Shown one piece after another: positions 1 through 64,000 of a DNA stretch of 64,000 nucleotides (its first letter is position 1; each line of letters begins with the position of its first letter). The DNA lies in NCBI RefSeq assembly GCF_009755725.1, contig NZ_CP046619.1, positions 682,001-746,000 on the forward strand. Direction: 5' to 3'. This DNA comes from Diaminobutyricimonas sp. LJ205 (GTDB taxonomy: Bacteria; Actinomycetota; Actinomycetes; Actinomycetales; Microbacteriaceae). The notes below the pieces were generated by a model that saw only the letters and a list, made by a program, of their open reading frames with translations, was not told the DNA's origin and did no database searches. The translations under genes and the position numbers were made by a program.

Positions 1-67
1 CTCCGGGACATCGCCGGCTGAGTGGGGTTGTGTCAGGCTGGAGGCATCCGAATCTAGGAGTGATCCC

Positions 68-406
68 ATGCTTGTCGCCTTCTCTGTCGCCCCGAGCGGC
101 GCCCCCTCCGCGGGAGACTCACTGCACGACGCAGTGGCCGCGGCCGTGAAGGTGGTGCGCGAATCCGGCCTGCCCAATCAGACCGACTCGATGTTCACCA
201 CGATCGAGGGGGAGTGGGACGAGGTCTTCGACGTCATCAAGCGTGCGACCGAGGCCGCAGGCCGCTACGGCACCCGGGTTTCGCTGGTGCTTAAGGCCGA
301 CATCCGTTCCGGACGCACCGGCGAGATGACCGCGAAGGTCGAGCGCCTGGAGGCGGCCCTGGACCGCCAGAACGACCCGCAGGCGCCGACCGGCGGCTCG
401 GACTAA
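68..406 (+). CDS. Thiamine-binding family protein (MTH1187/YkoF-like, DUF77)
   Basis: The 112-residue product matches the small DUF77/MTH1187 family, ferredoxin-like alpha/beta proteins that in studied members bind thiamine or its pyrimidine part in the cytoplasm. Seen here: an N-terminal strand LVAFSVAPSG, the family-typical TIEGEWDEVFDVIKRA stretch near residues 46-61, and a charged C-terminal helix. An AGGAG ribosome site lies 7 bases before the ATG, which fixes the start. No thiamine transporter or biosynthetic gene is adjacent, so the ligand cannot be confirmed from context. It appears to be a single-gene unit, separated from the minus-strand signalling genes by a short tandem repeat. 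Confidence 0.8.
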   Translation: MLVAFSVAPSGAPSAGDSLHDAVAAAVKVVRESGLPNQTDSMFTTIEGEWDEVFDVIKRATEAAGRYGTRVSLVLKADIRSGRTGEMTAKVERLEAALDRQNDPQAPTGGSD

Positions 407-444
407 ATTGCTCACCGTTGATCGGGCTTGCCGAGATCTCGACC

Positions 445-498
445 GGCTCGATCCGCGGGGAGGGCTCGATCCGCGGGGCAGGCTCGATCCGCGGTGGC
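445..498. repeat. Three tandem copies of an 18-bp unit
   Basis: Three consecutive units begin GGCTCGATCCGCGG at 445, 463 and 481. The first two differ only in the last two bases and the third is slightly degenerate. Each contains the palindrome CCGCGG. The array lies between the convergent ends of the thiamine-binding gene and the response regulator gene. It shows no promoter or terminator pattern and is probably a replication-slippage product. Confidence 0.85.
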
Positions 499-507
499 GG
501 CTAAACG

Positions 508-1179
508 CTAGAACGCGGCGGGACCGTCGGTCGGCGTGAGGATGCCGTCCTGGATCGCCCGCTTCCGCAGGGCGACCTTGGTGCCGACGTCTATTCCGGC
601 GACGCGGTACTTCTCGCGGATCCGCTTCAGGTAGCTCTTGGCCGTCTCCTCGGAGATCGACAGCTGGTAGGCAACCGCCTTGACCGGCTCTCCACCACCG
701 TAGAGCGCCATCACCCGGCGCTCCTGGGCACTCAGCCGCGGGGCACCGCCGATGGTGTTGGCGTTCAGGGCCAGGTCGAGCTCGGCTGACACGAATGACT
801 CACCGGAGTATGCGGCACGGATCGCCTCGGCGATCATCGAGGCATCCTCGGTCTTCACCAGATAGCCGAGCGCACCGGCAGCCAGTGCCTCGCGCACCAG
901 GTTCGGCTCGGAGTAGGTGCTCATCAGCACGACCTTCACGCCGGCGCCGCGCAGTGCGGAGATCTTCACCGACACCGGGATGTTGTCCTTGAGGTCGAGG
1001 TCGAGCAGCACGACATCGACCGGGAAGTCGGGGTGCGCGATCAGCTCAGGCCAGGTGGCGACGGCGGCGACCATCTCGATGTCGTTGGCCGCGTTCCGGA
1101 TCCACTCCGTGAGCGCACCGAGCAGCATGCGGTGATCATCGACAATGGCCAGACGGATGTTTGATCCGGGATCCGACAC
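508..1179 (-). CDS. NarL/LuxR-family response regulator
   Basis: A two-domain cytoplasmic DNA-binding regulator of 223 residues. The receiver domain has the acidic pair D14-D15 in AIVDDHR, the phospho-acceptor D60 in VVLLDLDL, and the conserved lysine in GYLVKTED. The C-terminal LuxR-type helix-turn-helix is around 152-205 (LSAQERRVMALY, then EETAKSYLKRI). I chose a GTG start because AGGGGGA sits 5-6 bases upstream; an ATG 24 bases further out has no ribosome site. It ends the minus-strand cluster after the histidine kinase and the kinase-like membrane protein, so it is the likely output of that cluster. Its targets cannot be read from the sequence. Confidence 0.88.
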   Translation of the reverse strand: MSDPGSNIRLAIVDDHRMLLGALTEWIRNAANDIEMVAAVATWPELIAHPDFPVDVVLLDLDLKDNIPVSVKISALRGAGVKVVLMSTYSEPNLVREALAAGALGYLVKTEDASMIAEAIRAAYSGESFVSAELDLALNANTIGGAPRLSAQERRVMALYGGGEPVKAVAYQLSISEETAKSYLKRIREKYRVAGIDVGTKVALRKRAIQDGILTPTDGPAAF

Positions 1180-1234
1180 GAGTTCCCCCTCTAGTTCCTG
1201 CATTAGGTTATCGGCTCAGCCGAGGTGCGCGTGC

Positions 1235-2476
1235 TCACTGGCTTGCCGGGTTCTCGACGAGGCATTCGATCTCGACGTCCAGCCCAGTGTTCTGGGACAC
1301 GGTGTAGTTGCCAACCCGACTGATCGCTCCCCAGGTCGATGGCTCGATCCGGTTGCGGCTGACGCCGGTGATCGTCATCCGGATCGGAACCACCAGGCGA
1401 TGTCCGACCGCGGTTTGGGTGGTGCGATTCACCGGACCCAGCTGCAGTTCGATTTTCCGATTGCCGGATGTCGCGGGGCTTTCGCTCAGCAGCATCCACA
1501 CTGCCGACAGCAGGCCGTCGCGTTGGACCGGGTCGAGCAGTCCGGCGAGGCTGCCCTGGTCGGTCAGGGTGACCGACCGGCCGAGCAGCTCCGACTCGGT
1601 GACGGCGTGGTGCAGCCAGGTTTCACGCCTGCCCTCGATCAGGTGCAATCGCAGTTCGGTCGCCAGTGAGGCCGCCTGCGAGGCGATAGCCGGCTCGAGG
1701 GGCAGCGTCACCCGTCCGGTCGCGACCGACTCGAGCAGTTTCTCGGCGGCGAGGTCGAGGCGGGCCAGCTCTTCCGAGGCGAGCATGCCGACCGCATACC
1801 TGGGTGCCGACACCGTGCTCTGCACGAGCACCCGGTCCAGCTCGACCTGCACCATCCGGCGGAACCCGCGGACCACGAGCACCCCGATCACGGCGGGCAG
1901 CACGACGAGGCTGACCACGGTGATCTGCCGGGGGAGCGACTCGGAGTCCAGGGGCGTGGTCAACACGATCGCGATGATGAAGGCGGCGCCGAAGATCGCG
2001 GCGACGGTGATCACCTCGGCGGGCTTGCGCAGCGTGATCGCGAACAGCAAGCCGAAGCCGGCCGAAACCGATGCGGTGGCGTACCCGCCGATGTCACCAA
2101 GCGGCCAGATCGCGATGAAATCGAGCGCCACGATGGCGGCGAGGGCGAGCACCAGTGCCCCGAAGAGCCAGGTCGGCAGCCGCTCGCCGACGGTACGGAA
2201 AACAATGATCGCGCCGACGAAGACGGCGGCGAAAAGCAGCCAGGCGAACGCGGCCGGCGCTCCCTGCGGGTAGGCGCCGAAGTGGCTGAGGAACACCCCG
2301 AAGCCGAACAGTGCCTGCACCGCGCAGACGATGCCCGCGCCCATTCCGAGGTGGGCGGTGCCCAGCGTGGCGCCGCTCTGGGTGGCCTGGCGAACCGCCC
2401 TGGGCACGCGGGAGAGCGTGCCGCGGCCGCGCTTGCCGATCACCACGCCGAGGGTGTTCTCCAGTGGGCTGGTCAT
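1235..2476 (-). CDS. Polytopic membrane protein with a degenerate histidine-kinase-like C-terminus
   Basis: 413 residues. Residues about 43-205 form roughly six hydrophobic segments, followed by a soluble region. That region resembles a kinase dimerisation and ATPase architecture (helical 235-300, then LLDPVQRDGLLSAVWMLL around 313-330 like an N-box helix). I can see no phospho-acceptor histidine motif, no N-box Asn and no DxGxG box. The ATG overlaps the stop of the upstream histidine kinase by 4 bases and has GGAGG in front, so the two are probably co-translated. A non-catalytic partner or sensory subunit of the kinase is the best guess; an unrelated membrane protein remains possible. The start at 2476 replaces a longer open frame with improbable composition. 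Confidence 0.6.
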   Translation of the reverse strand: MTSPLENTLGVVIGKRGRGTLSRVPRAVRQATQSGATLGTAHLGMGAGIVCAVQALFGFGVFLSHFGAYPQGAPAAFAWLLFAAVFVGAIIVFRTVGERLPTWLFGALVLALAAIVALDFIAIWPLGDIGGYATASVSAGFGLLFAITLRKPAEVITVAAIFGAAFIIAIVLTTPLDSESLPRQITVVSLVVLPAVIGVLVVRGFRRMVQVELDRVLVQSTVSAPRYAVGMLASEELARLDLAAEKLLESVATGRVTLPLEPAIASQAASLATELRLHLIEGRRETWLHHAVTESELLGRSVTLTDQGSLAGLLDPVQRDGLLSAVWMLLSESPATSGNRKIELQLGPVNRTTQTAVGHRLVVPIRMTITGVSRNRIEPSTWGAISRVGNYTVSQNTGLDVEIECLVENPASQ

Positions 2477-3636
2477 CGCGGCACCTCCAGCACGACCGTC
2501 GTTCCCTGGCCGGGGGTTGAGAACAACCGGGCGTTGCCGCCGACTTCGCGCAGCCGGCCTACCACCGACTCCCGGAAGCCGAGCTTGTGCTCGTCGATGC
2601 CGTGCAGTTCGAAACCCACACCGCTGTCGGTGACCATCGCCCGGACGGTGGTGTCGTCCTCGGTGATGGTGACGTGCGCCTGGGTCACTCCGGAGTGCCG
2701 CCGCACGTTCTCCAGGCACTCGGCGAGGGCGAGCAAGAAGGCGTCAAGCACATGCGAGGGCAACAACACCTGCCCGGTGCCATGCCAGCTGACTTCGAGC
2801 CCCATCCGGCCGAACCGGTGCTTGACGGACTCGAGGGTCGTGCCGAGCACGGTGTCCTCGACCGATTCCAGTTGGTACTGCCCTGACGAGGTCGGCACCG
2901 GCGTTGCGCCGAGCCGTAACTGGCGCAGCAGCCGAGCGTCGTCGGCCGCCTGCTGGGCGAGTGCCTCCTTGGAGACGCCGACCCCGGAATGCGCGAGCAA
3001 GGTCAGGGTGGCGAGCACGGTGTCATGCAGCAGGCGGGCACCCTGGCGGCGTTGCGCCTCGGTCTCGCTCGCCTGACGCTCCGCGCGGTGTGCACGGCCG
3101 ATGTTGTGGATCCGGCGGGCGGCGCGAGGCACCGTGTGGGTGATCCACACTCCGACGAAGGCGAGCAGTATCCAGCCGGTGAGCGCAGCCAGCGCGGCCG
3201 ACGAGAGCAGTCCGGTGTCGACGCTCACCCACTCGATGAGCAACGTGCTTGCCGTCGCGCTGACGACCAGAAGCAGCATGCGGGGCAGGGTCGCGGTCAA
3301 CAGCACCGCGAATCCGGCGATGCCACCCGCGGCAAGCGGCGCCAGGGCGGTCGCGAGCGCCGGCTGAGGGGTGGCATCCCACGGAGTGGACGCGACCACC
3401 AGGATCGCGAGACCCGCACCCAGCCCGGCGATGAGCCAGAGCATCTGGAACCGGCCGGTCAGTCCGAAGGCCGCCAGGACCAGAATCGCGAACAGCGGCA
3501 GCAGGCTCAGGTAGGACTCGATCGGCAGCAGATCGGGAAGGCTCAGGCAGGCGAGAGCGACCGCGGAGCCGCACAGGACGACGAGACGCGCGGTCCGCTG
3601 AAGGAGGCGCTCGCGCTCTTTAGTGATCAGTTCCAT
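2473..3636 (-). CDS. Sensor histidine kinase (HisKA_3/HATPase type)
   Basis: 387 residues. About five to six membrane segments lie between residues 17 and 165. A short coiled region leads to the phospho-acceptor H204 in RLLHDTVLATLTLLA, the HisKA_3-type H-D motif that pairs with NarL regulators. The ATPase domain follows: the N-box ALAECLENVRRHS, the G1 box VTDSGVGF, and a Gly-rich C-terminal stretch (TPGQGTTV). It should autophosphorylate and pass phosphate to the response regulator two genes downstream. The signal is unknown, because almost no extracellular domain is visible and the stimulus is presumably sensed in or at the membrane. Confidence 0.87.
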   Translation of the reverse strand: MELITKERERLLQRTARLVVLCGSAVALACLSLPDLLPIESYLSLLPLFAILVLAAFGLTGRFQMLWLIAGLGAGLAILVVASTPWDATPQPALATALAPLAAGGIAGFAVLLTATLPRMLLLVVSATASTLLIEWVSVDTGLLSSAALAALTGWILLAFVGVWITHTVPRAARRIHNIGRAHRAERQASETEAQRRQGARLLHDTVLATLTLLAHSGVGVSKEALAQQAADDARLLRQLRLGATPVPTSSGQYQLESVEDTVLGTTLESVKHRFGRMGLEVSWHGTGQVLLPSHVLDAFLLALAECLENVRRHSGVTQAHVTITEDDTTVRAMVTDSGVGFELHGIDEHKLGFRESVVGRLREVGGNARLFSTPGQGTTVVLEVPR

Positions 3637-3686
3637 GGGCTCTCAGAATGCATGAGATCGACTCAACAGCTTATGCTGCCACAGAC

Positions 3687-3709
3687 TGGCACCAGTACTG
3701 GGGGTGCCA
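3687..3709. promoter_or_regulatory. Palindromic site upstream of the histidine kinase gene
   Basis: TGGCACC (3687-3693) and GGTGCCA (3703-3709) form an inverted repeat that also contains the perfect 10-bp palindrome CCAGTACTGG at 3692-3701. It lies about 50-70 bases before the kinase start, in a 290-base gap between two minus-strand genes. It could be an operator for either LuxR-type regulator of the cluster. The assignment is inference from position only. Confidence 0.4.
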
Positions 3710-3862
3710 CCCCGATCGTAGTGGATGAGGGTGGCCGACTATCCTTGAATCGAAGAGGGGTGTGCCGAAGAAACTTCAGCGCTGCCACACAATTCACCGC
3801 GAGCATTTGGCCCGAACCAGTGCACGCACTGCGAGTTTTCTCGCGCGACCGGGGGGTCATCT

Positions 3863-3888
3863 GGGGTCGCAGGCCCGCCTGCGGCCCC
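3863..3888 (-). terminator. Hairpin after the truncated LuxR gene
   Basis: GGGG-t-CGCAGGC and GCCTGCG-g-CCCC form a 12-pair GC-rich stem with a very small loop, 38 bases past the stop of the minus-strand LuxR gene. There is no clear U-tract, so it may act as a Rho-aided or processing hairpin. The rest of the 3637-3926 gap shows nothing else I can name. Confidence 0.4.
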
Positions 3889-3926
3889 GACGCATTTCCA
3901 TGCTCGCTCTGCTCGATCGTGCTGCT

Positions 3927-4352
3927 TCAGTCGACGGCCATCGGGTCGAGCCAGCCTGCCCGCAACGCGTATTCACGCAGCAGCATCCGGTTGCCCAAAT
4001 CGATGCCAGTGGCCCGGAACTTGCCGCGCGCCCGCTTCAGGTAGGACTTGACCGTCTCTTCGGTTGTGCCCATCTCGATGGCGACCGCGCGCACGCTGTG
4101 CCCGCCCGCGTAGAGCGTCATTGCGCGAAGCTCACGGGCGCCCAGATGTGGCGATCGGATGCCGTCCGGCCGGGATGCCGGCAGGCCCGCCGCCACGCGG
4201 ATCTCGTCGAGAATCGAACCGACCCCGTCGGTGTGCGGGAACTCCGGGTGCGACACCAGTTCCCGCCAGGCGCTCAGCGTGCCGACGACCGCGACCGACG
4301 GCTCGCCGGTGCCGTGCACTCTGACGACGCTGGGTGGTGCGATCTCGGCCAT
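3927..4352 (-). CDS. Truncated LuxR-type regulator, receiver domain largely missing
   Basis: 141 residues with a full LuxR helix-turn-helix at about 68-125 (EETVKSYLKRARGKFRATG). This closely resembles the response regulator at 508-1179 (EETAKSYLKRIREKYRVAG). Before it lies only a short segment whose SAWRELVSHPEFP aligns with TWPELIAHPDFP of that regulator, so a remnant of the receiver is present. The acidic pocket, the phospho-acceptor region and the later receiver helices are absent. GGGAGAG precedes the ATG at good spacing, so the gene looks expressed rather than dead. It probably binds the same or similar sites as the full regulator without needing phosphorylation. Confidence 0.8.
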   Translation of the reverse strand: MAEIAPPSVVRVHGTGEPSVAVVGTLSAWRELVSHPEFPHTDGVGSILDEIRVAAGLPASRPDGIRSPHLGARELRAMTLYAGGHSVRAVAIEMGTTEETVKSYLKRARGKFRATGIDLGNRMLLREYALRAGWLDPMAVD

Positions 4353-4396
4353 GGGCTCTCCCTGCGAAGCACCCTAGCAAAGCTGACGGGAGTTCG

Positions 4397-5605
4397 TTAA
4401 GCGGTTTCGAGCAGGCGCCTCAGCTGCGTTCCAACCAGGTCGTTCTCAATCAGGAAGCCGTCGTGGCCATAGGGCGAACTGATCACCACGGCGTCGCGTC
4501 CGTCGATGTTGCGCGCGAGGTGACGCGCGACGAGCTGCTGGTCGGGCACCGGGAACAGCCGGTCGCTGTCGATGCCGAGCACCAGCGCGTGTGCGGTGAC
4601 GCGCTCGAGGGCAGCGACGATGCCGCCGCGGCCGCGCCCCACATCGTGGGAGCTCATCGCGTTCACAAGCGTGATGTAGCTGTTCGCGTCGAACCGGCGG
4701 GTGAACTTGTTGCCGTGGAAGTCCAGGTAGCTCTCCACGGCGTACACGCCGCCGTCGCCGAGCGGCGAGATGCTCGACTGCCAGCTGCGTTCGAACCGGT
4801 CGTTCAACTCGGTCGGCGACCGGTAGTTGAGCAGGGCCATCCGCCTGGCCAGGGCGAGACCGCGGTGCGGGCCGTCGCCGTCGGCGGCGTTGTAGTAGTC
4901 GCCGTCGGCGAATGCCGGGTCCATCCGCACTGCCTCGACCTGCACCGAGTTCAGTGCGATCTGGTCGGCACTGGAGATCGCGGGCGCGGCCAGCACGGCG
5001 ACCCGTTCGACTCGCTCGGGGTGGCCGATGGCCCATTCCAGGGCGTGCATGCCGCCCATCGAGCCGCCGATGACGGCCGCCCAGGTGCCGATGCCGATCG
5101 CGTCGGAGAGGGCCGCTTGGGCAGCGACCTGGTCGCGGATGGTGAGGAACGGGAACCGGGGGCCCCACTCCTCGTCGTCCGGGGCGAGCGAGGCCGGGCC
5201 GGTGGAGCCCTGGCAGCCTCCGAGCATGTTCGGGGCGACGACGAACCACCGGTCGGTGTCGATCGCGAGACCTGGGCCGACGATTCCTCCCCACCAGCCG
5301 GCGGTCGGATGCCCCGGGCCTGAGGGCCCCGCGAGGTGACTGTCGCCGGTCAAGGCGTGCAGCACCAGCACCGCGTTCGAGGCATCCGCGTTCAGCTCAC
5401 CGAAGGTTTCGTAGGCGATCCGCACCTGCGGAAGCCGCTCGCCGCCCTCGAGGTCGATCGACCCCACCTGCACGAACAACCGCTGGCCGGGATGGTCGCC
5501 CTCGCGCCACGCTCCGGATGCGGAAGGCTTGCCCAGCACCGAGCGAATATTGGCGTCGGTAATGAACTCCGAGGGGACGGTGTCTTCCGAAGTCTGCCAA
5601 TCCAT
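4397..5605 (-). CDS. metX: Homoserine O-acetyltransferase
   Basis: Transfers acetyl from acetyl-CoA to homoserine, the first committed step to methionine in the cytoplasm. The 402-residue alpha/beta-hydrolase fold shows the nucleophile elbow GGSMGGMHALEW with S182, the acid D348 in IDSDRLFP and H381 in YGHDGF, the MetX catalytic triad. The N-terminal block VRIAYETFGELN and the NMLGGCQGSTGP stretch are typical of MetX. It lies downstream of metY on the same strand, separated by 171 bases that contain a strong hairpin, so the two may be partly uncoupled. Succinyl-transferase activity cannot be excluded from sequence alone. Confidence 0.93.
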   Translation of the reverse strand: MDWQTSEDTVPSEFITDANIRSVLGKPSASGAWREGDHPGQRLFVQVGSIDLEGGERLPQVRIAYETFGELNADASNAVLVLHALTGDSHLAGPSGPGHPTAGWWGGIVGPGLAIDTDRWFVVAPNMLGGCQGSTGPASLAPDDEEWGPRFPFLTIRDQVAAQAALSDAIGIGTWAAVIGGSMGGMHALEWAIGHPERVERVAVLAAPAISSADQIALNSVQVEAVRMDPAFADGDYYNAADGDGPHRGLALARRMALLNYRSPTELNDRFERSWQSSISPLGDGGVYAVESYLDFHGNKFTRRFDANSYITLVNAMSSHDVGRGRGGIVAALERVTAHALVLGIDSDRLFPVPDQQLVARHLARNIDGRDAVVISSPYGHDGFLIENDLVGTQLRRLLETA

Positions 5606-5658
5606 GGTCTAGCCAGTATCGGTGATGCGGATGGCGTGTTACATCCACACCGAATGGT

Positions 5659-5690
5659 GAACGCCGCCACTCCGAAGAATGGCGGCGTTC
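5659..5690 (-). terminator. 11-bp hairpin between metY and metX
   Basis: GAACGCCGCCA (5659-5669) and TGGCGGCGTTC (5680-5690) are perfect inverted repeats with a 10-base loop. The hairpin lies after the metY stop and before the metX start on the same transcript strand. No U-run follows, so partial termination or mRNA stabilisation is as likely as full termination. Confidence 0.5.
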
Positions 5691-5776
5691 GCTTTGCCTC
5701 TAGTACCGACCTCGCAGGCTCGGTCGGCGCTGGGGTCGCGCAATCGCTGGCGCGATTGCCTTTAGCTCCACCGCGG

Positions 5777-7093
5777 TTACGCCGACGCGGCCGCCTTCAC
5801 GACGTCGCGTGCAGCGCCGAGGCCCGTCTCGAGGTCGGACTTCAGGTCCTCGACGTTCTCCAGTCCGACCGACAGGCGCACCAGGCCCGGGGTCACGCCC
5901 GCGGTGAGCTGCTGCTCCGGGGTGAGCTGCGAGTGCGTGGTCGACGCGGGGTGGATGACGAGCGAGCGCACGTCGCCGATGTTCGCCAGGTGGCTGAACA
6001 GCTGCAGGCTGTCGACGAACGCGCGGCCGGCGTCGACGCCGCCCTTGAGCTCGAACGACAGCACCGCGCCGACACCCTTCGGGGCGTACTTGTTCGCCGC
6101 CGTGTACCACGGGCTGGACGGCAGTCCGGAGTAATTCACCGACGCGATGTCCGGGTGGTTCTCAAGCCACTCGGCGATCGCCTGCGCGTTCTGCACGTGG
6201 CGCTCGACCCGCAGGCTGAGCGTCTCGATGCCCTGGATCAGCGAGAACGCGCTGTCCGGCGAGATCGCCGCACCGAGGTCACGCAGCAGCTGCACGCGGG
6301 CCTTGATGATGTACGCGATCGAGTCGCCGAGCACGCTGGTGTAGCTGGCCCCGTGGTACGACGGGTCCGGCTCGGTCAGACCGGGGAACTTCTCGACGTT
6401 CTTCGACCACTCGAAAGTGCCCCCGTCGACGATGACGCCGCCGATGACGGTGCCGTGGCCGCCGAGGAACTTGGTCGCCGAGTGCACGACGATGTCGGCG
6501 CCATGCTCGAACGGACGGATCAGGTACGGCGTCGCGATCGTGTTGTCGACGATCAGCGGCACCCCGCTCTCGTGCGCCACATCGGCGACCGAGCGGATGT
6601 CGAGGACGTTGATCCGCGGGTTGCCGATGGTCTCGGCGAAAAACAGTTTCGTGTTCGGGCGGACCGCGCGACGCCACTCGTCCGGGTCGTCCTGGTTCTC
6701 GACGAACGTGGTCTCGATTCCGAGCTTCGCGAGCGTGTACTTGAACAGGTTGTAGGTGCCGCCGTAGATCGAGCTCGACGACACGATGTGGTCACCGGCC
6801 TGCGCGATGTTCAGCACCGCGTTTGTCGTCGCCGCCTGGCCGGAGGCCAGCAGCAGTGCGGCGGTGCCGCCTTCGAGCGCGGCGACGCGCTTCTCGACGA
6901 CATCCTGGGTCGGATTCTGGATGCGGGTGTAGATGTTGCCGAACTCGGCCAGGGCGAACAGGTTCTTCGCGTGGTCGGAGTTGTTGAAAACGTACGACGT
7001 CGTCTTGTAGATCGGGGTGGCGCGGGCGTTGGTCACCGGGTCGGGTGCCGCGCCTGCGTGGATCTGCAGGGTTTCGAACTTCCAGTCGCTCAT
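5777..7093 (-). CDS. metY: O-acetylhomoserine sulfhydrylase (aminocarboxypropyltransferase)
   Basis: A PLP enzyme that makes homocysteine from O-acetylhomoserine and sulfide. The 438 residues carry the Cys/Met-metabolism fold: phosphate-binding LASGQAATTNAV (about 83-94), YGGTYN at 110-115, the cofactor aspartate in IVDNTIATPYL, and PLP-lysine K208 in VHSATKFLGGHG. The ATG at 7093 is preceded by GAGGAG; an open frame 51 bases longer lacks any ribosome site. A clear sigma-70-type promoter lies 51-79 bases upstream. Together with metX it forms the direct sulfhydrylation route. I saw no SAM riboswitch in the 107-base leader region. Confidence 0.93.
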   Translation of the reverse strand: MSDWKFETLQIHAGAAPDPVTNARATPIYKTTSYVFNNSDHAKNLFALAEFGNIYTRIQNPTQDVVEKRVAALEGGTAALLLASGQAATTNAVLNIAQAGDHIVSSSSIYGGTYNLFKYTLAKLGIETTFVENQDDPDEWRRAVRPNTKLFFAETIGNPRINVLDIRSVADVAHESGVPLIVDNTIATPYLIRPFEHGADIVVHSATKFLGGHGTVIGGVIVDGGTFEWSKNVEKFPGLTEPDPSYHGASYTSVLGDSIAYIIKARVQLLRDLGAAISPDSAFSLIQGIETLSLRVERHVQNAQAIAEWLENHPDIASVNYSGLPSSPWYTAANKYAPKGVGAVLSFELKGGVDAGRAFVDSLQLFSHLANIGDVRSLVIHPASTTHSQLTPEQQLTAGVTPGLVRLSVGLENVEDLKSDLETGLGAARDVVKAAASA

Positions 7094-7143
7094 GGGTACT
7101 CCTCGGGGTTCGTGGGAGCCGGCGACGCGCCCGCTCCCGAGCA

Positions 7144-7172
7144 ACGTTAGGTAGGGCGGTTCACCGGGTCAA
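7144..7172 (-). promoter_or_regulatory. metY promoter
   Basis: On the minus strand, TTGACC (7172-7167) and TAACGT (7149-7144) are separated by exactly 17 bases. This is a good match to housekeeping -35/-10 elements, about 50 bases before the metY start. Confidence 0.65.
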
Positions 7173-7200
7173 CGGGTGTGAAACATGGCGTAACCCGGAC

Positions 7201-8310
7201 TCAGGAGCGGCGGGATCCGGTCGGATCGACCCGCGACGATCCGGGCTTCCCACTGTCGTGATCGACAAAGAGCCAGCGTGGTTTCGGCTCGATCAGCGGG
7301 CGGAAAATCCTGCGCACCACGGTGGAGGACAGCGCGATCGAAATGGCGATGCAGGCGAGCACCATCCCCACCAGCCACATGGCCGACGAGGTCTCACCGC
7401 CGAGCACGCCGGTCTCCCGGATCGGATAGAGCACGAAGCTGTGCAGCAGGTAGACGTACATCGTCGCCTGGCCGAAGTCGGTCATCCAGGTGCGGCTGCG
7501 GGGGACGAGTACGAAGAATGCCGCGCTGAGCAGCACGGCCAGCCCGATCAGCGCCAGCCGCAGCAGGGCATCCCACCAGACGACCTCGCCGAGGGCGGCG
7601 TAGCTGCGGTCGTAGAAGAACCAGTACCGCAGGTCGAACTCGCGCCAGGCGTCGATGTTGATGATGATCGCCAGCATCCAGCCGGCGAGCACGGCGATCG
7701 CTGCGGAACGCACCCACCAGCTGTTCCAGCGGAAGGTGCGCCAGCGTTCCGCCCAGCCCCATTCCTTAATCTTCCAGCCGAGCACGAAGTAGGGCAGGAT
7801 GCCGATCGCCCGGGCCAGCGAGAAGGTGTGGTCGATGTTCTCGAGATAGCCGACGCCCACCGACAGCAGGACCGCCCACGCGAGCGGCCAACGGATCAGC
7901 GACAGGTAGGGGAGCACCAACCGGAAAATGCCGAGGGCGAGCAGGAACCACAGCGTCCAGGACGGCCGGGTCGGGTTCAGTTCGGTCTTGCCCTCGACCA
8001 GGAACTGGACGAGCGTCCAGATCGACTCCATGATCACGTAGGGCAGCAGGATGTCGGTGAGGACGCGCTTCATCTGCCGGTTGTTCGGCGGCCCGGGCTT
8101 GGAGAAGTACCCACTGATGATCGCGAACGCCGGCATGTGCCAGGCGTAGATGAAAAGGTACAGCGCGAGAGCGGCGTCGCTTTCGGCGGTCAGCCGCTGA
8201 ATGCCGTGCCCGATCACCACGAGCGTCACGCAGATGAATCGGGCGTTGTCCCACACCGGCACCCGCTTGGTCGGCGTGGGCGCGGTGGCGGTGCGCACCT
8301 GCTCAGTCAT
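7201..8310 (-). CDS. Acyltransferase-3 family membrane protein
   Basis: 369 residues with about ten hydrophobic segments. The N-terminal motif DNARFICVTLVVIGHGIQRL includes the conserved helix-1 histidine of acyltransferase-3 proteins (OafA, fucose O-acetylase and NolL relatives). These move acetyl or other acyl groups to extracytoplasmic sugars or lipids. A minus-strand TAATCT lies 6 bases before the ATG, and no Shine-Dalgarno site is present, so the mRNA is probably leaderless. The neighbours (metY, an SDR) do not reveal the acceptor. The family is confident, the substrate unknown. Confidence 0.8.
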   Translation of the reverse strand: MTEQVRTATAPTPTKRVPVWDNARFICVTLVVIGHGIQRLTAESDAALALYLFIYAWHMPAFAIISGYFSKPGPPNNRQMKRVLTDILLPYVIMESIWTLVQFLVEGKTELNPTRPSWTLWFLLALGIFRLVLPYLSLIRWPLAWAVLLSVGVGYLENIDHTFSLARAIGILPYFVLGWKIKEWGWAERWRTFRWNSWWVRSAAIAVLAGWMLAIIINIDAWREFDLRYWFFYDRSYAALGEVVWWDALLRLALIGLAVLLSAAFFVLVPRSRTWMTDFGQATMYVYLLHSFVLYPIRETGVLGGETSSAMWLVGMVLACIAISIALSSTVVRRIFRPLIEPKPRWLFVDHDSGKPGSSRVDPTGSRRS

Positions 8311-8316
8311 CGACCC

Positions 8317-8322
8317 AGATTA
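8317..8322 (-). promoter_or_regulatory. -10 element of the acyltransferase gene (leaderless)
   Basis: TAATCT on the minus strand ends 6 bases before the ATG at 8310, placing the expected transcription start at the A of the start codon. Confidence 0.5.
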
Positions 8323-8403
8323 TCCCCCGTTCGGGGGTGACCTGCCCCGGTCGCCTTCGCCGGATACGGTGGAACCGCAGGAAACGAGCAGAAAAGGGGC
8401 GGC

Positions 8404-9171
8404 ATGACCAAGCGCGCAGTAGTCACAGGGGCGAGTTCGGGAATCGGGGCAGCCACGGTCCGACGATTGCGCGCCGACGGCTGGGATGTCGTGGGGGTCG
8501 CCCGGCGCACGGACCGACTCGAGGCGCTCGCCGCCGAGACCGGCGCCGAGATCTTCACCGCCGATGTCACCCGGCAGGCGGATGTCGACGCGCTCCGTGA
8601 CTTTCTCGCTGATCGCCCACTCGATGCCCTGATCAACAACGCCGGCGGCGCATTCGGGCTGGCAAGCGTTGAGTCGAGCGATCCGGATGACTGGACGCGC
8701 ATGTTCGATGTCAATGTCGTCGCCGTGAAGCGGGTCACCAGTGCGCTGTTGCCGGTGCTGCGTCGCGGAGCCGCAGCGCACGGCAACGCCGACATCGTCA
8801 CCATCACCTCGATCGCAGCCCACGTCTCCTACGAGGGCGGTGCAGGCTACAACGCCGCCAAGGCGGGCGCCCACGCGCTCATGGAAGTGCTGCGCCTGGA
8901 GCTGGCCGGCGAGCCTCTGCGCGTGATCGAGATCGCCCCGGGAATGGTGAAGACCGACGAGTTCACGCTGGTGCGGTTCGGCGGTGACCACGCCAAAGCC
9001 GACGCCGTCTACGACGGTGTGCGAGACCCACTCAGCGCAGACGACATCGCCGACACGATCGCTCACGCGATCGGATTACCCGGCCATGTGAACCTCGACC
9101 TCATCAGCGTGAAGCCGGTGGCGCAGGCCGCGCCTCACAAGGTCATCAGGGGCCCGCTCACCCCCAAATGA
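8404..9171 (+). CDS. SDR-family NAD(P)-dependent oxidoreductase
   Basis: A classical short-chain dehydrogenase of 255 residues. It has the Rossmann motif TGASSGIG near residue 8, the structural NNAGG around 79, the active-site serine in TITSIAAHVS, and the YNAAK catalytic pair around 153-157. The basic residues after strand 2 (GVARRTDRL) favour NADP(H). AGGGGCGGC precedes the ATG, and a possible -10 TACGGT sits at 8365-8370. It resembles the YdfG-like serine/3-hydroxy-acid dehydrogenase subgroup, but the substrate cannot be assigned from this window. Confidence 0.85.
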   Translation: MTKRAVVTGASSGIGAATVRRLRADGWDVVGVARRTDRLEALAAETGAEIFTADVTRQADVDALRDFLADRPLDALINNAGGAFGLASVESSDPDDWTRMFDVNVVAVKRVTSALLPVLRRGAAAHGNADIVTITSIAAHVSYEGGAGYNAAKAGAHALMEVLRLELAGEPLRVIEIAPGMVKTDEFTLVRFGGDHAKADAVYDGVRDPLSADDIADTIAHAIGLPGHVNLDLISVKPVAQAAPHKVIRGPLTPK

Positions 9172-9229
9172 CCCGTTGTTTGGGGCGCGGCTGTACCGGC
9201 GACGGAACATGACCGTAACGCGGAGCCGC

Positions 9230-9235
9230 TACCGT
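9230..9235 (+). promoter_or_regulatory. -10 element of the PRTase gene (leaderless)
   Basis: TACCGT ends 6 bases before the ATG at 9242. No ribosome site is present, which supports a leaderless transcript and fixes this start over an ATG 33 bases upstream. Confidence 0.5.
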
Positions 9236-9241
9236 AGAACG

Positions 9242-9724
9242 ATGGCGAATGAAGAACGCGAAGTCCTCGGCTGGCTTGAATTCGGTGAGGCATCGCGGCA
9301 CCTGGCGAGTGACGTGCTGCACTCAGGGTTCACTCCCGACGTCGTTATCGCCATCGCCCGGGGCGGGCTGCTGCTCGCCGGTTCGATCGCCTACGCGCTG
9401 GGCACCAAGAGCTGCGGTGCCCTGAACGTCGAGTTCTACACCGGTGTCGACGAACGCCTGCCTGAGCCGATCGTGTTGCCTCCAATGCTCGACGAGCCGT
9501 CGCTGGCGAACAAGAAGGTGCTGCTCGTCGACGACGTTTCCGACTCCGGCCGCACGCTCGCCATGGTCGTCCAGTTGCTCAGCGATTCCGGGGCGGACGT
9601 GCGCTCGGTCTGCCTGTACAGCAAGCCCGGCACCATGCAGGAGCCCGATTTCGTCTGGCGTCGGACGCCCCACTGGATTACTTTTCCGTGGAGCGCCCTG
9701 CCGCCGGTTACTCTCAGCGCATGA
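9242..9724 (+). CDS. Phosphoribosyltransferase-family protein
   Basis: 160 residues with the type-I PRTase fold. The PRPP-binding signature is VLLVDDVSDSGRT, and an N-terminal flexible-loop region follows IAIARGGLLLAGSIAYALG. The closest match by eye is the Gpt/xanthine-guanine-like or regulatory PRTase group common in actinobacteria, where purine salvage is likely. The base specificity is not readable. It heads a tight run of ATGA-overlapping genes (PRTase, S51 peptidase, uracil-DNA glycosylase) that should be co-transcribed. Confidence 0.8.
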   Translation: MANEEREVLGWLEFGEASRHLASDVLHSGFTPDVVIAIARGGLLLAGSIAYALGTKSCGALNVEFYTGVDERLPEPIVLPPMLDEPSLANKKVLLVDDVSDSGRTLAMVVQLLSDSGADVRSVCLYSKPGTMQEPDFVWRRTPHWITFPWSALPPVTLSA

Positions 9725-10446
9725 GTATTCACCTCCTCGGCGGCGGCTGGTCGCCGGACGATGATGGCGCCCTTTACCGTCCGTTCATCGAGGAGGCAAC
9801 GGCCAGGGGCCGCCGGGTCGGCCGACGTGTCCCGCGCGTCGCCGCGGTCCTGGTGCGTGAGGATGCCGATGACCTCGAGGCCTTCGCCGATGGCTTTCTC
9901 GGCATGGTCGGCCGCGCCGCGCCGGTTGAACTGCTCCCGACCCGCCTGCTCGAGGGCGGCGTGCTGGAATCCGCGGTTCTCAGTGACATTGATGGGTTGC
10001 TCATCGCCGGTGGGCTGACGCCGGCCTACCTCGACGCCGTCACGCCCATCATCGATGAGATCCGGCTTCTCGTCTCGGACGGGCTGCCCTACCTCGGCTT
10101 CTCTGCGGGCGCAGCGATCGCTGCTGACCGTGCTGTGATCGGCGGGTGGCGTCTCGGCGAGATTCCGGTCTGCCCCCAGGAGGCCAGCGAGGACCTCGAG
10201 GACGTGACCGTCGCCGTGGGCCTCGGCCTGGTCGACCTGGCGGTTGACGTGCACGCGGCCCAGTGGGGCACGCTCGCCCGGTTGATCGCCGCAACGGAGG
10301 CAGGTCTCGTCGACGGCGGGGTCGCCATTGACGAGCACACCGCGCTCATCGTCGGCGAGGGCGCGCTGCGCGTGGAAGGCCGCGGCAGTGTCTGGCGGGT
10401 GAGCGACACCGATGACGGTGTGCTGGTCGGCACGCTCGGCCTATGA
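9721..10446 (+). CDS. Peptidase S51 (peptidase E/cyanophycinase-like)
   Basis: 241 residues with a class-I glutamine-amidotransferase-like fold. The nucleophile elbow [11 protein letters not shown] places the serine at 128, the GxSAG signature of S51 peptidases. The start SIHLLGGGW is also typical. Known members cleave Asp-X dipeptides or cyanophycin in the cytoplasm. The ATG overlaps the stop of the PRTase gene by 4 bases, and its own stop overlaps ung. With no cyanophycin synthetase nearby, a dipeptidase-type role is more likely than cyanophycin breakdown. Confidence 0.75.
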
Positions 10447-11120
10447 CCGGCCAACTCGACACCGCGATTGACGCAGGCTGGGCGGACGTGCTCGCGCCGG
10501 TCGCCGATCGGATGCTCCGGATGGAGCACTTCCTGAGCGCCGAAGTCGAGGCCGGGCATGGCTACCTTCCTGCCCCGGAGAACGTGCTGCGGGCGTTCCG
10601 TATCCCGTTCGACGACGTTCGGGTGCTGATCGTCGGCCAGGATCCGTACCCCACTCCTGGGCATCCGATCGGCCTGCCATTCGCGGTCAGCCGCGACGTC
10701 AGCCCGCTGCCTCGCAGCCTCGTCAACATCTATCGGGAACTGCAGAACGACCTGGGCATCGTGCCGCCGGAGCACGGCGACCTTGGCGTCTGGACCGGTC
10801 GTGGCGTGATGCTGCTCAACCGGGTGCTCACCGTCCGCCCTGGTTACGCCGGTTCGCATCGCCGGCGCGGCTGGGAGCAGATCACCGAGCATGCCGTGCA
10901 GGCGCTCGCCGGTCGTGGTCGCCCGCTGGTCGCGATTCTGTGGGGCAAGGATGCGCAGGTGCTGCGACCGCTGCTGGGAGAGGTCCCCGTGATTGCCAGC
11001 GCCCACCCGAGCCCACTGTCCGCGCGCACCGGATTCTTCGGCTCGCGGCCGTTCAGTCGCGCCAACGAGGCCCTCCAAGCCCAGGGCGCGCCGCCCATTG
11101 ATTGGTCACTGGACGACTGA
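10443..11120 (+). CDS. ung: Uracil-DNA glycosylase, family 1
   Basis: Removes uracil from DNA in base excision repair. The 225-residue protein carries all family-1 motifs: the water-activating loop [19 protein letters not shown] with D67, the [11 protein letters not shown] segment, and the leucine-intercalation loop HPSPLSA near the C-terminus. In place of the usual GQDPYH there is GQDPYP, as in many actinobacterial Ung proteins. It overlaps the upstream S51 gene by ATGA, and only 18 bases separate it from the ABC transporter genes. Confidence 0.93.
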
Positions 11121-11138
11121 CCTGAAAGAGTAGGATCC

Positions 11139-12035
11139 ATGCCTTCCGGAGTTTCCATCGAGTTCAAGGGCGTGTCGAAGCGGTTCGGTCAGGTAGACGC
11201 TGTCTCAGACCTCAGCTTCACCGTGCAGCCCGGCCGGGTCACCGGCTTCCTCGGCCCCAACGGTGCTGGCAAGACCACGACGATGCGCATGCTGCTCGGC
11301 CTGGTCCGCCCAACCGCCGGCACCGCGACCTTCGCCGGCACCGCCTACGCGAACCTCGACCGGCCTTTGGAAACCGTGGGCACCGCCCTGGAAGCCGCAA
11401 GCTTCCACCCCGGCCGCACGGCGCGCAACCACCTGGCCATCTACGCTCGCGCCGCCGGGATTCCGCGCACCCGGGTGGATGAGACGCTGGCGCTGGTCGG
11501 ACTCGCTGACTTCGCGGACCGCCGAGTCGGTGGCTACTCGCTGGGCATGCGGCAGCGGCTCGGTCTCGCGTTCGCCCTGCTCGGCGACCCGGGAGTGCTC
11601 GTGCTCGACGAGCCGATCAACGGACTCGACCCCGAGGGCATCCGCTGGATCCGGGTGCTGCTGCGCCAGCTCGCCAGCGAGGGACGCACGGTGCTGGTGT
11701 CCTCGCACCTGCTCAGCGAGGTGCAGCAGACCGTCGACGAGGTGGTCATCATCGCCAAGGGCCGATTCGTCTACCAGGGCGCCCTCACCGAACTCGAGCG
11801 CGGGACCCGCGTGGTCACCGACGCCCTCGACCGCAAGGGACTTCGCGACGTCTTGGCTGCCGCGGGCGCCCAGGTCATCGACGGTGACAGCGGCTTGATT
11901 GTGAGTGGGCTGAGCGCAGCGGAGGTCGGCCTCGCGGCGCTCGGCGCGGGCATCGCGCTCACACTGTTGACACCGGAATCGGGAGGGCTCGAGAACATCT
12001 TCCTCGACCTCGTCGGAGAGGGGGCCGGGGCATGA
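11139..12035 (+). CDS. ABC transporter ATP-binding protein (DrrA/CcmA type)
   Basis: 298 residues: Walker A GPNGAGKTT at 39-47, Q-loop region after strand 3, signature YSLGMRQRL, Walker B VLVLDEP and the switch histidine in VSSHLLSE. The C-terminal extension of about 80 residues is typical of ABC-2 exporters for drugs, lipids or lantibiotics. TAGGAT directly precedes the ATG and can serve as a weak ribosome site (AGGA). The stop overlaps the permease start by 4 bases, so the two form one exporter. The substrate is unknown; no bacteriocin or drug-synthesis gene is nearby. Confidence 0.88.
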   Translation: MPSGVSIEFKGVSKRFGQVDAVSDLSFTVQPGRVTGFLGPNGAGKTTTMRMLLGLVRPTAGTATFAGTAYANLDRPLETVGTALEAASFHPGRTARNHLAIYARAAGIPRTRVDETLALVGLADFADRRVGGYSLGMRQRLGLAFALLGDPGVLVLDEPINGLDPEGIRWIRVLLRQLASEGRTVLVSSHLLSEVQQTVDEVVIIAKGRFVYQGALTELERGTRVVTDALDRKGLRDVLAAAGAQVIDGDSGLIVSGLSAAEVGLAALGAGIALTLLTPESGGLENIFLDLVGEGAGA

Positions 12036-12847
12036 GGCTCGTCGGCGCGGAGTTCGCGAAACTGTTCAGCACCCGCATGTGGTGGCTCCTGCTGATAGTC
12101 CTGGTCGGCTACGTCGCCTTTATTTCGGGACTGTTCGCCCTGTTGTTCGGTGCTCTGGCCGATCAACTCGGCCCGCAGGGCGGTACGCCCCCGGAGGGGA
12201 TCGCAGACCTGAACCAGCTGGTCTACAGCTCAGCAACCTCGATCGGCTACGTCTTCCCGGTGCTGCTTGGCGCCCTGGCCGTGACCGCGGAGTTCCGGCA
12301 CCAGACCCTCACTCCAACGTTCCTGGCCACCCCGCGTCGCGGACGCGTGCTGGCCGCGAAGATTGTCGCCCTGGCCGTCGCCGGAGCCGGCTTCGGCGTG
12401 GCCGCGTTCGCTGCCGCCATCGCGGTCGGTGCCCCGCTGCTGGGCATCGGCGATGTCGATCCCGCCGTCGACGAAACCGAGACCTGGCTGCTGGTGGCGC
12501 GCGGCATCCTGGCCATGGCGCTCTGGGGTGTGATCGGGGTGGGTCTCGGCGCGCTGGTGCCGAACCAGGTCGCGGTCATCGTGATCGTGCTTGCGTTCAC
12601 CCAGTTCGTCGAACCGATCCTGCGCAGTGCGGCGGCGTTCTGGGACTGGGCTGCCCAGGTGGGCCAGTACCTTCCCGGCTCGGCGAGCGACGCGCTCGTC
12701 GGCTCGAGCTTCTTCGCAGCGCTCAGCACCGGCGGCCAGAATGTGCCCACCCTCGAGTGGTGGCAGGGCGGACTGGTGCTGGCCGGGATTGCCGTGGTCG
12801 CCACGCTGGTCGGACATGTGACAACGTGGAAGCGGGACGTCACCTGA
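12032..12847 (+). CDS. ABC-2 type permease
   Basis: 271 residues with six hydrophobic segments: after KLFSTRMWWLLLIVLVGYV near residue 13, around 75, 105-130, 160-180, 182-200 and near 245-265. EFRHQTLTPTFLATPRR is the family-typical cytoplasmic loop of ABC-2 permeases and helps confirm the call. It pairs with the ATPase gene it overlaps. Lantibiotic-immunity or multidrug permeases look alike, so no substrate is proposed. Confidence 0.82.
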   Translation: MRLVGAEFAKLFSTRMWWLLLIVLVGYVAFISGLFALLFGALADQLGPQGGTPPEGIADLNQLVYSSATSIGYVFPVLLGALAVTAEFRHQTLTPTFLATPRRGRVLAAKIVALAVAGAGFGVAAFAAAIAVGAPLLGIGDVDPAVDETETWLLVARGILAMALWGVIGVGLGALVPNQVAVIVIVLAFTQFVEPILRSAAAFWDWAAQVGQYLPGSASDALVGSSFFAALSTGGQNVPTLEWWQGGLVLAGIAVVATLVGHVTTWKRDVT

Positions 12848-12861
12848 TTCGACTCAGGTGA

Positions 12862-12921
12862 GCACTCAGGAGATAAGCACTCAGGAGATAGGCGCTCAGG
12901 AGATAAGCACTGAGGAGGTCG
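12862..12921 (+). repeat. Four tandem 15-bp units carrying repeated AGGAG motifs
   Basis: Units of the form GCACTCAGGAGATAA start at 12862, 12877, 12892 and 12907; the last is degenerate and ends in GAGGAGGTCG just before the GNAT start codon at 12925. Each unit contains an anti-Shine-Dalgarno-complementary AGGAG. Only the last has proper spacing (about 7 bases) to the ATG. Confidence 0.85.
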
Positions 12922-12924
12922 GCA

Positions 12925-13503
12925 ATGCTCGAAGAGGAATACCAGGAGCGCCGCGTGCTTCCACGCCACCTGCGGAAGCCCCCGGCATCCGAGGCGCCGT
13001 TCTCGTTTGAGTTGCGTGACGCGACCCTCGCCGACCTGCCCCACATCCGCGAGATCTACAACTATTACGTGGCCAATTCGACGGTCACCTTCGACGAGAG
13101 CCCGCAGACCCTGCGCGAGCTGAAGACGAAGTTCCTGACCGTCGAGAAGCTCGGCTTCCCGTTCCTGGTGGCCGAGTCGCCGAGCGGTCAGATCCTCGGC
13201 TTCGCCTACGTGTATCCATGGAAGGCGAAGGCGGCTTACCGCTACACCGTTGAGAACTCGATCTATCTCGGCGCAGCGTCAACCGGCAAGGGCCTCGGCA
13301 AGGCACTCATGGCAGAGCTTCTCGAGCGGTCGCGGGCCTGCGGCATCCGCGAGGTGGTGGCCGTGATCGCCGACAGGGGCGCGGATGCCTCGATCCGGAT
13401 GCATGAGCAATTCGGTTTCAAACGAATCGGTCACCTGGGCAAGGTGGGCTACAAATTCGACCGTTGGCTCGGCACCGTGCTGTTGCAGAAGAGCCTCAAG
13501 TAG
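12925..13503 (+). CDS. GNAT N-acetyltransferase, phosphinothricin-acetyltransferase-like
   Basis: 192 residues. Residues about 30-190 match the Pat/Bar-type GNAT fold: RDATLADLPHIREIYNYYV, then TFDE, the core GFAYVYPWKAKAAYRYTVENSIYL, the acetyl-CoA pyrophosphate loop STGKGLGKAL, and a C-terminal FKRIGHLGKVGYKFDRW. Known members acetylate phosphinothricin, methionine sulfoximine or sulfone in the cytoplasm; many uncharacterised ones act on other amines. About 25 N-terminal residues precede the domain. Translation is probably driven by the last unit of a repeated AGGAG array. Confidence 0.8.
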   Translation: MLEEEYQERRVLPRHLRKPPASEAPFSFELRDATLADLPHIREIYNYYVANSTVTFDESPQTLRELKTKFLTVEKLGFPFLVAESPSGQILGFAYVYPWKAKAAYRYTVENSIYLGAASTGKGLGKALMAELLERSRACGIREVVAVIADRGADASIRMHEQFGFKRIGHLGKVGYKFDRWLGTVLLQKSLK

Positions 13504-13538
13504 CGTCGGCTGCGCGCTGCGGAATCCGCCTGGGCGTC

Positions 13539-14162
13539 TCAGCGGTAGACGCTGCCCGCGACCTCGCCGACGATTGCCTGCGCCTCTTCATACGATTTCT
13601 GGCCGCCCGGGCTGGTGATCACCGAGATCCAGCTGTCTTCGCGCAGCACGTTCAGCACCGACGGGGCAATCTCGAGGTCGCCCTCCCGCCCGTAGACCAT
13701 GGTGTCCTCGATGCGATCCTCGTTCAGGCCCTGGGCGGCGAACTCGTCGGTGATCCGAAGCCGGTTCGCGGGACTGACCGGGGCAACGGAAATAACGATC
13801 TGACGGGTCTGCATGCTCTCGCTGCCCCAGATGCAGCTGATGCCGCCCTCTGCCTCTTCAGGGGTGGCGTCGCTGAAGTAGCTGGTTCCGTACACGCCGC
13901 CGGGTCCGCCCAGCAAATCGAGCCGATCGTCGGCGAAGGCGTCCAGCCGCGATGGTGGCAGCATCTCGAGGCACGCGCGCGGCTGGTTGAACTCCAGCGG
14001 CTTCTCGGTCGGCTCGGCGACGGCCGTCGGCGTTTCACTGGGTTCGGCGGTCTCGGTCGGTTGCACCGGCGTCGGTTTCGGCTCAGTCGCGCAGCCGGAG
14101 ATCACCAGGATCGCCAGAACAGCCACGGCAACCGCGCCTGTGCGCACGCTCCCTGAATTCAC
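13539..14162 (-). CDS. Putative lipoprotein (DUF3558-like)
   Basis: 207 residues. A signal peptide AVAVLAILVISGCATEP ends in a lipobox with the cysteine near residue 25, followed by a Thr/Pro/Glu-rich linker and a globular domain with a conserved-looking ISCIWGSE. It should be anchored on the outer face of the cytoplasmic membrane. The domain resembles that of the lipoprotein at 40808-41425 (GVACGWVNQ in the matching place), so the two are probably paralogues. GGAGGGGAG precedes the GTG start. Function unknown; convergent with the GNAT gene. Confidence 0.7.
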   Translation of the reverse strand: MNSGSVRTGAVAVAVLAILVISGCATEPKPTPVQPTETAEPSETPTAVAEPTEKPLEFNQPRACLEMLPPSRLDAFADDRLDLLGGPGGVYGTSYFSDATPEEAEGGISCIWGSESMQTRQIVISVAPVSPANRLRITDEFAAQGLNEDRIEDTMVYGREGDLEIAPSVLNVLREDSWISVITSPGGQKSYEEAQAIVGEVAGSVYR

Positions 14163-14271
14163 CGGCGACTCCCCTCCGATCTAAGACCGTATCAGTCTGG
14201 AATACCCGGTTCGGAATGGACGCCTGCCGGGGAGTGGCAGCGCGGGCATTCGTTGTCCATTCGTGACCTGA

Positions 14272-15315
14272 TCAGCGGTTTCGTCCCGCCAGCTCGGCCT
14301 TGATCTGGGGTGCGACCTCTGTGCCGAACAGTTCGATGGAACGCATCACAAGCTCGTGCGGCACGCCCGACCAATCCATCTGCAGGCCGTGCCGGTCGTT
14401 GCCGAGAACCTGGTGCGTCTCGAGCATCCGATCGGCGACCTCGTTCGGGCTGCCGGCGAAGATCGCCCCGCCCGGCGAGGTCAACTCGTCGTAGGTGTCG
14501 CGAGTGGGGATGCTGAAGCCGCGCTCGGCAGAGATCTTCCGCATGTTCTCGATCCAGTATGGGTAGAAGGTCTCCTTCGCCTGGCCCGAATCGCTGCCCA
14601 CGAACCCGGGCCCGGCGACCGCGGTTTTCAGCCGCACCGGGTCATGGCCGGCGCGTGCGGCCGAGCGGCGGTAGAGCTCGAACAGCGGAGCGAACCGGGC
14701 GGGGCGCCCGCCGATGATCGCGTAACTCACCGGCAGGCCCAGCTCGCCTGCGCGGGCGGATGACTCGGGGTTGCCACCTGTCGCGATCCAGATATCGAGC
14801 GAGCCGTTCGCCGGCCGCGGCAGGATCTCGGCATCCTGCAGCGCCGGACGGAACCGGCCCGACCAGGTGACCCGCTCGGAACGGTCGATCTGCAGCAGCA
14901 GGTCCAGTTTCTCGGCGAACAGTGCGTCGTAATCGCCGAGGTCCGCCCCAAACAACGGGAACGATTCAATGAACGAGCCGCGGCCGGCGACCAGCTCGGC
15001 GCGGCCACCGGAGATCAGGTCGATGCTCGCGAATTGCTGGTAGACGCGCACCGGGTCCTCGGTGCTGAGCACCGTGACCGCTGAGCCGAGCCGGATCTTG
15101 CTCGTGACGGCCGCCGCGGCAGCGAGGATCGTCGACGGCGAAGTGACGGCGTACTCGGGCCGGTGATGCTCACCGACTCCGAAGTAGTCCAGGCCGACCT
15201 GTTCCGCGAGCCGGATGCGCTCGAGCAGTTCGCTGATCGCCTGCGCGGGCGAGGTGCGTTCGCCGCTGGCCGGGTCGGTGCCCACGTCACCGAAGCTGTA
15301 GATTCCGAAGTCCAT
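14272..15315 (-). CDS. Luciferase-like (LLM) flavin-dependent monooxygenase
   Basis: 347 residues with the bacterial-luciferase-like TIM-barrel: GLDYFGVGEHHRPEY, RLGSAVTVLSTEDPVRVYQQFASIDL (only part quoted), ELVAGRGSFIESFPLFG and IWIATGGNPESSARAGELG. Such enzymes oxidise substrates using reduced FMN or F420; which one is used is unclear. It is a same-length paralogue of the gene at 38891-39934. TATGAT lies 5 bases before the ATG and no ribosome site is visible, so the transcript is probably leaderless. Six bases separate it from the next minus-strand gene upstream. Confidence 0.85.
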   Translation of the reverse strand: MDFGIYSFGDVGTDPASGERTSPAQAISELLERIRLAEQVGLDYFGVGEHHRPEYAVTSPSTILAAAAAVTSKIRLGSAVTVLSTEDPVRVYQQFASIDLISGGRAELVAGRGSFIESFPLFGADLGDYDALFAEKLDLLLQIDRSERVTWSGRFRPALQDAEILPRPANGSLDIWIATGGNPESSARAGELGLPVSYAIIGGRPARFAPLFELYRRSAARAGHDPVRLKTAVAGPGFVGSDSGQAKETFYPYWIENMRKISAERGFSIPTRDTYDELTSPGGAIFAGSPNEVADRMLETHQVLGNDRHGLQMDWSGVPHELVMRSIELFGTEVAPQIKAELAGRNR

Positions 15316-15321
15316 ACGTAA

Positions 15322-15768
15322 TCATACATTCCAGGGGCGCCGATAATTCCCCTTGGCAAGACCCGCCTCGATCTCGAACCGGTTGGTGAACGGGTTACGA
15401 CCGGCCGCCGCGTAGAGCACGGCGAAGGCCAGGCCGTAGCGGCGCCACTGGTCGCGGTGCACCTTTTCATGCTCGAGCACTGCGGCGCTGGGGGAGCCGT
15501 GGGTGAGGAACACCCCGCCGATCGTGGTGCCACCGCGGCCGAACGCGAATCGGGGCATCCGCTCGGCGACGATCAGCTTGCCTCGGCGCCGCACCCGGCC
15601 AAGGCTGAGCGGCACCGCCCACAGCAGCGCACACAGCGTGGCGAACCAGTAGCCGAGCAGGGCGACCACCGGATTCAGCAGGAAAGCCCGCACGCCGGGT
15701 ACTCGCCGGCCGCCGCGCACCACCGCCCGACTCACCCGTTCCAGGCGGGACACCGCGACAGGCCGCAT
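15322..15768 (-). CDS. Small membrane-associated protein with an HExxH motif
   Basis: 148 residues. A hydrophobic stretch lies around 30-55 (LNPVVALLGYWFATLCALLWAV). The C-terminal half contains VLEHEKVHRDQW, a zinc-metallopeptidase-like HExxH, with a possible third ligand in NRFEIEAG about 35 residues later. I do not recognise a named family. Related actinobacterial genes may carry vague labels. The protein may be a membrane metallopeptidase or only a metal-binding protein. TAGGGT lies 6 bases before the ATG, predicting a leaderless mRNA; it diverges from mshA. Confidence 0.6.
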   Translation of the reverse strand: MRPVAVSRLERVSRAVVRGGRRVPGVRAFLLNPVVALLGYWFATLCALLWAVPLSLGRVRRRGKLIVAERMPRFAFGRGGTTIGGVFLTHGSPSAAVLEHEKVHRDQWRRYGLAFAVLYAAAGRNPFTNRFEIEAGLAKGNYRRPWNV

Positions 15769-15774
15769 CTTCGC

Positions 15775-15805
15775 ACCCTATCCGGGCACGCCGTACGAAT
15801 ACAGT
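15775..15805. promoter_or_regulatory. Back-to-back -10 elements of the HExxH gene and mshA
   Basis: The minus-strand TAGGGT at 15780-15775 and the plus-strand TACAGT at 15800-15805 each end 6 bases before their start codons (15768 and 15812). The two promoters overlap within about 45 bases, so simultaneous firing may be hindered. No -35 match is evident for either. Confidence 0.5.
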
Positions 15806-15811
15806 TACTGC

Positions 15812-17032
15812 ATGCCAGCCGAAATCGGGCGGATCGCAATGGTGACCATGCACACTTCGCCCGCGGCGCGCCCCGGCACCGGCGACGCCGGCGGAATGAA
15901 CGTCGTCGTGCTCGCGCTTGCACGCGAACTGGCCGGCCGTGGCATCGAAGTGGACCTGATCACCCGGGCGGAATCGAACCCGGAGCCGGTTGAACTCGGC
16001 CACCGCGTGCGTCTCATCCCGATCGAGGCTGGACCCAGGCAGCCGCTGCCGAAGTCGGAACTGGCCGTGATCGGCGACGAGTTCGGTGAGGGCGTCGCCG
16101 ATGTGGCCCGACAGCGCAACTACGACGTGATCCACGCGCACTACTGGCTGAGCGGGCTGGCCACGCTGCCGGTCGCGATCGAACTCGGTGTGCCATTCGT
16201 GCAGAGCTTCCACACGCTCGCAGCGATGAAGAACAGCAGGCTCGCGCTCGATGACAGTCCCGAGCCGGAGCAACGCATGCGTGCCGAGGCATTCATCGCC
16301 GGCGAGGCGGATGCCGTCATCGCCGGGTCGTCCGCTGAGGTGCATGCGCTCATCGATCAGGTGAATGCGCCAGCCGACCGGCTGTGGGTCATCCCGCCGG
16401 GAGTCGACGCCCGCCTGTTCACTCCGCACCTGGCCGCGGCCGCGCCGGCCGTGCGGCGCTGGCTGGACATCGAGGGCGGACGACCGATCGTCGCAGTTGT
16501 CGGGCGGATCCAGCCACACAAGGGACAGGATCTCGCCCTGCACGTGCTCGCCGAACTGCGGGAGCAGTTCGGCTCCGCCCCGGCGCTGGTCATCGCCGGG
16601 GAGGCAACCCCGGGAGACGACGACTACCTGCACCGACTGCGTGAGCTCGCTGTCGAGCTGGAGGTGGCGCACGAGGTGCGCTTCGTCGGTGCGCTGGACC
16701 GCATCGAACTGGCCGAACTGTTCGCCGCGGCAGCCGTCACCCTGGTGCCCTCGCACACCGAAACCTTCGGCCTGGTTGCGCTGGAGTCGGCGGCCTGCGG
16801 CACCCCGGCGATCGGGTCGCGGTTGACCGGTCTCGCCGACTCGATTGCCGACGGCCGGTCCGGCCTGCTGATGGCATCGCGGAACCCGGCGGAGTGGGCG
16901 CGGGCGGTCGCCTCGCTGCTCGACGACTCGGACCGGCTGGCGACACTGTCGCGGGAAGCCCGGGCGCACGCGGAAACGTATTCGTGGGAGGCCGCGGCTG
17001 CGGCGCTCGTCAGCGTCTACGAATCCCTGTAG
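15812..17032 (+). CDS. mshA: D-inositol-3-phosphate glycosyltransferase-like GT4 enzyme
   Basis: 406 residues with a GT-B fold. The N-terminal MHTSPAARPGTGDAGGMNVV is the hallmark of MshA, which transfers GlcNAc from UDP-GlcNAc to inositol-3-phosphate in the first step of mycothiol synthesis. The nucleotide-sugar site is supported by VVGRIQPHKGQDL (about 228-240) and the family-typical SHTETFGLVALESAACGTPAIG with its EFG/E motif near 310-330. The gene is probably leaderless. No other mycothiol gene lies in the window. A related GT4 enzyme for glycolipids is possible but less likely given the N-terminal motif. Confidence 0.78.
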   Translation: MPAEIGRIAMVTMHTSPAARPGTGDAGGMNVVVLALARELAGRGIEVDLITRAESNPEPVELGHRVRLIPIEAGPRQPLPKSELAVIGDEFGEGVADVARQRNYDVIHAHYWLSGLATLPVAIELGVPFVQSFHTLAAMKNSRLALDDSPEPEQRMRAEAFIAGEADAVIAGSSAEVHALIDQVNAPADRLWVIPPGVDARLFTPHLAAAAPAVRRWLDIEGGRPIVAVVGRIQPHKGQDLALHVLAELREQFGSAPALVIAGEATPGDDDYLHRLRELAVELEVAHEVRFVGALDRIELAELFAAAAVTLVPSHTETFGLVALESAACGTPAIGSRLTGLADSIADGRSGLLMASRNPAEWARAVASLLDDSDRLATLSREARAHAETYSWEAAAAALVSVYESL

Positions 17033-17035
17033 CAA

Positions 17036-18445
17036 CTACCCCTCGTCGCGCCAGGTTTCCAGCAGGCGCAGCCAGATTTCGCTCACGGTCGGATAAGCCG
17101 GAACCGCGTGCCACAACCGCTCGATCGGCACCTCACCGACGACGGCGATCGTCGCGGCGTGCAAGAGTTCGCCGACGTCCTGCCCGACGAAGGTGGCCCC
17201 GAGCAGCACCTGCCGGTCGGTGTCGACGACCAGCCGCGCCTGCCCGGCGTAGTCCTTGGCGAGCAGCATGGCGCCCTGCACCTTACCGATGTCGTAGTCG
17301 ACGACGCGGACGGTGTACCCGGCCTTGCGGGCGGCGGCCTCGGTCAGGCCGACGCTGGCCACCTCGGGTTCGGTGAAGGTCACCTGCGGCACGGCCTCGT
17401 GATCAGCGGTGGCGGCGTGCGCACCCCACGGGGCGACATCGAGCGAACGGCCTGTCGCGCGGGCGGCAATCGCGTCACCGGCGACCCTCGCCTGATATTT
17501 GCCCTGATGGGTGAGCAGCGCCCGATGGGTGACATCGCCGGCCGCATACAGCCAGTCCACGCCCTGCACGCGCAGGGTGTCGTCGCAACTCAGCCAATCG
17601 CCGTCGGTCAGGCCGACGCTCTCCAGCCCGAGGCCGCCGGTGCGCGGCACCCGTCCGGTGGCGACCAGCAGTTCCTTGGCGGTCACCTCGCCGCCATCCC
17701 AATGCACGGTGACACCGCCCCCGTTTCGGCTGACCCGGGTGGGTGTGGTGTTCAGATGGACGTCGGCGCCGGCATCCCGCAGCGCCGTCGCCACCGCGTC
17801 GCCCGCAAACGGTTCCATGCGAGCCAGCAACCCGCCCCGGGAGATGACGCTCACCTTGGTGCCGAACGACGCGAACGCCGTCGCCAGTTCGGCCGCGACA
17901 ACACCGCCACCGATGATGGCGAGCGACTCGGGCGCCTCCTGCACGCTCGTCGCGTCGCTGCTAGTCCACGGCCGGGCGTCGGCGAGCCCCGGCACATCCG
18001 GCAGCAGACTGGCCGAGCCGGTGCACACGGCGACCGCGTGCCGGGCGGTCAGCACCTGCGAACCATCGCCGGTGTCGACCGTGACCTCGCGTTCGCCGGT
18101 GATCCTGGCCTGACCACGCAGCAGGTCGATGCCCGCCGACTTCAGCCAGTCGGCCTGTCCGTCGTCGTTCCAGTCGCCGGTGAACCAGTTGCGCCGCTTG
18201 AACACGGCGGCGGTGTCGACCCCGTTCGACAGCGACTCGCGGGCGCCGGGCACGCGGCGGGCCGCGGTCAGTGCCGCGCCGCTCCGCAGCAGCACCTTCG
18301 ATGGCACGCACGCCCAGTAGGAGCAACTGCCACCGACCAGGTCTTGTTCGATGATCACCACCGAGAGTCCACCCTGCGTCGCCCGGTCGGCCACGTTCTC
18401 GCCGACTGCGCCGGCCCCGATCACAATGAGGTCGTAATCCGTCAT
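17036..18445 (-). CDS. FAD-dependent pyridine nucleotide-disulfide oxidoreductase
   Basis: 469 residues of the lipoamide dehydrogenase/mercuric reductase class. It has the FAD motif VIGAGAVGENVAD near residue 8, the redox-active cysteines C41 and C46 in GGSCSYWACVPSK, the NAD(P) motif IGGGVVAAELATAF, the second FAD motif YAAGDVTHRALLTH, and a C-terminal dimerisation domain ending HAVPAYPTVSEIW. It lacks the N-terminal heavy-metal domain and the C-terminal cysteine pair of true MerA, so mercuric reductase activity is not supported. TACGGT 6 bases before the ATG predicts a leaderless mRNA. It diverges from the MerB-like gene. Confidence 0.87.
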   Translation of the reverse strand: MTDYDLIVIGAGAVGENVADRATQGGLSVVIIEQDLVGGSCSYWACVPSKVLLRSGAALTAARRVPGARESLSNGVDTAAVFKRRNWFTGDWNDDGQADWLKSAGIDLLRGQARITGEREVTVDTGDGSQVLTARHAVAVCTGSASLLPDVPGLADARPWTSSDATSVQEAPESLAIIGGGVVAAELATAFASFGTKVSVISRGGLLARMEPFAGDAVATALRDAGADVHLNTTPTRVSRNGGGVTVHWDGGEVTAKELLVATGRVPRTGGLGLESVGLTDGDWLSCDDTLRVQGVDWLYAAGDVTHRALLTHQGKYQARVAGDAIAARATGRSLDVAPWGAHAATADHEAVPQVTFTEPEVASVGLTEAAARKAGYTVRVVDYDIGKVQGAMLLAKDYAGQARLVVDTDRQVLLGATFVGQDVGELLHAATIAVVGEVPIERLWHAVPAYPTVSEIWLRLLETWRDEG

Positions 18446-18451
18446 TCGGCC

Positions 18452-18457
18452 ACCGTA
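18452..18457 (-). promoter_or_regulatory. -10 element of the flavoprotein gene (leaderless)
   Basis: Minus-strand TACGGT ends 6 bases before the ATG at 18445. The 79-base divergent gap to the MerB-like gene holds no obvious MerR-type operator with long dyad symmetry. Confidence 0.5.
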
Positions 18458-18524
18458 CGCCGGGCACCCGGCCCCGCCCAGATCGCCTCTGGCGCAGGCT
18501 GAGGGCGGAGGACATCATTGAGCC

Positions 18525-19190
18525 ATGGATCGCACCGAGGACGTGCGCTTGGCCGTCTATCGCACCTTCGCCCGCACCGGCCGCGCCCCGGAAACTGGGG
18601 AGCTGGCCGACCGGTTCGACATGCGCGAGGACGATGTGAAGGAGCGGCTGAAGATTCTGGCCGATGATCGCCACCTCGTGCTCGACGAGCGCGGCGACAT
18701 CGTGATGGCGCATCCGTTCGCCAGCGTCAACCTGGGCTTCTCGGTGATGAGCGAGGCGACCCTGTGGTGGGGCGGCTGCGCGTGGGACTCCTTCGCGGTG
18801 CCGCATCTGGTTCCGGATGCCTCGCCCTGCCTGGTCGCGACGACCTGCCCCGCCTGCGGGCAGCCGCACGCCTTCGTCGTGCACCGAGACGAGCCGCCCG
18901 CGGGGGAGCAGGTAGCGCACTTTTTGGTGCCGGCCGCGCACATCTGGGATGACGTGGTGCACACCTGCCGGAACCAGCGCCTCTTCTGCTCCGACGAGTG
19001 CGTCGACGACTGGCTGCTCGCCTCGGGCAACGAGAGGGGCTACGTCATGTCGTTGGAGACCCTGTGGGAGTTGGCCAGCGAGTGGTACGCCGGGAGGCTC
19101 GACCGTGGCTACCAGCGTCGCGAGCCGGCCGCGGCCGCCGATTACTTCCGCTCGGTCGGCCTGCGTGGACCGTTTTGGGGCCTGGACTGA
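18525..19190 (+). CDS. Alkylmercury lyase (MerB) family protein
   Basis: 221 residues. An N-terminal winged-helix-like segment (about 5-60) precedes the MerB domain. The key residues of MerB are preserved: C85 and D88 in GGCAWDSFAVP, a second cysteine in ATTCPACG, and C148 in HTCRNQRLFC. The C85-C148 spacing of 63 equals the C96-C159 spacing known in MerB. Extra cysteines C155 and C159 (FCSDEC) resemble a metal-binding knuckle. MerB cleaves carbon-mercury bonds; many chromosomal relatives are untested. GGAGGA lies 12 bases before the ATG. Without merR, merT or merA nearby, a role in organomercury resistance is unproven. Confidence 0.78.
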   Translation: MDRTEDVRLAVYRTFARTGRAPETGELADRFDMREDDVKERLKILADDRHLVLDERGDIVMAHPFASVNLGFSVMSEATLWWGGCAWDSFAVPHLVPDASPCLVATTCPACGQPHAFVVHRDEPPAGEQVAHFLVPAAHIWDDVVHTCRNQRLFCSDECVDDWLLASGNERGYVMSLETLWELASEWYAGRLDRGYQRREPAAAADYFRSVGLRGPFWGLD

Positions 19191-19208
19191 CGCGGCCTGG
19201 ACTGACGC
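19179..19208. repeat. Two tandem 15-bp copies over the stop of the MerB-like gene
   Basis: GGCCTGGACTGACGC occurs at 19179-19193 and again at 19194-19208. The first copy contains the TGA stop of the MerB-like gene, so the duplication repeats the last codons and the stop without changing the protein. Confidence 0.85.
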
Positions 19209-19212
19209 TCGG

Positions 19213-21348
19213 TCAAGGGTTTGTGATGGTGCTCGTGTGCGGGGTGTTGTCCGCGGACGTGCCGACGTAGACGGTGTACTCGCCGGACACAGGCTGGAAG
19301 CTTCGAGCGCGGTAGTCCCAGACGGCGAACGGGTGGTGAGTGGCTGCCGGGTCGATCGTGATCGACACCGGGCGGGTCTCCCCGGCGTCGAGGAACACCT
19401 TCTGGAATCCAACGAGTCGCTTCGGCGGTTGACCGTCCGAGGGGAGGCCGAGGTAGACCTGCACCACCTCCGCGCCCGCAACAGCGCCGGTGTTGGTCAC
19501 CGACGCGGTCACGGTGACGGGTGCGGTCACCCCGTCGGGTGCGTCGACCGCCACGTCGGCGAGCTCGAACGTGGTGTACGAGAGGCCGAACCCGAAACCG
19601 AACAGCGGCTCGATGCCCTGCGCCTGGAACCAGCGGTACCCCATCTCCAGTCCCTCGGAGTAGCGGATCACCGGGTAGCCGTCGCCCTCGTCCGTGCCTG
19701 GGTACCGTTCCGGGTTCTGCGCGAAGAGCGTGTCGTCTTCGGATCGCGGATAGCAGGTCGGCACCTTCCCGGAGGGATTGACGTTCCCGAAGAGCAGGTC
19801 GGCGACGACGTGTCCGTCTTCGGCGCCCTGGTTCCACACCTCAAGTACCGCCGGCGCCTGGTCGATCCACGGCATCAGCACGGGGTTGCTGTCTTTGAGC
19901 ACCACGATCGTGGTGGGGTTGATGCCGAGCAGTTCGGTCAGCATCCGGTTCTGGTCGTGGACCATGTTCGCGTCCGGTTGGTCGGCGCCCTCGGTGGCCA
20001 CCAGGCCCGCCATCAGCACCACCACGTCGGCCTCCGCGGCCGCCTGCCGGGCGGCATCCAGGTTGGAGAGGTCGTCGGCGACGGTGACCTTCATCACCCG
20101 CGCGGGCGAGCCGAGCTCGGTGAGCACATCCTGCATGCCGTCCAGCGGGGTGACGGTGTACAGCGGAGTCACCTTCGAAGAGCCGCCGCCGCCCAGGCAG
20201 GCTTCATCCACGAAGGTCGACTGGCCGATGATCACGATCGACCCGGCGCGCGGGTCCAGCGGCAGCAGGCCGTTGTCGTTCTTGAGCAGTACGGCCATCT
20301 GCGCGCCGATCGTCCGGGCGATCGCACCGTGCTTCGCAGCGTCGATCTGCCCTGGCGCATAGGGACGGTCGAACTGGCCGAAGCGGAACATCTGCGCATA
20401 CCGGCGGATCAGGGCCCGATCGACGGTTTTGATCTCGAGGCTGGTGTCGTTCAGGGCGGCTTCGATATTGGCCTGGTTCAGCCACTTCGCGTCGGGCATC
20501 TCGTGGTCGAGGCCGGCGTTCAGCGACGGCGCGGCTGACCGGGTCGACCAGAAGTCCGACTGGATGTAGCCGTCGAAGCCCCACTCCGTGCGCAGGATGT
20601 CGGTCAGGATGTGCCGATACTCGGTGGCGTAGACGCCCCGTACCCGGTTGTACGCACTCATCACCGCAGCGAGGTCGGCGTCTTTGACGACCATCTCGAA
20701 CGGCAACAGGTACAGCTCCCGCAGCACGTGCTCGTCGACCTCGACGCTGCTGCGGAACCGTTCATACTCCTGGTCGTTGACAACGTAGTGCTTGGCCATC
20801 GCGATCACATCGTGGGCCTGAATCGCCCGGGTCACCGCCACACCCATGACCCCGGTGAGGTACGGATCCTCGGAGAAGTACTCGAAGTTCCGGCCGGCGA
20901 TGGTGGTGCGATGCAGGCACAGGCCGGGACCCTCCAGCACGTGCTGGCCCAGGGTCGCGGTCTCCGAGCCGATGATGTCGCCGTATGCGTGCGCCAGCTC
21001 GGGGTCGAACCCGGCGGCGACGCCAATGGTCATCGGCAGGGATGTGGCAGGCGGACTCGGAGTACCGTCTCCCATTCCGACGCCGACGGGACCATTGGTA
21101 ATCCTGAACCGCGGGATGCCGAGCTCCTCGATCGCTGCCACGTGACGTTGCACCTGAATCTGCGCGGCAAGCTGCTCCATCGCCTCCGCGGATTCCGCTG
21201 CCTGCGCAGACAGTGCGTAGATGTCAATGGTCTCCATTGCGCCATGCAGCTGGGCGACCTTCTGTTCCAGCGTCATCGCCTGGACGAGCTTCTCGGCCCG
21301 ATCCCGAGGTGACGACGCCGCATCCTGCCAGGGAAATGTTTCAGACAC
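19213..21348 (-). CDS. Glycoside hydrolase family 3 beta-glucosidase-like enzyme
   Basis: 711 residues in the standard order of GH3 beta-glucosidases: a TIM-barrel domain, an alpha/beta sandwich, and a C-terminal fibronectin-type-III-like domain (about 590-700). The nucleophile aspartate is in WGFDGYIQSDFWS near 290; a KHYVVNDQE block precedes it, as in GH3. No signal peptide is visible, so a cytoplasmic role on imported oligosaccharides is likely. GTG start with AAGGAGAG in front. Acting alone with no sugar transporter nearby, the substrate could be a beta-glucoside, beta-xyloside or related sugar. Confidence 0.88.
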   Translation of the reverse strand: MSETFPWQDAASSPRDRAEKLVQAMTLEQKVAQLHGAMETIDIYALSAQAAESAEAMEQLAAQIQVQRHVAAIEELGIPRFRITNGPVGVGMGDGTPSPPATSLPMTIGVAAGFDPELAHAYGDIIGSETATLGQHVLEGPGLCLHRTTIAGRNFEYFSEDPYLTGVMGVAVTRAIQAHDVIAMAKHYVVNDQEYERFRSSVEVDEHVLRELYLLPFEMVVKDADLAAVMSAYNRVRGVYATEYRHILTDILRTEWGFDGYIQSDFWSTRSAAPSLNAGLDHEMPDAKWLNQANIEAALNDTSLEIKTVDRALIRRYAQMFRFGQFDRPYAPGQIDAAKHGAIARTIGAQMAVLLKNDNGLLPLDPRAGSIVIIGQSTFVDEACLGGGGSSKVTPLYTVTPLDGMQDVLTELGSPARVMKVTVADDLSNLDAARQAAAEADVVVLMAGLVATEGADQPDANMVHDQNRMLTELLGINPTTIVVLKDSNPVLMPWIDQAPAVLEVWNQGAEDGHVVADLLFGNVNPSGKVPTCYPRSEDDTLFAQNPERYPGTDEGDGYPVIRYSEGLEMGYRWFQAQGIEPLFGFGFGLSYTTFELADVAVDAPDGVTAPVTVTASVTNTGAVAGAEVVQVYLGLPSDGQPPKRLVGFQKVFLDAGETRPVSITIDPAATHHPFAVWDYRARSFQPVSGEYTVYVGTSADNTPHTSTITNP

Positions 21349-21399
21349 AGTGACTCTCCTTCACTCGATGCGATCGCGTCAGCGGTCGCAGCAATGGCG

Positions 21400-22227
21400 T
21401 CAATCCCTGCGGGTCAACGCTCCGATCAACCGCAGCAGGGTCGGCATGTCATCGGCGGACTGCTCGGCGGAGGCGGGCGCGAACGAGGCGATGCCGGCGC
21501 CGGCAACCTCGAACTTCGCGGTGAGTGCCCTGACCACCTCGAGCAGCGCGGAGGTCTGCATGCCGAACGGTTGCGGCGCGGTCAGCCCGGTGATCTCGCC
21601 GAGGTCGAGCACATCGAGGTCGATGTGGATGTACACGGAGGTGACATCCATCGCCGCCACCCGCTCGACGACCTGCTCGGCGACCAGCCCGTCCGCCGGG
21701 ATCGTCGGCAGCGCGTGTGCGTCGATGAAGGCCGACTCTTCGGGGTCGATGTCGCGCACTCCGACCAGCGCCAGTCGTTCAACCGAGGCGGTCCGCTCAG
21801 GCAGCAGCTCTGCCGGTCCATCGCCGAGGAGGGTGCGCAGTACCATGCCGCCGAAGGCGCCACTCGGCGAGGACTCGGGGGTGTTCAAGTCGGGATGCGC
21901 GTCGAACCACAGGATCGCGGCATCCGGATGCCTGAGCAACGCATGGTCGATCGCTGCGAGTTCCACGCCGCAGTCACCGCCGATGGTGACCACGCTGCCG
22001 TCCGCGTCGGCGAGCACGCGGCGGTGCCGGTTGCGGATCTCGGTGAGGGAGCTGAGCCGGTGCACCCTGGTGCCGAGGGCGTCGCCGGCCTCGAGCGGCA
22101 CGGGCACGGCATGCGTGCGGGTGGAGGGCAGATCGGCCCCGATTGCCTTCGCCCCATCGACGAGTCGCATCGCGCGCGCAGACCCCGAACCCTGCCATTG
22201 GGGCACTACGACGAACGAGGTCACCAT
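21400..22227 (-). CDS. Arginase/agmatinase-family (ureohydrolase) enzyme
   Basis: 275 residues with the metal-binding motifs of the ureohydrolase fold: GGDCGVE near 95, LWFDAHPDLNTPESS near 117 (D-A-H-x-D ligands), and IHIDLDVLDLGEITG near 205. In place of the more common GGDHS/GGNHS there is GGDCGVE, with a cysteine where the first metal ligand histidine often sits, as in some actinobacterial members. Substrate may be arginine, agmatine, formiminoglutamate or another guanidino compound. It lies 9 bases after the DUF418-like gene and is probably in one transcript with it and pspA. Confidence 0.8.
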   Translation of the reverse strand: MVTSFVVVPQWQGSGSARAMRLVDGAKAIGADLPSTRTHAVPVPLEAGDALGTRVHRLSSLTEIRNRHRRVLADADGSVVTIGGDCGVELAAIDHALLRHPDAAILWFDAHPDLNTPESSPSGAFGGMVLRTLLGDGPAELLPERTASVERLALVGVRDIDPEESAFIDAHALPTIPADGLVAEQVVERVAAMDVTSVYIHIDLDVLDLGEITGLTAPQPFGMQTSALLEVVRALTAKFEVAGAGIASFAPASAEQSADDMPTLLRLIGALTRRD

Positions 22228-22236
22228 GTCAGTTTC

Positions 22237-23277
22237 TCACTCCCTGGGACGGCTGAGCTGGCGCATGATCTTCTCGAGCGGCCCCGTACCGACCAGGACC
22301 CGCCATCCGCTGGCGAATACCAGCGACCCGACGATGAGTGCGATCAGCAGCGGCCAGCCCCGGTAGTCGATGACGATCGCGTCGCTGGCGGTCTCGACGA
22401 AGACGGCGATGGTGAGTGCGATGATCTGCCCCGTGTAGATGGTGAGCGGCATGGCGCCCGCAGCGGCGACCGGCCAGAGCACCGCCCGGAAGGCGGCACC
22501 GATGACACCGGCTCGCGGCGAGGTGACCAGCAGCAGCACCCCGAGCACGGTGAAGGCAAAGCCGCCCGAGCCAAGGATTTCGGCGAGTGTGCTGGAGTGG
22601 GCCTCGGCGGTGACATCGGGAAGGACTAGCGCCGACCCGTAGCCGAGAATCATGGCGACCAGGCCACCCGCGGTGAGGATCAGCTGGGTGCGCAGCCGGG
22701 TGAGGTCGCTGCGAGTGGCGATCAGCCCGGTGATCAACAGCGGCAGCCATACCAGCGCCGGGTAGTAGCCGGTGAGGAACCAATCCAACGGCCAGGGGTC
22801 CGTCAGCCGTTCCGAGGCGGAGGCCGCGAGCGGGGGAGCGATCAGCAGCAGCGCAGCGCCGGTGACGGCCAGCAGCAGCCGGTTCGCGAACAGCAGGGGG
22901 ATCAGCAGCAGGAACATGATCCCGTAGTAGTCGAGGATGATCGCGATCCCGTGCGGGAACAGCCAGAGGAACAGCCCGAGTGTGATGAGCGCCACCGCCC
23001 GGATGGCGATGCTGACGCGGGCGTCGGGCCGCTCGAGGTGCGGCAGCGGGGAGGCGCCGCCGGTCATCAGGCCGAGCGAGACCCCGGCGAGGGAGGCGAA
23101 CAGGATCGACGAGCGGCCGTCGACGAGCAATTCCGCCTCGTCGGGACGCGGGATGACGTGCGCGATCAGCATCCCGAGGATGGCGAGCCCGCGCGCCACG
23201 TCGACCGCGACGATGCGCCCGGTCAAGCGAGGGGGGACCGGCGCGAGCGCCGGCCTCCCCTCGCTCATCGCGGTCAC
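22237..23277 (-). CDS. DUF418/DUF1624-like polytopic membrane protein
   Basis: 346 residues with about nine hydrophobic segments. The N-terminus RIVAVDVARGLAILGMLIAH is the signature of the heparan-alpha-glucosaminide-acetyltransferase-like (DUF1624) domain that often precedes DUF418. It also resembles acyltransferase-3 proteins at the conserved histidine of helix 1. Membrane transacylation is plausible but untested. The GTG start overlaps the stop of pspA by GTGA, so translation is coupled to the envelope-stress protein. Confidence 0.7.
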   Translation of the reverse strand: MTAMSEGRPALAPVPPRLTGRIVAVDVARGLAILGMLIAHVIPRPDEAELLVDGRSSILFASLAGVSLGLMTGGASPLPHLERPDARVSIAIRAVALITLGLFLWLFPHGIAIILDYYGIMFLLLIPLLFANRLLLAVTGAALLLIAPPLAASASERLTDPWPLDWFLTGYYPALVWLPLLITGLIATRSDLTRLRTQLILTAGGLVAMILGYGSALVLPDVTAEAHSSTLAEILGSGGFAFTVLGVLLLVTSPRAGVIGAAFRAVLWPVAAAGAMPLTIYTGQIIALTIAVFVETASDAIVIDYRGWPLLIALIVGSLVFASGWRVLVGTGPLEKIMRQLSRPRE

Positions 23278-24014
23278 TGCCCTGAGGTGATGGCGCCCGG
23301 CTGTGCGCCGGCCTTCAAGGCGACGAGGCGCGCCTCAATCTCGGCCTGCTTGCCGAGGTCTTCGAGGCTGGTGAACTGGGCGTCGAGGCTGGAGGCCGCG
23401 AGCTCCTGCGCGCCGAGCACCTTGGCCTCTTCACGGCGGATCTTCTCTTCGAACCGGCCGATTTCGCTGGTCGGGTCGAGGACGTCGATGCTCTTCACCG
23501 CGTCCATGACCTGGCTCTGCGCGGCCGCGGTCTTCGACCGGGCGACGAGCTCGTCACGCTTGGCGCGCAGTTCGTTCAGCTTGGTGCGCATGGTCTCGAG
23601 GCCACGCTTGAGCTGTTCGACCACCTGCGTCTGCGACGCGATCGTCGGCTCGGCGTTCTTCGCCTCGGTCTCGGACGCCAGCTGCTTGGAGAGCGCCACC
23701 TTGGCGAGGTTGTCGAACTTGTCGGCGTCGGCGGAGTCACCGGCCGCGCGCAGTTCGTCGGCCTTGGTGCTCGCGGCCAGGGCCTTGCGGCCCCAGTCTG
23801 CGGCGGCCTGGACGTCTTCGCGGTGGTCCTGCTCAAGCAGGCGCAGGTTGCCGATGGTCTGCGCCACGGCGCTCTCGGCCTCGGCGATGCTGTTGGTGAA
23901 GTCGCGCACCAACTGGTCCAGCATCAGCTGCGGGTCTTCGGCCTGGTCGATGAGCGAGTTGATGTTGGCGCGGACCAACTGGGAGATCCGTCCAAGGATC
24001 GACTGCTTTGCCAT
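23274..24014 (-). CDS. pspA: PspA/IM30 (Vipp1) family protein
   Basis: 246 residues, almost entirely helical and heptad-rich as in ESCRT-III-related PspA proteins that coat and stabilise stressed membranes. The start LGRISQLVRANINSLIDQAEDP is the amphipathic membrane-binding helix, followed by the family motif LMLDQLVRDF. AAAGG precedes the ATG. It lies 59 bases after the TPM-domain gene and overlaps the DUF418-like gene, an arrangement that points to envelope maintenance. No PspF or PspC/ClgR partner is in the window. Confidence 0.92.
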   Translation of the reverse strand: MAKQSILGRISQLVRANINSLIDQAEDPQLMLDQLVRDFTNSIAEAESAVAQTIGNLRLLEQDHREDVQAAADWGRKALAASTKADELRAAGDSADADKFDNLAKVALSKQLASETEAKNAEPTIASQTQVVEQLKRGLETMRTKLNELRAKRDELVARSKTAAAQSQVMDAVKSIDVLDPTSEIGRFEEKIRREEAKVLGAQELAASSLDAQFTSLEDLGKQAEIEARLVALKAGAQPGAITSGQ

Positions 24015-24073
24015 GGGTTGTGCCTTTCTGATCGTTGCTGGTGGATGGTTTGTGTCCCGTTGCCGGTGATGGT

Positions 24074-26062
24074 CTAGAAGCGTCCGCCTCGGCCGCCGCC
24101 GCGTGACGAGCCGCCGAAGCTGCGGCCGCCGCCGAAGCTGCCGCCGAAACCGCCGCGGGATCCGCCACCGCCGCCTCCGAAGCCGCCGAATCCGCCGCCG
24201 CCGAACCCGCCTGAGGAGCGGCCTCCGCCGCTCAGCATGCCGCCGATGATGCCGCCCAGAATGGCGCCGCCGATGTCGGTGCCCATTCCGCCGCCCATGC
24301 CGCCGAAGTTGCCCTGGCTGTACGGCCCGGCATCCGACTGTGCTGCCCGCAGCGCGTCCCGGGCCAGTGACTGCGCCCGCTGGGCGGAGGCCAGCGCGGT
24401 GAGCGGGTCGCTGCCGGCCGTCTCAACCGCATGCCGCAGGTAGCGCTCGGACTCGGCGGCCCGCGTTCGCGCCTCGGAGCCGACACCGCCGCGTCTCGTG
24501 GTGATGAAGTCGTTTGCCGCCGACAGGTCGCTGCGCGCGGCGGTGAGGGTGGCATCCAGCGCGGCGCGGGCGCGATCCAGCTGCGCCTGCCTGTCTCGTA
24601 CGGCCGCCAGTTGTGCGTCGAGCGCCGCGTGTGCGCGTTCGATCGCGGCGAGGCTGGTCACCGGATCCCCGGGATCCGCCGTGTCCAGGACTGAGCGTGC
24701 GGCCGCGGCGGCTGCCGCGAGGGCGCCGGTGTCGACGCCCTGGCTGCCGCGCGCGGCATCCGCTGCCGCGACATCGGCGGTCAAATCGGCGACGGATGCC
24801 GAGAGCCTGGTCCGCGCCTCGGCAAGTTGCCCGGCGTGGGTGTCGATCGCGTCCAGCAGTTGGCGGGCCTGATCGACCGCGGCCTGCGCCGACCGCACAT
24901 CAACGGCCGCCTCGCCCGCCCGTCCAGCGCCCAGACCGGCTCTGGCCTCGCCGAGCGCGGTGGCGACGAACGCCACCAGTCGCCGGGCCTGCTCGGGGTT
25001 GTCGCTGACCGGGGCGGTGGCATCCGCGCTGTATTCGCGCTGAGCGTCGGCCAGCCGGGCGTCGGCCTGTTCAAGTCGGGGTTCCAACGCGGCCCGAGCG
25101 GCGTCGATCTCGCCGATCAGTGCGGGCGCGTTCTGCTCAACCTCGCGCAGCTCATCGAAGGCGTCCGCCTGCTCGTCCAGTTGCGCGTCGGCAGCCTGAC
25201 AGAGTTCAATGATCTGCTCGCGCCACGCCTGCGCCTGTTCCGGGCTGTCCGGTTCGTGGTCGTCGAGTTTCTGCCGCAGCGTGAAAGCGTGCCCTACTTT
25301 GTTCCTGGCCTCGCTCAGGGCGTTGCGGAACGGGGCCACCGCTTCTTCGCCGAACTGGGCAACGGCGAAGCCGAGTTCCTGCTCGCTGGTCTTCAGATAG
25401 TCGTCGAGTTCGACGAGCAAGCTGCCGGCACGCTGGTCGAGTTCCTCGACGCTTGCCTTCTGCGCCGCGATGCGGGTCCGCTCCTTGTTGCGTTTGCGAA
25501 CCCGCAGCCAGATGAGCACGCCCACGATGACAAGGGCGATCACCCCGACGGCCAGCCAGGGGAAGCCGGGGCCGGTACGTGCTTCGCGCAGGCCATCGGC
25601 GTAGGCGACGATCGCGCCCGACCAGTCACTGGCTGACAAGGCGGGCAGCAGGTCTTCGTTCTCGATCTCAACCATCTGCTCGGTGCTGAGCGGGAACGCG
25701 GTGGATACGTCGACCTGATAGATCCGATCGGTCACCGCGATCGCGAGGAGCACGTCGTTGTCGCCGAGTTGGTTCAGTTGGGCGGTCTCAATCGCCCACT
25801 GCTGCCGGTCGGTCGGGTTGGTGAACTGATCGACCAGCACGACGTACAGTCCGAGGTCGGTGTCGGCCATCAGCCGGTCGATGGCGGTCAGCGCCTCAGA
25901 GCCATCTCCGAGCACATTCGCGGTGTCGAGGATGTACTCGCCCTCGAGTTCCGGCGGATCCGTGGCCTGGGCGGCCGCCGGCGCGCCGAGCAGGAATACC
26001 GCCGCGAGCAACACCGTCAGGGCCCGTTGAATTCGTCCCCGTCGTAGCCCAGGCTCGCGCAT
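24074..26062 (-). CDS. TPM-domain membrane protein with coiled coil and Gly-rich tail
   Basis: 662 residues. It contains a signal peptide (about 13-33, LTVLLAAVFLLGAPAAAQA), an extracytoplasmic TPM domain (about 40-155, formerly DUF477), one membrane segment near 170-187, a long coiled-coil and helical cytoplasmic region (about 200-590), and a C-terminal tail made mostly of Gly, Ser, Arg and Phe. TPM proteins such as the photosystem II repair phosphatase give no direct function here. Position before pspA suggests a shared role in membrane stress. The Gly/Phe/Arg tail is low complexity and might mediate condensation or assembly. Confidence 0.82.
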   Translation of the reverse strand: MREPGLRRGRIQRALTVLLAAVFLLGAPAAAQATDPPELEGEYILDTANVLGDGSEALTAIDRLMADTDLGLYVVLVDQFTNPTDRQQWAIETAQLNQLGDNDVLLAIAVTDRIYQVDVSTAFPLSTEQMVEIENEDLLPALSASDWSGAIVAYADGLREARTGPGFPWLAVGVIALVIVGVLIWLRVRKRNKERTRIAAQKASVEELDQRAGSLLVELDDYLKTSEQELGFAVAQFGEEAVAPFRNALSEARNKVGHAFTLRQKLDDHEPDSPEQAQAWREQIIELCQAADAQLDEQADAFDELREVEQNAPALIGEIDAARAALEPRLEQADARLADAQREYSADATAPVSDNPEQARRLVAFVATALGEARAGLGAGRAGEAAVDVRSAQAAVDQARQLLDAIDTHAGQLAEARTRLSASVADLTADVAAADAARGSQGVDTGALAAAAAAARSVLDTADPGDPVTSLAAIERAHAALDAQLAAVRDRQAQLDRARAALDATLTAARSDLSAANDFITTRRGGVGSEARTRAAESERYLRHAVETAGSDPLTALASAQRAQSLARDALRAAQSDAGPYSQGNFGGMGGGMGTDIGGAILGGIIGGMLSGGGRSSGGFGGGGFGGFGGGGGGSRGGFGGSFGGGRSFGGSSRGGGRGGRF

Positions 26063-26103
26063 CCTCGGAGTCTAGCGACCGGCGCTGACCGTATGGTGAG
26101 GAT

Positions 26104-26871
26104 TTATTTGAGCGTGATGTTGGCCGGTGTGCCGACGAATTGCAGGGCGCTGCCGTCTGCGAAAGTCAGGTCGATTGCCGCGGACAGCTGGTACAGCCCC
26201 GGCTCGGCCGCAGGGAGCGTCGCCGGGTCAGCATCCAGCTCGGCCTCGCTGAGGCATTGGATCGGCGTGAACGAAGCGGGCCAGCTGTGCGACTGGCCGG
26301 GCTCGAGCGCGATCTCGGCGAGCGACAGGATCATCGGCCCGCTGGTGTGCCAGAGCACGCGGCCATCCTGCGAGAGCGTGACCGGGGCAACTGCCGGGCT
26401 GCTGGCCTGGAGCGGCTCATCGCCGGTGTTGGTCAGGATGACCGTGCCCTCCACGGGTCCGGAGCCCGTGCTCGCCTCAGTGGGGAACTCGGTGGTGAGA
26501 CTCAGTCCTGGGTAGTCAGTCGCGGCGGCGAGGGTTCCGCCGCACGGGTTCACGGTATCCGCGGCTCCGGTGGGGGCACCCGACGGCATGGACCCTGCCT
26601 GGTCGGAGGCGGACTCGGGAGCACTGCTGGCCGACTCCGATGCTGGAGACATCAGGCGGAAGCCCTGGATGCCCTGGACACCAGCGACGGCGATCCCGAC
26701 CGCGGCCAGCGAAAACGCCCCGCCCGCGGCGACCAGCCGTGGAGCGCGCCGCCGGCGACTGCGCCGCACTACCGCGGTGGCGTCGACAGCTGGCAGGGCG
26801 GCGTGGGTGGCGCTGTCCGCGAGCAGTTCGCGGAACTTGGTCTCGGTGGCGTCGTGCTGATCAGAGGTCAT
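26104..26871 (-). CDS. Single-pass membrane protein, putative anti-sigma-like partner
   Basis: 255 residues. A cytoplasmic N-terminus of about 46 residues with an Arg-rich block (VVRRSRRRRAPR) precedes one membrane segment (about 48-70). A Ser/Pro/Gly/Ala-rich linker and an outside beta-rich domain with CGGTL and IQCLSE cysteines follow. Its start overlaps the stop of the sigma-factor gene by 11 bases, so they are co-expressed. Topology and position suggest an anti-sigma or sensor role, but no zinc-binding anti-sigma motif is visible. The outside domain resembles secreted domains described as DUF4232-like only loosely. Confidence 0.6.
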   Translation of the reverse strand: MTSDQHDATETKFRELLADSATHAALPAVDATAVVRRSRRRRAPRLVAAGGAFSLAAVGIAVAGVQGIQGFRLMSPASESASSAPESASDQAGSMPSGAPTGAADTVNPCGGTLAAATDYPGLSLTTEFPTEASTGSGPVEGTVILTNTGDEPLQASSPAVAPVTLSQDGRVLWHTSGPMILSLAEIALEPGQSHSWPASFTPIQCLSEAELDADPATLPAAEPGLYQLSAAIDLTFADGSALQFVGTPANITLK

Positions 26872-27403
26872 GGCCTGGTCCCGTCGTGATCGGGGCATCC
26901 GTTGCGTCGTTCTGCAGCGACACGGCCATCTTGGCCAGCCCATCGCTGAGGTAACGCTTGACGGTGCCCGGGCTGATGTCGAGCCATTCGGCGATATCGG
27001 AGACCTTGAGGTCTTCGTAGTACCGCAGCACCAGGCATGCTCGCTCGCGCGGGCTGAGTTTCATCAACTCGCCGTGCATGTCGATTCGGCTGTCGGTGGA
27101 TGCCGCGGAGGACTCGGCGATGTCGGGCACGAGAACGAGTGGGGCGACCTTGCGCCAGCGGGTGCGTCGGCGGCCGCCATCCAGGAACGAGTTCAGGATG
27201 GCGCGCCGCACGTACGCTTCCGCGCTGCTGACTGAGAAGCCGTTGCGCAGGCGGCTGAACGTTCGCACGAGGGCGTCCTGCACAAGGTCGGCGGCATCAT
27301 CCTGGCTGCCGGAGATCAGGTATGCGTAACGCGTGAGCGCGTCGCCGCGCTCGGCCACCAGTGTGGTGACCACCTGCTCCCAGCGGGCTGGACCGTCGGC
27401 CAC
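26861..27403 (-). CDS. SigE-family (SigE70) RNA polymerase sigma factor
   Basis: 180 residues of the ECF group. Region 2 is ALTRYAYLISGSQDDAADLVQD near residue 17, with the -10-recognising helix following. Region 4 is a C-terminal helix-turn-helix around 115-160 (LSPRERACLVLRYYEDLKV, then SDIAEWLDISPGTVKRYLS). GAGGAGGAAG precedes the GTG start. It directs RNA polymerase to promoters that cannot be read here. The downstream membrane gene is the likely regulator. Confidence 0.88.
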   Translation of the reverse strand: MADGPARWEQVVTTLVAERGDALTRYAYLISGSQDDAADLVQDALVRTFSRLRNGFSVSSAEAYVRRAILNSFLDGGRRRTRWRKVAPLVLVPDIAESSAASTDSRIDMHGELMKLSPRERACLVLRYYEDLKVSDIAEWLDISPGTVKRYLSDGLAKMAVSLQNDATDAPITTGPGHDL

Positions 27404-27468
27404 AGCTTCCTCCTCGTCGTCGTGTCTACCTTTGCAGACGCACGACTAGGCGAAAAGGTTGGGTCTGC

Positions 27469-29304
27469 TCAGTTGGTGAGGCGCTGGCGCAGCACGTCGA
27501 GTTGACGCTCTACGGCAGCGGGCACGCGTCCCTCGAACATGTCGAAGAAGGCCTGGGTGTCCTCGGCCTCGGACTTCCAGCTCTCCGGGTTGACCTCGAA
27601 CAGCTTCTCCATGGTTCCTGCGGGAAGCTCGAGGCCGTCGACGTTGATGCCGTCGCCCTCGGGCAGCCAGCCGATCGGGCTGTCTGTCGCGGTGGCATTG
27701 CCGTCGACCCGGTTCAGGATCCACTCCAGCACGCGGGAGTTCTCGCCGAAGCCCGGCCAGAGGAACTTGCCGTTCTCGTCCTTGCGGAACCAGTTCACCT
27801 GGAACACGCGCGGCACACGACCGGTTTGACGCAGGGTCTGGCCGACGTTCAGCCAGTGCTGCCAGTGGTCGGCCATGTTGTAGCCGCAGAACGGCAGCAT
27901 CGCGAACGGATCGCGACGCAGAGCTCCGACAGTGCCTTCGGCGGCCGCCGTCTGCTCCGAGGAGATCGTGGCACCCATAAAGACGCCATGCTCCCAATCG
28001 CGCGCCTCTACCACCAAGGGCGCGTTTGTGGCTCGGCGGCCGCCGAAGATGATTGCGTCGATGACGACGCCCTGCGGGTCCTCCCAGTCATCCGAGATCG
28101 TCGGGCACTGCTTGGCAGCGACCGTGAACCGGGAGTTGGGATGGGCAGCAGGAGTTCCTGAGGCAGGGTTCCAGGGGTTGCCCTGCCAGTCGATGAGGTT
28201 GTCTGGAGCCTTGTCGGTGAGGCCCTCCCACCAGACGTCGCCGTCCTCACGGAGTGCGACATTGGTGAAGATGGTGTTGCCCCACATGGTCTCGACCGCG
28301 GTCTCGTTGGTGGTGACACCGGTGCCGGGGGCGACGCCGAAGAAGCCGGCCTCGGGGTTGATCGCACGCAAGCGGCCATCCGCTCCTGGCTTCAGCCAGG
28401 CGATGTCGTCGCCGATGGTCTCGACCTTCCAGCCCGGGATGGTCGGCTTCAGCATCGCGAGGTTGGTCTTGCCGCAGGCGCTCGGGAAGGCGGCCGCGAG
28501 GTGGAACACCCGGCCAACCGGTGAGGTGATCTTCAGCAACAGCATGTGCTCGGCGAGCCAGCCCTCTTCGCGGGCGATCACCGAGGCGATCCGGAGCGCG
28601 AACGACTTCTTCGCGAGCAGCGCGTTGCCGCCGTAAGCGGAACCGAACGACCAGATCTCGCGGGTCTCGGGGAAGTGCGAGATGTACTTGGTGTCGTTGC
28701 ACGGCCAGGGCACGTCCACGTCGCCGTCGTTCAGCGGTGCGCCGACGGTGTGCACGGCGGGCACCCACTTGGTGTCTGCGGTGATCTGGCGGAGCGCCTG
28801 CTCGCCCATCCGGGTCATGATGCCGGTGCTGACGACCACGTAGGGCGAGTCGGTGACCTGCACGCCGAGCTTGGCGAGCGGCGAGCCGAGCGGGCCCATC
28901 GAGAACGGGATGACGTACATGGTGCGACCGCGCATGGCGCCGTCGAAGAGTTCGTCAAGGGTTTCGCGCATCTCGTCGGGCGCGATCCAGTTGTTGGTCG
29001 GGCCGGCATCCTCTTCTCGCTCGGAGCAGATGAAGGTGCGCGACTCAACGCGGGCGACGTCGTTCGGGTCGCTGCGAGCCAGGAAGCTGTAGGGGCGGTG
29101 CTCGGCGTTCAGACGGATGAGCGTTCCGTTGTCCACCATGAGGCGGGTCAGCCGGTCATGCTCGGCGGCGGAGCCGTCGACCCACTCGATTGCATCCGGC
29201 TGGGTGAGGGAGGCGATCTGTTCGACCCAGGCAACGACGCGGGGATCTGCATAGTCCGGGGCTCCGCCGGTTGTGGCGTTCCGTGTCAGCACTGGTGTCG
29301 ACAT
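27469..29304 (-). CDS. pckG: Phosphoenolpyruvate carboxykinase (GTP)
   Basis: Converts oxaloacetate and GTP to phosphoenolpyruvate, the gateway to gluconeogenesis, in the cytoplasm. The 611 residues show the GTP-type kinase-1a P-loop [13 protein letters not shown] with the hyper-reactive cysteine near residue 275, the metal/substrate motif [22 protein letters not shown] (partly quoted), and [19 protein letters not shown] near the C-terminus. AAAGGGA precedes the ATG at 29304; a frame 45 bases longer has poor signals. It diverges from a RamB-like regulator across 140 bases, a likely control link to acetate or carbon status. Confidence 0.95.
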
Positions 29305-29393
29305 GCTGGTCCCTTTCATCGTTGAGTTGCGTGGAGCAACCGCTTCCAAAGGAATCGGTGTGTTTTCTAGACTGCACCCATCAGGACGGTCAT

Positions 29394-29425
29394 ATTCGCG
29401 ATAAGTGGCAGAAAGAACAGCGAAT
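29394..29425. promoter_or_regulatory. Inverted repeat in the pckG-ramB divergent promoter
   Basis: ATTCGC (29394-29399) and GCGAAT (29420-29425) are inverted repeats separated by 20 bases, lying just before the ramB -10 element (TAGGCT, 29433-29438). A control site for RamB autoregulation or pckG is plausible. I did not find the published Corynebacterium RamB consensus. Confidence 0.35.
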
Positions 29426-29432
29426 GTTTCGG

Positions 29433-29438
29433 TAGGCT
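29433..29438 (+). promoter_or_regulatory. -10 element of ramB (leaderless)
   Basis: TAGGCT ends 6 bases before the GTG start at 29445. No ribosome site is visible, which supports a leaderless transcript. Confidence 0.5.
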
Positions 29439-29444
29439 GAAGTT

Positions 29445-30878
29445 GTGAACGATCTTGTGACTCTCGGTCAGCGGATTCGGCATTTCCGGAACGCCACCGG
29501 GTTGACCCTCGACCAGCTCGGTTCCGCCGTCGGTATCGCTGGCAGCCAGCTCTCCCTTATGGAGAACGGCAAGCGGGAACCGCGGATCTCGCTGCTCACC
29601 GGAATCGCGCAAACCCTCGGCGTGCAGGTGGCGGACCTGTTGGATGCCTCGCCGCCGAACGCGCGGGCCGCGCTCGAGATCGAACTGGACCGCTCCCAGC
29701 ACGGCGCGGTCTATGGTGCGCTCGGGCTGCCCGTGCTGCGGGCCGGCAAGTCGATGAGCGACGAGACCCTTGAGGCGCTGGTCGGGTTGCACCGGGAGCT
29801 CGCCCGCCGGGCGCGGGAGGCGATCGCGACGCCCGAGGAGGCGCGCCGGGCGAACACCGAGCAGCGGCTGCACATGCGGACGCTGAACAACTACCACCCG
29901 GAAATTGAGGAGCTTGCGCAGGAGCGGCTTCGAAGCGTCGGGCACAGCACGGGTGCGCTGACGCACCGGTCGGTTAGCCGGATGGCCCAGGACCTCGGTT
30001 TCGAGCTGGTCTACGTGAACGACCTGCCGCATTCGGCCCGGTCGGTCACCGACCTCGAGAACGGTCGGATCTATCTTCCGCCGGCGTCGATTCCCGGCGG
30101 GCATGGCCTGCGTTCGATGGCATTGCAGGCGATCGCGCACCGTCTGCTCGGCCACGAGGAGCCGTCGAGCTACGCCGAGTTCCTCAGGCAGCGGCTGGAG
30201 ATCAACTATTTCGCGGCGGCCTGCCTGATGCCGCTCAAGCAGTCGGTGGACTTCCTCAGCGCGGCGAAGGCCGACCGGAACCTCGCTGTCGAGGACTTCC
30301 GTGATGCGTTCGGGGTCACCCACGAGGCTGCCGCACTGCGCTTCACCAACCTCGCGACATCCCACCTCGACATGACCTGCCACTTCCTCCGCGTCGGCGA
30401 CGACGGCGCCGTGTACAAGGGGTACGAGAACGACGGGTTGAGGCTGCCGGTCGACGTCACCGGCTCAATGGAAGGCCAGCTGGTCTGCCGATTCTGGAGC
30501 GGGCGCAAGGCGTTCGCGCGCACGAACCGCACCACCGAGTTCTACCAATACACCGACACCCCGGAGGGTACCTTCTGGGAGTCGACGCAGATCGGCTCGG
30601 GCACCGGAGACGAGTTCTCGATCACGGTCGGGGTGCCGTTCAACGACGCCAAGTGGTTCCGTGGTCGGGAGACCACCGACCGTGAGCAGTCGCGCTGTCC
30701 GGACGAGAGCTGCTGCCGTCGGCCGCCGGAACAGCTCACCGAGCACTGGCGGGGCAAGGCCTGGTCGAGTGCGCGCCTGCACGCGCACATCCTGTCGCCG
30801 CTGCCGTCGGGTACCTTCCCGGGAGTCGACGACCGTGAGCTGTACGAGTTCCTGGAGGCGCACTCCGCGTCGGCGTGA
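29445..30878 (+). CDS. ramB: RamB-like XRE regulator with ImmA/IrrE-like and DUF2083 domains
   Basis: 477 residues. An N-terminal XRE helix-turn-helix (about 8-62, [19 protein letters not shown]) is followed by a metallopeptidase-like IrrE/ImmA (DUF955) region around 180-300 and a C-terminal DUF2083 domain with the cysteine cluster CPDESCCRR near 424. This architecture is that of RamB and of short-chain fatty acyl-CoA-type regulators. RamB in Corynebacterium controls acetate and glyoxylate genes. The adjacency to pckG suggests control of gluconeogenesis. The HExxH of the peptidase is not intact (the region reads [11 protein letters not shown]), so it likely senses a metabolite rather than cleaves. 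Confidence 0.85.
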
Positions 30879-30956
30879 CCGTCGCCCGTGCAAAGTGCCG
30901 CTGGTCGCGCAGTTCTGGTGGCTGCACCGGTCGGAATACCTTCAGGCGTCGGGTGG

Positions 30957-30962
30957 TTATAT
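30957..30962 (+). promoter_or_regulatory. -10 element of trxA (leaderless)
   Basis: TTATAT ends 6 bases before the ATG at 30969, and no ribosome site is present. It supports this start over a frame that begins 81 bases upstream. Confidence 0.5.
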
Positions 30963-30968
30963 CTGCTT

Positions 30969-31355
30969 ATGGCAACCATCGAAGTTACCGAACAGAACCT
31001 GACCGACACGATCTCGAACAACGAGATCGTGTTCCTCGACTTCTGGGCTGACTGGTGCGGCCCGTGCCGCGCGTTCGCGCCCGTTTATGACCAGACATCC
31101 GAAAAGCACTCCGACGTTGTCTTCGGCAAGGTCGACACTGAGAAGGAGCAGCAGCTCGCTGCCGCTGCCGGCATCCGCTCGATCCCGACCCTGATGGCGT
31201 TCCGCGACAACGTCCTCGTCTTCTCGCAGCCCGGTGCGCTGAACGGCCAGCAGTTTGAACAGCTGGTTGAGTCCGTCAAGGGCCTGGACATGGAGAAGGT
31301 GCACGCAGACATCGCCCGGCAGAAGGCCGAGGCTGAGGCTGAGGTCGCTCAGTAA
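30969..31355 (+). CDS. trxA: Thioredoxin
   Basis: 128 residues. The thioredoxin fold is complete, with the redox motif WADWCGPCRAF (C30, C33) and the cis-proline IRSIPTLMAF near 75. It reduces protein disulfides in the cytoplasm, using electrons from thioredoxin reductase (not in this window). The C-terminus is about 20 residues longer than E. coli thioredoxin, ending in a charged Glu/Ala-rich helix. A GC-rich hairpin with a T-tract closes the unit. Confidence 0.93.
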   Translation: MATIEVTEQNLTDTISNNEIVFLDFWADWCGPCRAFAPVYDQTSEKHSDVVFGKVDTEKEQQLAAAAGIRSIPTLMAFRDNVLVFSQPGALNGQQFEQLVESVKGLDMEKVHADIARQKAEAEAEVAQ

Positions 31356-31364
31356 CACGCGCTG

Positions 31365-31389
31365 AAGCGCTGCATGGCGCGGCGCTTTT
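31365..31389 (+). terminator. trxA terminator
   Basis: AAGCGC (31365-31370) and GCGCTT (31382-31387) form a stem followed by T-rich TTTTCGTTT, a plausible intrinsic terminator 10 bases after the trxA stop. Confidence 0.6.
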
Positions 31390-31393
31390 CGTT

Positions 31394-31427
31394 TGGGGAC
31401 TCGGTTCGACTGGGGACTCGGTTCGAC
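31394..31427. repeat. Two tandem 17-bp copies
   Basis: TGGGGACTCGGTTCGAC occurs at 31394-31410 and 31411-31427, between the trxA terminator and the end of the convergent Nudix gene. It is one of several short tandem duplications in the window. Confidence 0.85.
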
Positions 31428-31437
31428 GGCCGTGCAG

Positions 31438-31917
31438 TCAGTCGAACAGACGGATGAGCGCGTCGAGAATCGGCAGCTGACCGCGAACGAGTTTCAGGCG
31501 AGCCTCCGCCTCCGGAAACCAGCGGGCGTCGTCGATCTCGGGAAAGTCGCGGACTCGTCCGGACCCTTTCGGCCATTCCAGCGAGAAGGTGTTGCTCGCT
31601 ATCCTGGCCGGCTCGAATTCGGTCTGTGCCGCGAACGCGGTGATCAGCTTGCCGGAGTTCTGGCGGAAGGTGCCCAGCAACCGGTAGTCGGCGTCCGGTG
31701 CCGCCTCGCCGATTTCCTCGGCGAACTCGCGTCGGGCGGCGAGCAGCGGATCCTCGCGGTCCGGGTCGAACTCGCCCTTCGGGATCGACCACGCATGCTC
31801 GTCCTTCCGCGCCCAGAACGGTCCGCCCATGTGCGCGATCCAGACCTCAAGCGCCTCGCCCGGCGGCCGGGCGTCGTCGAACCGGTAGAGCAGGATGCCT
31901 GCGCTGTGCACCGTCAC
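31438..31917 (-). CDS. Nudix hydrolase
   Basis: 159 residues when started at the GTG at 31917. The Nudix box is GEFDPDREDPLLAARREF with AEEIGE following, which has one extra residue between the first Gly and Glu than the usual spacing. The PKGE lead-in is typical of the Ap4A/MutT-like subgroup that hydrolyses nucleoside diphosphates linked to another group. A -10-like CACACT ends 6 bases before the GTG, which supports a leaderless start; a longer open frame to 32091 would overlap the divergent hydrolase gene. Substrate unknown. Confidence 0.75.
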   Translation of the reverse strand: MTVHSAGILLYRFDDARPPGEALEVWIAHMGGPFWARKDEHAWSIPKGEFDPDREDPLLAARREFAEEIGEAAPDADYRLLGTFRQNSGKLITAFAAQTEFEPARIASNTFSLEWPKGSGRVRDFPEIDDARWFPEAEARLKLVRGQLPILDALIRLFD

Positions 31918-31986
31918 CAACCCAGTGTGCACCCGCCTCAGTTGCGGTCTGTGGTATCCCTTCACTTTGGTGTCGGACGCCCGGCG

Positions 31987-31992
31987 TAGTGT
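31987..31992 (+). promoter_or_regulatory. -10 element of the alpha/beta hydrolase gene (leaderless)
   Basis: TAGTGT ends 6 bases before the ATG at 31999, with no ribosome site present. Confidence 0.5.
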
Positions 31993-31998
31993 TCCGGC

Positions 31999-32703
31999 AT
32001 GGATATCGTTCTCGTCCCTGGATTCTGGCTGGATGCGTCCTCGTGGGCGGAGGTGACGCCGCCGCTGGTCGCAGCCGGGCATCGTGTTCATCCCCTCACG
32101 CTGCCCGGTCTGGAGTCAGCGGATGCCCCGCGCGCGCACATCGGACTGCGCGACCACGTCGATGCGGTGGTCGCGGCCATCGACGCTCTCGAGGGCCCAG
32201 TGGTCCTGGTCGGGCACTCCGGCGGTGGCGCGATCATCTACGCCGCCTCCGACGCGCGACCCGACCGGGTTGCCCGAGCGATCTATGTGGACAGCGGCCC
32301 CCTGGGGGAGGGTGGGGTTATCAACGACGAGCTGCCCGAGGAAGGCGACGAGATCCCGCTGCCCGCCTGGGAGGTGTTCGATGACGAAGACCTGGTCGGC
32401 CTGGACGACGATCTGCGGGCGGCGTTCCGGGCGCGAGCCATCCCCCAACCCAAGCGCGTCGCCAGCGACAAGCAGCAGCTGAGCGACGAGCGTCGCTTCG
32501 ACGTGCCATCGACGATCATCGCGTGCGAGTTCCCGTCGTCGATGCTGACTGAGATGATCGCCGGTGGTCACCCATACACGGCCGAACTCGCGCGACTGAA
32601 GAACGTCCAGTATGTCGATCTGCCGACCGGGCACTGGCCCCAGTTCACCAAGCCAGCCGAGCTCGGCGAGGCCATTCTGGCCGCCGTCGACCGGACGGCG
32701 TGA
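31999..32703 (+). CDS. Alpha/beta hydrolase
   Basis: 234 residues with the alpha/beta-hydrolase fold: the N-terminal VLVPGFWLDASSWAEV oxyanion-loop start, the nucleophile elbow VLVGHSGGGAII near residue 72, and the catalytic histidine in LPTGHWPQF near 216. It is a cytoplasmic esterase or related hydrolase; the substrate is not readable. Its leaderless start lies in an 81-base divergent gap with the Nudix gene. Confidence 0.82.
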   Translation: MDIVLVPGFWLDASSWAEVTPPLVAAGHRVHPLTLPGLESADAPRAHIGLRDHVDAVVAAIDALEGPVVLVGHSGGGAIIYAASDARPDRVARAIYVDSGPLGEGGVINDELPEEGDEIPLPAWEVFDDEDLVGLDDDLRAAFRARAIPQPKRVASDKQQLSDERRFDVPSTIIACEFPSSMLTEMIAGGHPYTAELARLKNVQYVDLPTGHWPQFTKPAELGEAILAAVDRTA

Positions 32704-32846
32704 GCGAGCTTACTGATCCCCAGCAAGCGGCCGGTGTTAGGGTCTCGCCGCCTCCGGATGGCCGGATGGCGTGAACGAGGCCACTGCAATATGAATAGTG
32801 TTCGTGACATGAACTGTGTCGACGAGGTAATTGGAGGGCGGCAATC

Positions 32847-33437
32847 ATGAGCGACGACATCCTGAAGCGACACCTGCACCGGTATCTCATTGCCGGGCGG
32901 GAAGCGTTGCTCTGGAAGCTCGACGGTTTGTCTGAGTACGACATCCGTCGACCACTGGTGCCCACCGGGACGAACCTGCTGGGGCTGGTCAAGCACCTTG
33001 CGGGAGTGGAGGCGGGCTATCTCGGCGACGTCTTCGGTCGGCCGTTTCCCGAGTGGCTTCCATGGATGGACGACAGCGCCGAACCGAATTCGGACATGTG
33101 GGCGACTGTCGACGAGTCCAGGGAGTCGATCGTCGATCTCTACCGCCGGACCTGGGCCCACGGCGATGCGACCATCCAAGCGTTGTCGCTGGATGCGCCG
33201 GGCCAGGTGCCGTGGTGGGCGGAGGAGCGTCGGAACGTCACGCTCGAGCAGATCCTTGTTCACCTGATTGCCGAAACGCACCGGCACGCTGGCCATGCGG
33301 ACATTGTTCGTGAGCTGATCGACGGGGCGGCCGGATTACGCAAGGGCAACGAGAATCTGCCACCCAGTGACGTTGCCTGGTGGCAGGAATATCGTGAGCG
33401 TCTGGAAACGACTGCGCGGCAGGTAGGTGACCGCTGA
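32847..33437 (+). CDS. DinB-family (DUF664) protein
   Basis: 196 residues of the DinB four-helix bundle. The metal-binding histidines are plausible in LVKHLAGVEAGYLG near 50 and HLIAETHRHAGHADIV near 140-150. Members include mycothiol- or bacillithiol-dependent transferases and many unknown enzymes. The presence of mshA elsewhere in the window makes a thiol-linked role possible. GGAGGG lies about 9 bases before the ATG. A -10-like TAGTGT at 32796-32801 lies upstream. Confidence 0.78.
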   Translation: MSDDILKRHLHRYLIAGREALLWKLDGLSEYDIRRPLVPTGTNLLGLVKHLAGVEAGYLGDVFGRPFPEWLPWMDDSAEPNSDMWATVDESRESIVDLYRRTWAHGDATIQALSLDAPGQVPWWAEERRNVTLEQILVHLIAETHRHAGHADIVRELIDGAAGLRKGNENLPPSDVAWWQEYRERLETTARQVGDR

Positions 33438-33483
33438 ACTCTCGCGGGAGGCAGGCCTGGACCCGATCAGCTAGCGGTTGGTC

Positions 33484-34857
33484 CTACTGGAAGGTGATCG
33501 GGGTGTCCGGGTAGTCGGTGGCGACGATCCCGTGCGGGCTGGACCACTCCAGCACTCCGGGGCTGATCTGTTTCACGCTCCAGCCGGGGAAGTGTTTGAG
33601 GATGTGGCAGCCGCGACAGAGCAAGGCCAGGTTCTCGGGTGTCGTTGTGCCGCCGTGTTCCCAGGCCAGGGTGTGATCGAGGTCGCCGTGGCTGGCGGTG
33701 CGGGTGCACCACGGACATCGACATCGACGGTCTCGGCCGCGGATGAATCGGCGCAGTTTCTTCGAGGGTCGGTAGGTGTCCGCGGCGAGCACCTGGCCGC
33801 TGACCGGGTCGGTGAGCAACCGGATCAGGGACGGTGCCTGCGCGGCCAGTTTGAGTGCCTCGGCCATGCCGATCGGGCCGCGCCCGGCGATCGTGGCCGG
33901 CTCGTCGCCCTGACCCAGCAGGGTCAGCGCCGGGATCACGATCGACACCTCGGCGCGGATGCCGACCCCGGCGGCGTGCGGGGCACCCGGACAGCCGGAC
34001 GGTTGCCGGGTGAGCACCAGCTCGCACATCAGGTCCGAGCGGATCTGATCCAGCGTGCGTGGCTCGTCCGGGTTGGCCGCCTTGATGGCTTTGGCTTGTT
34101 CGGTGAGTCGGTCCAGCATCGGCACCGCGAACACCGTCGGCAGGGTGTGGATGATCTCGGACATGCCGTCGTCCAGTTCCTGCAGCCGCACCGCCCGGTC
34201 CTCGACGGCCAGCTGGTGCCTGTCCTCGAAGCTGACTTCCGCGAGCCGGGTCGCGGCCAACCGGGCCTGTTTCCGCAACCGGCCCGGCGTGAGATCGACC
34301 GCCCGGTCGATGACCGCGGACTCATAGGTGGCGCGCAGTGTGGGGTCACCGATCGGCAGCCCGCACTCGATGATCACCCGGGCATGCCCGACACCGATCG
34401 TGCCGGTCTCCAGTGCGGCGAGGGTTCGCGGGAAGTCCTGAACCAGGGTCTCGGCGTCGTTGATCCGGGCCTGGAAGGTGCGCTCGGACAGGTGGGCGGC
34501 CATTGCCAGTTCGGCGGCCAGGGATCGGTAGACCAGTCCCCGGTCGGCACCCTTGCCGGCTTCGGCGACACTCATTCGAGCCAGGTTGGCAAGCTCGCGG
34601 CTCTTCCTCGCCTCCAGCTCGGCCTGCTCCTGCTCCATCCGGACAATGCGTTGGATGCCCTCCGGGATCGAGCCGGCAACCGCCTGCGGGGTGAACGGGT
34701 CACGCGGGAGCCGTCCCACCAGCCAACCCGACGCGCGCAAGTCCGCGACCCGCGCCTGAAAGGCCGCTTCGATCTGCTCGGCGGACAACGAATCGAGAGG
34801 CGACTCGGCCAGAACAGGGGCTTGTGCTTCGCCCCATCCGTTGGCTTCGTTGCCCAT
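33484..34857 (-). CDS. DUF222 (13E12-type) protein with C-terminal HNH endonuclease domain
   Basis: 457 residues from the ATG at 34857. The long helical DUF222 region (about 25-340) is followed by an HNH nuclease domain with CRCPWCTRTASHGDLDHTLAW, then NLALLCRGCH. The two CxxC pairs bind zinc and the DH pair is catalytic. This family is abundant and multi-copy in actinobacteria; a role in DNA processing or a selfish-element origin is debated. It stands alone between a kinase gene and a DinB gene with its own leader. Confidence 0.85.
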   Translation of the reverse strand: MGNEANGWGEAQAPVLAESPLDSLSAEQIEAAFQARVADLRASGWLVGRLPRDPFTPQAVAGSIPEGIQRIVRMEQEQAELEARKSRELANLARMSVAEAGKGADRGLVYRSLAAELAMAAHLSERTFQARINDAETLVQDFPRTLAALETGTIGVGHARVIIECGLPIGDPTLRATYESAVIDRAVDLTPGRLRKQARLAATRLAEVSFEDRHQLAVEDRAVRLQELDDGMSEIIHTLPTVFAVPMLDRLTEQAKAIKAANPDEPRTLDQIRSDLMCELVLTRQPSGCPGAPHAAGVGIRAEVSIVIPALTLLGQGDEPATIAGRGPIGMAEALKLAAQAPSLIRLLTDPVSGQVLAADTYRPSKKLRRFIRGRDRRCRCPWCTRTASHGDLDHTLAWEHGGTTTPENLALLCRGCHILKHFPGWSVKQISPGVLEWSSPHGIVATDYPDTPITFQ

Positions 34858-34928
34858 GCTCGAAGTCAATACCGGACCACCGACATTCCCGCGACCAGGC
34901 GAAACAACCTGTGGATGCTCCGGAACAG

Positions 34929-35026
34929 GGTTTCGATACGCCGCCTCGCTGCGCTCCGTAGTGGAGGAGTCGCTTCGCGACCGCTCTCATGCACGACCGC
35001 TTCGCGCTCGTGTTACTCAACCACCG
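34929..35026. repeat. Degenerate copy of an actinobacterial intergenic palindromic repeat
   Basis: The stretch begins GGTTTCGATACGCCGCCTCG and ends ACTCAACCACCGG, the same half-site vocabulary as the better-preserved palindrome at 43946-44076 (GTCTCGAAACC, GGTTGAGGAGCGCC). It lies in the 216-base gap between the DUF222 gene and the PfkB kinase gene. No gene is seen in that gap. Confidence 0.65.
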
Positions 35027-35073
35027 GAATAGCCACGACGATCATGTTTTCGGGCTCAGCCCGCTCAGCCCGC

Positions 35074-35919
35074 TCAGGTTTCCAGAACCGGATGCAGGTG
35101 GCGCGTCCCCAGGGCCACTGCGGCCTGGGCGGCCGCCGCCCGGAGCGCTTCGTCGGTTCCTCCACCGCGGAGTGTGGCATCCAGATAGCCCGCGAGGAAT
35201 CCGTCCCCGGCCCCGTTGGTATCCACGACCTCGGTGTCAACCGCATCGACCTGGTGAAAGCCGTCGCGGTCGTAGGCGATCGCCCCTCTCGCCCCGAGGG
35301 TGCAGATGACGGCTGTTGCACCGGCTTCGACGCGTGACCGCATGAAGTCGTGCGGGTCGGGCAGTCGGTCAGCGTTCATGAACACGTAAGACGCTGCCTC
35401 GATGAAGGGTGCGTGGAACTCGGCACTCCCGTCGTAATCGTGGATGTCCGTCCACAGCGGAGCGCCAGCGGCAACCGCAGCCGGAAGAAGCGCCCGGGAG
35501 GCCTCCGACAGATCCATGACGATCGCGGCGGCACCAATGCTGACCTCGGCGAACCGCCGTTCGTCGACCGGCGCGGGGGAAGGCGTCGACAGGTACAGCG
35601 ACACCCGCTCGCCGGTGCGGGTCATCAGGTTGAGGTGCCGCTCGGCGGGGCCTGGAACGACGGATGCTGCCAGCTCAACCCCTGCGCCGGTAAGCGTGTC
35701 CCGCACACTCGTTGACATCTCGTCATCGCCGACCACCGTCATGCAGACGACGCGGTGGCCGAGTCCCGCCAGGTGCAGCGCCTTGCCGGCGGAGGTGCCG
35801 CCGACGGTCTGGAAATCCTCGAGCGCGAACTGCATGTGCGGCCGCGGTTCCGGCAGCCGGTCCAAGTAGACCATGTGGTTCCAGGACACGGGCCCGCAGA
35901 TGACGATGTGTTCGGTCAC
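35074..35919 (-). CDS. PfkB-family carbohydrate kinase
   Basis: 281 residues of the ribokinase fold. The N-terminal Gly-rich substrate block is TVGGTSAGKALHLAGLGH near 38, and the C-terminal signature DTNGAGDGFLAG contains the catalytic base D239. Substrate is a sugar, nucleoside or similar alcohol and is not readable. The GTG start at 35919 is chosen because a CAGAAT -10-like hexamer ends 6 bases before it, fitting the leaderless pattern of the window; the longer open frame upstream has no ribosome site. Confidence 0.8.
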   Translation of the reverse strand: MTEHIVICGPVSWNHMVYLDRLPEPRPHMQFALEDFQTVGGTSAGKALHLAGLGHRVVCMTVVGDDEMSTSVRDTLTGAGVELAASVVPGPAERHLNLMTRTGERVSLYLSTPSPAPVDERRFAEVSIGAAAIVMDLSEASRALLPAAVAAGAPLWTDIHDYDGSAEFHAPFIEAASYVFMNADRLPDPHDFMRSRVEAGATAVICTLGARGAIAYDRDGFHQVDAVDTEVVDTNGAGDGFLAGYLDATLRGGGTDEALRAAAAQAAVALGTRHLHPVLET

Positions 35920-35947
35920 GCGTCGATTCTGCAGGTGCGGCTCGGCC

Positions 35948-37591
35948 TCAGAGCCGAGGCTCGCTGGGCTGCAGCGTGCCTGGCCGAACTCCGGGTTCCG
36001 TCGATCCGAGGTCCATCCGGAAGGGCGGGTAGTCATCGCGCATCAGCGACGCGTAGACGATCGTCCGATACACCCACCGGTTGATGCCCATGATGAATTC
36101 GAACAAACGCACCCGGTACCGCCCGCTGAACAGCAGGATGACAGCGGCGATCAGCACCAGGGCGGTGAGTAGCGAGATTCCGCCGACTCGGCCGGCGGCA
36201 TCCGGCCACCGATTGTCACCGGACCACCAGCCCCAGCCGCCCCAGTAGCCGGCCGTGTTCACGAGAGCCGCAACGATCACGTAGTGCGGGATGGCGAGCA
36301 GCCACCACTTGACCAGGACGAGCCCGTGCGAGAGGCGTTCGGGGTAGTCGACGTCGAAGTCGGCGGGGTAGTCGGTGGCGGAGAGCGTGAACGGTGGGTA
36401 CCGGTCGGTGGCCAGCGCGGAATAGGCGTAGAAGGTTACCCGCCAGTTCCATCGCAGCACGCCGACGTTGAAGTTGAACAGTGAGCGCGGGTAGCGGCCG
36501 GTGAAAAGGATGGCGAAGCCGGCGATGATCGTGGTGATGAAGAAGGCGATCCAGAGCCCGAACAGCAGGATGAAGTGCGGAATGGCGAGCAGCCACTTCA
36601 CGAGCCAGAGCCAACGGGACAGGGCGGGGTCGAGGTACCCGGTGAGGCTGGCGGGGTAGCGGCGGTTCTCGTCGGCAACGGTTGCGAGCGGCGGTCCGCC
36701 AGCTGCGGGTGGCCCGCCAGCTGCGGGCGGCATCCCGGCTGCGGGCGGTCCACCGGCGGCGGCCGGCGGCATCCCGGCAGCGGGAGGAACGCCGACGCCG
36801 GACGACAGTCCAGGTGCTGGTGGGCCTGCGACCGGCGGTCCACCAGGGGGCTGGGGCCGACGGCCGACTCGGCGGCCGATGCCGATCGCGCCGAGCACGA
36901 GTAGGGGGATGCCGAGGACGAGGGCAATGATGCCGCTGATCACGATCCCGGCGCCGATCGGCACCAACAGGTCGCTTCGGATGCCGGCCTGCACATCCAC
37001 CGAGACGCCGCGGGCGGCGTCGGCGTTCATGATGACGAGTTCCCAATCACCGGGCTCTACCGACCACGCGATCTCCTGCTCGCCGGCGCCCGATGCGGAT
37101 TCCTCCCAGAATGTCTGCGCGTCTGGCTCTTCAGGCGTGTCTGCTCCGGGAACTTCCCGGTAGTCGACTCGGAACGGGTTGGTTTGGATGTCGGTGACCT
37201 CGGTGTGCGCGACATCCTGCAGGTATCGCTCGACATCGGCGCGACGAGCGAGGCCGATGAACACGTCGTCACCGGTGGTCGATTCGACGGCGACCCTCAC
37301 GCGGGCGACATCGAACGGCAGGCGCGGCGCTTCCCGGTCGGCGGTGAACCCGAGTCGCGGGGAGGTGAGCGCATACGACCCGGCGGTCAGGGTCTCAGTG
37401 CGCGTGGTGAAGTAACCATCGGCAGCCCCCTGCCGGGCGCCGATGACAGTGGCGGCGATGCCACCGGTGAGAAGTCCCAGTCCGGTGATCGTCAGCAGGA
37501 TGCCGATCACCAACGAGACAATGGACCACGCTAGTCCGGCGCCCGATGGGGCCGGTCGGGGAGCGGTATCTGGGACAACGGGTTGCGACAT
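35948..37591 (-). CDS. DUF4389 membrane protein
   Basis: 547 residues. The N-terminus has a membrane segment (about 22-50) and an extracytoplasmic domain (about 55-205). A second membrane segment (near 215-240) and a Pro/Gly/Ala-rich linker (about 245-310, repeated GPPAAG units) follow. The C-terminal half has two DUF4389-like units, each with a PHFILLFGLW- or PHYVIVAALV-type membrane segment and a RWNWRVTFYAYSALATDRYPPF-like core (partly quoted). Such proteins are common and uncharacterised in actinobacteria. Nothing in the context identifies a partner. Confidence 0.75.
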   Translation of the reverse strand: MSQPVVPDTAPRPAPSGAGLAWSIVSLVIGILLTITGLGLLTGGIAATVIGARQGAADGYFTTRTETLTAGSYALTSPRLGFTADREAPRLPFDVARVRVAVESTTGDDVFIGLARRADVERYLQDVAHTEVTDIQTNPFRVDYREVPGADTPEEPDAQTFWEESASGAGEQEIAWSVEPGDWELVIMNADAARGVSVDVQAGIRSDLLVPIGAGIVISGIIALVLGIPLLVLGAIGIGRRVGRRPQPPGGPPVAGPPAPGLSSGVGVPPAAGMPPAAAGGPPAAGMPPAAGGPPAAGGPPLATVADENRRYPASLTGYLDPALSRWLWLVKWLLAIPHFILLFGLWIAFFITTIIAGFAILFTGRYPRSLFNFNVGVLRWNWRVTFYAYSALATDRYPPFTLSATDYPADFDVDYPERLSHGLVLVKWWLLAIPHYVIVAALVNTAGYWGGWGWWSGDNRWPDAAGRVGGISLLTALVLIAAVILLFSGRYRVRLFEFIMGINRWVYRTIVYASLMRDDYPPFRMDLGSTEPGVRPGTLQPSEPRL

Positions 37592-37866
37592 TGCATCACC
37601 GATTTCGTCTCTTCGGGGGAGCGCTCGGGAGTTCTACCTGTCACGGCCAACTGTAATGTCGATGTTTCAGAAATGGCAGGGGTGCGGTCATCGCTCGAGA
37701 GTTCCTCCGGTGGAGTTTGCGGATTGAGCGTGCGTTTAGAAGGACTTTCTGCACGATCTCCGGCGTGTTGTGCCAGGCGCTGCGGCGTGTCGTCGGATCT
37801 CCTCTTTTACGCGCATGGACCGGCATGCCTGACTAGTCGGCCGGCGACCAGAGTGCTCTCCGTCGA
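37592..37866. other. Intergenic region without a recognisable gene
   Basis: This stretch lies between the divergent DUF4389 and DUF2975 genes and is lower in GC than its surroundings. I see no convincing coding frame, tRNA or repeat. It must contain the promoter of the minus-strand DUF4389 gene, but no -35/-10 pair stands out. The plus-strand promoter begins at 37867. Confidence 0.5.
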
Positions 37867-37898
37867 TTGACAGTCGATAGATAGTACGCGACTATCGA
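37867..37898 (+). promoter_or_regulatory. Promoter with overlapping palindromic operator for the DUF2975-XRE pair
   Basis: A perfect -35 TTGACA (37867-37872) is followed 17 bases later by GACTAT (37890-37895), which ends 6 bases before the ATG at 37902. Two nested dyads cover the spacer and -10: TCGATAG...CTATCGA (37874-37880, 37892-37898) and GATAGT...ACTATC (37880-37885, 37891-37896). A repressor bound here would block RNA polymerase; the adjacent mini-XRE protein is the natural candidate. Confidence 0.65.
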
Positions 37899-37901
37899 TG
37901 T

Positions 37902-38399
37902 ATGAAGCTTGATCTGCCCGTCGTTGTCCTCCGGCTGTTCCTCGCGGCGCTCTTCGCCTTCCTGGTTGTGATGCAGTTGTTCAGCCTGCCGGGGGACTTC
38001 GCTCATCAGGCGCAGCAGGCGCTGCCCGAGTTCGCGCACGTGAGCTGGCTGCTCCTGGTGTTCACCGAACTCGAGGCGTTGTGCGTGCAGGTCATCATCG
38101 TCTGCACCTGGATGCTGCTCGGGATGGTCAAGAAAGATCGGATCTTCAGCCCGAAGTCGCTCGGCTGGGTGAACGGAATCGTCTGGTCATTTGTAGTCGG
38201 GTGGGGGCTGTTGGTGGCGCTGGCCGGTTACCTCACCGCATTCATCTACTTCACGCCCGAAATCCGCGATCCTGGCGTGCCGATCCTGCTCTTCGGGATG
38301 GTGCTGTTCGGGGCAGTGCTGGTGCTGTTGATGGTCATCCTGCGTGCCCTGTTGCGTCAGGCGACGACGCTGCAATCCGACATGGAAGAGGTCATCTGA
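37902..38399 (+). CDS. DUF2975 membrane protein
   Basis: 165 residues with four hydrophobic segments (about 7-25, 45-65, 88-110, 120-145), matching the small DUF2975 family. These proteins are usually encoded next to a 65-75 residue XRE regulator, as here, where the stop and the next ATG share one base. Their function is not established. The gene lacks a ribosome site, fitting a leaderless mRNA from the promoter just upstream. Confidence 0.8.
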   Translation: MKLDLPVVVLRLFLAALFAFLVVMQLFSLPGDFAHQAQQALPEFAHVSWLLLVFTELEALCVQVIIVCTWMLLGMVKKDRIFSPKSLGWVNGIVWSFVVGWGLLVALAGYLTAFIYFTPEIRDPGVPILLFGMVLFGAVLVLLMVILRALLRQATTLQSDMEEVI

Positions 38400-38611
38400 T
38401 GCCCATCGTCGTGCGCATCGACGTTGAGCTGGCGAAACGCAAGATGAGCGTGGGGGAGTTCGCCGAACGCGTCGGACTCACCCCGGCGAACGTGGCGGTG
38501 CTGAAGAACGGCCGTGCCAAGGCGGTGCGTTTCAGCACCTTGGAAGCGATGTGCCAGGTGCTCGACTGCCAGCCCGGCGACCTGCTCGAGTGGGTACCGG
38601 AGGAAGCGTGA
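38399..38611 (+). CDS. Mini XRE regulator (YozG-like, Cro/C1 HTH)
   Basis: 70 residues, essentially only a helix-turn-helix: EFAERVGLTPANVAVLKNGRAKAVRFSTLEAM (partly quoted) within about 16-52. It begins with the conserved PIVVRIDVELAKRKMS. Family members regulate their own operon with the upstream DUF2975 gene. The palindrome at 37874-37898 is the likely target. Translation is coupled by the TGATG overlap. Confidence 0.82.
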   Translation: MPIVVRIDVELAKRKMSVGEFAERVGLTPANVAVLKNGRAKAVRFSTLEAMCQVLDCQPGDLLEWVPEEA

Positions 38612-38630
38612 GCAACTCGCGGGGCCTCCG

Positions 38631-38876
38631 TCAGTCAGTTGCGTCGACGACCAACCACATCAGGCCGGGCTGCGCCAGGTTGTTGGTCGTCCGGATCCCG
38701 ATCGAGTAGCTCGTCGCGCCCTGACTGCGAGCCCACTCGCGTGCCGCCGCGAAGCTCACCGGATCGAGGTCGTATGCGGAATGCACCGGGCCGCTCTTGA
38801 GGATCACGCGCAGGTCAAGATCCTCTTGCTCCCACATGGTGTCGCGCTCGTCTACGAGTCGCGCTTTGATCGCCAT
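38631..38876 (-). CDS. Small hypothetical protein
   Basis: 81 residues, not recognised. It is a compact soluble alpha/beta-looking sequence (DLDLRVILKSGPVH, then SYSIGIRTTNNLAQ) with no signal peptide or membrane segment. Its coding-strand codon use and the nearby gene (14 bases to the end of the LLM enzyme) support a real gene, possibly co-transcribed with that enzyme. The start at the ATG at 38876 is not backed by a strong ribosome site. Confidence 0.5.
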   Translation of the reverse strand: MAIKARLVDERDTMWEQEDLDLRVILKSGPVHSAYDLDPVSFAAAREWARSQGATSYSIGIRTTNNLAQPGLMWLVVDATD

Positions 38877-38890
38877 AGCGCGCAGCCTAG

Positions 38891-39934
38891 CTACTTGGCG
38901 GCGAGCAGGCGTTCCACCCGAGGCTTCACTTCGGTGGCGAGCAGCGTGAGGGATTCGAGGAAGTGCTGATGGGGCAGCCCACCGATGTCCATCTGCAGGA
39001 AGTGCCGCATGTGTCCCATGTATCCATGCAGGTGCACGATCCGCTGTGCGACATCGTCCGGGTCGCCGACGTAGTACGCCCCCGGTGCCTGGGCTTGCGC
39101 ATCGTAGGCACGTTTGTCCGGGGCGGCCCAGCCGCGCAGCTTGCCCATCTCGAGGTTGAGGTTGTGCCATCCGGGGTAGAAGCGCTCCAATGCCTCCTTC
39201 TTCGTCGGCGCGACCAGACCAAGAGCGGCGATCGACACCTTGATGTCGTCGCCGGTGTGTCCGGCGTGGGCGGCAGTGCGGCGATAGAGCTCGGCCAGAG
39301 GCGCGAATCGGTGAGGCTCACCGCCGATGATGCCGTAGGACACGGGAAGTCCCAGCTGCCCCGCCCTCGCAGATGATGACGCGTTGCCGCCGGTGGCGAG
39401 CCAGATCGGCAACCGGCCGGCGACCGGTCGCGGCACCACAGCGAGATCCGTCAGGGTGGGGCGAACGGATCCCGACCAGGTGACCTGCTCGGAGGTGCTC
39501 TCATTGATGGTCATGAGCAGGTCGAGCTTCTCGGCGTACAGCTGGTCGTAGTCGCGGAGGTCGTAGCCGAACAGCGGAAAGGTCTCGACGGAGGATCCGC
39601 GCCCGGCGGTGACCTCCACGCGGCCACCACCGGAAATCGCGTCGGCCGTTGCGAACTGCTGGTAGACGCGCACCGGATCATCGGTGCTGATGATGCTCGC
39701 GGCGCTGCCGAGGATGATCTGGTTCGTAGCCGCTGCAGCCGCTGCGATCATTGCGCCAGGCGACGAGGCAGGCATGCTCAGCGTGTGATGCTCGCCGATG
39801 CCGAAGTAATCCAGCCCGGCGTTGTCGGCGTGCACGATCGCCTCGAAGAGATTGCGGACGGCTTCCGCAGTGGAGCGCTGGCTGCCGTCTGCGTTCAATT
39901 GAGTGTCGCCGAAGCTGTAAGCGCCAATTTCCAC
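38891..39934 (-). CDS. Luciferase-like (LLM) flavin-dependent monooxygenase, paralogue
   Basis: 347 residues from the GTG at 39934, chosen because TTGGAGA lies 8 bases upstream; the length then equals that of the paralogue at 14272-15315. Motifs correspond one for one: GLDYFGIGEHHTL, ISTDDPVRVYQQFATAD, VTAGRGSSVETFPLFG, IWLATGGNASSSARAGQLG and SYGIIGGEPHRFAP. It uses reduced FMN or F420 to oxidise an unknown substrate. The two genes are 24 kb apart on the same strand. Confidence 0.85.
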   Translation of the reverse strand: MEIGAYSFGDTQLNADGSQRSTAEAVRNLFEAIVHADNAGLDYFGIGEHHTLSMPASSPGAMIAAAAAATNQIILGSAASIISTDDPVRVYQQFATADAISGGGRVEVTAGRGSSVETFPLFGYDLRDYDQLYAEKLDLLMTINESTSEQVTWSGSVRPTLTDLAVVPRPVAGRLPIWLATGGNASSSARAGQLGLPVSYGIIGGEPHRFAPLAELYRRTAAHAGHTGDDIKVSIAALGLVAPTKKEALERFYPGWHNLNLEMGKLRGWAAPDKRAYDAQAQAPGAYYVGDPDDVAQRIVHLHGYMGHMRHFLQMDIGGLPHQHFLESLTLLATEVKPRVERLLAAK

Positions 39935-40123
39935 GAGGTGTTCTCCAAGGTCTGTCTGTGCGCAACGCTCATCCAGAAGCGCTATCGCCCGTTCAACATT
40001 CGCAGCACTCTCAGAACAACTCAAAGCCGTGGTGAGTAACTAACAAATAGTTAGTGGACGGAGCTTTGCCCTCGATATCCCGCGGAGACGGTGGGAAGGT
40101 GGGACAGGAAGGAGCGTGACGCA

Positions 40124-40696
40124 ATGCTGATCTACTCGATGGGCGTCTCGGTGGACGGCTTTATCAGCGACCGCGCGGGCGAGTTCGGGTGGACGGAGCC
40201 TAGCGAGGAGCAGTTTCGCTTCCATATCGAGCAGACGAGCGAGCTCGGCGCCTTCCTCTGCGGCCGCAGGCTTTACGAAACCATGCTGGTGTGGGACACG
40301 GATCCGTCGCTGCGCGAGAACGAACTCGGGGCCGAGTTCGCCGACGTCTGGTGCCCTCTTCCGAAGGTCGTCTTCAGCCGCACGCTAGACAGCGTTCAGG
40401 GCAACGCCCGGCTCGCCGAGGGCTCGGTGGCCGAGGAGGCCGCTGCAGCCCTGAACGCGACCGCTAAGGATGCCAAGGATGTCGCGATCGGCGGCGCCGG
40501 ACTGGCCGCGGACGCGTTCGAGCTCGGCCTCGTCGACGAGCTGCGGATGCTCCGCCATCCGATCGTCGTCGGTGGCGGCACGCCGTTCCTGCCGCCGGTC
40601 ACCGAAGACGTACGGCTGGACCTGGTCGAGACCAGGACATTCGGCTCGCGCGTGATCTTCGAGCGCTATCGGCGCGTAGTCGTCCGCGATGAGTGA
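40124..40696 (+). CDS. Dihydrofolate reductase/RibD-C-like reductase
   Basis: 190 residues of the RibD C-terminal/DHFR-like reductase family: SVDGFISDRAGEFGW at the N-terminus, GAFLCGRRLYETM near 46, and the NADP-binding VAIGGAGLAADAFELGLVDEL near 125. Known folate or pyrimidine reductases share this fold, but stand-alone members are mostly uncharacterised. AAGGAG 9 bases before the ATG decides the start over a frame 33 bases longer. It precedes tRNA-Arg on the opposite strand. Confidence 0.8.
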   Translation: MLIYSMGVSVDGFISDRAGEFGWTEPSEEQFRFHIEQTSELGAFLCGRRLYETMLVWDTDPSLRENELGAEFADVWCPLPKVVFSRTLDSVQGNARLAEGSVAEEAAAALNATAKDAKDVAIGGAGLAADAFELGLVDELRMLRHPIVVGGGTPFLPPVTEDVRLDLVETRTFGSRVIFERYRRVVVRDE

Positions 40697-40702
40697 AATA
40701 AG

Positions 40703-40775
40703 TGCCCCCAGCAGGATTTGAACCTGCGGCCTTCTGCTCCGGAGGCAGACGCTCTATCCCCTGAGCTATGGGGGC
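40703..40775 (-). tRNA. tRNA-Arg (anticodon CCG)
   Basis: Read on the minus strand, 73 bases fold into a cloverleaf: a 7-bp acceptor (GCCCCCA with TGGGGGC), a D arm (AGCTC with GATAGAGC-type pairing), an anticodon stem TCTGC/GCAGA with the loop CTCCGGA (anticodon CCG, reading CGG), and a T arm with GGTTCAAATCC. The discriminator base is A. The 3' CCA is not encoded. It lies between the reductase and the lipoprotein gene. Confidence 0.93.
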
Positions 40776-40807
40776 CAGGGAGTGCTCGACTAGGTTAGCA
40801 GCCCGAA

Positions 40808-41425
40808 TCAGCCAGCAAGTGCAGCCAAAACCGGTTCGATAATCGGGACCGCGTCGCCGGGCTCATAGAAGGCTGGGCTCATCACGACGACCCAGTGGGT
40901 GCCGCTGAATACACGGGCTTCGCCGACGCCGTCTGTCACCCGGAAGTATGCCTCGTCGCCATAGGTGGGAACCATGTTGCTGATGGCAAAGGCGTCATTC
41001 TTGACCCGGGTCAGCTCTTCCTCGGGCAGGTCGGCGACGGCGATCTCGATCGGCTCGCTGCTGGTTTGGTTGACCCAGCCGCATGCGACGCCCTTGTAAT
41101 CGACGATCTGAGCGGCCAGCGAGTTCTTCGCCGGGGAGTAGCTCGGATCGGTCCCGAAGTTGGGGTTGTAGTCGTAGAGCGCCTGCGGAGTGAGCAGGGC
41201 GTCGCATCCGATCGTCACGGGAGTGCCGACCGGAGTGGCCGACGGCTCCGGCGTAGCGGTCTCGCCGGCGGGCGCAGTCGCAACCGAGGTTGGAGCAGCC
41301 GACCCGGTCGGCGTGGCTGCTGGCTCGGCACTCTCGGCGGAGCATCCGGCAAGTGTTGCGGCGAGTACCAGGCCGAGCATTGCCGCCGACACTCGAGCGG
41401 CGGAACGAGTGACGGAGGATGGCAT
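40808..41425 (-). CDS. Putative lipoprotein (paralogue of the 13.5-kb lipoprotein)
   Basis: 205 residues from the ATG at 41425. The signal peptide ends LGLVLAATLAGCSAE with a lipobox cysteine near 28; a Thr/Ala/Pro-rich linker and a globular domain (about 75-205) follow. GVACGWVNQTSSEPIEIAVADLP resembles GGISCIWGSES in the other lipoprotein, indicating a shared fold (partly quoted). TAGCAT ends 7 bases before the ATG, fitting a leaderless start. Expected on the outer face of the membrane; function unknown. Confidence 0.68.
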   Translation of the reverse strand: MPSSVTRSAARVSAAMLGLVLAATLAGCSAESAEPAATPTGSAAPTSVATAPAGETATPEPSATPVGTPVTIGCDALLTPQALYDYNPNFGTDPSYSPAKNSLAAQIVDYKGVACGWVNQTSSEPIEIAVADLPEEELTRVKNDAFAISNMVPTYGDEAYFRVTDGVGEARVFSGTHWVVVMSPAFYEPGDAVPIIEPVLAALAG

Positions 41426-41432
41426 GGCACCC

Positions 41433-41475
41433 ATGCTAAGGCCCCGTGAAGAACAATCTGTCCACCCCGTAGAAT
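41433..41475. promoter_or_regulatory. Divergent -10 elements of the lipoprotein gene and argS
   Basis: TAGCAT on the minus strand (41438-41433) ends 7 bases before the lipoprotein ATG. TAGAAT on the plus strand (41470-41475) ends 8 bases before the argS GTG at 41484. Both fit leaderless transcripts; neither has a clear -35. Confidence 0.5.
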
Positions 41476-41483
41476 CGACACTC

Positions 41484-43151
41484 GTGAACCCCGCTGACCT
41501 CTCCGCATCCCTTCTCGCCATCGTCGAGAAAGCGATCGAGCGACGCGGGGCGTCCGCCACCGTGACGGTCGGCATCGACGATCTGCCGCTCGAACGGCCC
41601 CGTAACCGCGAGCACGGTGACTGGGCATCCAACGTCGCCATGAAATTCGCCAAGCGCCTCGGAGTGAACCCCCGCGAGTTCGCCACCGAGCTCGCCGAGC
41701 AGATCGCCGAGCTCGATGGCGTGGCATCCGTGGATGTCGCCGGCCCCGGCTTCATCAACATCACACTGGATGCCGCTGCGGCGGGTCAGCTTGCCCGCAC
41801 CATTGTCGAACGCGGCGAGGCGTTCGGCGCAGGCACGACCCTTGCCGGCGAGAGCATCAACCTCGAGTTCGTGTCGGCCAACCCGACCGGTCCGCTGCAC
41901 ATCGGTCACACCCGCTGGGCCGCGCTCGGCGACTCGCTCGGCCGCGTGCTGCGTGCCGCCGGCGCAACCGTGGCCAACGAGTTCTACATCAACGATGCCG
42001 GCAACCAGATGGACAACTTCGGCGCCTCGGTCCTGGCAGCCGCGAAGGGTGAGCCGACCCCCGAGAACGGCTACCCCGGGCAGTACATCGCCGACCTTGC
42101 TGCCGCCGTGCTCGGCCGGGTGCCGAACCTGCTGGAACTGCCCGACGCCGACGCGCTGTTCACGGCGCGCGAGGTGGCCTACGAGCTGCAGCTGGCCGAG
42201 ATCCGCGAATCGCTCGAGCGCTTCAACGTGCACTTCGACGTCTGGTACTCGGAGCGCCTGCTGCACGCCGAGGACCCGGAGTCTGGGCTGAGCCCGATCG
42301 TGGTTGCGGTGGACCGGCTGCGGGCGCAGGGCCACGTCTTCGACGAGGACGGCGCCATCTGGGTGCGTACCACTGATTTCGGGGACGACAAGGATCGCGT
42401 CATCCGCCGCTCCAACGGGGTGACCACCTACTTCGCCGCGGACGCCGCCTACTACCTGAGCAAGTCCGACCGTGGCTTCAACCACAAGATCTACCTGCTC
42501 GGTGCGGACCACCACGGCTACGTGCACCGCCTCAAGGCCATCGCCGGCGCCGCCGGAGACGACCCGCAGAAGGACATCGACGTGATGATCGGCCAGCTGG
42601 TGTCGATCAACGGCGCCAAGCTCTCCAAGCGTGCAGGCAACATCATCGAGCTGAACGACCTGCAGGCCTGGCTCGGAACCGACGCGCTGCGCTACTCACT
42701 GGCCCGCTACCCGGCTGATTCGCCGCTCACGCTCGACCCGGAACTGCTGCAGAAGCGCACCAACGACAACCCGGTCTTCTATGTGCAGTACGCCCACGCC
42801 CGCACCCACCAGGTCGCACGCAACGCGGCCGCGTCCGGCGTCGACCGGAGCGCGTTCGAGGCGGGGCTGCTCACCCACTCCACCGAGAGCGAACTGCTCG
42901 GGGCGCTCGCCGAGTTCCCGCGGATCGTGCTGCAGGCAGCTGAGCTTCGCGAGCCGCACCGGATCGCCCGGTACCTCGAAACCCTCGCCGGCTCTTACCA
43001 CCGCTGGTACGACAACTGCCGCGTCAGCCCGCTCGGCGAGGAGCCGGTCGAGGATGTGCACCGCACCCGACTCTGGTTGAATGACGCGACCGGCCAGGTG
43101 CTGCGCAACGGTCTGCACCTGCTCGGCGTGAGCGCCCCGGAGCGCATGTAG
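41484..43151 (+). CDS. argS: Arginyl-tRNA synthetase
   Basis: Charges tRNA-Arg with arginine in the cytoplasm. The 555-residue class-I synthetase carries the HIGH motif at 139-142 (NPTGPLHIGHTRW), the KMSKS-like INGAKLSKRAGNII near 373-386, an N-terminal Add-1 domain (about 1-110), and a C-terminal anticodon-binding DALR domain with the stop-near motif RLWLNDATGQVLRNGLHLLG (about 530-549). The start is the GTG with TAGAAT just upstream; a longer open frame overlaps the divergent lipoprotein gene. tRNA-Arg(CCG) lies 700 bases away on the other strand. Confidence 0.95.
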   Translation: MNPADLSASLLAIVEKAIERRGASATVTVGIDDLPLERPRNREHGDWASNVAMKFAKRLGVNPREFATELAEQIAELDGVASVDVAGPGFINITLDAAAAGQLARTIVERGEAFGAGTTLAGESINLEFVSANPTGPLHIGHTRWAALGDSLGRVLRAAGATVANEFYINDAGNQMDNFGASVLAAAKGEPTPENGYPGQYIADLAAAVLGRVPNLLELPDADALFTAREVAYELQLAEIRESLERFNVHFDVWYSERLLHAEDPESGLSPIVVAVDRLRAQGHVFDEDGAIWVRTTDFGDDKDRVIRRSNGVTTYFAADAAYYLSKSDRGFNHKIYLLGADHHGYVHRLKAIAGAAGDDPQKDIDVMIGQLVSINGAKLSKRAGNIIELNDLQAWLGTDALRYSLARYPADSPLTLDPELLQKRTNDNPVFYVQYAHARTHQVARNAAASGVDRSAFEAGLLTHSTESELLGALAEFPRIVLQAAELREPHRIARYLETLAGSYHRWYDNCRVSPLGEEPVEDVHRTRLWLNDATGQVLRNGLHLLGVSAPERM

Positions 43152-43194
43152 TTTCGCAAGGCACGTGCCTCGGCCCATCAGGGAGGAACAGCAG

Positions 43195-43947
43195 ATGACG
43201 GATGCCGCCCTCCCACGCCGCAGGCGCGGCCGAGTGATCGGTTGGGTTCTTGGCGGGCTTGCCCTGCTGATTGTGGTGCTGCTGGTCGTTGCGGATATCG
43301 GCGGGCGGGCATTCGCGGAGAACCGGGCGGAGCAGGAACTGCAGTCGCGGTTGCCGAGTGGCTCCAGCCCCGCCGAGGTGTCGATCGGCGGGTTCTCGTT
43401 CCTGCAGCAGTTGCTTGCCGGCCAATTCGACCGGGTCGACGTGTCGGTTGCCGAACTCGTGATTGCGGAAACCAGCGTCGGGGCCGACCTGACCGGCTTC
43501 GGTGTTCCGCTTGACCAGTCGCAGCCGGTCAGGGAGCTGACCGGGCAGTTCACCATCGATGAGGCCGCCCTGAACGCGGCGCTTCAGGCGCGCGGATTCA
43601 CCGGGCCGATCACCCTCGGCGAGCAACAGGCGACCTACACGACCGATGTCGAGCTGTTCGGCCAGACGGTGGATCTGCTGGTCACCCTCGTGCCAGAACT
43701 GGAGGGGGATGTCGTGCGTCTCGTGCCGACCTCGATCGAGTCTCCGGATGCCGGCACCTCGGTAGCGCTCGACCAGTTCCTCGATCCCGAGCGACTGGCA
43801 ATCCCGTTCTGCGTGGCCGAGGTGCTGCCCGAGGGCGTGCAGGTCACCGGGATCGAGATCTCGGGCGGGGTTGTGCGGCTGGATGCCGAGGCATCCGACT
43901 TCCCGCTGAATGCCGCCGCACTGTCGACCACGGGCTCCTGCGGCTAG
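43195..43947 (+). CDS. DUF2993 (LmeA-like) membrane-anchored protein
   Basis: 250 residues. A single membrane segment near 15-37 (IGWVLGGLALLIVVLLVVAD) is followed by an extracytoplasmic DUF2993 domain. LmeA of mycobacteria, a DUF2993 protein, helps maintain lipomannan mannan elongation, and other members may bind phospholipids. The start at the ATG at 43195 follows GGAGGAACAGCAG. It ends against a palindromic element shared with the convergent ABC permease gene. Confidence 0.8.
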   Translation: MTDAALPRRRRGRVIGWVLGGLALLIVVLLVVADIGGRAFAENRAEQELQSRLPSGSSPAEVSIGGFSFLQQLLAGQFDRVDVSVAELVIAETSVGADLTGFGVPLDQSQPVRELTGQFTIDEAALNAALQARGFTGPITLGEQQATYTTDVELFGQTVDLLVTLVPELEGDVVRLVPTSIESPDAGTSVALDQFLDPERLAIPFCVAEVLPEGVQVTGIEISGGVVRLDAEASDFPLNAAALSTTGSCG

Positions 43948-44076
43948 TAGTCCGCTGGTTGAGGAGCGCCCGAGCGCAGCGAGGACGCGTCTCGAAACCA
44001 ACCCTGCGCAAGGGTTGATTTCGAGACGCGGCGCTCGTTCCTCGCGGCGCTCCTCAATCAACGAGTAGGGACTACT
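43946..44076. repeat. Long palindromic repeat between convergent genes
   Basis: Nested inverted repeats: AGTAGTCC (43946-43953) with GGACTACT (44069-44076); TTGAGGAGCGCC (43959-43970) with GGCGCTCCTCAA (44046-44057); and GCGTCTCGAAA plus AACCCT (43987-44005) with AGGGTT plus TTTCGAGACGC (44011-44029). The element covers the gap between the DUF2993 gene and the ABC permease and even overlaps the permease stop. It may act as a two-way terminator. It matches a degenerate copy at 34929-35026. Confidence 0.8.
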
Positions 44077-45361
44077 CGTAGCGCAGCGCGTCGATCGGGT
44101 TGTGCCGGGCGGCGCGGGCTGCCGGAAGGGTTCCCGCCAGCAGCGCAAGCGCGGCGATCACGGCGATCACGCTGCCGACTCCGAGCGGTTCGAAGACCAG
44201 CAGGGTGAGCCCGGGCATGTCGGCGAGCAGCCCGTCGGCGAGGGCGCCGTTCAGCAGCATCCCGGTTCCGGCAGCGAGCAAGGCGCCGATCGCGCTGCCG
44301 AGCAGGCCGATCGCGACGGCCTCCAGGCTGAACAGGCCGAACACTCGCGAGTTGCCCATGCCGAGAGCCTTCATCAGACCGATCTCACGAGTGCGCTCCT
44401 GCACGCTCATCAGCAGCGTGTTCACGATGCCGAAGCCGGCGGCGATCAGCGCGATCACGGAGAATCCGCTGAGCACGGCGATGATGGCGTCGATGACGGT
44501 CTTGAACACGCCCATCTGGTCGTCGACCGTCATGCCCTCATAGCCGAGGTCGGCGAGGTCGTCCTTGATTCCGTCGAGTGCGGCCTGGCCCGCGCCAAGA
44601 TCGAACCGGGCGCTCACCTGGGCGTACTGGTCGTCTGCACCCTCGGGCGCGCCGATGTACTGCAGCTCGCCGATGGACTGGGACAGCGCCTCGTTGATGC
44701 CGATGCCGGTAGTGAACAGGCTGTCCTGGGTGACACCGATGACCGTGCCGGTGGTTTCGTGCACGTCACCGTTCGCGTCGGTCACGCCGATCTGCACCTC
44801 TTCGCCGATCGCCGAGACGTAATCGTCGTGGCCCAGCGCCTCGGCGAAGTCCTTCGACAGCATCACCTCGTGCTCGTCGGTCTCGTGGTCAAGCTGTCCG
44901 CCAGCGACGACCGGAGGCTCGGTGGCGGATGCCGTTGGGCTCCAGGCGAACTCATATTGCGTGCCCGTTTCACCCGAGATGTAGTCGATCTCGAGCATCC
45001 GGACCGGCAGCACGGATCCGATGCCGTCCACCGCCTCGATCTTCTCGAGGTCGGCGCCGCGCAGCGGCATGTAGCTGCCGCGAGGCGTCGCAAAGGCTTC
45101 CTCGGCGCCGGCGGGCTCGTACTCGGCCGGACCGTCGGTGGGGGATGCAGCCTCCTCGGGCTGCTGCGAGATGATCAGCACGTCCTCGGCGCCGAGCGCC
45201 GAAGTCTCGTCATCCAGATAACGGTTCACTCCCGCGCCGAGCGCCTGGGTGAGGGTGAGTGTGAAGGCACCGATGACCAATGCGAGGACGGTCAGCGTGG
45301 TGCGCAGCTTGCTGCGGAAGACGTTCCGCGCGGCGCTGGTGATGACATCCGTGGTTCTCAT
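44072..45361 (-). CDS. MacB-like (FtsX-type) ABC permease
   Basis: 429 residues with the MacB architecture: a first membrane segment (about 25-45), a large extracytoplasmic MacB-PCD domain (about 48-275) with acidic loops, and three more membrane segments (about 290-312, 340-370, 385-410). The FtsX-type motif VNTLLMSVQERTREIGLMKALG near 315-336 (partly quoted) is diagnostic. It works with the ATPase gene whose stop it overlaps by one base (TGATG). These systems couple ATP hydrolysis to mechanotransmission or lipoprotein/peptide export. Substrate unknown. Confidence 0.87.
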   Translation of the reverse strand: MRTTDVITSAARNVFRSKLRTTLTVLALVIGAFTLTLTQALGAGVNRYLDDETSALGAEDVLIISQQPEEAASPTDGPAEYEPAGAEEAFATPRGSYMPLRGADLEKIEAVDGIGSVLPVRMLEIDYISGETGTQYEFAWSPTASATEPPVVAGGQLDHETDEHEVMLSKDFAEALGHDDYVSAIGEEVQIGVTDANGDVHETTGTVIGVTQDSLFTTGIGINEALSQSIGELQYIGAPEGADDQYAQVSARFDLGAGQAALDGIKDDLADLGYEGMTVDDQMGVFKTVIDAIIAVLSGFSVIALIAAGFGIVNTLLMSVQERTREIGLMKALGMGNSRVFGLFSLEAVAIGLLGSAIGALLAAGTGMLLNGALADGLLADMPGLTLLVFEPLGVGSVIAVIAALALLAGTLPAARAARHNPIDALRYE

Positions 45362-46062
45362 CAGGCCACCGCCAACTCTGCCTCGGCGACGATCGCACCG
45401 TCGCGCACCTGAATCTGCCGATCGCAGCGCATGGCGAGTTCGTCATCGTGAGTGACGACCACCAGGGTGATGCCCTGCTCACGGTTCAGCCCGAACAGCA
45501 GGTCCTCGACGACCGCGCCGGTTGCGGAGTCCAGGTTGCCGGTGGGCTCGTCGGCGAAGATCACGCTCGGCGAGCCGACCAGGGCGCGCGCGATGACGGC
45601 GCGCTGCTTCTGGCCACCGGACAGGGCAGTTGCCCGGGCGTTCGCCTTGTTGTCCAGCTCCAACTGGCTGAGCACCTCCATGCCGCGGCGGCGGCGCACG
45701 CGCGGGCTGACGCCGGCGATCATGAGCGGGAGGGTGACGTTCTCGAGCACGGTCTGCGATGGGTTCAGGAAGAACTGCTGGAACACGAAGCCGAACTCCT
45801 GGTTGCGCAAGGCATTCACCTGCGCGGTGCGCAGAGTCGCGGAGTCGATGCCGTTCACAGCGAGCGAGCCGGCGTCGGGTCGGTCGAGCAGGGCGAGCAG
45901 GTGCATCAGGGTCGACTTGCCGGAGCCGCTCTTGCCGACGATCGCGACGGATTCGCCGCGCTCGACGGTCAGGGAGACATCCTTCAGGGCATCGAATCGC
46001 GCCGCTCCGGTCCCGTAGGACTTGTGCAGGGCGTGAGCCTCAATGACTGGGGGTGGGGTCAC
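45361..46062 (-). CDS. MacB-type ABC transporter ATP-binding protein
   Basis: 233 residues: Walker A VGKSGSGKSTLMHLL near 42, the Q-loop FQQFFLNPSQT, signature LSGGQKQRAV, Walker B VIFADEPTGNLD and the switch His in VVTHDDE. The LolD/FtsE/MacB subtype is supported by GNLDSATGAVVEDL. The GTG start has GGAT 7 bases upstream as a weak ribosome site. It diverges from lysA across 221 bases. Confidence 0.9.
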   Translation of the reverse strand: MTPPPVIEAHALHKSYGTGAARFDALKDVSLTVERGESVAIVGKSGSGKSTLMHLLALLDRPDAGSLAVNGIDSATLRTAQVNALRNQEFGFVFQQFFLNPSQTVLENVTLPLMIAGVSPRVRRRRGMEVLSQLELDNKANARATALSGGQKQRAVIARALVGSPSVIFADEPTGNLDSATGAVVEDLLFGLNREQGITLVVVTHDDELAMRCDRQIQVRDGAIVAEAELAVA

Positions 46063-46283
46063 TGTGTTTATCCGTTCTCAACATGAAAGTGCGTATTACT
46101 CACGCTAAGGCGGCGGTGTGAACGGCGACCATGCGGCTAGCCCCCTGACTACCGGGGGATAACCCCCGATTCGGGCGAGGGCCTCAGGTTTCGCTAGGAT
46201 TTACTTCGGCTTCAGGGACCAAGCCGGGTTCGCTCGCCTCACTTCGATCCGTACACGCACGCCCGTACATTCGTGAGGTTCGC
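46063..46283. promoter_or_regulatory. Divergent control region before lysA
   Basis: A GC hairpin CGGGGG-ataa-CCCCCG lies at 46153-46168, about 115 bases upstream of lysA. No -35/-10 pair convinces for either gene. GAGG precedes the lysA ATG at 7-base spacing. A lysine riboswitch was looked for by its long multi-helix footprint; the region is too short and shows no such pattern. Confidence 0.4.
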
Positions 46284-47714
46284 ATGACGATGAATCCCCT
46301 GGCCCCCGAGTGGCTCGCCCACCCGACCGACGCGAACGCGCTCGCCGAAACGGTGTGGTCCGCTGGGGCCCGCCGCGACGCAGCCGGTGAGCTCGTCATC
46401 GGCGGCGTCTCCGCCGGCGAACTGGCCAGCCGCTTCGGCACCCCGCTCTATGTGCTCGACGAGGCTGATGCCCGCGGTCGCGCCGCGCGAGTGAAGTCCG
46501 CGTTCGATGACGCCTTCGCCGGCATCGGCACCAGCGTCAAGGTCTACTACGCGGGCAAAGCATTCCTCTCGACCGAGGTCGCCCGCTGGATGAGTGCCGA
46601 GGGCCTCTACATCGATGTGGCCAGTGGGGGAGAGCTCGCCGTCGCGCTCGCCGCGGGAACGGGTGCCGGCCGCCTCGGTTTCCATGGGAACAACAAGAGC
46701 CGCGCGGAGATCGACCGCGCGGTAGCCGCCGGCATCGGCACCATCGTGCTCGACAGCTGGATCGAGATCGAACGCGTCGCCCAGGCGGCGGAGCGGCACG
46801 GTGTTCACCAGGCGGTGCGCCTGCGCGTTAATAGTGGAGTGCACGCGCACACCCACGAGTACCTCGCGACCGCCCGTGAAGACCAGAAGTTCGGCATTCC
46901 GCTCACGGATGTCCCCGCCCACGTTGAGCGGATCCGCTCGTTCGCGTCCCTCGACTTCCGCGGGTTGCACTCGCACATCGGCTCACAGATCTTCGGCGCC
47001 GACGGGTTCCTCGAAGCCGCCGACCGGCTGCTTTCGGTGCATGCCGCACTGCTCGAGGGTGGCGAGGTGCCCGAACTCAATCTCGGCGGCGGCTTCGGCA
47101 TCGCCTACACCGCCGCTGACCAGGTGAACCCGATCGAGACGATCGCGGGCGCCATGGCCGATGCGGTGGGCGCTGCCGCCGAGCGGCTCGGCATCCCGGT
47201 GCCGGTGATCGCGATCGAACCGGGCCGGTGGATCATCGGCCCGGCCGGGACCACGCTGTATGAGGTCGGCACCATCAAGGATGTGACCGTTGCGCTCGGC
47301 GGGGTCTCGGCAGGCTCGACCAGCGGAAGCGGCGGAAGCGCGGTGCGCAAGTACGTCAGTGTCGATGGCGGCATGAGCGACAACGCCCGGCCGGCGCTGT
47401 ATGCGGCCGATTACTCGGCACGCATCGCCAACCGCAGTTCCACCGCCGACGCAGCCCTCGTGCGCGTCGCCGGCAAGCACTGCGAGAGCGGCGACCTGGT
47501 GGTGCTCGCCGAGTACCTGCCCGGCGATGTCGAGCCCGGCGACCTGCTCGCGGTGCCCGCGACCGGCGCATACTGCTGGTCGCTCGCCAGTAACTACAAC
47601 TACCTCGGCCGGCCACCCGTCGTCGCCGTGAACAATGGCGAAGCCCGCGTGATCGTGCGCGGCGAGACCGAAGAGGACCTGTTGGCCCGAGACACCGGAG
47701 TGACGCGCGCATGA
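46284..47714 (+). CDS. lysA: Diaminopimelate decarboxylase
   Basis: The final step of lysine synthesis from meso-diaminopimelate, a cytoplasmic PLP enzyme. The 476 residues have the PLP-lysine K92 in VYYAGKAFLST, the EPGRWIIGPAG segment, and the signature HCESGD at 393. An insert of about 15 residues rich in Ser/Gly (GSTSGSGGS) sits between TIKDVTVALGG and RKYVSVDGGMSDN, at 338-353; it is encoded by a palindromic-repeat-like sequence (47303-47326) shared with other intergenic repeats here. The stop overlaps hom by ATGA, starting the lysA-hom-thrC-thrB unit. Confidence 0.93.
   Translation: MTMNPLAPEWLAHPTDANALAETVWSAGARRDAAGELVIGGVSAGELASRFGTPLYVLDEADARGRAARVKSAFDDAFAGIGTSVKVYYAGKAFLSTEVARWMSAEGLYIDVASGGELAVALAAGTGAGRLGFHGNNKSRAEIDRAVAAGIGTIVLDSWIEIERVAQAAERHGVHQAVRLRVNSGVHAHTHEYLATAREDQKFGIPLTDVPAHVERIRSFASLDFRGLHSHIGSQIFGADGFLEAADRLLSVHAALLEGGEVPELNLGGGFGIAYTAADQVNPIETIAGAMADAVGAAAERLGIPVPVIAIEPGRWIIGPAGTTLYEVGTIKDVTVALGGVSAGSTSGSGGSAVRKYVSVDGGMSDNARPALYAADYSARIANRSSTADAALVRVAGKHCESGDLVVLAEYLPGDVEPGDLLAVPATGAYCWSLASNYNYLGRPPVVAVNNGEARVIVRGETEEDLLARDTGVTRA
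47303..47326 (+). repeat. Repeat-core insertion inside lysA
   Basis: GGTCTCGGCAGGCTCGACCA followed by GCGG lies within the coding sequence. Its core GCTCGACCAGCG is identical to the palindrome arm found between atpA and atpG (63012-63025). The insertion keeps the frame and adds Ser/Gly residues in a loop. Confidence 0.6.
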
Positions 47715-49024
47715 TCGAATACCGCAATCTCAGGGTCGGTCTGCTCGGCGGCGGAAACGTCGGCGCGCAGGTCGCCCGCCAACTGCTCGAGCACGGCGAG
47801 GAACTCGCCAGCCGGTCGGGAGCCGGCCTGGAGCTGGCCGGCATCGCGGTGCGGAATATCGATGCCCCCCGCACAGCCGACCTGCCAAGCGAGCTGTTCA
47901 CCACCGACGCGGAATCGCTGATCCTCGGTTCTGACATCGTGATCGAGCTGATGGGCGGCATCGAACCGGCGCGCACGTACATCCTGCAGGCGATCAATTC
48001 CGGTGCCGACGTGGTGACCGCGAACAAGGCCCTGCTCGCAACTCACGGTCCGGAACTGTTCGAGGCCGCCGAACGGGTGGGCGCACAGCTCTACTACGAA
48101 GCAGCCGTCGGCGGAGCCATCCCGATCATCCGGCCGCTGCGTGACAGCCTTGCCGGCGACCGCGTGGAGCGCATTCTCGGCATCGTGAACGGGACCACCA
48201 ACTTCATCCTCGACAGCATGCACACCACGGGTGCCAGCCTCGAGGACGCCCTCGCGGTGGCCACCGAGCTCGGTTACGCCGAGGCAGATCCGACCGCCGA
48301 CATCGACGGATATGACGCCGCGCAGAAGGCAGCCATCCTGGCGAGCCTCGCCTTCCACACCACGGTCCCGCTCGAGTCGGTGCACCGCGAAGGCATCCGC
48401 AGCATCAGCAAGGAGCAGATCGCCGCCGCCACGAAGGCCGGTTACGTCGTCAAACTGCTCGCCATCTGCGAACGGCTCACGGATGCCACCACCGGCACGC
48501 CGGGAATCAGCGCGCGCGTGCATCCCGCGCTGGTGCCCGCTGAGCACCCCCTGGCCGCGGTGCACGGCGGCAACAATGCGGTGTTCCTGCGGGCCGAGGC
48601 TGCCGGCAACCTGATGTTCTACGGCGCGGGCGCCGGCGGGCTGGAAACGTCTTCAGCGGTACTGGGTGACCTGGTCTCCGCCGCCCGACGGCACGTCATC
48701 GGCGGACCGAGCGTGTCCGAATCCAACTACGCCAACCTGCCGTTGCTGCCGGTCGACCACATTCGCACTCGCCACCAGATCCGGCTTGCGGTTGCGGACA
48801 AGCCCGGCGTGCTCGCCACGATCGCGAACCTGTTCAGCGAACACGGTGTCTCGGTCGAGACGGTCGAGCAGACGGTGCGCACCGACGAGGGCGCACCCAC
48901 CGCTACCCTTGTGATTGGTACTCACGAGGGAATGGAAGGCGATCTCGCCGCCACCGTCGCAGCGCTCGAGCAGAGCTCGGCCGTGAGTAGCGTCCTATCT
49001 GTACTACGAGTTGAAGGACTGTAA
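47711..49024 (+). CDS. hom: Homoserine dehydrogenase
   Basis: Reduces aspartate semialdehyde to homoserine, the branch to threonine and methionine (feeding metX and thrB of this window). The 437 residues contain the NAD(P)-binding [16 protein letters not shown] near residue 11, the catalytic core [14 protein letters not shown] near 160 and [15 protein letters not shown] near 195, and a C-terminal ACT domain (about 352-430) for threonine feedback. The ATG overlaps the lysA stop by 4 bases, and the stop shares a base with the thrC ATG. Confidence 0.95.
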
Positions 49025-50100
49025 TGGCTGGTCAATGGCGCGGAGTACTGCGCGAGTACGCGGATCGTCTGGATGTCACCGACGCGACGCCGATCATCAC
49101 CCTCGGTGAGGGCGGCACCCCACTGATCCCTGCGGACGCTCTGTCGGCTCGCACCGGCGCCAAGGTCTGGGTCAAGTTCGAGGGCATGAACCCGACTGGT
49201 TCGTTCAAGGATCGCGGGATGACGATGGCGGTCTCCAAGGCCGTCGAGCATGGCGCCAAGGCCGTCATCTGCGCGTCCACCGGCAACACGTCGGCATCCG
49301 CGGCGGCATACGCCACCCACGCCGGCATCACCTCGGCTGTCCTCGTGCCTGAGGGCAAGATCGCGATGGGCAAGCTCGCCCAGGCGATCGCGCACAACGC
49401 GCAGCTGCTGCAGGTGCGCGGCAACTTCGACGACTGTCTCGACATTGCGCGCGACCTGGCCGAGAACTACCCGGTGCACCTGGTCAACTCGGTCAACAAC
49501 GACCGCATCGAGGGCCAGAAGACGGCGGCGTTCGAGATCGTCGACGTGCTCGGCGACGCTCCCGACTTCCACTTCATCCCGGTCGGCAACGCCGGCAACT
49601 ACACGGCCTACTTCCGCGGCTACAGCGAAGAGGCGGAGCGTGGCGCAACCACGAAGCTGCCGCGGATGTTCGGATTCCAGGCATCCGGATCGGCACCGAT
49701 CGTGCTCGGCCACCCGGTGAAGGCTCCCGAGACGATCGCCAGCGCCATCCGCATCGGCAACCCGGCTTCGTGGGACCACGCCCTCGCCGCCCGGGAGACC
49801 AGCGACGGCTACTTCGGCGCGATCGATGACGACAAGATCCTCGAGGCGCACCGCATCCTCTCGGCTGAGGTCGGCATCTTCGTCGAGCCGGCCTCGGCGA
49901 TCAGCGTCGCCGGACTGCTCGAGCGCAGCGCCGCGGGCGAGGTGCCGAAGGATGCCACGGTGGTGCTCACCGTCACCGGTCACGGGCTGAAGGATCCGCA
50001 GTGGGCCCTGCGCGGCGCCGACGGTCAGGATGTGACCCCGAAGAGCGTCGCCGTGGATACCGCCGAGATCGCCGATGTGCTGGGACTTGTGAAGGCATGA
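49024..50100 (+). CDS. thrC: Threonine synthase
   Basis: Converts O-phosphohomoserine to threonine with PLP. The 358-residue protein has the PLP-lysine K62 in [11 protein letters not shown], the phosphate cup [15 protein letters not shown] near 90-104 and the Gly-rich [13 protein letters not shown] near 190. It is a fold-type-II enzyme without the N-terminal extension of plant and yeast enzymes. Coupled by overlaps to hom (TAATG) and thrB (ATGA). Confidence 0.95.
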
Positions 50101-51038
50101 GCGTGATCCCTGTCGGCCGTTCGGTGCACGTCACCGTCCCCGCCACCACCGCGAACCTGGGACCCGGCTTCGACACCCTGGGCCTCGCCCTGGCCATCTA
50201 CGACGAGCTCGAAGTGACCGTCCGCGAACAGCCGGGCGTGTTCGTCGAGGTGCGCGGCGTCGGCGAGGGAACCGTCCCTACCGACGAGTCGAACCTCGTC
50301 GTGCGGGCGATCGCTCACACCTTCGCCAACTACGACCTTGAGTTGCCCGGTCTTGACCTGGTGGCGCACAACACCATTCCGCACGGACGTGGGCTCGGGT
50401 CATCCGGCGCCGCCATCGTCTCCGGCATCCTGGCCGCGAAGGGACTGCTCGAGGGGATCGTCGAGATCGACTCGCAGGCGCTGCTCACCCTCGCCACCGA
50501 GATGGAGGGTCATCCCGACAACGTCGCGCCTGCGCTGTTCGGCGGACTGACCATCGCGTGGGTGACTCCCGAGGGGCCGCGGGTCAAGAAGCTGTCCGTG
50601 CACCGCGGGGTGTCAACGCTCGTGGCGGTGCCAGAGCACACCATGTCGACGGCGCTGGCTCGCAGCCTTCAGCCGCAGAGCGTGCCGCATGAGGACGCCA
50701 TCTTCAACGTGTCCCGGTCGGCGCTGCTGATCGCCGCGCTGATCCAGAGTCCCGAGCTGTTGCTCGAAGCCACCGAGGACAAGCTGCACCAGAGCTACCG
50801 GGCGAGCGCCATGCCCGAGACCGACACGCTGATCCGGGAGCTTCGCGAGGCCGGCCTCGCGGCCGTGGTCTCCGGCGCCGGTCCGTCGATCCTGGTGCTC
50901 TGCAGCGATCCCGCGCAGCGGCTCGTCGCGGCCGAAGTGATCGAGCGGAAGGCTGCCACGCCTTGGCAGTCGCTCATGCTGGCCGTGGACTTCAAGGGTG
51001 CTACAGTAGTGCCGCACCCAGTAGAAGCCCTGGCCTAG
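50097..51038 (+). CDS. thrB: Homoserine kinase
   Basis: Phosphorylates homoserine using ATP. The 313-residue GHMP kinase shows N-terminal [19 protein letters not shown] (about 14-32), the ATP motif [16 protein letters not shown] at 95-110, and the C-terminal Gly-rich [12 protein letters not shown] near 260. The start at the ATG at 50097 overlaps the thrC stop; an in-frame ATG 96 bases earlier lies inside thrC. The gene closes the threonine unit; a hairpin at 51107-51124 follows. Confidence 0.95.
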
Positions 51039-51106
51039 CCAGGAATCCCGGGTAGCGAAATCCACCTAGCACTCGCCAGTTTTGCAGTCGGTCCAGACTG
51101 TCAGGC

Positions 51107-51124
51107 GTGAAAGCCCGCTTTCAC
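51107..51124 (+). terminator. Hairpin after thrB
   Basis: GTGAAAGC and GCTTTCAC form a near-continuous stem with a very small loop, followed by T-rich TTTCGTCT. It lies about 70 bases after the thrB stop and could end the threonine mRNA or act as a rho leader element. Confidence 0.4.
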
Positions 51125-51170
51125 TTTCGTCTGTGCAATCTCCCTCTCTGCGAATCGGCTTGCTGCTGAA

Positions 51171-51194
51171 CCTCGGGATGTTCTTTTCCCGAGG
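51171..51194 (+). promoter_or_regulatory. Leader hairpin immediately before rho
   Basis: CCTCGGGA (51171-51178) and TCCCGAGG (51187-51194) form an 8-bp stem with an 8-base loop. The AAAGGA ribosome site of rho follows after 3-4 bases, so opening and closing of this stem could affect rho translation. Rho often autoregulates; that part is inference. Confidence 0.45.
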
Positions 51195-51212
51195 GCGAAA
51201 GGAAAACTTTCA

Positions 51213-53510
51213 GTGACTGAAACAGGCGAACGCGCCATCAGCGCGTCCCCGCGCGCCACCTCCGGTATGAAGCTCGCCGAGCTTCAGGCCCTTGCCGTCG
51301 AACTCGGCATCAGTGGCGCGTCCAAACTTCGTAAAGGAGAGCTCGTGGAGAAAATCAACGAGACCCAGAACCCGGATGCGGCTCCCGCTCCGGTAACCAC
51401 GCCAGATGCCGTGGCCGCTCCCGAGGCTGTGGCTGCAGCGGATGTCGCGGCCGAGGCTGCTGCCCCTGAGGCTGCTGCTCCCGAGGCTGCTGCTCCTGAG
51501 GCTGCTGCTCCCGAGGCGGCGCCGGCCATCGCGCCGAAGAAGCGCGCCTCGCGCCGCGTGACCGCTGCTGCGGGGGAGGTGCTCGCGCCGAAGGCGGCTG
51601 CGGCACACCGAAACAACGGCGAATCCGGCCTCGCCGGCGCGGCGCCCGTCCAGACCCTCGTCGAGGAACCGACGGCCGAGCCCGCTGCTGTGGCCGCCGA
51701 GCCGACCGCGGCTGCTGAGCCGACCGCCGCGCCCGTCGCGGTGACCGAGGTTGTCACCGAGGCGGCCCCCGCCGAGGCGCCTTCGACCGACGCCACCCAG
51801 GGCGAGGCCGTTTCCGACGAGACCGCGGAGCAGGCACCTGCCGAGCCGCGGCAGCGCCGCGGACGCGGCAAGTCCGGTTCCCAGGCCGCTGCGAAGCGCG
51901 CCGAGGCAGGCGAGACGACCAGCACCGTGGAGAAGACCGACACCGCCGAGCAGGCGGCGCCGGTCGCCGAGTCCGAGACTGCGGTCGACGAGACCGCCGA
52001 CCAGCAGGCCGAGGGTGAGGGTGAAGGCCGTTCCGGCCGGAACCGCAACCGGAACCGGAACCGCGGTGAGCGCGGCGACCGTCAGGCCCAGCAGGGCGAG
52101 CGTCAGCAGGGTGACCGCCAGGCGCAGGCTCAGCAGGGCGACCGCCAGCAGCAGGCCCAGCAGGGCGACCGCCAGGCGCAGGCCCAGCAGGGCGACCGCC
52201 AGCAGCAAGGCGGCGGCCAGCAGGTGCAGGAGCGTCAGCGCCAGCAGCAGGAAGCCGACGCCGAAGGTCGCGCCGGCCGTAACCGTTACCGTGACCGCAA
52301 GCGCGGCCGCGGCGGTCAGGGCGACGAGTTCGAACCGGAGATCAGCGAGGATGACGTCCTCATCCCGGTCGCCGGCATCCTCGACGTGCTCGACAACTAC
52401 GCCTTCGTGCGCACGACCGGTTACCTGCCCGGACCGTCGGACGTCTACGTCTCGCTCGGTCAGGTCAAGAAGTACAACCTGCGCAAGGGCGACGCCGTCG
52501 TCGGCGCCATCCGCCAGCCGCGTGAAGGTGAGAACCAGGGCGGCCGACAGAAGTACAACGCGATCGTCAAGATCGACTCCATCAACGGCCAGACGCTCGA
52601 CCAGGCGTCGAACCGGGTGGAGTTCGGCAAGCTGACCCCGCTCTACCCTCAGGACCGTCTGCGTCTCGAGACCGAGTCCGGCAAGCTGTCGACGCGCATC
52701 ATCGACCTGGTCTCGCCGATCGGCAAGGGCCAGCGCGGTCTGATCGTGTCGCCGCCGAAGGCCGGCAAGACCCTCGTGCTGCAGGCGATCGCGAACGCCA
52801 TCTCGAAGAACAACCCCGAGGTTCACCTCATGGTCGTGCTCGTTGACGAGCGCCCCGAAGAGGTCACCGACATGCAGCGCACCGTCAAGGGTGAGGTCAT
52901 CGCCTCCACCTTCGACCGTCCCGCCGAGGACCACACCACCGTCGCCGAACTCGCCATCGAGCGGGCCAAGCGCCTGGTGGAGCTGGGCCACGACGTCGTC
53001 GTGCTGCTCGACTCGATCACCCGGCTCGGCCGCGCGTACAACCTCACCGCTCCGGCATCCGGTCGCATCCTCTCCGGTGGCGTCGACTCGTCGGCGCTGT
53101 ACCCGCCGAAGCGTTTCTTCGGCGCTGCGCGCAACATCGAGGACGGCGGCTCGCTGACCATCCTCGCCACCGCGCTCGTGGAGACCGGCTCCAAGATGGA
53201 CGAGGTCATCTTCGAGGAGTTCAAGGGCACCGGCAACATGGAGCTGCGCCTGTCGCGGCAGTTGGCCGACAAGCGGATCTTCCCGGCCGTGGATGTCAAC
53301 GCCTCCGGTACTCGCCGCGAAGAGATGCTCATGGGCGTCGACGAGGTCAAGGTCACCTGGAAGCTGCGCCGCGCCCTCGCGGGGCTGGAGCAGCAGCAGG
53401 CGTTGGAGATCGTGCTCGGCAAGCTGAAGGAGACGCAGTCGAACGTGGAGTTCCTCATGCAGATCCAGAAGTCGCTGCCGCAGCCCGGTAACGCTCACAA
53501 GGAGGACTAG
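51213..53510 (+). CDS. rho: Transcription termination factor Rho with long N-terminal insertion
   Basis: An RNA-dependent ATPase that ends transcription. The 765 residues are far longer than E. coli Rho (419). The order is: N-terminal Rho_N/SAP segment (about 14-45, [20 protein letters not shown]), Ala/Glu/Pro/Thr-rich disorder (about 46-265, with EAAAP repeats), an Arg/Asn/Gln/Asp/Gly tract (about 270-365), the RNA-binding cold-shock-like domain (about 378-440, [20 protein letters not shown]), and the ATPase with SPPKAGKT near 512-519. GTG start with AAGGA 8 bases upstream. High-GC actinobacterial Rho proteins commonly carry such insertions. Confidence 0.96.
52068..52260 (+). repeat. Coding tandem repeats in the Rho disordered region
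   Basis: Units encoding GDRQAQ/QQGDR variants recur with a roughly 54-base period. A second, shorter set at about 51448-51520 encodes EAAAP units in 15-base steps. The tract is Arg/Gln/Asp-rich, consistent with an RNA-interacting disordered domain. Confidence 0.8.
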
Positions 53511-53512
53511 TC

Positions 53513-54592
53513 GTGTTCGAGTCAGTAGCGGTGCTACTGGCCGAGCATGAGGATCTGCAGAAGCAACTCTCGGATCCCGCCGTTCACGCGGATGCGGCCA
53601 GGGCAAAGAAGATCAACCGGCGCTACGCCGAGCTGAGCCAGATCAAGGCCGCCTACGAGCAGTGGCTGCAGGCGACCGAGGACCTCGAGGCCGCGCGCGA
53701 GCTTGCCAAGGAGGACGAAGCCTTCGCCGAGGAGGTGCCGAGCCTCGAGGAGGGACTCGCGACCTCTCAGGAGAAGCTCCGTCGCCTGCTGATCCCGCGT
53801 GACCCCGATGACGGGCGCGACGTGATCATGGAGATCAAGGGCGGCGAGGGTGGCGCCGAGAGCGCGCTGTTCGCCGCTGACCTGCTGCGCATGTACATGC
53901 ACTACGCGGAGTCCCGCGGGTGGAAGACCGAGCTTCTTGAGCGCAACGAGAGCGATCTCGGCGGCTACAAGGACGTCCAGGTCGCGATCAAGTCCAACGC
54001 CAGCGACCCATCGCAGGGCGCCTGGGCGCACCTCAAGTACGAGGGCGGCGTGCACCGCGTGCAGCGCGTGCCGGCGACCGAGTCGCAGGGACGCATCCAC
54101 ACCTCGACGACCGGCGTGCTGGTCTTCCCCGAGGTTGACGCGCCCGAAGAGGTCGCGATCAGTGCGAACGACCTGAAAATCGACGTGTACCGCTCGAGTG
54201 GCCCCGGCGGCCAGTCGGTGAACACCACCGACTCGGCCGTGCGGATCACCCACCTGCCGACCGGCATCGTGGTGTCGATGCAGAACGAGAAGAGCCAGCT
54301 GCAGAACCGCGAGGCGGGCATGCGCGTGCTGCGTGCCCGACTGCTGGCACGTCAGCAGGAGGAGATCGCGGCCGCGGCATCCGATGCCCGCAAGAGCCAG
54401 ATCCGCGGAATGGACCGGTCGGAGCGCATCCGCACCTACAACTTCCCCGAGAACCGGATCGCCGACCACCGCACTGGCTACAAGGCGTACAACCTTGACC
54501 AGGTGATGGACGGCGCGCTCGAGGCGGTCATCCAGTCGTGCATCCAGGCCGACGAGGAAGCCAGGCTCGCCGACATCGGAGACAACTCCTGA
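53513..54592 (+). CDS. prfA: Peptide chain release factor 1
   Basis: Recognises UAA and UAG stop codons. The 359 residues include the GGQ motif at 232-234 in [20 protein letters not shown], the P(A/V)T-type recognition block ending VPATESQG near 186, and the C-terminal RF domain. AAGGAGG before the GTG start, 3 bases after rho, shows coupling. Its stop lies just upstream of a 60-nt palindrome leading into prmC, whose product methylates the GGQ glutamine. Confidence 0.96.
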
Positions 54593-54613
54593 CCACCGAG
54601 CATCCCGATCATC

Positions 54614-54673
54614 GTGAGTTAGCCGAAAATGCTAGTGCTGAGGCTCAGCAACTAGCATTTTCGGCTAACTCAC
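54614..54673. repeat. 60-nt near-perfect palindrome at the 5' end of prmC
   Basis: The left arm GTGAGTTAGCCGAAAATGCT+AGT at 54614-54636 and the right arm at 54651-54673 are a perfect 23-bp inverted repeat. The 14 bases between them, GCTGAGGCTCAGCA, are themselves nearly palindromic. It ends 2 bases before the prmC ATG. The prmC reading frame stays open through it, since 60 bases is 20 codons. A related but weaker palindrome follows prmC at 55541-55598. Confidence 0.92.
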
Positions 54674-54675
54674 GG

Positions 54676-55521
54676 ATGGCGGGGGTTCGCGCTCGCGCCA
54701 TCGACACGCTTGCCCGCGCCGGCGTGCCCAGTGCAGAGGCCGACGCCGAGCTGATCATCGGGTGGGTGCTTGATCTCTCGCGAGGGCAGGTGCAGGCGAA
54801 GGCACTGACGGATGCTTCGGTGTCAGACGTGCACGTCCGGCAGATCGATGACGCGATCGAACGCCGGGCGCACCGCGAACCACTTCAGCACATCACCGGG
54901 GTGGCGTACTTCCGTTCGCTTGAGCTGGCCGTCGGTCCCGGGGTCTTCGTGCCGCGACCCGAGACCGAGTTCGTCGCCCAGTTGGCGATCGATACGCTGC
55001 GTGAGGTCCCGGGGGAGCCCATCGCGGTTGACCTCGGCACCGGCAGCGGCGCGATCGCGTTGGCACTGGCCACCGAGGTGGTGCACTCCCGCGTCTATGC
55101 CGTCGAAAACTCGCCGCGGGCGTTCGTCTGGACGCGCCAGAACTTCGCGAGCGTCGCCGCCGACAATGCGCGACTGCTTTTCGCCGACCTCGCCGACGCG
55201 CTGCCCGAACTCGACGGCACGGTCGACGTCGTGGTGTCGAACCCGCCATATGTGCCGCTCGGGGCCATCCCGCGCGATCCCGAGGTGCGGCTGTACGATC
55301 CCGAGCACGCGCTGTACGGGGGAGTGGACGGGCTGGATGTCGTCCACAACGTCTCGGCCACCGCGAAGCGACTGCTGCACCCCGGCGGCACCCTGGTCAT
55401 CGAGCACGGTGACGAGCAGGGCCCGATGATCGCTGCGCTGCTCCAGGCCGACGGCTGGCGCGCGGTCGCAACTCATCGCGACCTGCTCGACCGCGACCGA
55501 GCCACCACCGCACTGCGCTAA
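54676..55521 (+). CDS. prmC: Protein-(glutamine-N5) methyltransferase, release factor-specific
   Basis: Methylates the GGQ glutamine of release factors with SAM. The 281 residues carry the SAM-binding VDLGTGSGAIALALA at 118-132 and the catalytic NPPY at 189-192 (VVVSNPPYVPL). The N-terminal helical domain (about 1-90) includes AVRPRGV-like release-factor-binding residues. The ATG lies 2 bases after a 60-nt palindrome that occupies the usual ribosome-site position. A frame open back to the prfA stop contains a CTG with GGAG upstream, so the true start is uncertain. Confidence 0.9.
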   Translation: MAGVRARAIDTLARAGVPSAEADAELIIGWVLDLSRGQVQAKALTDASVSDVHVRQIDDAIERRAHREPLQHITGVAYFRSLELAVGPGVFVPRPETEFVAQLAIDTLREVPGEPIAVDLGTGSGAIALALATEVVHSRVYAVENSPRAFVWTRQNFASVAADNARLLFADLADALPELDGTVDVVVSNPPYVPLGAIPRDPEVRLYDPEHALYGGVDGLDVVHNVSATAKRLLHPGGTLVIEHGDEQGPMIAALLQADGWRAVATHRDLLDRDRATTALR

Positions 55522-55540
55522 CCGCTGCCGCACCCGCTGC

Positions 55541-55598
55541 CGCTAGTGTTCTGGCCTTGCGCTAGTGGAGTTGCGCGCGCGAAGCCGAAACACTAGCG
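55541..55598. repeat. Related palindrome after prmC
   Basis: CGCTAGTGTT (55541-55550) and AACACTAGCG (55589-55598) are perfect 10-bp inverted repeats, with an internal GCGCTAGTGG. The stretch AGCCGAAACACTAGCGCT resembles AGCCGAAAATGCTAGTGCT of the palindrome before prmC. It lies between convergent prmC and HAD genes. Confidence 0.75.
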
Positions 55599-55625
55599 CT
55601 CGCGGAAACCGGCACAGTACTGCCC

Positions 55626-56240
55626 CTACGCGGCTTTGCGCAGTGCGAACTCGTTGATGGCCCGGTGCATGCCGGCCGGCTCGACGAACAGGTGCGTCGT
55701 GATGCCGACGCTCTCGGCTGCCTCGACGTTGACCGCCAGGTCGTCGGCGAAGAACGCCTGCTCCGCGGGTGTGTCGTACGCCTCGAGTACCCGCTCGAAC
55801 ACCACCGGGTCCGGCTTTCTTGCGCCGTAGTGGCTCGACGCGAACAGGTGATCGCCGAAGACATCCGGCAGCAGCGGCGCGATCGTCGCAAGGTGCTTGT
55901 GGGCCAACGGGCCGTTGTTCGTCAGCAACGTGACCTGGCCGTAGGAGGATGCCTCACGGACAGCCTCGATGGACTCAAGAAACGGCGTCATTGCGCCTGC
56001 GCGCAGCCCGACCCAGTCCTCTTCCCGGATGTCGAACTCAATCGCCCGCCGGAACGCCTCGAGGTATGAATCGGCGTCGTACGCGCCCGCCTCGGCGGCG
56101 ATCTCGCCGGTCTCGTGCCACCACCGCCGGCGCAGCTCGGACAGGTCGTGTCCGGTGAGTGCGGTGAGTCCCGCCATCCGCTTCGCCCAGTCGTACTCGT
56201 AGAGCACCTGGTCCATGTCGAAAATGAAGAGCGCAGTCAT
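55626..56240 (-). CDS. HAD-superfamily hydrolase
   Basis: 204 residues of the HAD fold. Motif I FIFDMDQVLYEYD (DxD with Q in place of the usual G/T), motif II TLLTNNGP near 101, lysine motif III in FGARKPDPVVFERVL, and motif IV FFADDLAVNVEAAES. The C1 cap suggests a phosphatase of small metabolites. The start ATG at 56240 has no strong ribosome site; it diverges from tsaC. Confidence 0.82.
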   Translation of the reverse strand: MTALFIFDMDQVLYEYDWAKRMAGLTALTGHDLSELRRRWWHETGEIAAEAGAYDADSYLEAFRRAIEFDIREEDWVGLRAGAMTPFLESIEAVREASSYGQVTLLTNNGPLAHKHLATIAPLLPDVFGDHLFASSHYGARKPDPVVFERVLEAYDTPAEQAFFADDLAVNVEAAESVGITTHLFVEPAGMHRAINEFALRKAA

Positions 56241-56373
56241 CGTGCCCCCAGTCTGCCAGCCGCAACCTGCCGGAACCTTGACCGCAGGTGTCCGCAGGGC
56301 AAACGCGAGCCCCTCCGGCCACGCCGCTGTGGCATCCGCTCGCACAGAAACGCCCGACTACGATGGATGCGAC

Positions 56374-57030
56374 ATGGCCCGCATCTTCAATTGTTCGGAC
56401 GAATCCGAGCTACTCACCGGTATGCGCCTTGCCCGCGGCGCAATCGGGCGGGGCGAGCTCGTCGTCATGCCCACCGACACCGTCTACGGGGTCGCCGCCG
56501 ACGCGTTCAACCCCAAGGCCGTTCAGCGACTGCTGGATGCGAAAGGCCGAGGCCGTCAGGCGCCGCCGCCGGTGCTGATCCCCGGCATCCCCACCCTGGA
56601 CGCCCTCGCCGACCAGATCCCCGACGAGGCACGGGCCCTGGTCAAGGAGTTCTGGCCGGGTGGGCTGACCGTCATCCTGGTCGCGCAGCCCTCCCTCAGC
56701 TGGGACCTCGGCGACACCCACGGCACCGTCGCGCTGCGCATGCCAAGCAACCGGATCGCGCTCGAACTGCTCTCCGAAACCGGGCCGCTGGCCGTCTCGT
56801 CCGCGAACCTGACCGGCAAACCAGCAGCCTCCTCAGCGCAGGCAGCAGAAGACATGCTCGGCGACAGCGTCGCCGTCTACCTCGACGGCGGAGAAGGCGG
56901 TACCGAATCGTCCACCATCGTCGACGCGACCTCGCTGCTGCTGCCGGAGGGCAAGCTGCGGATTGTTCGGCACGGCGTGGTTCCGGATGACGCCATCCGG
57001 GACGTTGTCGGAGCCGATCGATGCTCCTGA
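56374..57030 (+). CDS. tsaC: Threonylcarbamoyl-AMP synthase (YrdC/Sua5)
   Basis: Makes threonylcarbamoyl-AMP for t6A37 modification of ANN-decoding tRNAs. The 218-residue YrdC domain includes GELVVMPTDTVYGVAADAFN near 29-48, the KGRGRQAPPPVLIPG loop, and PGGLTVILVAQPS. It lacks the C-terminal Sua5 domain. TACGAT ends 9 bases before the ATG, so the leader is at most very short. It overlaps the next gene by 10 bases, as in the usual actinobacterial order. Confidence 0.93.
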   Translation: MARIFNCSDESELLTGMRLARGAIGRGELVVMPTDTVYGVAADAFNPKAVQRLLDAKGRGRQAPPPVLIPGIPTLDALADQIPDEARALVKEFWPGGLTVILVAQPSLSWDLGDTHGTVALRMPSNRIALELLSETGPLAVSSANLTGKPAASSAQAAEDMLGDSVAVYLDGGEGGTESSTIVDATSLLLPEGKLRIVRHGVVPDDAIRDVVGADRCS

Positions 57031-58301
57031 CCGACATTCTCGATCTGGCGGGAACAGTTGAAGACGGGTTCAGGCTCCCGCGGACCTTCTTCTATGCGCT
57101 CGTCGGCCTCATCACCGCCGTAGTCACCTTCGCGCTGTCGTTCCTGATCTGGAAACTCAGCATGAAGTACCGGCTGTACCCGAAGATCCGCGCGCGCGAC
57201 GTGCACACCACACCGACGCCGCGGCTCGGCGGCATCGCCATGTTCATCGGCATACTGGCCGGCTTCGGCGTCGCCTCACAACTGCCCACCTTCAGCCTGG
57301 TCTTCGCGGAGCCATTGAAGGTCGTCGCACTGCTCGGCTCGGCGCTGATCATCGTGCTGCTCGGTGTCGCCGACGACATCTGGGACCTGGACTGGGTCAC
57401 CAAGCTCGCCGGGCAGATCATCGCCGCTGGCGTGCTCGCCTGGCAGATCCAACTGGTCTCGTTGCCGTTCGTCGAAGGCGTTGCCCTCGTTTCGCCGTTC
57501 ACGTCGCTCGTGCTCACGGTCTTCGTCGTGGTGCTGGTGATGAACGCCGTGAACTTCATCGACGGCCTGGACGGACTGGTGGCCGGCGTCGCTCTGATCG
57601 CGAACGCGATCTTCTTCATCTACGCGTACATCCTGCAGCTGACCAACCGGGACGACTTCTTCAACCTGTCGAGCCTGATCTCGGTCGCGGTGATGGGCGC
57701 CTGCTTCGGATTCCTCTTCCTCAACTGGCACCCCGCGAAACTGTTCATGGGCGACGCCGGAGCCCTGCTGGTCGGACTGCTGATGGCCGCGTCGGCCATC
57801 TCGGTCACCGGCCGGATCAACCCCACCGACTTCGCCCCGGACCGCTCGTCGCTGCTGCCAGCGCTGATGCTGATCCTGCTGCCGTTCGCGATCCTCATCC
57901 TGCCGCTGCTGGACTTCGGCCTCGCGATCATCCGGCGCCTGCGCGCTGGCAAGTCGCCATTCAGCGCCGACCGCAAGCACCTGCACCACCGGCTGCTGGA
58001 CATGGGGCACTCGCACTTCCACGCGGTACTGATCTTCTATGCCTGGACCGCGGTGGTTGCCGTCGGCTGTCTGCTGTTCATGTTCCTCGACATCCTGCCG
58101 ACCCTGATCATCATCGCCGTGGGCCTGGCGATCTGTACCGCGATGACCCTCGCCCCGCTCAGCCGCCGAAAGCGCACCGAGGCAGCGGCCCAATTGGCTG
58201 CGCCCGATGCCCCGGACGCCACTCCTGCGCACCTCGACCCGCTTGACGCGGCGTCGACCGGCAGCATCGACATCATCCACAAGGAGACCCCCGCATCATG
58301 A
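57021..58301 (+). CDS. Polyprenyl-phosphate GlcNAc-1-phosphate transferase (MraY/WecA family)
   Basis: 426 residues with about eleven hydrophobic segments. WecA/TagO-type motifs are present: the DD pair VADDIWDLDW near 113, the VNFIDGLDGLVAG block near 175, KLFMGDAGALLVG near 240, and the cytoplasmic H-x-H-H loop DRKHLHHRLLDMGHSH near 315-330. It transfers GlcNAc-1-P (or a similar sugar-P) to undecaprenyl or decaprenyl phosphate, starting cell-wall teichoic acid, arabinogalactan-linker or surface polymer. Its position between tsaC and atpI-like genes is typical of actinobacteria (often annotated rfe/wecA). Confidence 0.88.
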   Translation: MLLTDILDLAGTVEDGFRLPRTFFYALVGLITAVVTFALSFLIWKLSMKYRLYPKIRARDVHTTPTPRLGGIAMFIGILAGFGVASQLPTFSLVFAEPLKVVALLGSALIIVLLGVADDIWDLDWVTKLAGQIIAAGVLAWQIQLVSLPFVEGVALVSPFTSLVLTVFVVVLVMNAVNFIDGLDGLVAGVALIANAIFFIYAYILQLTNRDDFFNLSSLISVAVMGACFGFLFLNWHPAKLFMGDAGALLVGLLMAASAISVTGRINPTDFAPDRSSLLPALMLILLPFAILILPLLDFGLAIIRRLRAGKSPFSADRKHLHHRLLDMGHSHFHAVLIFYAWTAVVAVGCLLFMFLDILPTLIIIAVGLAICTAMTLAPLSRRKRTEAAAQLAAPDAPDATPAHLDPLDAASTGSIDIIHKETPAS

Positions 58302-58744
58302 CCGCTATTCCCGTAATGAAGAAGGTGCTCGTCTACGGGGGAGTGCTCGCGTTGGCGATCGCCGTGGTCGGCAGCATTGTCGGATGGTTCGTGGCCGGCG
58401 TTCCCGGCCTCGTGAGCGCCCTGATCGGCACCGCGATGGCCGCCGTGTTCCTCGGGATCACCGCCGGCAGCATCATGATCGCGACCAAGGTGACCAAGTC
58501 CGAGGTCTTCAGTCCGCTGTTCTTCGGCATCGTGATGGGCGCCTGGCTGCTGAAGTTCGTGGTCTTCCTAGTGCTCGTCTTCGTGCTCAAGGATCAGCCG
58601 TTCATCGACCCGCTGGTGTTGTTTCTGACCATCGTTGTCGGGGTTGTCGGCAGTCTCGTCGTCGACCTGATCGCGGTCACGCGGTCACGGGTGCCTTACG
58701 TGAGCGATGTCTCGTTGCCCGGCGACGACCAGACCGGTAAGTGA
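58298..58744 (+). CDS. Small membrane protein at the atpI position
   Basis: 148 residues with four hydrophobic segments (about 8-30, 38-58, 75-98, 105-125). It overlaps the transferase stop by ATGA and precedes atpB, as ATP synthase protein I-like genes do. AtpI in other bacteria helps assemble the c-ring or import magnesium or calcium. Sequence identity to AtpI cannot be asserted by eye. Confidence 0.62.
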   Translation: MTAIPVMKKVLVYGGVLALAIAVVGSIVGWFVAGVPGLVSALIGTAMAAVFLGITAGSIMIATKVTKSEVFSPLFFGIVMGAWLLKFVVFLVLVFVLKDQPFIDPLVLFLTIVVGVVGSLVVDLIAVTRSRVPYVSDVSLPGDDQTGK

Positions 58745-58777
58745 AAACGGTTCGAGTCGTAGATGCGCTCGTACCTT

Positions 58778-58786
58778 TGATAGGGT
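58778..58786 (+). promoter_or_regulatory. Possible extended -10 promoter for atpB
   Basis: TGA-TAGGGT (58778-58786) matches the extended -10 pattern TGNTANNNT, about 47 bases before atpB. No -35 match is seen. It could let the ATP synthase operon be transcribed apart from the upstream genes. Confidence 0.4.
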
Positions 58787-58832
58787 CTTCAACGGCCCCC
58801 TCGTATTCGCTGCATGAAACCATGCCCTGAGC

Positions 58833-59654
58833 TTGGAGAAAGCGCTGCTATCTAACGCGTTGAACCTGATTGCACCTCTCGCGACCGACGAGGAGTTCCA
58901 CGGCCCTTCCATTGCCGAGTTTTTCCCCGCGGCATTGCTCTTTGAAGGCACCCCGTTCGAGATAAACCGGATCATGCTGATCCGTATCCTCGCGACCGTC
59001 GCCGTCCTCCTGATCTTCTGGCTCGGTACTCGCAAGATGAAGCTCGTGCCCGGACGCTTCCAGGGCCTGGTCGAGATGGGCCTCGACTTCGTGCGCATCA
59101 ACATCGCCGAAGACCTGCTCGGCGTGAAGGACGGTAGGCGCTTCCTGCCGCTCATCACCACGATCTTCTTCATGGTGCTGTTCATGAACCTCCCGGGAAT
59201 CATCCCCGGCTTGAATATCGCCGGCACGTCGGTGATCGGTGTGCCCCTGGTGCTTGCCGCCGCAGCGTACATCGCCTTCGTCTACGCGGGTGTGAAGAAG
59301 AACCCTGGCGGCTTCTTCAAGAACGCGCTCTTCCCGCCCGGAGTGCCGTGGTTCCTTTACATCATCGTGACGCCGATCGAGTTCATCTCGACGTTCGTGC
59401 TGCGGCCGATCACGCTCACGCTCCGACTCATGATGAACATGGTCGTCGGGCACCTGCTGCTCGTCCTGTTCTTCGCGGCGACGCACTTCTTCTTCTTCAC
59501 TCTCGGCGACTGGTGGGGCCTGTTCGGCATCGGAACCGCGCTCTTCGGCACGGTTTTCACTTTCTTCGAGATTCTGATCGCAGTACTGCAGGCGTACATC
59601 TTCGCTCTGCTGACCACTGTCTACATCCAGCTCGCGCTGGCTGAAGAGCACTAA
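58833..59654 (+). CDS. atpB: ATP synthase Fo subunit a
   Basis: The proton-channel stator subunit, a membrane protein with about six segments. The essential arginine is in FVLRPITLTLRLMMNMVVGH near 190-209, and the C-terminal helix ends VLQAYIFALLTTVYIQLALAEEH (partly quoted). 273 residues at most. The start is uncertain: TTG at 58833 gives the longest form, a TTG at 58860 is a second option, and GGAGAAAG lies between. It heads the atp operon. Confidence 0.93.
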   Translation: MEKALLSNALNLIAPLATDEEFHGPSIAEFFPAALLFEGTPFEINRIMLIRILATVAVLLIFWLGTRKMKLVPGRFQGLVEMGLDFVRINIAEDLLGVKDGRRFLPLITTIFFMVLFMNLPGIIPGLNIAGTSVIGVPLVLAAAAYIAFVYAGVKKNPGGFFKNALFPPGVPWFLYIIVTPIEFISTFVLRPITLTLRLMMNMVVGHLLLVLFFAATHFFFFTLGDWWGLFGIGTALFGTVFTFFEILIAVLQAYIFALLTTVYIQLALAEEH

Positions 59655-59936
<282 letters not shown>

Positions 59937-59945
59937 GAGGGCTAG

Positions 59946-60503
59946 ATGCTCACCGAACTGGTATACGCAGCCGAGAGCGAGGCGACCCCAAATCCCCTCT
60001 TCCCGGCCGATTACGACATCATTTGGTCGTTGATCCCGTTCGCGCTCATCCTGTTTCTGTTCTGGAAGGTTGTCCTTCCTCGTATGCAGAAGACCCTGGA
60101 TGCGCGCAGCGCCGCGATCGAAGGCGGAATGAAGCTCGCCGAGACTGCACAGGCCGAGGCCGCCGCAGCGCTCGACGAGTACAACAAGCAGCTCGCTGAG
60201 GCGCGCGCTGAGGCGGCGAAGATCCGCGAGCAGGCACGTCTGGACGGCACGAAGATCCTCACCGAGCTCAAGGAGCAGGCAGCGGCCGAGGCCGCGCGGA
60301 TCACTCAGACCGCGCAGGCGCAGATTGAGGCAGAGCGCCAGACGGCTCTCGTTTCACTGCGCTCCGAGGTTGGCACGCTCGCGATCGACCTCGCGTCCGG
60401 TGTTATCGGCGAGAGCCTGAGCGAGGACAAGAGGGCATCGGCAATCGTCGACCGCTTCCTTGCCGACCTTGAGGCTGACGAGAAGGCAAAGGCGAACAGG
60501 TAG
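59946..60503 (+). CDS. atpF: ATP synthase Fo subunit b
   Basis: 185 residues: one membrane segment (about 27-48, IWSLIPFALILFLFWKVV) and a long amphipathic helix, the peripheral stalk linking Fo to F1. GAGG lies 6 bases before the ATG, 9 bases after atpE. In its C-terminal half are Ala/Glu/Lys-rich heptads. A single b gene is present, as expected for a b2 stalk. Confidence 0.93.
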   Translation: MLTELVYAAESEATPNPLFPADYDIIWSLIPFALILFLFWKVVLPRMQKTLDARSAAIEGGMKLAETAQAEAAAALDEYNKQLAEARAEAAKIREQARLDGTKILTELKEQAAAEAARITQTAQAQIEAERQTALVSLRSEVGTLAIDLASGVIGESLSEDKRASAIVDRFLADLEADEKAKANR

Positions 60504-60505
60504 CA

Positions 60506-61300
60506 ATGGGTTCCGCAACGAGAGAAGCACTCGCGAACGCGCAGGCGGTGCTCACCGCCCAGTCGGGCAACGCCGATCTGGCAACGGCCGAGCAGCTGTT
60601 TGCTGCAGGCCGCGTGCTCGGCAACTCCTCCCAGCTGCGTGCTGCTCTCGCGGACCCTGCCGCAGAGCCGACAGCCAAGCAGTCCATCGTCGCTCGTGTG
60701 TTCAGCTCGCTGAACCCGCCTGCGATCGAGCTGCTGAGCGCGCTCGTCTCGGGTCGCTGGTCCAGCCACGATGACCTGCTTGCAGGCGTCGAGGAGTTTG
60801 CCCTCCGGGCAGCTGCCGAGTCCGCTCCCGAGGACACCAACATCGTCGCCGAGCTCTTCGCGTTCGGAAGCGCCGTGACTTCCGACGCGGAACTCGAACT
60901 GGCCATCAGCAGCAAGCTGGGCAGCCCGTCGGCCAAGGCCGGACTGGTAAGCCAGCTGCTCGCAGGCAAGGCCAGCGCGCAGACGATCGCGATCCTCGAG
61001 CACCTCGTGCAGCAGCCGCGCGACCGCCGCATCGCGGCGCTCGTGCGGGAGGCATCCGCGATCGTCGCCGACCAGCGCGGCTTCGCGGTGGCCACCGTGA
61101 CGACCGCGTCCCCACTCGGCCCGGCACAGCTCGAGCGACTCGAGAAGTCGCTCGCCGCCCAGTACGGGCAGTCGCTGCGCATCAACCAGGTCGTAGACCC
61201 GTCGATCCTCGGCGGTCTGCGCGTACGCGTCGGCGACGACGTGATCGACGGCAGCATCGCGTCGAAGCTCAACGACCTCAGACTTCAGCTCGCTGGCTAA
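60506..61300 (+). CDS. atpH: ATP synthase F1 subunit delta
   Basis: 264 residues, the top of the peripheral stalk, contacting alpha. The family C-terminal [21 protein letters not shown] near 240-260 (partly quoted) is diagnostic. The protein is longer than E. coli delta (177), as is usual in actinobacteria, with a helical N-terminal addition. Two bases separate it from atpF. Confidence 0.9.
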
Positions 61301-61322
61301 CAGCCAAGGAATAGGAAAGAAC

Positions 61323-62960
61323 ATGGCAGATATCACGATCAGCCCGGATGAGATCCGCGATGCGCTGAAGGACTTCGTCAAGTCCTACGAGCCTGGTGGC
61401 GTCGCCACCACCGAGGTTGGCCACGTAACCGACGCCGGCGACGGCATCGCGCACGTCGAGGGTCTTCCCGGCGTCATGGCCAACGAGCTCATCAAGTTCG
61501 CCGACGGGACGCTGGGCCTCGCGCTCAACCTCGACGAGAACGAGATCGGTGTCGTTGTGCTCGGCGAGTTCGCCGGCATCGAAGAAGGCATGGAAGTCAC
61601 TCGCACCGGCGAGGTCCTCTCGGTCCCGGTCGGCGAGGGCTACCTCGGCCGCGTTGTCGACCCGCTCGGCAACCCGATCGACGGACTCGGCGAGATCGCC
61701 ACCGACGGTCGCCGCGCCCTCGAACTGCAGGCGCCCGGCGTCATGCAGCGTAAGAGCGTGCACGAGCCGCTGCAGACCGGAATGAAGGCGATCGACGCCA
61801 TGATCCCGATCGGCCGTGGCCAGCGCCAGCTCATCATCGGCGATCGCCAGACCGGTAAGACCGCGATTGCGATCGACACCATCATCAACCAGAAGGCGAA
61901 CTGGGAGTCGGGCGATGTAAACAAGCAGGTTCGCTGCATCTACGTCGCGATCGGCCAGAAGGGTTCGACCATCGCCGCAGTGCGGGGCGCCCTCGAGGAC
62001 GCCGGGGCCATGGAGTACACCACCATCGTCGCCTCGCCCGCGTCTGACGCGGCCGGCTTCAAATACCTCGCGCCGTACACCGGTTCGGCCATCGGCCAGC
62101 ACTGGATGTACCAGGGCAAGCACGTGCTCATCGTCTTCGATGACCTGTCGAAGCAGGCTGAGGCCTACCGTGCCGTGTCGCTGCTGCTGCGTCGTCCGCC
62201 GGGGCGTGAAGCCTACCCCGGTGACGTCTTCTACCTGCACTCGCGCCTGCTGGAGCGTTGCGCAAAGCTGTCCGACGAGCTGGGCGCAGGCTCGATGACC
62301 GGTCTTCCGATCATCGAGACCAAGGCGAACGATGTCTCGGCGTACATCCCGACCAACGTGATCTCGATCACCGACGGCCAGATCTTCCTGCAGTCCGACC
62401 TCTTCAACGCCAACCAGCGTCCCGCGGTCGACGTCGGAATCTCGGTGTCGCGCGTCGGTGGTGACGCCCAGGTCAAGTCGATCAAGAAGGTCTCTGGAAC
62501 GCTCAAGCTCGAGCTCGCCCAGTACCGCTCGCTCGAGGCGTTCGCGATGTTCGCATCCGACCTGGATGCTGCGTCGAAGCGTCAGCTCGCCCGCGGTGCC
62601 CGCCTGACCGAGCTGCTCAAGCAGCCGCAGTACTCGCCGTACCCGGTCGAGGACCAGGTCGTCTCGATCTGGGCAGGCACGAACGGCAAGCTCGACGAGG
62701 TTCCGGTCGAAGACATCCTGCGCTTCGAACGCGAGCTGCTCGACTACCTGGGTCGCAACACCCAGGTTCTCACCACGCTGCGCGACACGAACGTGCTCGA
62801 CGACGACACCGTGGCGACCCTCGACAGCGAGATCGACAAGTTCAAGCTCGAATTCCAGACAGGCGAGGGCAAGCCGCTCCTGTCGGTCGGACGCGAAGAG
62901 TTCGAAGAGCTCGCCGCTGAAGAAGTCGACCAGGAGAAGATCGTCAAGGGTCGTCGCTAA
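61323..62960 (+). CDS. atpA: ATP synthase F1 subunit alpha
   Basis: 545 residues forming the non-catalytic nucleotide sites of the F1 hexamer. Walker A GDRQTGKT at 173-180, the [29 protein letters not shown] block near 275 (partly quoted) and the arginine finger region [10 protein letters not shown] near 375. Length is normal. GGAAAGAAC precedes the ATG. A palindrome lies between it and atpG. Confidence 0.96.
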
Positions 62961-62979
62961 GACCGACCCCCATGGCCAG

Positions 62980-63025
62980 CTCGCTGGTCGAGCCTTGGCG
63001 GAAAACGTCAAGCTCGACCAGCGAG
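62980..63025. repeat. Palindromic element between atpA and atpG
   Basis: CTCGCTGGTCGAGC (62980-62993) and GCTCGACCAGCGAG (63012-63025) are a perfect 14-bp inverted repeat with an 18-base loop. It lies in the 101-base gap between atpA and atpG, unusually long for this operon. Its arm core GCTCGACCAGCG is the same as that inserted in lysA. Confidence 0.88.
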
Positions 63026-63061
63026 AATGTCCGACGGATACCTAGGAAAAGAAAGAGACAC

Positions 63062-63961
63062 ATGGGAGCGCAACTTCGGGTCTACCGGCAGAAGATCAAG
63101 TCTGCCCAGACGATGAAGAAGATCACCCGCGCCATGGAGCTGATCTCGGCCTCACGGATTACCAAGGCCCAGCAGCGCGTGGCCGCGTCTGGCCCGTACT
63201 CGCGCGCCGTGACTCGTGCGGTGTCGGCTGTTGCGACGTTCTCGAACGTCGATCACATCCTGACCACCGAGCCCGAGAAGATCGAACGCGCCGCGATCGT
63301 CATCTTCACGTCCGACCGCGGTCTCGCCGGTGCCTTCAGCTCCGGAGCGATCAAGGAAGCGGAAGAGCTCGCGAGCCTGCTTCGCAGCCAAGGCAAGGAT
63401 GTCGTGTACTACCTCGTCGGCCGCAAGGCCGTCGGGTACTTCTCCTTCCGCCACCGCGAGTCCGAGCGGCAGTGGACCGGTGGCACCGACCAGCCGGTCT
63501 TCGAGACTGCGCAGGAGATCGGTGCGGCGCTGGTTGAGAAGTTCGTGCAGCCCGCCAGCGAGGGTGGCGTCGATGAGATCCACATCGTTTACAACCGCTT
63601 CGTGAGCATGGTCAGCCAGGTTCCGCAGGTCGTTCGTCTCCTCCCGCTCGAGGTCGTCGAGGGCGTCGAAGAGCCCGGTGACACCGACGTGCTGCCGCTG
63701 TACGAGTTCGAGCCCGAGGTTGACGCGGTGCTTGACTCGCTGCTTCCGGTGTACATCGAGAGCCGGCTCTTCAACGCGATGCTGCAGTCCGCGGCATCCG
63801 AGCACGCGGCCCGTCAGAAGGCAATGAAGTCGGCCAGCGACAACGCCGACAACCTCGTGCGCGACTACACCCGGTTGGCGAACAACGCCCGCCAGTCCGA
63901 GATCACCCAGCAGATTTCCGAGATCGTGGGCGGCGCTGACGCCCTCGCCTCGGCGAAGTAG
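63062..63961 (+). CDS. atpG: ATP synthase F1 subunit gamma
   Basis: 299 residues, the central shaft. The N-terminal [20 protein letters not shown] (about 2-21) and the C-terminal helix ending [19 protein letters not shown] (about 278-296) form the coiled-coil axle; the Rossmann-like middle follows [11 protein letters not shown] near 79. The start at the ATG at 63062 follows AGGAAAAGAAAGA. The usual frame without the palindrome is preserved. Confidence 0.95.
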
Positions 63962-63983
63962 CAACCCACAGGAGAGAGAACGA

Positions 63984-64000
63984 ATGACTGACACCGCTAC
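63984..64000 (+). CDS. atpD: ATP synthase F1 subunit beta (first codons only)
   Basis: Only 17 bases, encoding MTDTA and part of the next codon, lie in the window; AGGAGAGAGAACGA precedes the ATG. Assignment as atpD rests on operon order (after atpG) and not on sequence. A partial gene cut by the window edge. Confidence 0.8.

Follow-up and report, generated by a model that had tools for sequence, protein, structure and literature searches.

The palindrome between prfA and prmC

The window, which is the whole 64-kb stretch of DNA that was analysed, contains the genes rho, prfA and prmC in this order, and a palindrome lies in the gap between prfA and prmC. The features of this locus are the following:

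53513-54592, plus strand: prfA (peptide chain release factor 1), the upstream neighbour; open reading frame, named from the rho-prfA-prmC order
54589-54675, plus strand: open frame from a CTG through the palindrome into prmC, read from the sequence; a possible but unproven N-terminal extension
54613-54674, no strand: entire perfect inverted repeat of the window copy, including CG/CG, 2 bp on each side
54615-54636, plus strand: left arm of the conserved palindrome unit, TGAGTTAGCCGAAAATGCTAGT, kept in 11 genomic copies
54637-54650, no strand: hypervariable 14-nt centre, here GCTGAGGCTCAGCA, defined by comparison of the centres between copies
54651-54672, plus strand: right arm, ACTAGCATTTTCGGCTAACTCA, the exact reverse complement of the left arm (sequence inspection and copies)
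54676-55521, plus strand: conserved coding part of prmC, ATG to stop; open reading frame, TIGR03534 (4e-69) and alignment with the nearest relative

In the window sequence, perfect arms of 24 bp (54613-54636 and 54651-54674) enclose a centre at 54637-54650. The initial annotation had described a perfect 23-bp inverted repeat ending two bases before the ATG of prmC; the repeat is indeed real and perfect and adjoins the ATG, but its arms are 24 bp long, its positions were off by 1-2 bp and its end at 54674 leaves a gap of only one base to the ATG at 54676. The centre had also been described as self-complementary and, indeed, further pairing is possible within the 14 nt of GCTGAGGCTCAGCA. The palindrome is the best inverted repeat of the window, the next perfect ones having arms of 14-15 bp, and the stretch is predicted to fold as RNA with -68 kcal/mol (z = -12.3), a value as good being found in none of 200 shuffled sequences. 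A search of the window with Rfam returned tRNA only and no match for the palindrome, a terminator and promoter scan gave no match, and plasmid and phage records gave no match to the window neighbourhood.

Other repeats were seen elsewhere in the window. Directly behind the prmC stop (55534-55605) is an imperfect inverted repeat (76%) with the outer motifs CTAGTGTT and AACACTAG; its core, GCCGAAACACTAG, was present in no other locus examined, and the repeat did not match the type-A model described below. A nested palindromic repeat at 43953-44063 (CGCTGGTTGAGGAGCGCC ... CGCGTCTCGAAACCAACCCT / AGGGTTGATTTCGAGACGCG ... GGCGCTCCTCAATCAACG) apparently belongs to another interspersed palindrome family, and a perfect 14-bp inverted repeat at 62980-63025 (CTCGCTGGTCGAGC / GCTCGACCAGCGAG) resembles palindromes of the GGTTGAG/GGTCGAG type.

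The start of prmC

In the nearest relative (G002), in which the prfA-prmC flanks align at 86% and 77%, prmC follows directly after the prfA stop (..CTGACCGTGAACACTGTGTCGTCCGTCCGC) and there is no element in between. The window palindrome had been taken for an inserted, repeated element, and its absence from a junction with both flanks alignable bears this out. PrmC of the window, MAGVRARAIDTLARAGV from ATG 54676, aligns with SSVRASAIDVLARAGI of the relative; since the protein of the relative aligns from about this ATG, the conserved part of PrmC starts after the element.

This does not agree with the initial proposal that the element lies inside the ancestral prmC coding sequence, like a Rickettsia-type palindromic element inserted in frame whose 20 codons form part of the N-terminus of PrmC, with CTG 54589 as start. 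Much of what had been described is present: the frame is open from the element into prmC, the in-frame CTG overlaps the prfA stop, GGAG is found 7 nt upstream of it, and no ribosome site is visible ahead of ATG 54676. Initiation at CTG 54589 would add 29 codons and is a possible start judged from the sequence, and by sequence inspection relatives have 15-27 residues before the conserved AGV/AGI, whereas ATG 54676 gives 14. However, prmC of the nearest relative stands right behind prfA, the window copy lies upstream of the conserved PrmC start and each of the other 19 copies in the genome is intergenic. Sequence inspection also revealed that one of the three frames of the arm is free of stops and that the window centre has no stop, so an open frame is roughly a one-in-three event; the 20 in-frame codons are best read as chance. 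Rickettsia palindromic elements are likewise palindromic and interspersed, and one frame is open at the prmC site, but the elements described here are intergenic and not inside conserved genes; in size and arms the Rickettsia elements are unrelated to the window palindrome, a comparison made from general knowledge and not by sequence. We therefore consider a Rickettsia-type element very unlikely.

A hairpin in the RNA would, as modelled, cover the prmC start region just before the ATG. Because the hairpin swallows this region, translation of PrmC is predicted to be leaderless, coupled or started upstream. Most likely, synthesis of PrmC begins at ATG 54676, immediately after the hairpin; the element probably alters the translation of PrmC and leaves its conserved sequence unaltered.

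Two families of palindromes in the genome

The genome to which the window belongs (G000) is a single contig of 3,222,608 bases starting at dnaA, and the copy numbers given here are copies retrieved by searching it. A genome-wide search for the arm, as proposed in the initial annotation, did reveal further copies and gave, in total, 11 intact palindromes and one decayed palindrome, which we call type A. In an alignment of the genomic copies the arms were 95% identical. The centre has 14 nt in 10 copies and 15 nt in one; its pairwise identity is 38% compared to 34% expected from composition, and type-A centres are thus random in sequence. The outermost CG/CG pairs of the window copy are present in about half of the type-A copies and are not conserved in the family, so the conserved unit of type A amounts to 58 bp (54615-54672). 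Changes in the type-A arms are one-sided and never compensatory, which argues for a constraint that acts on the sequence and not on pairing.

A covariance model built from the type-A copies led to a sister type B with the arm TGAGGTGCCCAAAAGTCCTAGT, present in 8 copies. Type B has 22-bp arms and a 14-nt centre, the same size and layout as type A; the arms of both types end in TGAG...CTCA and have 14 of 22 positions in common. Of 300 genomes of the family searched with the same model, 19 had related palindromes. The exact type-A arm had no match in all of GTDB r220 and IMG/VR besides its own record, which was excluded, and type A is therefore narrow.

The 20 copies of types A and B are all confined to short gaps between genes or to gene ends; for the 19 besides the window copy these are short intergenic gaps, mostly at gene ends. 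Their arrangement towards the neighbouring genes is mixed (convergent, tandem and divergent). Nine of the 20 are located within 175 kb of the origin, and the largest 350-kb cluster had p = 0.008 in a scan that was chosen post hoc. Many copies of both types have a C-rich stretch in front of them and a G-rich one behind, which may reflect a target preference, and one type-B palindrome near the origin (L050, 1889-1970) is about 5 bp away from a parS-like site, GTTTCACGTGAAAC. An integron attC-like site was considered and rejected, since the copies are dispersed and the GTT/AAC boxes stand in the wrong order.

A nuclease gene between palindromes

Part of the covariance-model matches were found in pairs about 1 kb apart, and each pair encloses a single gene and nothing else. 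In the genome of the window, a type-B pair at 2675538 and 2676583 borders both ends of a nuclease gene (2675598-2676638) whose product is similar to Pfam DUF559/MTES_1575. The unit, palindrome-nuclease gene-palindrome, has a size of roughly 1.1 kb and is predicted to code for a protein of about 290-350 amino acids. An alignment of 50 proteins of the nuclease family revealed E238, D271, H288 and D298 as invariant and E282 as near-invariant; the E, D, H and D residues correspond to the EDxHD pattern of a putative Vsr-like fold. The family profile matches Pfam DUF559/MTES_1575, 3hrl (endonuclease-like protein) and 3r3p ("mobile intron protein"), which we take to be the EDxHD homing endonuclease I-Bth0305I; the match to 3r3p (E 0.002) indicates similarity at the superfamily level only. 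In more than half of the members the N-terminal part is matched by AbiEi models of PADLOC, and the product of the bordered gene is therefore predicted to combine a C-terminal nuclease of the EDxHD (Vsr/DUF559-like) kind with an AbiEi-like part at its N-terminus.

The nuclease lineage was present in 83 of 120 genomes of the family, with up to 9 copies each. A search against phages gave no match, one against plasmids gave three Arthrobacter replicons, at least two of them with palindromes at the gene, and a protein scan of named genomes returned a single distant relative only. A second nuclease paralogue of the window's genome, at 2324832, has four palindromes of a third type (TCGACTCGCCARAAATGGCCCATGC...) arrayed upstream (L066, 2490-2860); this array is followed by a run of GCGAGTCA repeats. 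A type-A pair around a nuclease gene was not found and no cognate type-A nuclease was identifiable in this genome, but the solo type-A arms are well kept nevertheless. The nuclease may have been lost recently, the type-B enzyme may act on both types or the host may use the sites.

To quantify the association, a palindrome was called at a score of 13 or more within 320 bp of the nuclease gene at 68 loci, which are the best-scoring nuclease matches from the search of 120 genomes and hence a non-random sample. A palindrome was present on the left at 40, on the right at 34, on both sides at 28 and on either side at 46 of the 68 loci; about a third had none at this threshold. In the controls, the frequency was 1/136 for flanks further out at the same loci and 1/42 for prmC flanks. 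Downstream palindromes begin between -33 and +53 nt from the nuclease stop codon in 38 of 39 cases, and in several loci the palindrome supplies the TGA stop of the nuclease gene. The palindromes are thus closely associated with the nuclease family, and on both sides of the gene. Left and right arms at one locus have a median identity of 0.93 (93%) compared to 0.50 (50%) between loci, and 24 of 26 left/right pairs are more alike than 95% of unrelated pairs. Paralogues inside one genome have different palindromes, which shows that the arm sequence follows the gene and not the genome; the arm types are specific to each gene lineage. Strong co-divergence of arms and proteins was rejected, since the correlation of protein and arm divergence is weak (Mantel rho 0.09, p 0.015) and gives weak support, not strong; a weak correlation would be expected if arms change fast.

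These data also bear on the idea that the palindrome is an ordinary bidirectional terminator or an mRNA-stabilising hairpin. The fold is very stable and several copies lie between convergent genes, as such an element would have it, but no T run follows the stem, the terminator scan called none and the window copy is located inside the prfA-prmC pair. Furthermore, it is the arm sequence itself that is conserved genome-wide, not merely its pairing, and left and right copies around one gene have their arms in common. Such a function is, therefore, highly improbable.

Presence, absence and inversion in relatives

The nearest relative has no palindrome at the prfA-prmC junction or at the site corresponding to 3176385, and has the site at 804696 in common with the window's genome. 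A comparison of the two genomes at 804696 shows 2 differences among the 48 arm positions and 4 among the 14 of the centre, within intergenic surroundings that are strongly diverged. In another genus, a solo palindrome separates a tRNA-like 3' end from the following gene in two species (G171, G311), and the same site is empty in four (G116, G312, G308, G310). Solo palindromes are, therefore, present or absent between species. Target-site duplications were not convincing in the copies of the window's genome, and empty and occupied sites of relatives have diverged too far for one to be read. At one solo site G046 and G313 have 1.8 kb of extra DNA, which by eye consists of a pair of XRE-ImmA/IrrE-like and PIN-like genes and has no palindromes, and which is therefore not the nuclease unit.

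A complete palindrome-nuclease-palindrome unit was found downstream of pgm in 12 species of this other genus. The nuclease gene is in forward orientation in four of them (G046, G171, G308, G317) and in reverse orientation in eight (G313, G311, G312, G310, G309, G316, G263, G221). Between G046 and G313 the pgm proteins are 99% and the nucleases 91% identical, the nucleases having opposite orientations, and the flip is best explained by an inversion in place via the symmetric borders. As read from these sequence comparisons, both turnover and rearrangement occur at the palindromes. In two further genomes (G315, G314; loci L201 and L202) the nuclease unit behind pgm is missing and unrelated palindromes, GGGTTGCCGTTTCTTTGACGG... 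and AAAAGGGTTGTCACTTTGTCGG..., lie in the gap. At the loci L256-L259, G046 and G311 have another left neighbour gene than G313 and G171; the difference extends right to a palindrome that they have in common, beyond which the flank is conserved, so that the palindrome looks like the breakpoint of a rearrangement.

The two orientations at pgm could suggest that the palindromes mainly serve to invert the nuclease gene, as a recombination or phase switch, with solo copies resulting from deletion between the borders. However, a change of orientation was seen between species only, a recombinase was looked for in vain and symmetric repeats can recombine in the ordinary way, with no need for a dedicated switch; of the explanations discussed here, we regard this one as the least probable.

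Another explanation is that the palindromes are sites maintained by the host, for chromosome organisation or regulation, and bound by an AbiEi-like DNA-binding protein; solo copies would then form a selected regulon and the nuclease gene would carry operator copies at both ends. The nearly invariant arms next to randomising centres fit this explanation, as do the small arm differences at 804696 within diverged intergenic DNA, the one-sided changes of the type-A arms, which point to recognition of sequence and not of a hairpin, and, in a test chosen post hoc, the mild clustering of copies near the origin. On the other hand, congeners have gained or lost copies, the nuclease does not vary in its catalytic residues, the arm sequence is private to each lineage, even within one genome, and the positions relative to genes are mixed. 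Taken together, we consider host-maintained sites rather unlikely.

Discussion

The palindrome upstream of prmC is interpreted here as a solo copy of the palindrome family that borders a nuclease unit of about 1.1 kb and would have spread via the action of the nuclease; it would be either a relic of such a unit or one of its target sites. We assign this reading a probability of roughly 60%. Against it speak, above all, the well-kept type-A arms with no cognate nuclease identified in this genome, and further the third of the nuclease loci with no palindrome at the threshold, the weak correlation of protein and arm divergence and the lack of a readable target-site duplication. The family looks like little-known selfish or mobile DNA that is not part of PrmC; mobility of the unit and cleavage by the nuclease are what we infer.

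The 58-bp palindrome with its fixed centre length would suit a dimer on two 22-bp arms at fixed spacing. A review states that I-Bth0305I, an EDxHD enzyme, forms a dimer on its target, which is nearly 60 bp long (PMC3943268), and the palindromes described here have this length. From this geometry and this target size we propose that a dimer of the nuclease recognises the palindrome, with one 22-bp arm for each subunit, and cuts near the 14-bp centre. Cutting and repair would then spread the palindrome-nuclease unit in the fashion of a homing element, and recombination between palindromes would copy, flip or remove the nuclease gene. Solo palindromes would be left behind as empty targets or relics, and one of them would have entered the prfA-prmC gap. 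The likeness to I-Bth0305I comprises the nuclease superfamily and the pattern of catalytic residues, and selfish spread by cutting would be the expected analogy. Unlike I-Bth0305I, the nuclease described here has no intron or phage gene as context, is bordered by two palindromes and has an AbiEi-like N-terminal part.

By analogy, the pairing of nuclease and palindrome appears to work most like the REP/TnpA_REP (RAYT) system: a single gene of nuclease type has palindromes at either end, many solo copies are intergenic and the palindrome sequence differs from one enzyme lineage to the next. REP systems likewise have lineage-specific palindromes with bordering and solo copies (PMC8266576, PMC3733652). 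Nevertheless, the features that define REPs, enzyme and tag, are not found here. The REP enzyme of a REPtron is an HUH (Y1) protein, whereas the protein described here is predicted to be an EDxHD/Vsr-like nuclease with an AbiEi-like part. REPs have 20-40 bp and typically a GTAG or CGTC tag (PMC3733652), whereas the palindromes described here have about 58 bp, 22-bp arms and a random centre with a fixed length of 14 nt. Neither tag is present at the ends of types A and B, and in other lineages the ends vary and neither tag recurs. MITEs and solo-LTR relics are also short, non-coding solo copies of the border of a larger unit that are present or absent between species, but each border described here is a full palindrome by itself, no convincing target duplication could be read and the enzyme is neither a DDE nor another known transposase.

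More tentatively, and with the odds somewhat against it, the units could form a new class of mobile element, in which a dimer of an EDxHD/AbiEi-like nuclease spreads and flips its own gene via palindromes of about 58 bp. Such a class would leave fields of solo palindromes, have arms private to each nuclease lineage and be widespread in Microbacteriaceae-like actinobacteria, reaching Arthrobacter. Neither a pairing of nuclease and palindromes nor a function of this DUF559/Vsr-like nuclease lineage was found described in the open-access literature, and the pairing may have been described earlier elsewhere.

A scope limited to prmC alone misses the repeat family and its link to the nuclease. The findings raise the questions of why arm sequences stay fixed while centres randomise and how prmC, as a gene of the essential type, copes with a 24-bp hairpin at the start codon. 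DUF559/Vsr-like nuclease proteins are common in actinobacteria, and palindromic borders private to each nuclease turn hypothetical proteins into a testable element family. Each nuclease is given a predicted target site and a class of scattered intergenic palindromes is explained; the pairing would be a counterpart of REP/TnpA_REP that relies on an unrelated enzyme.
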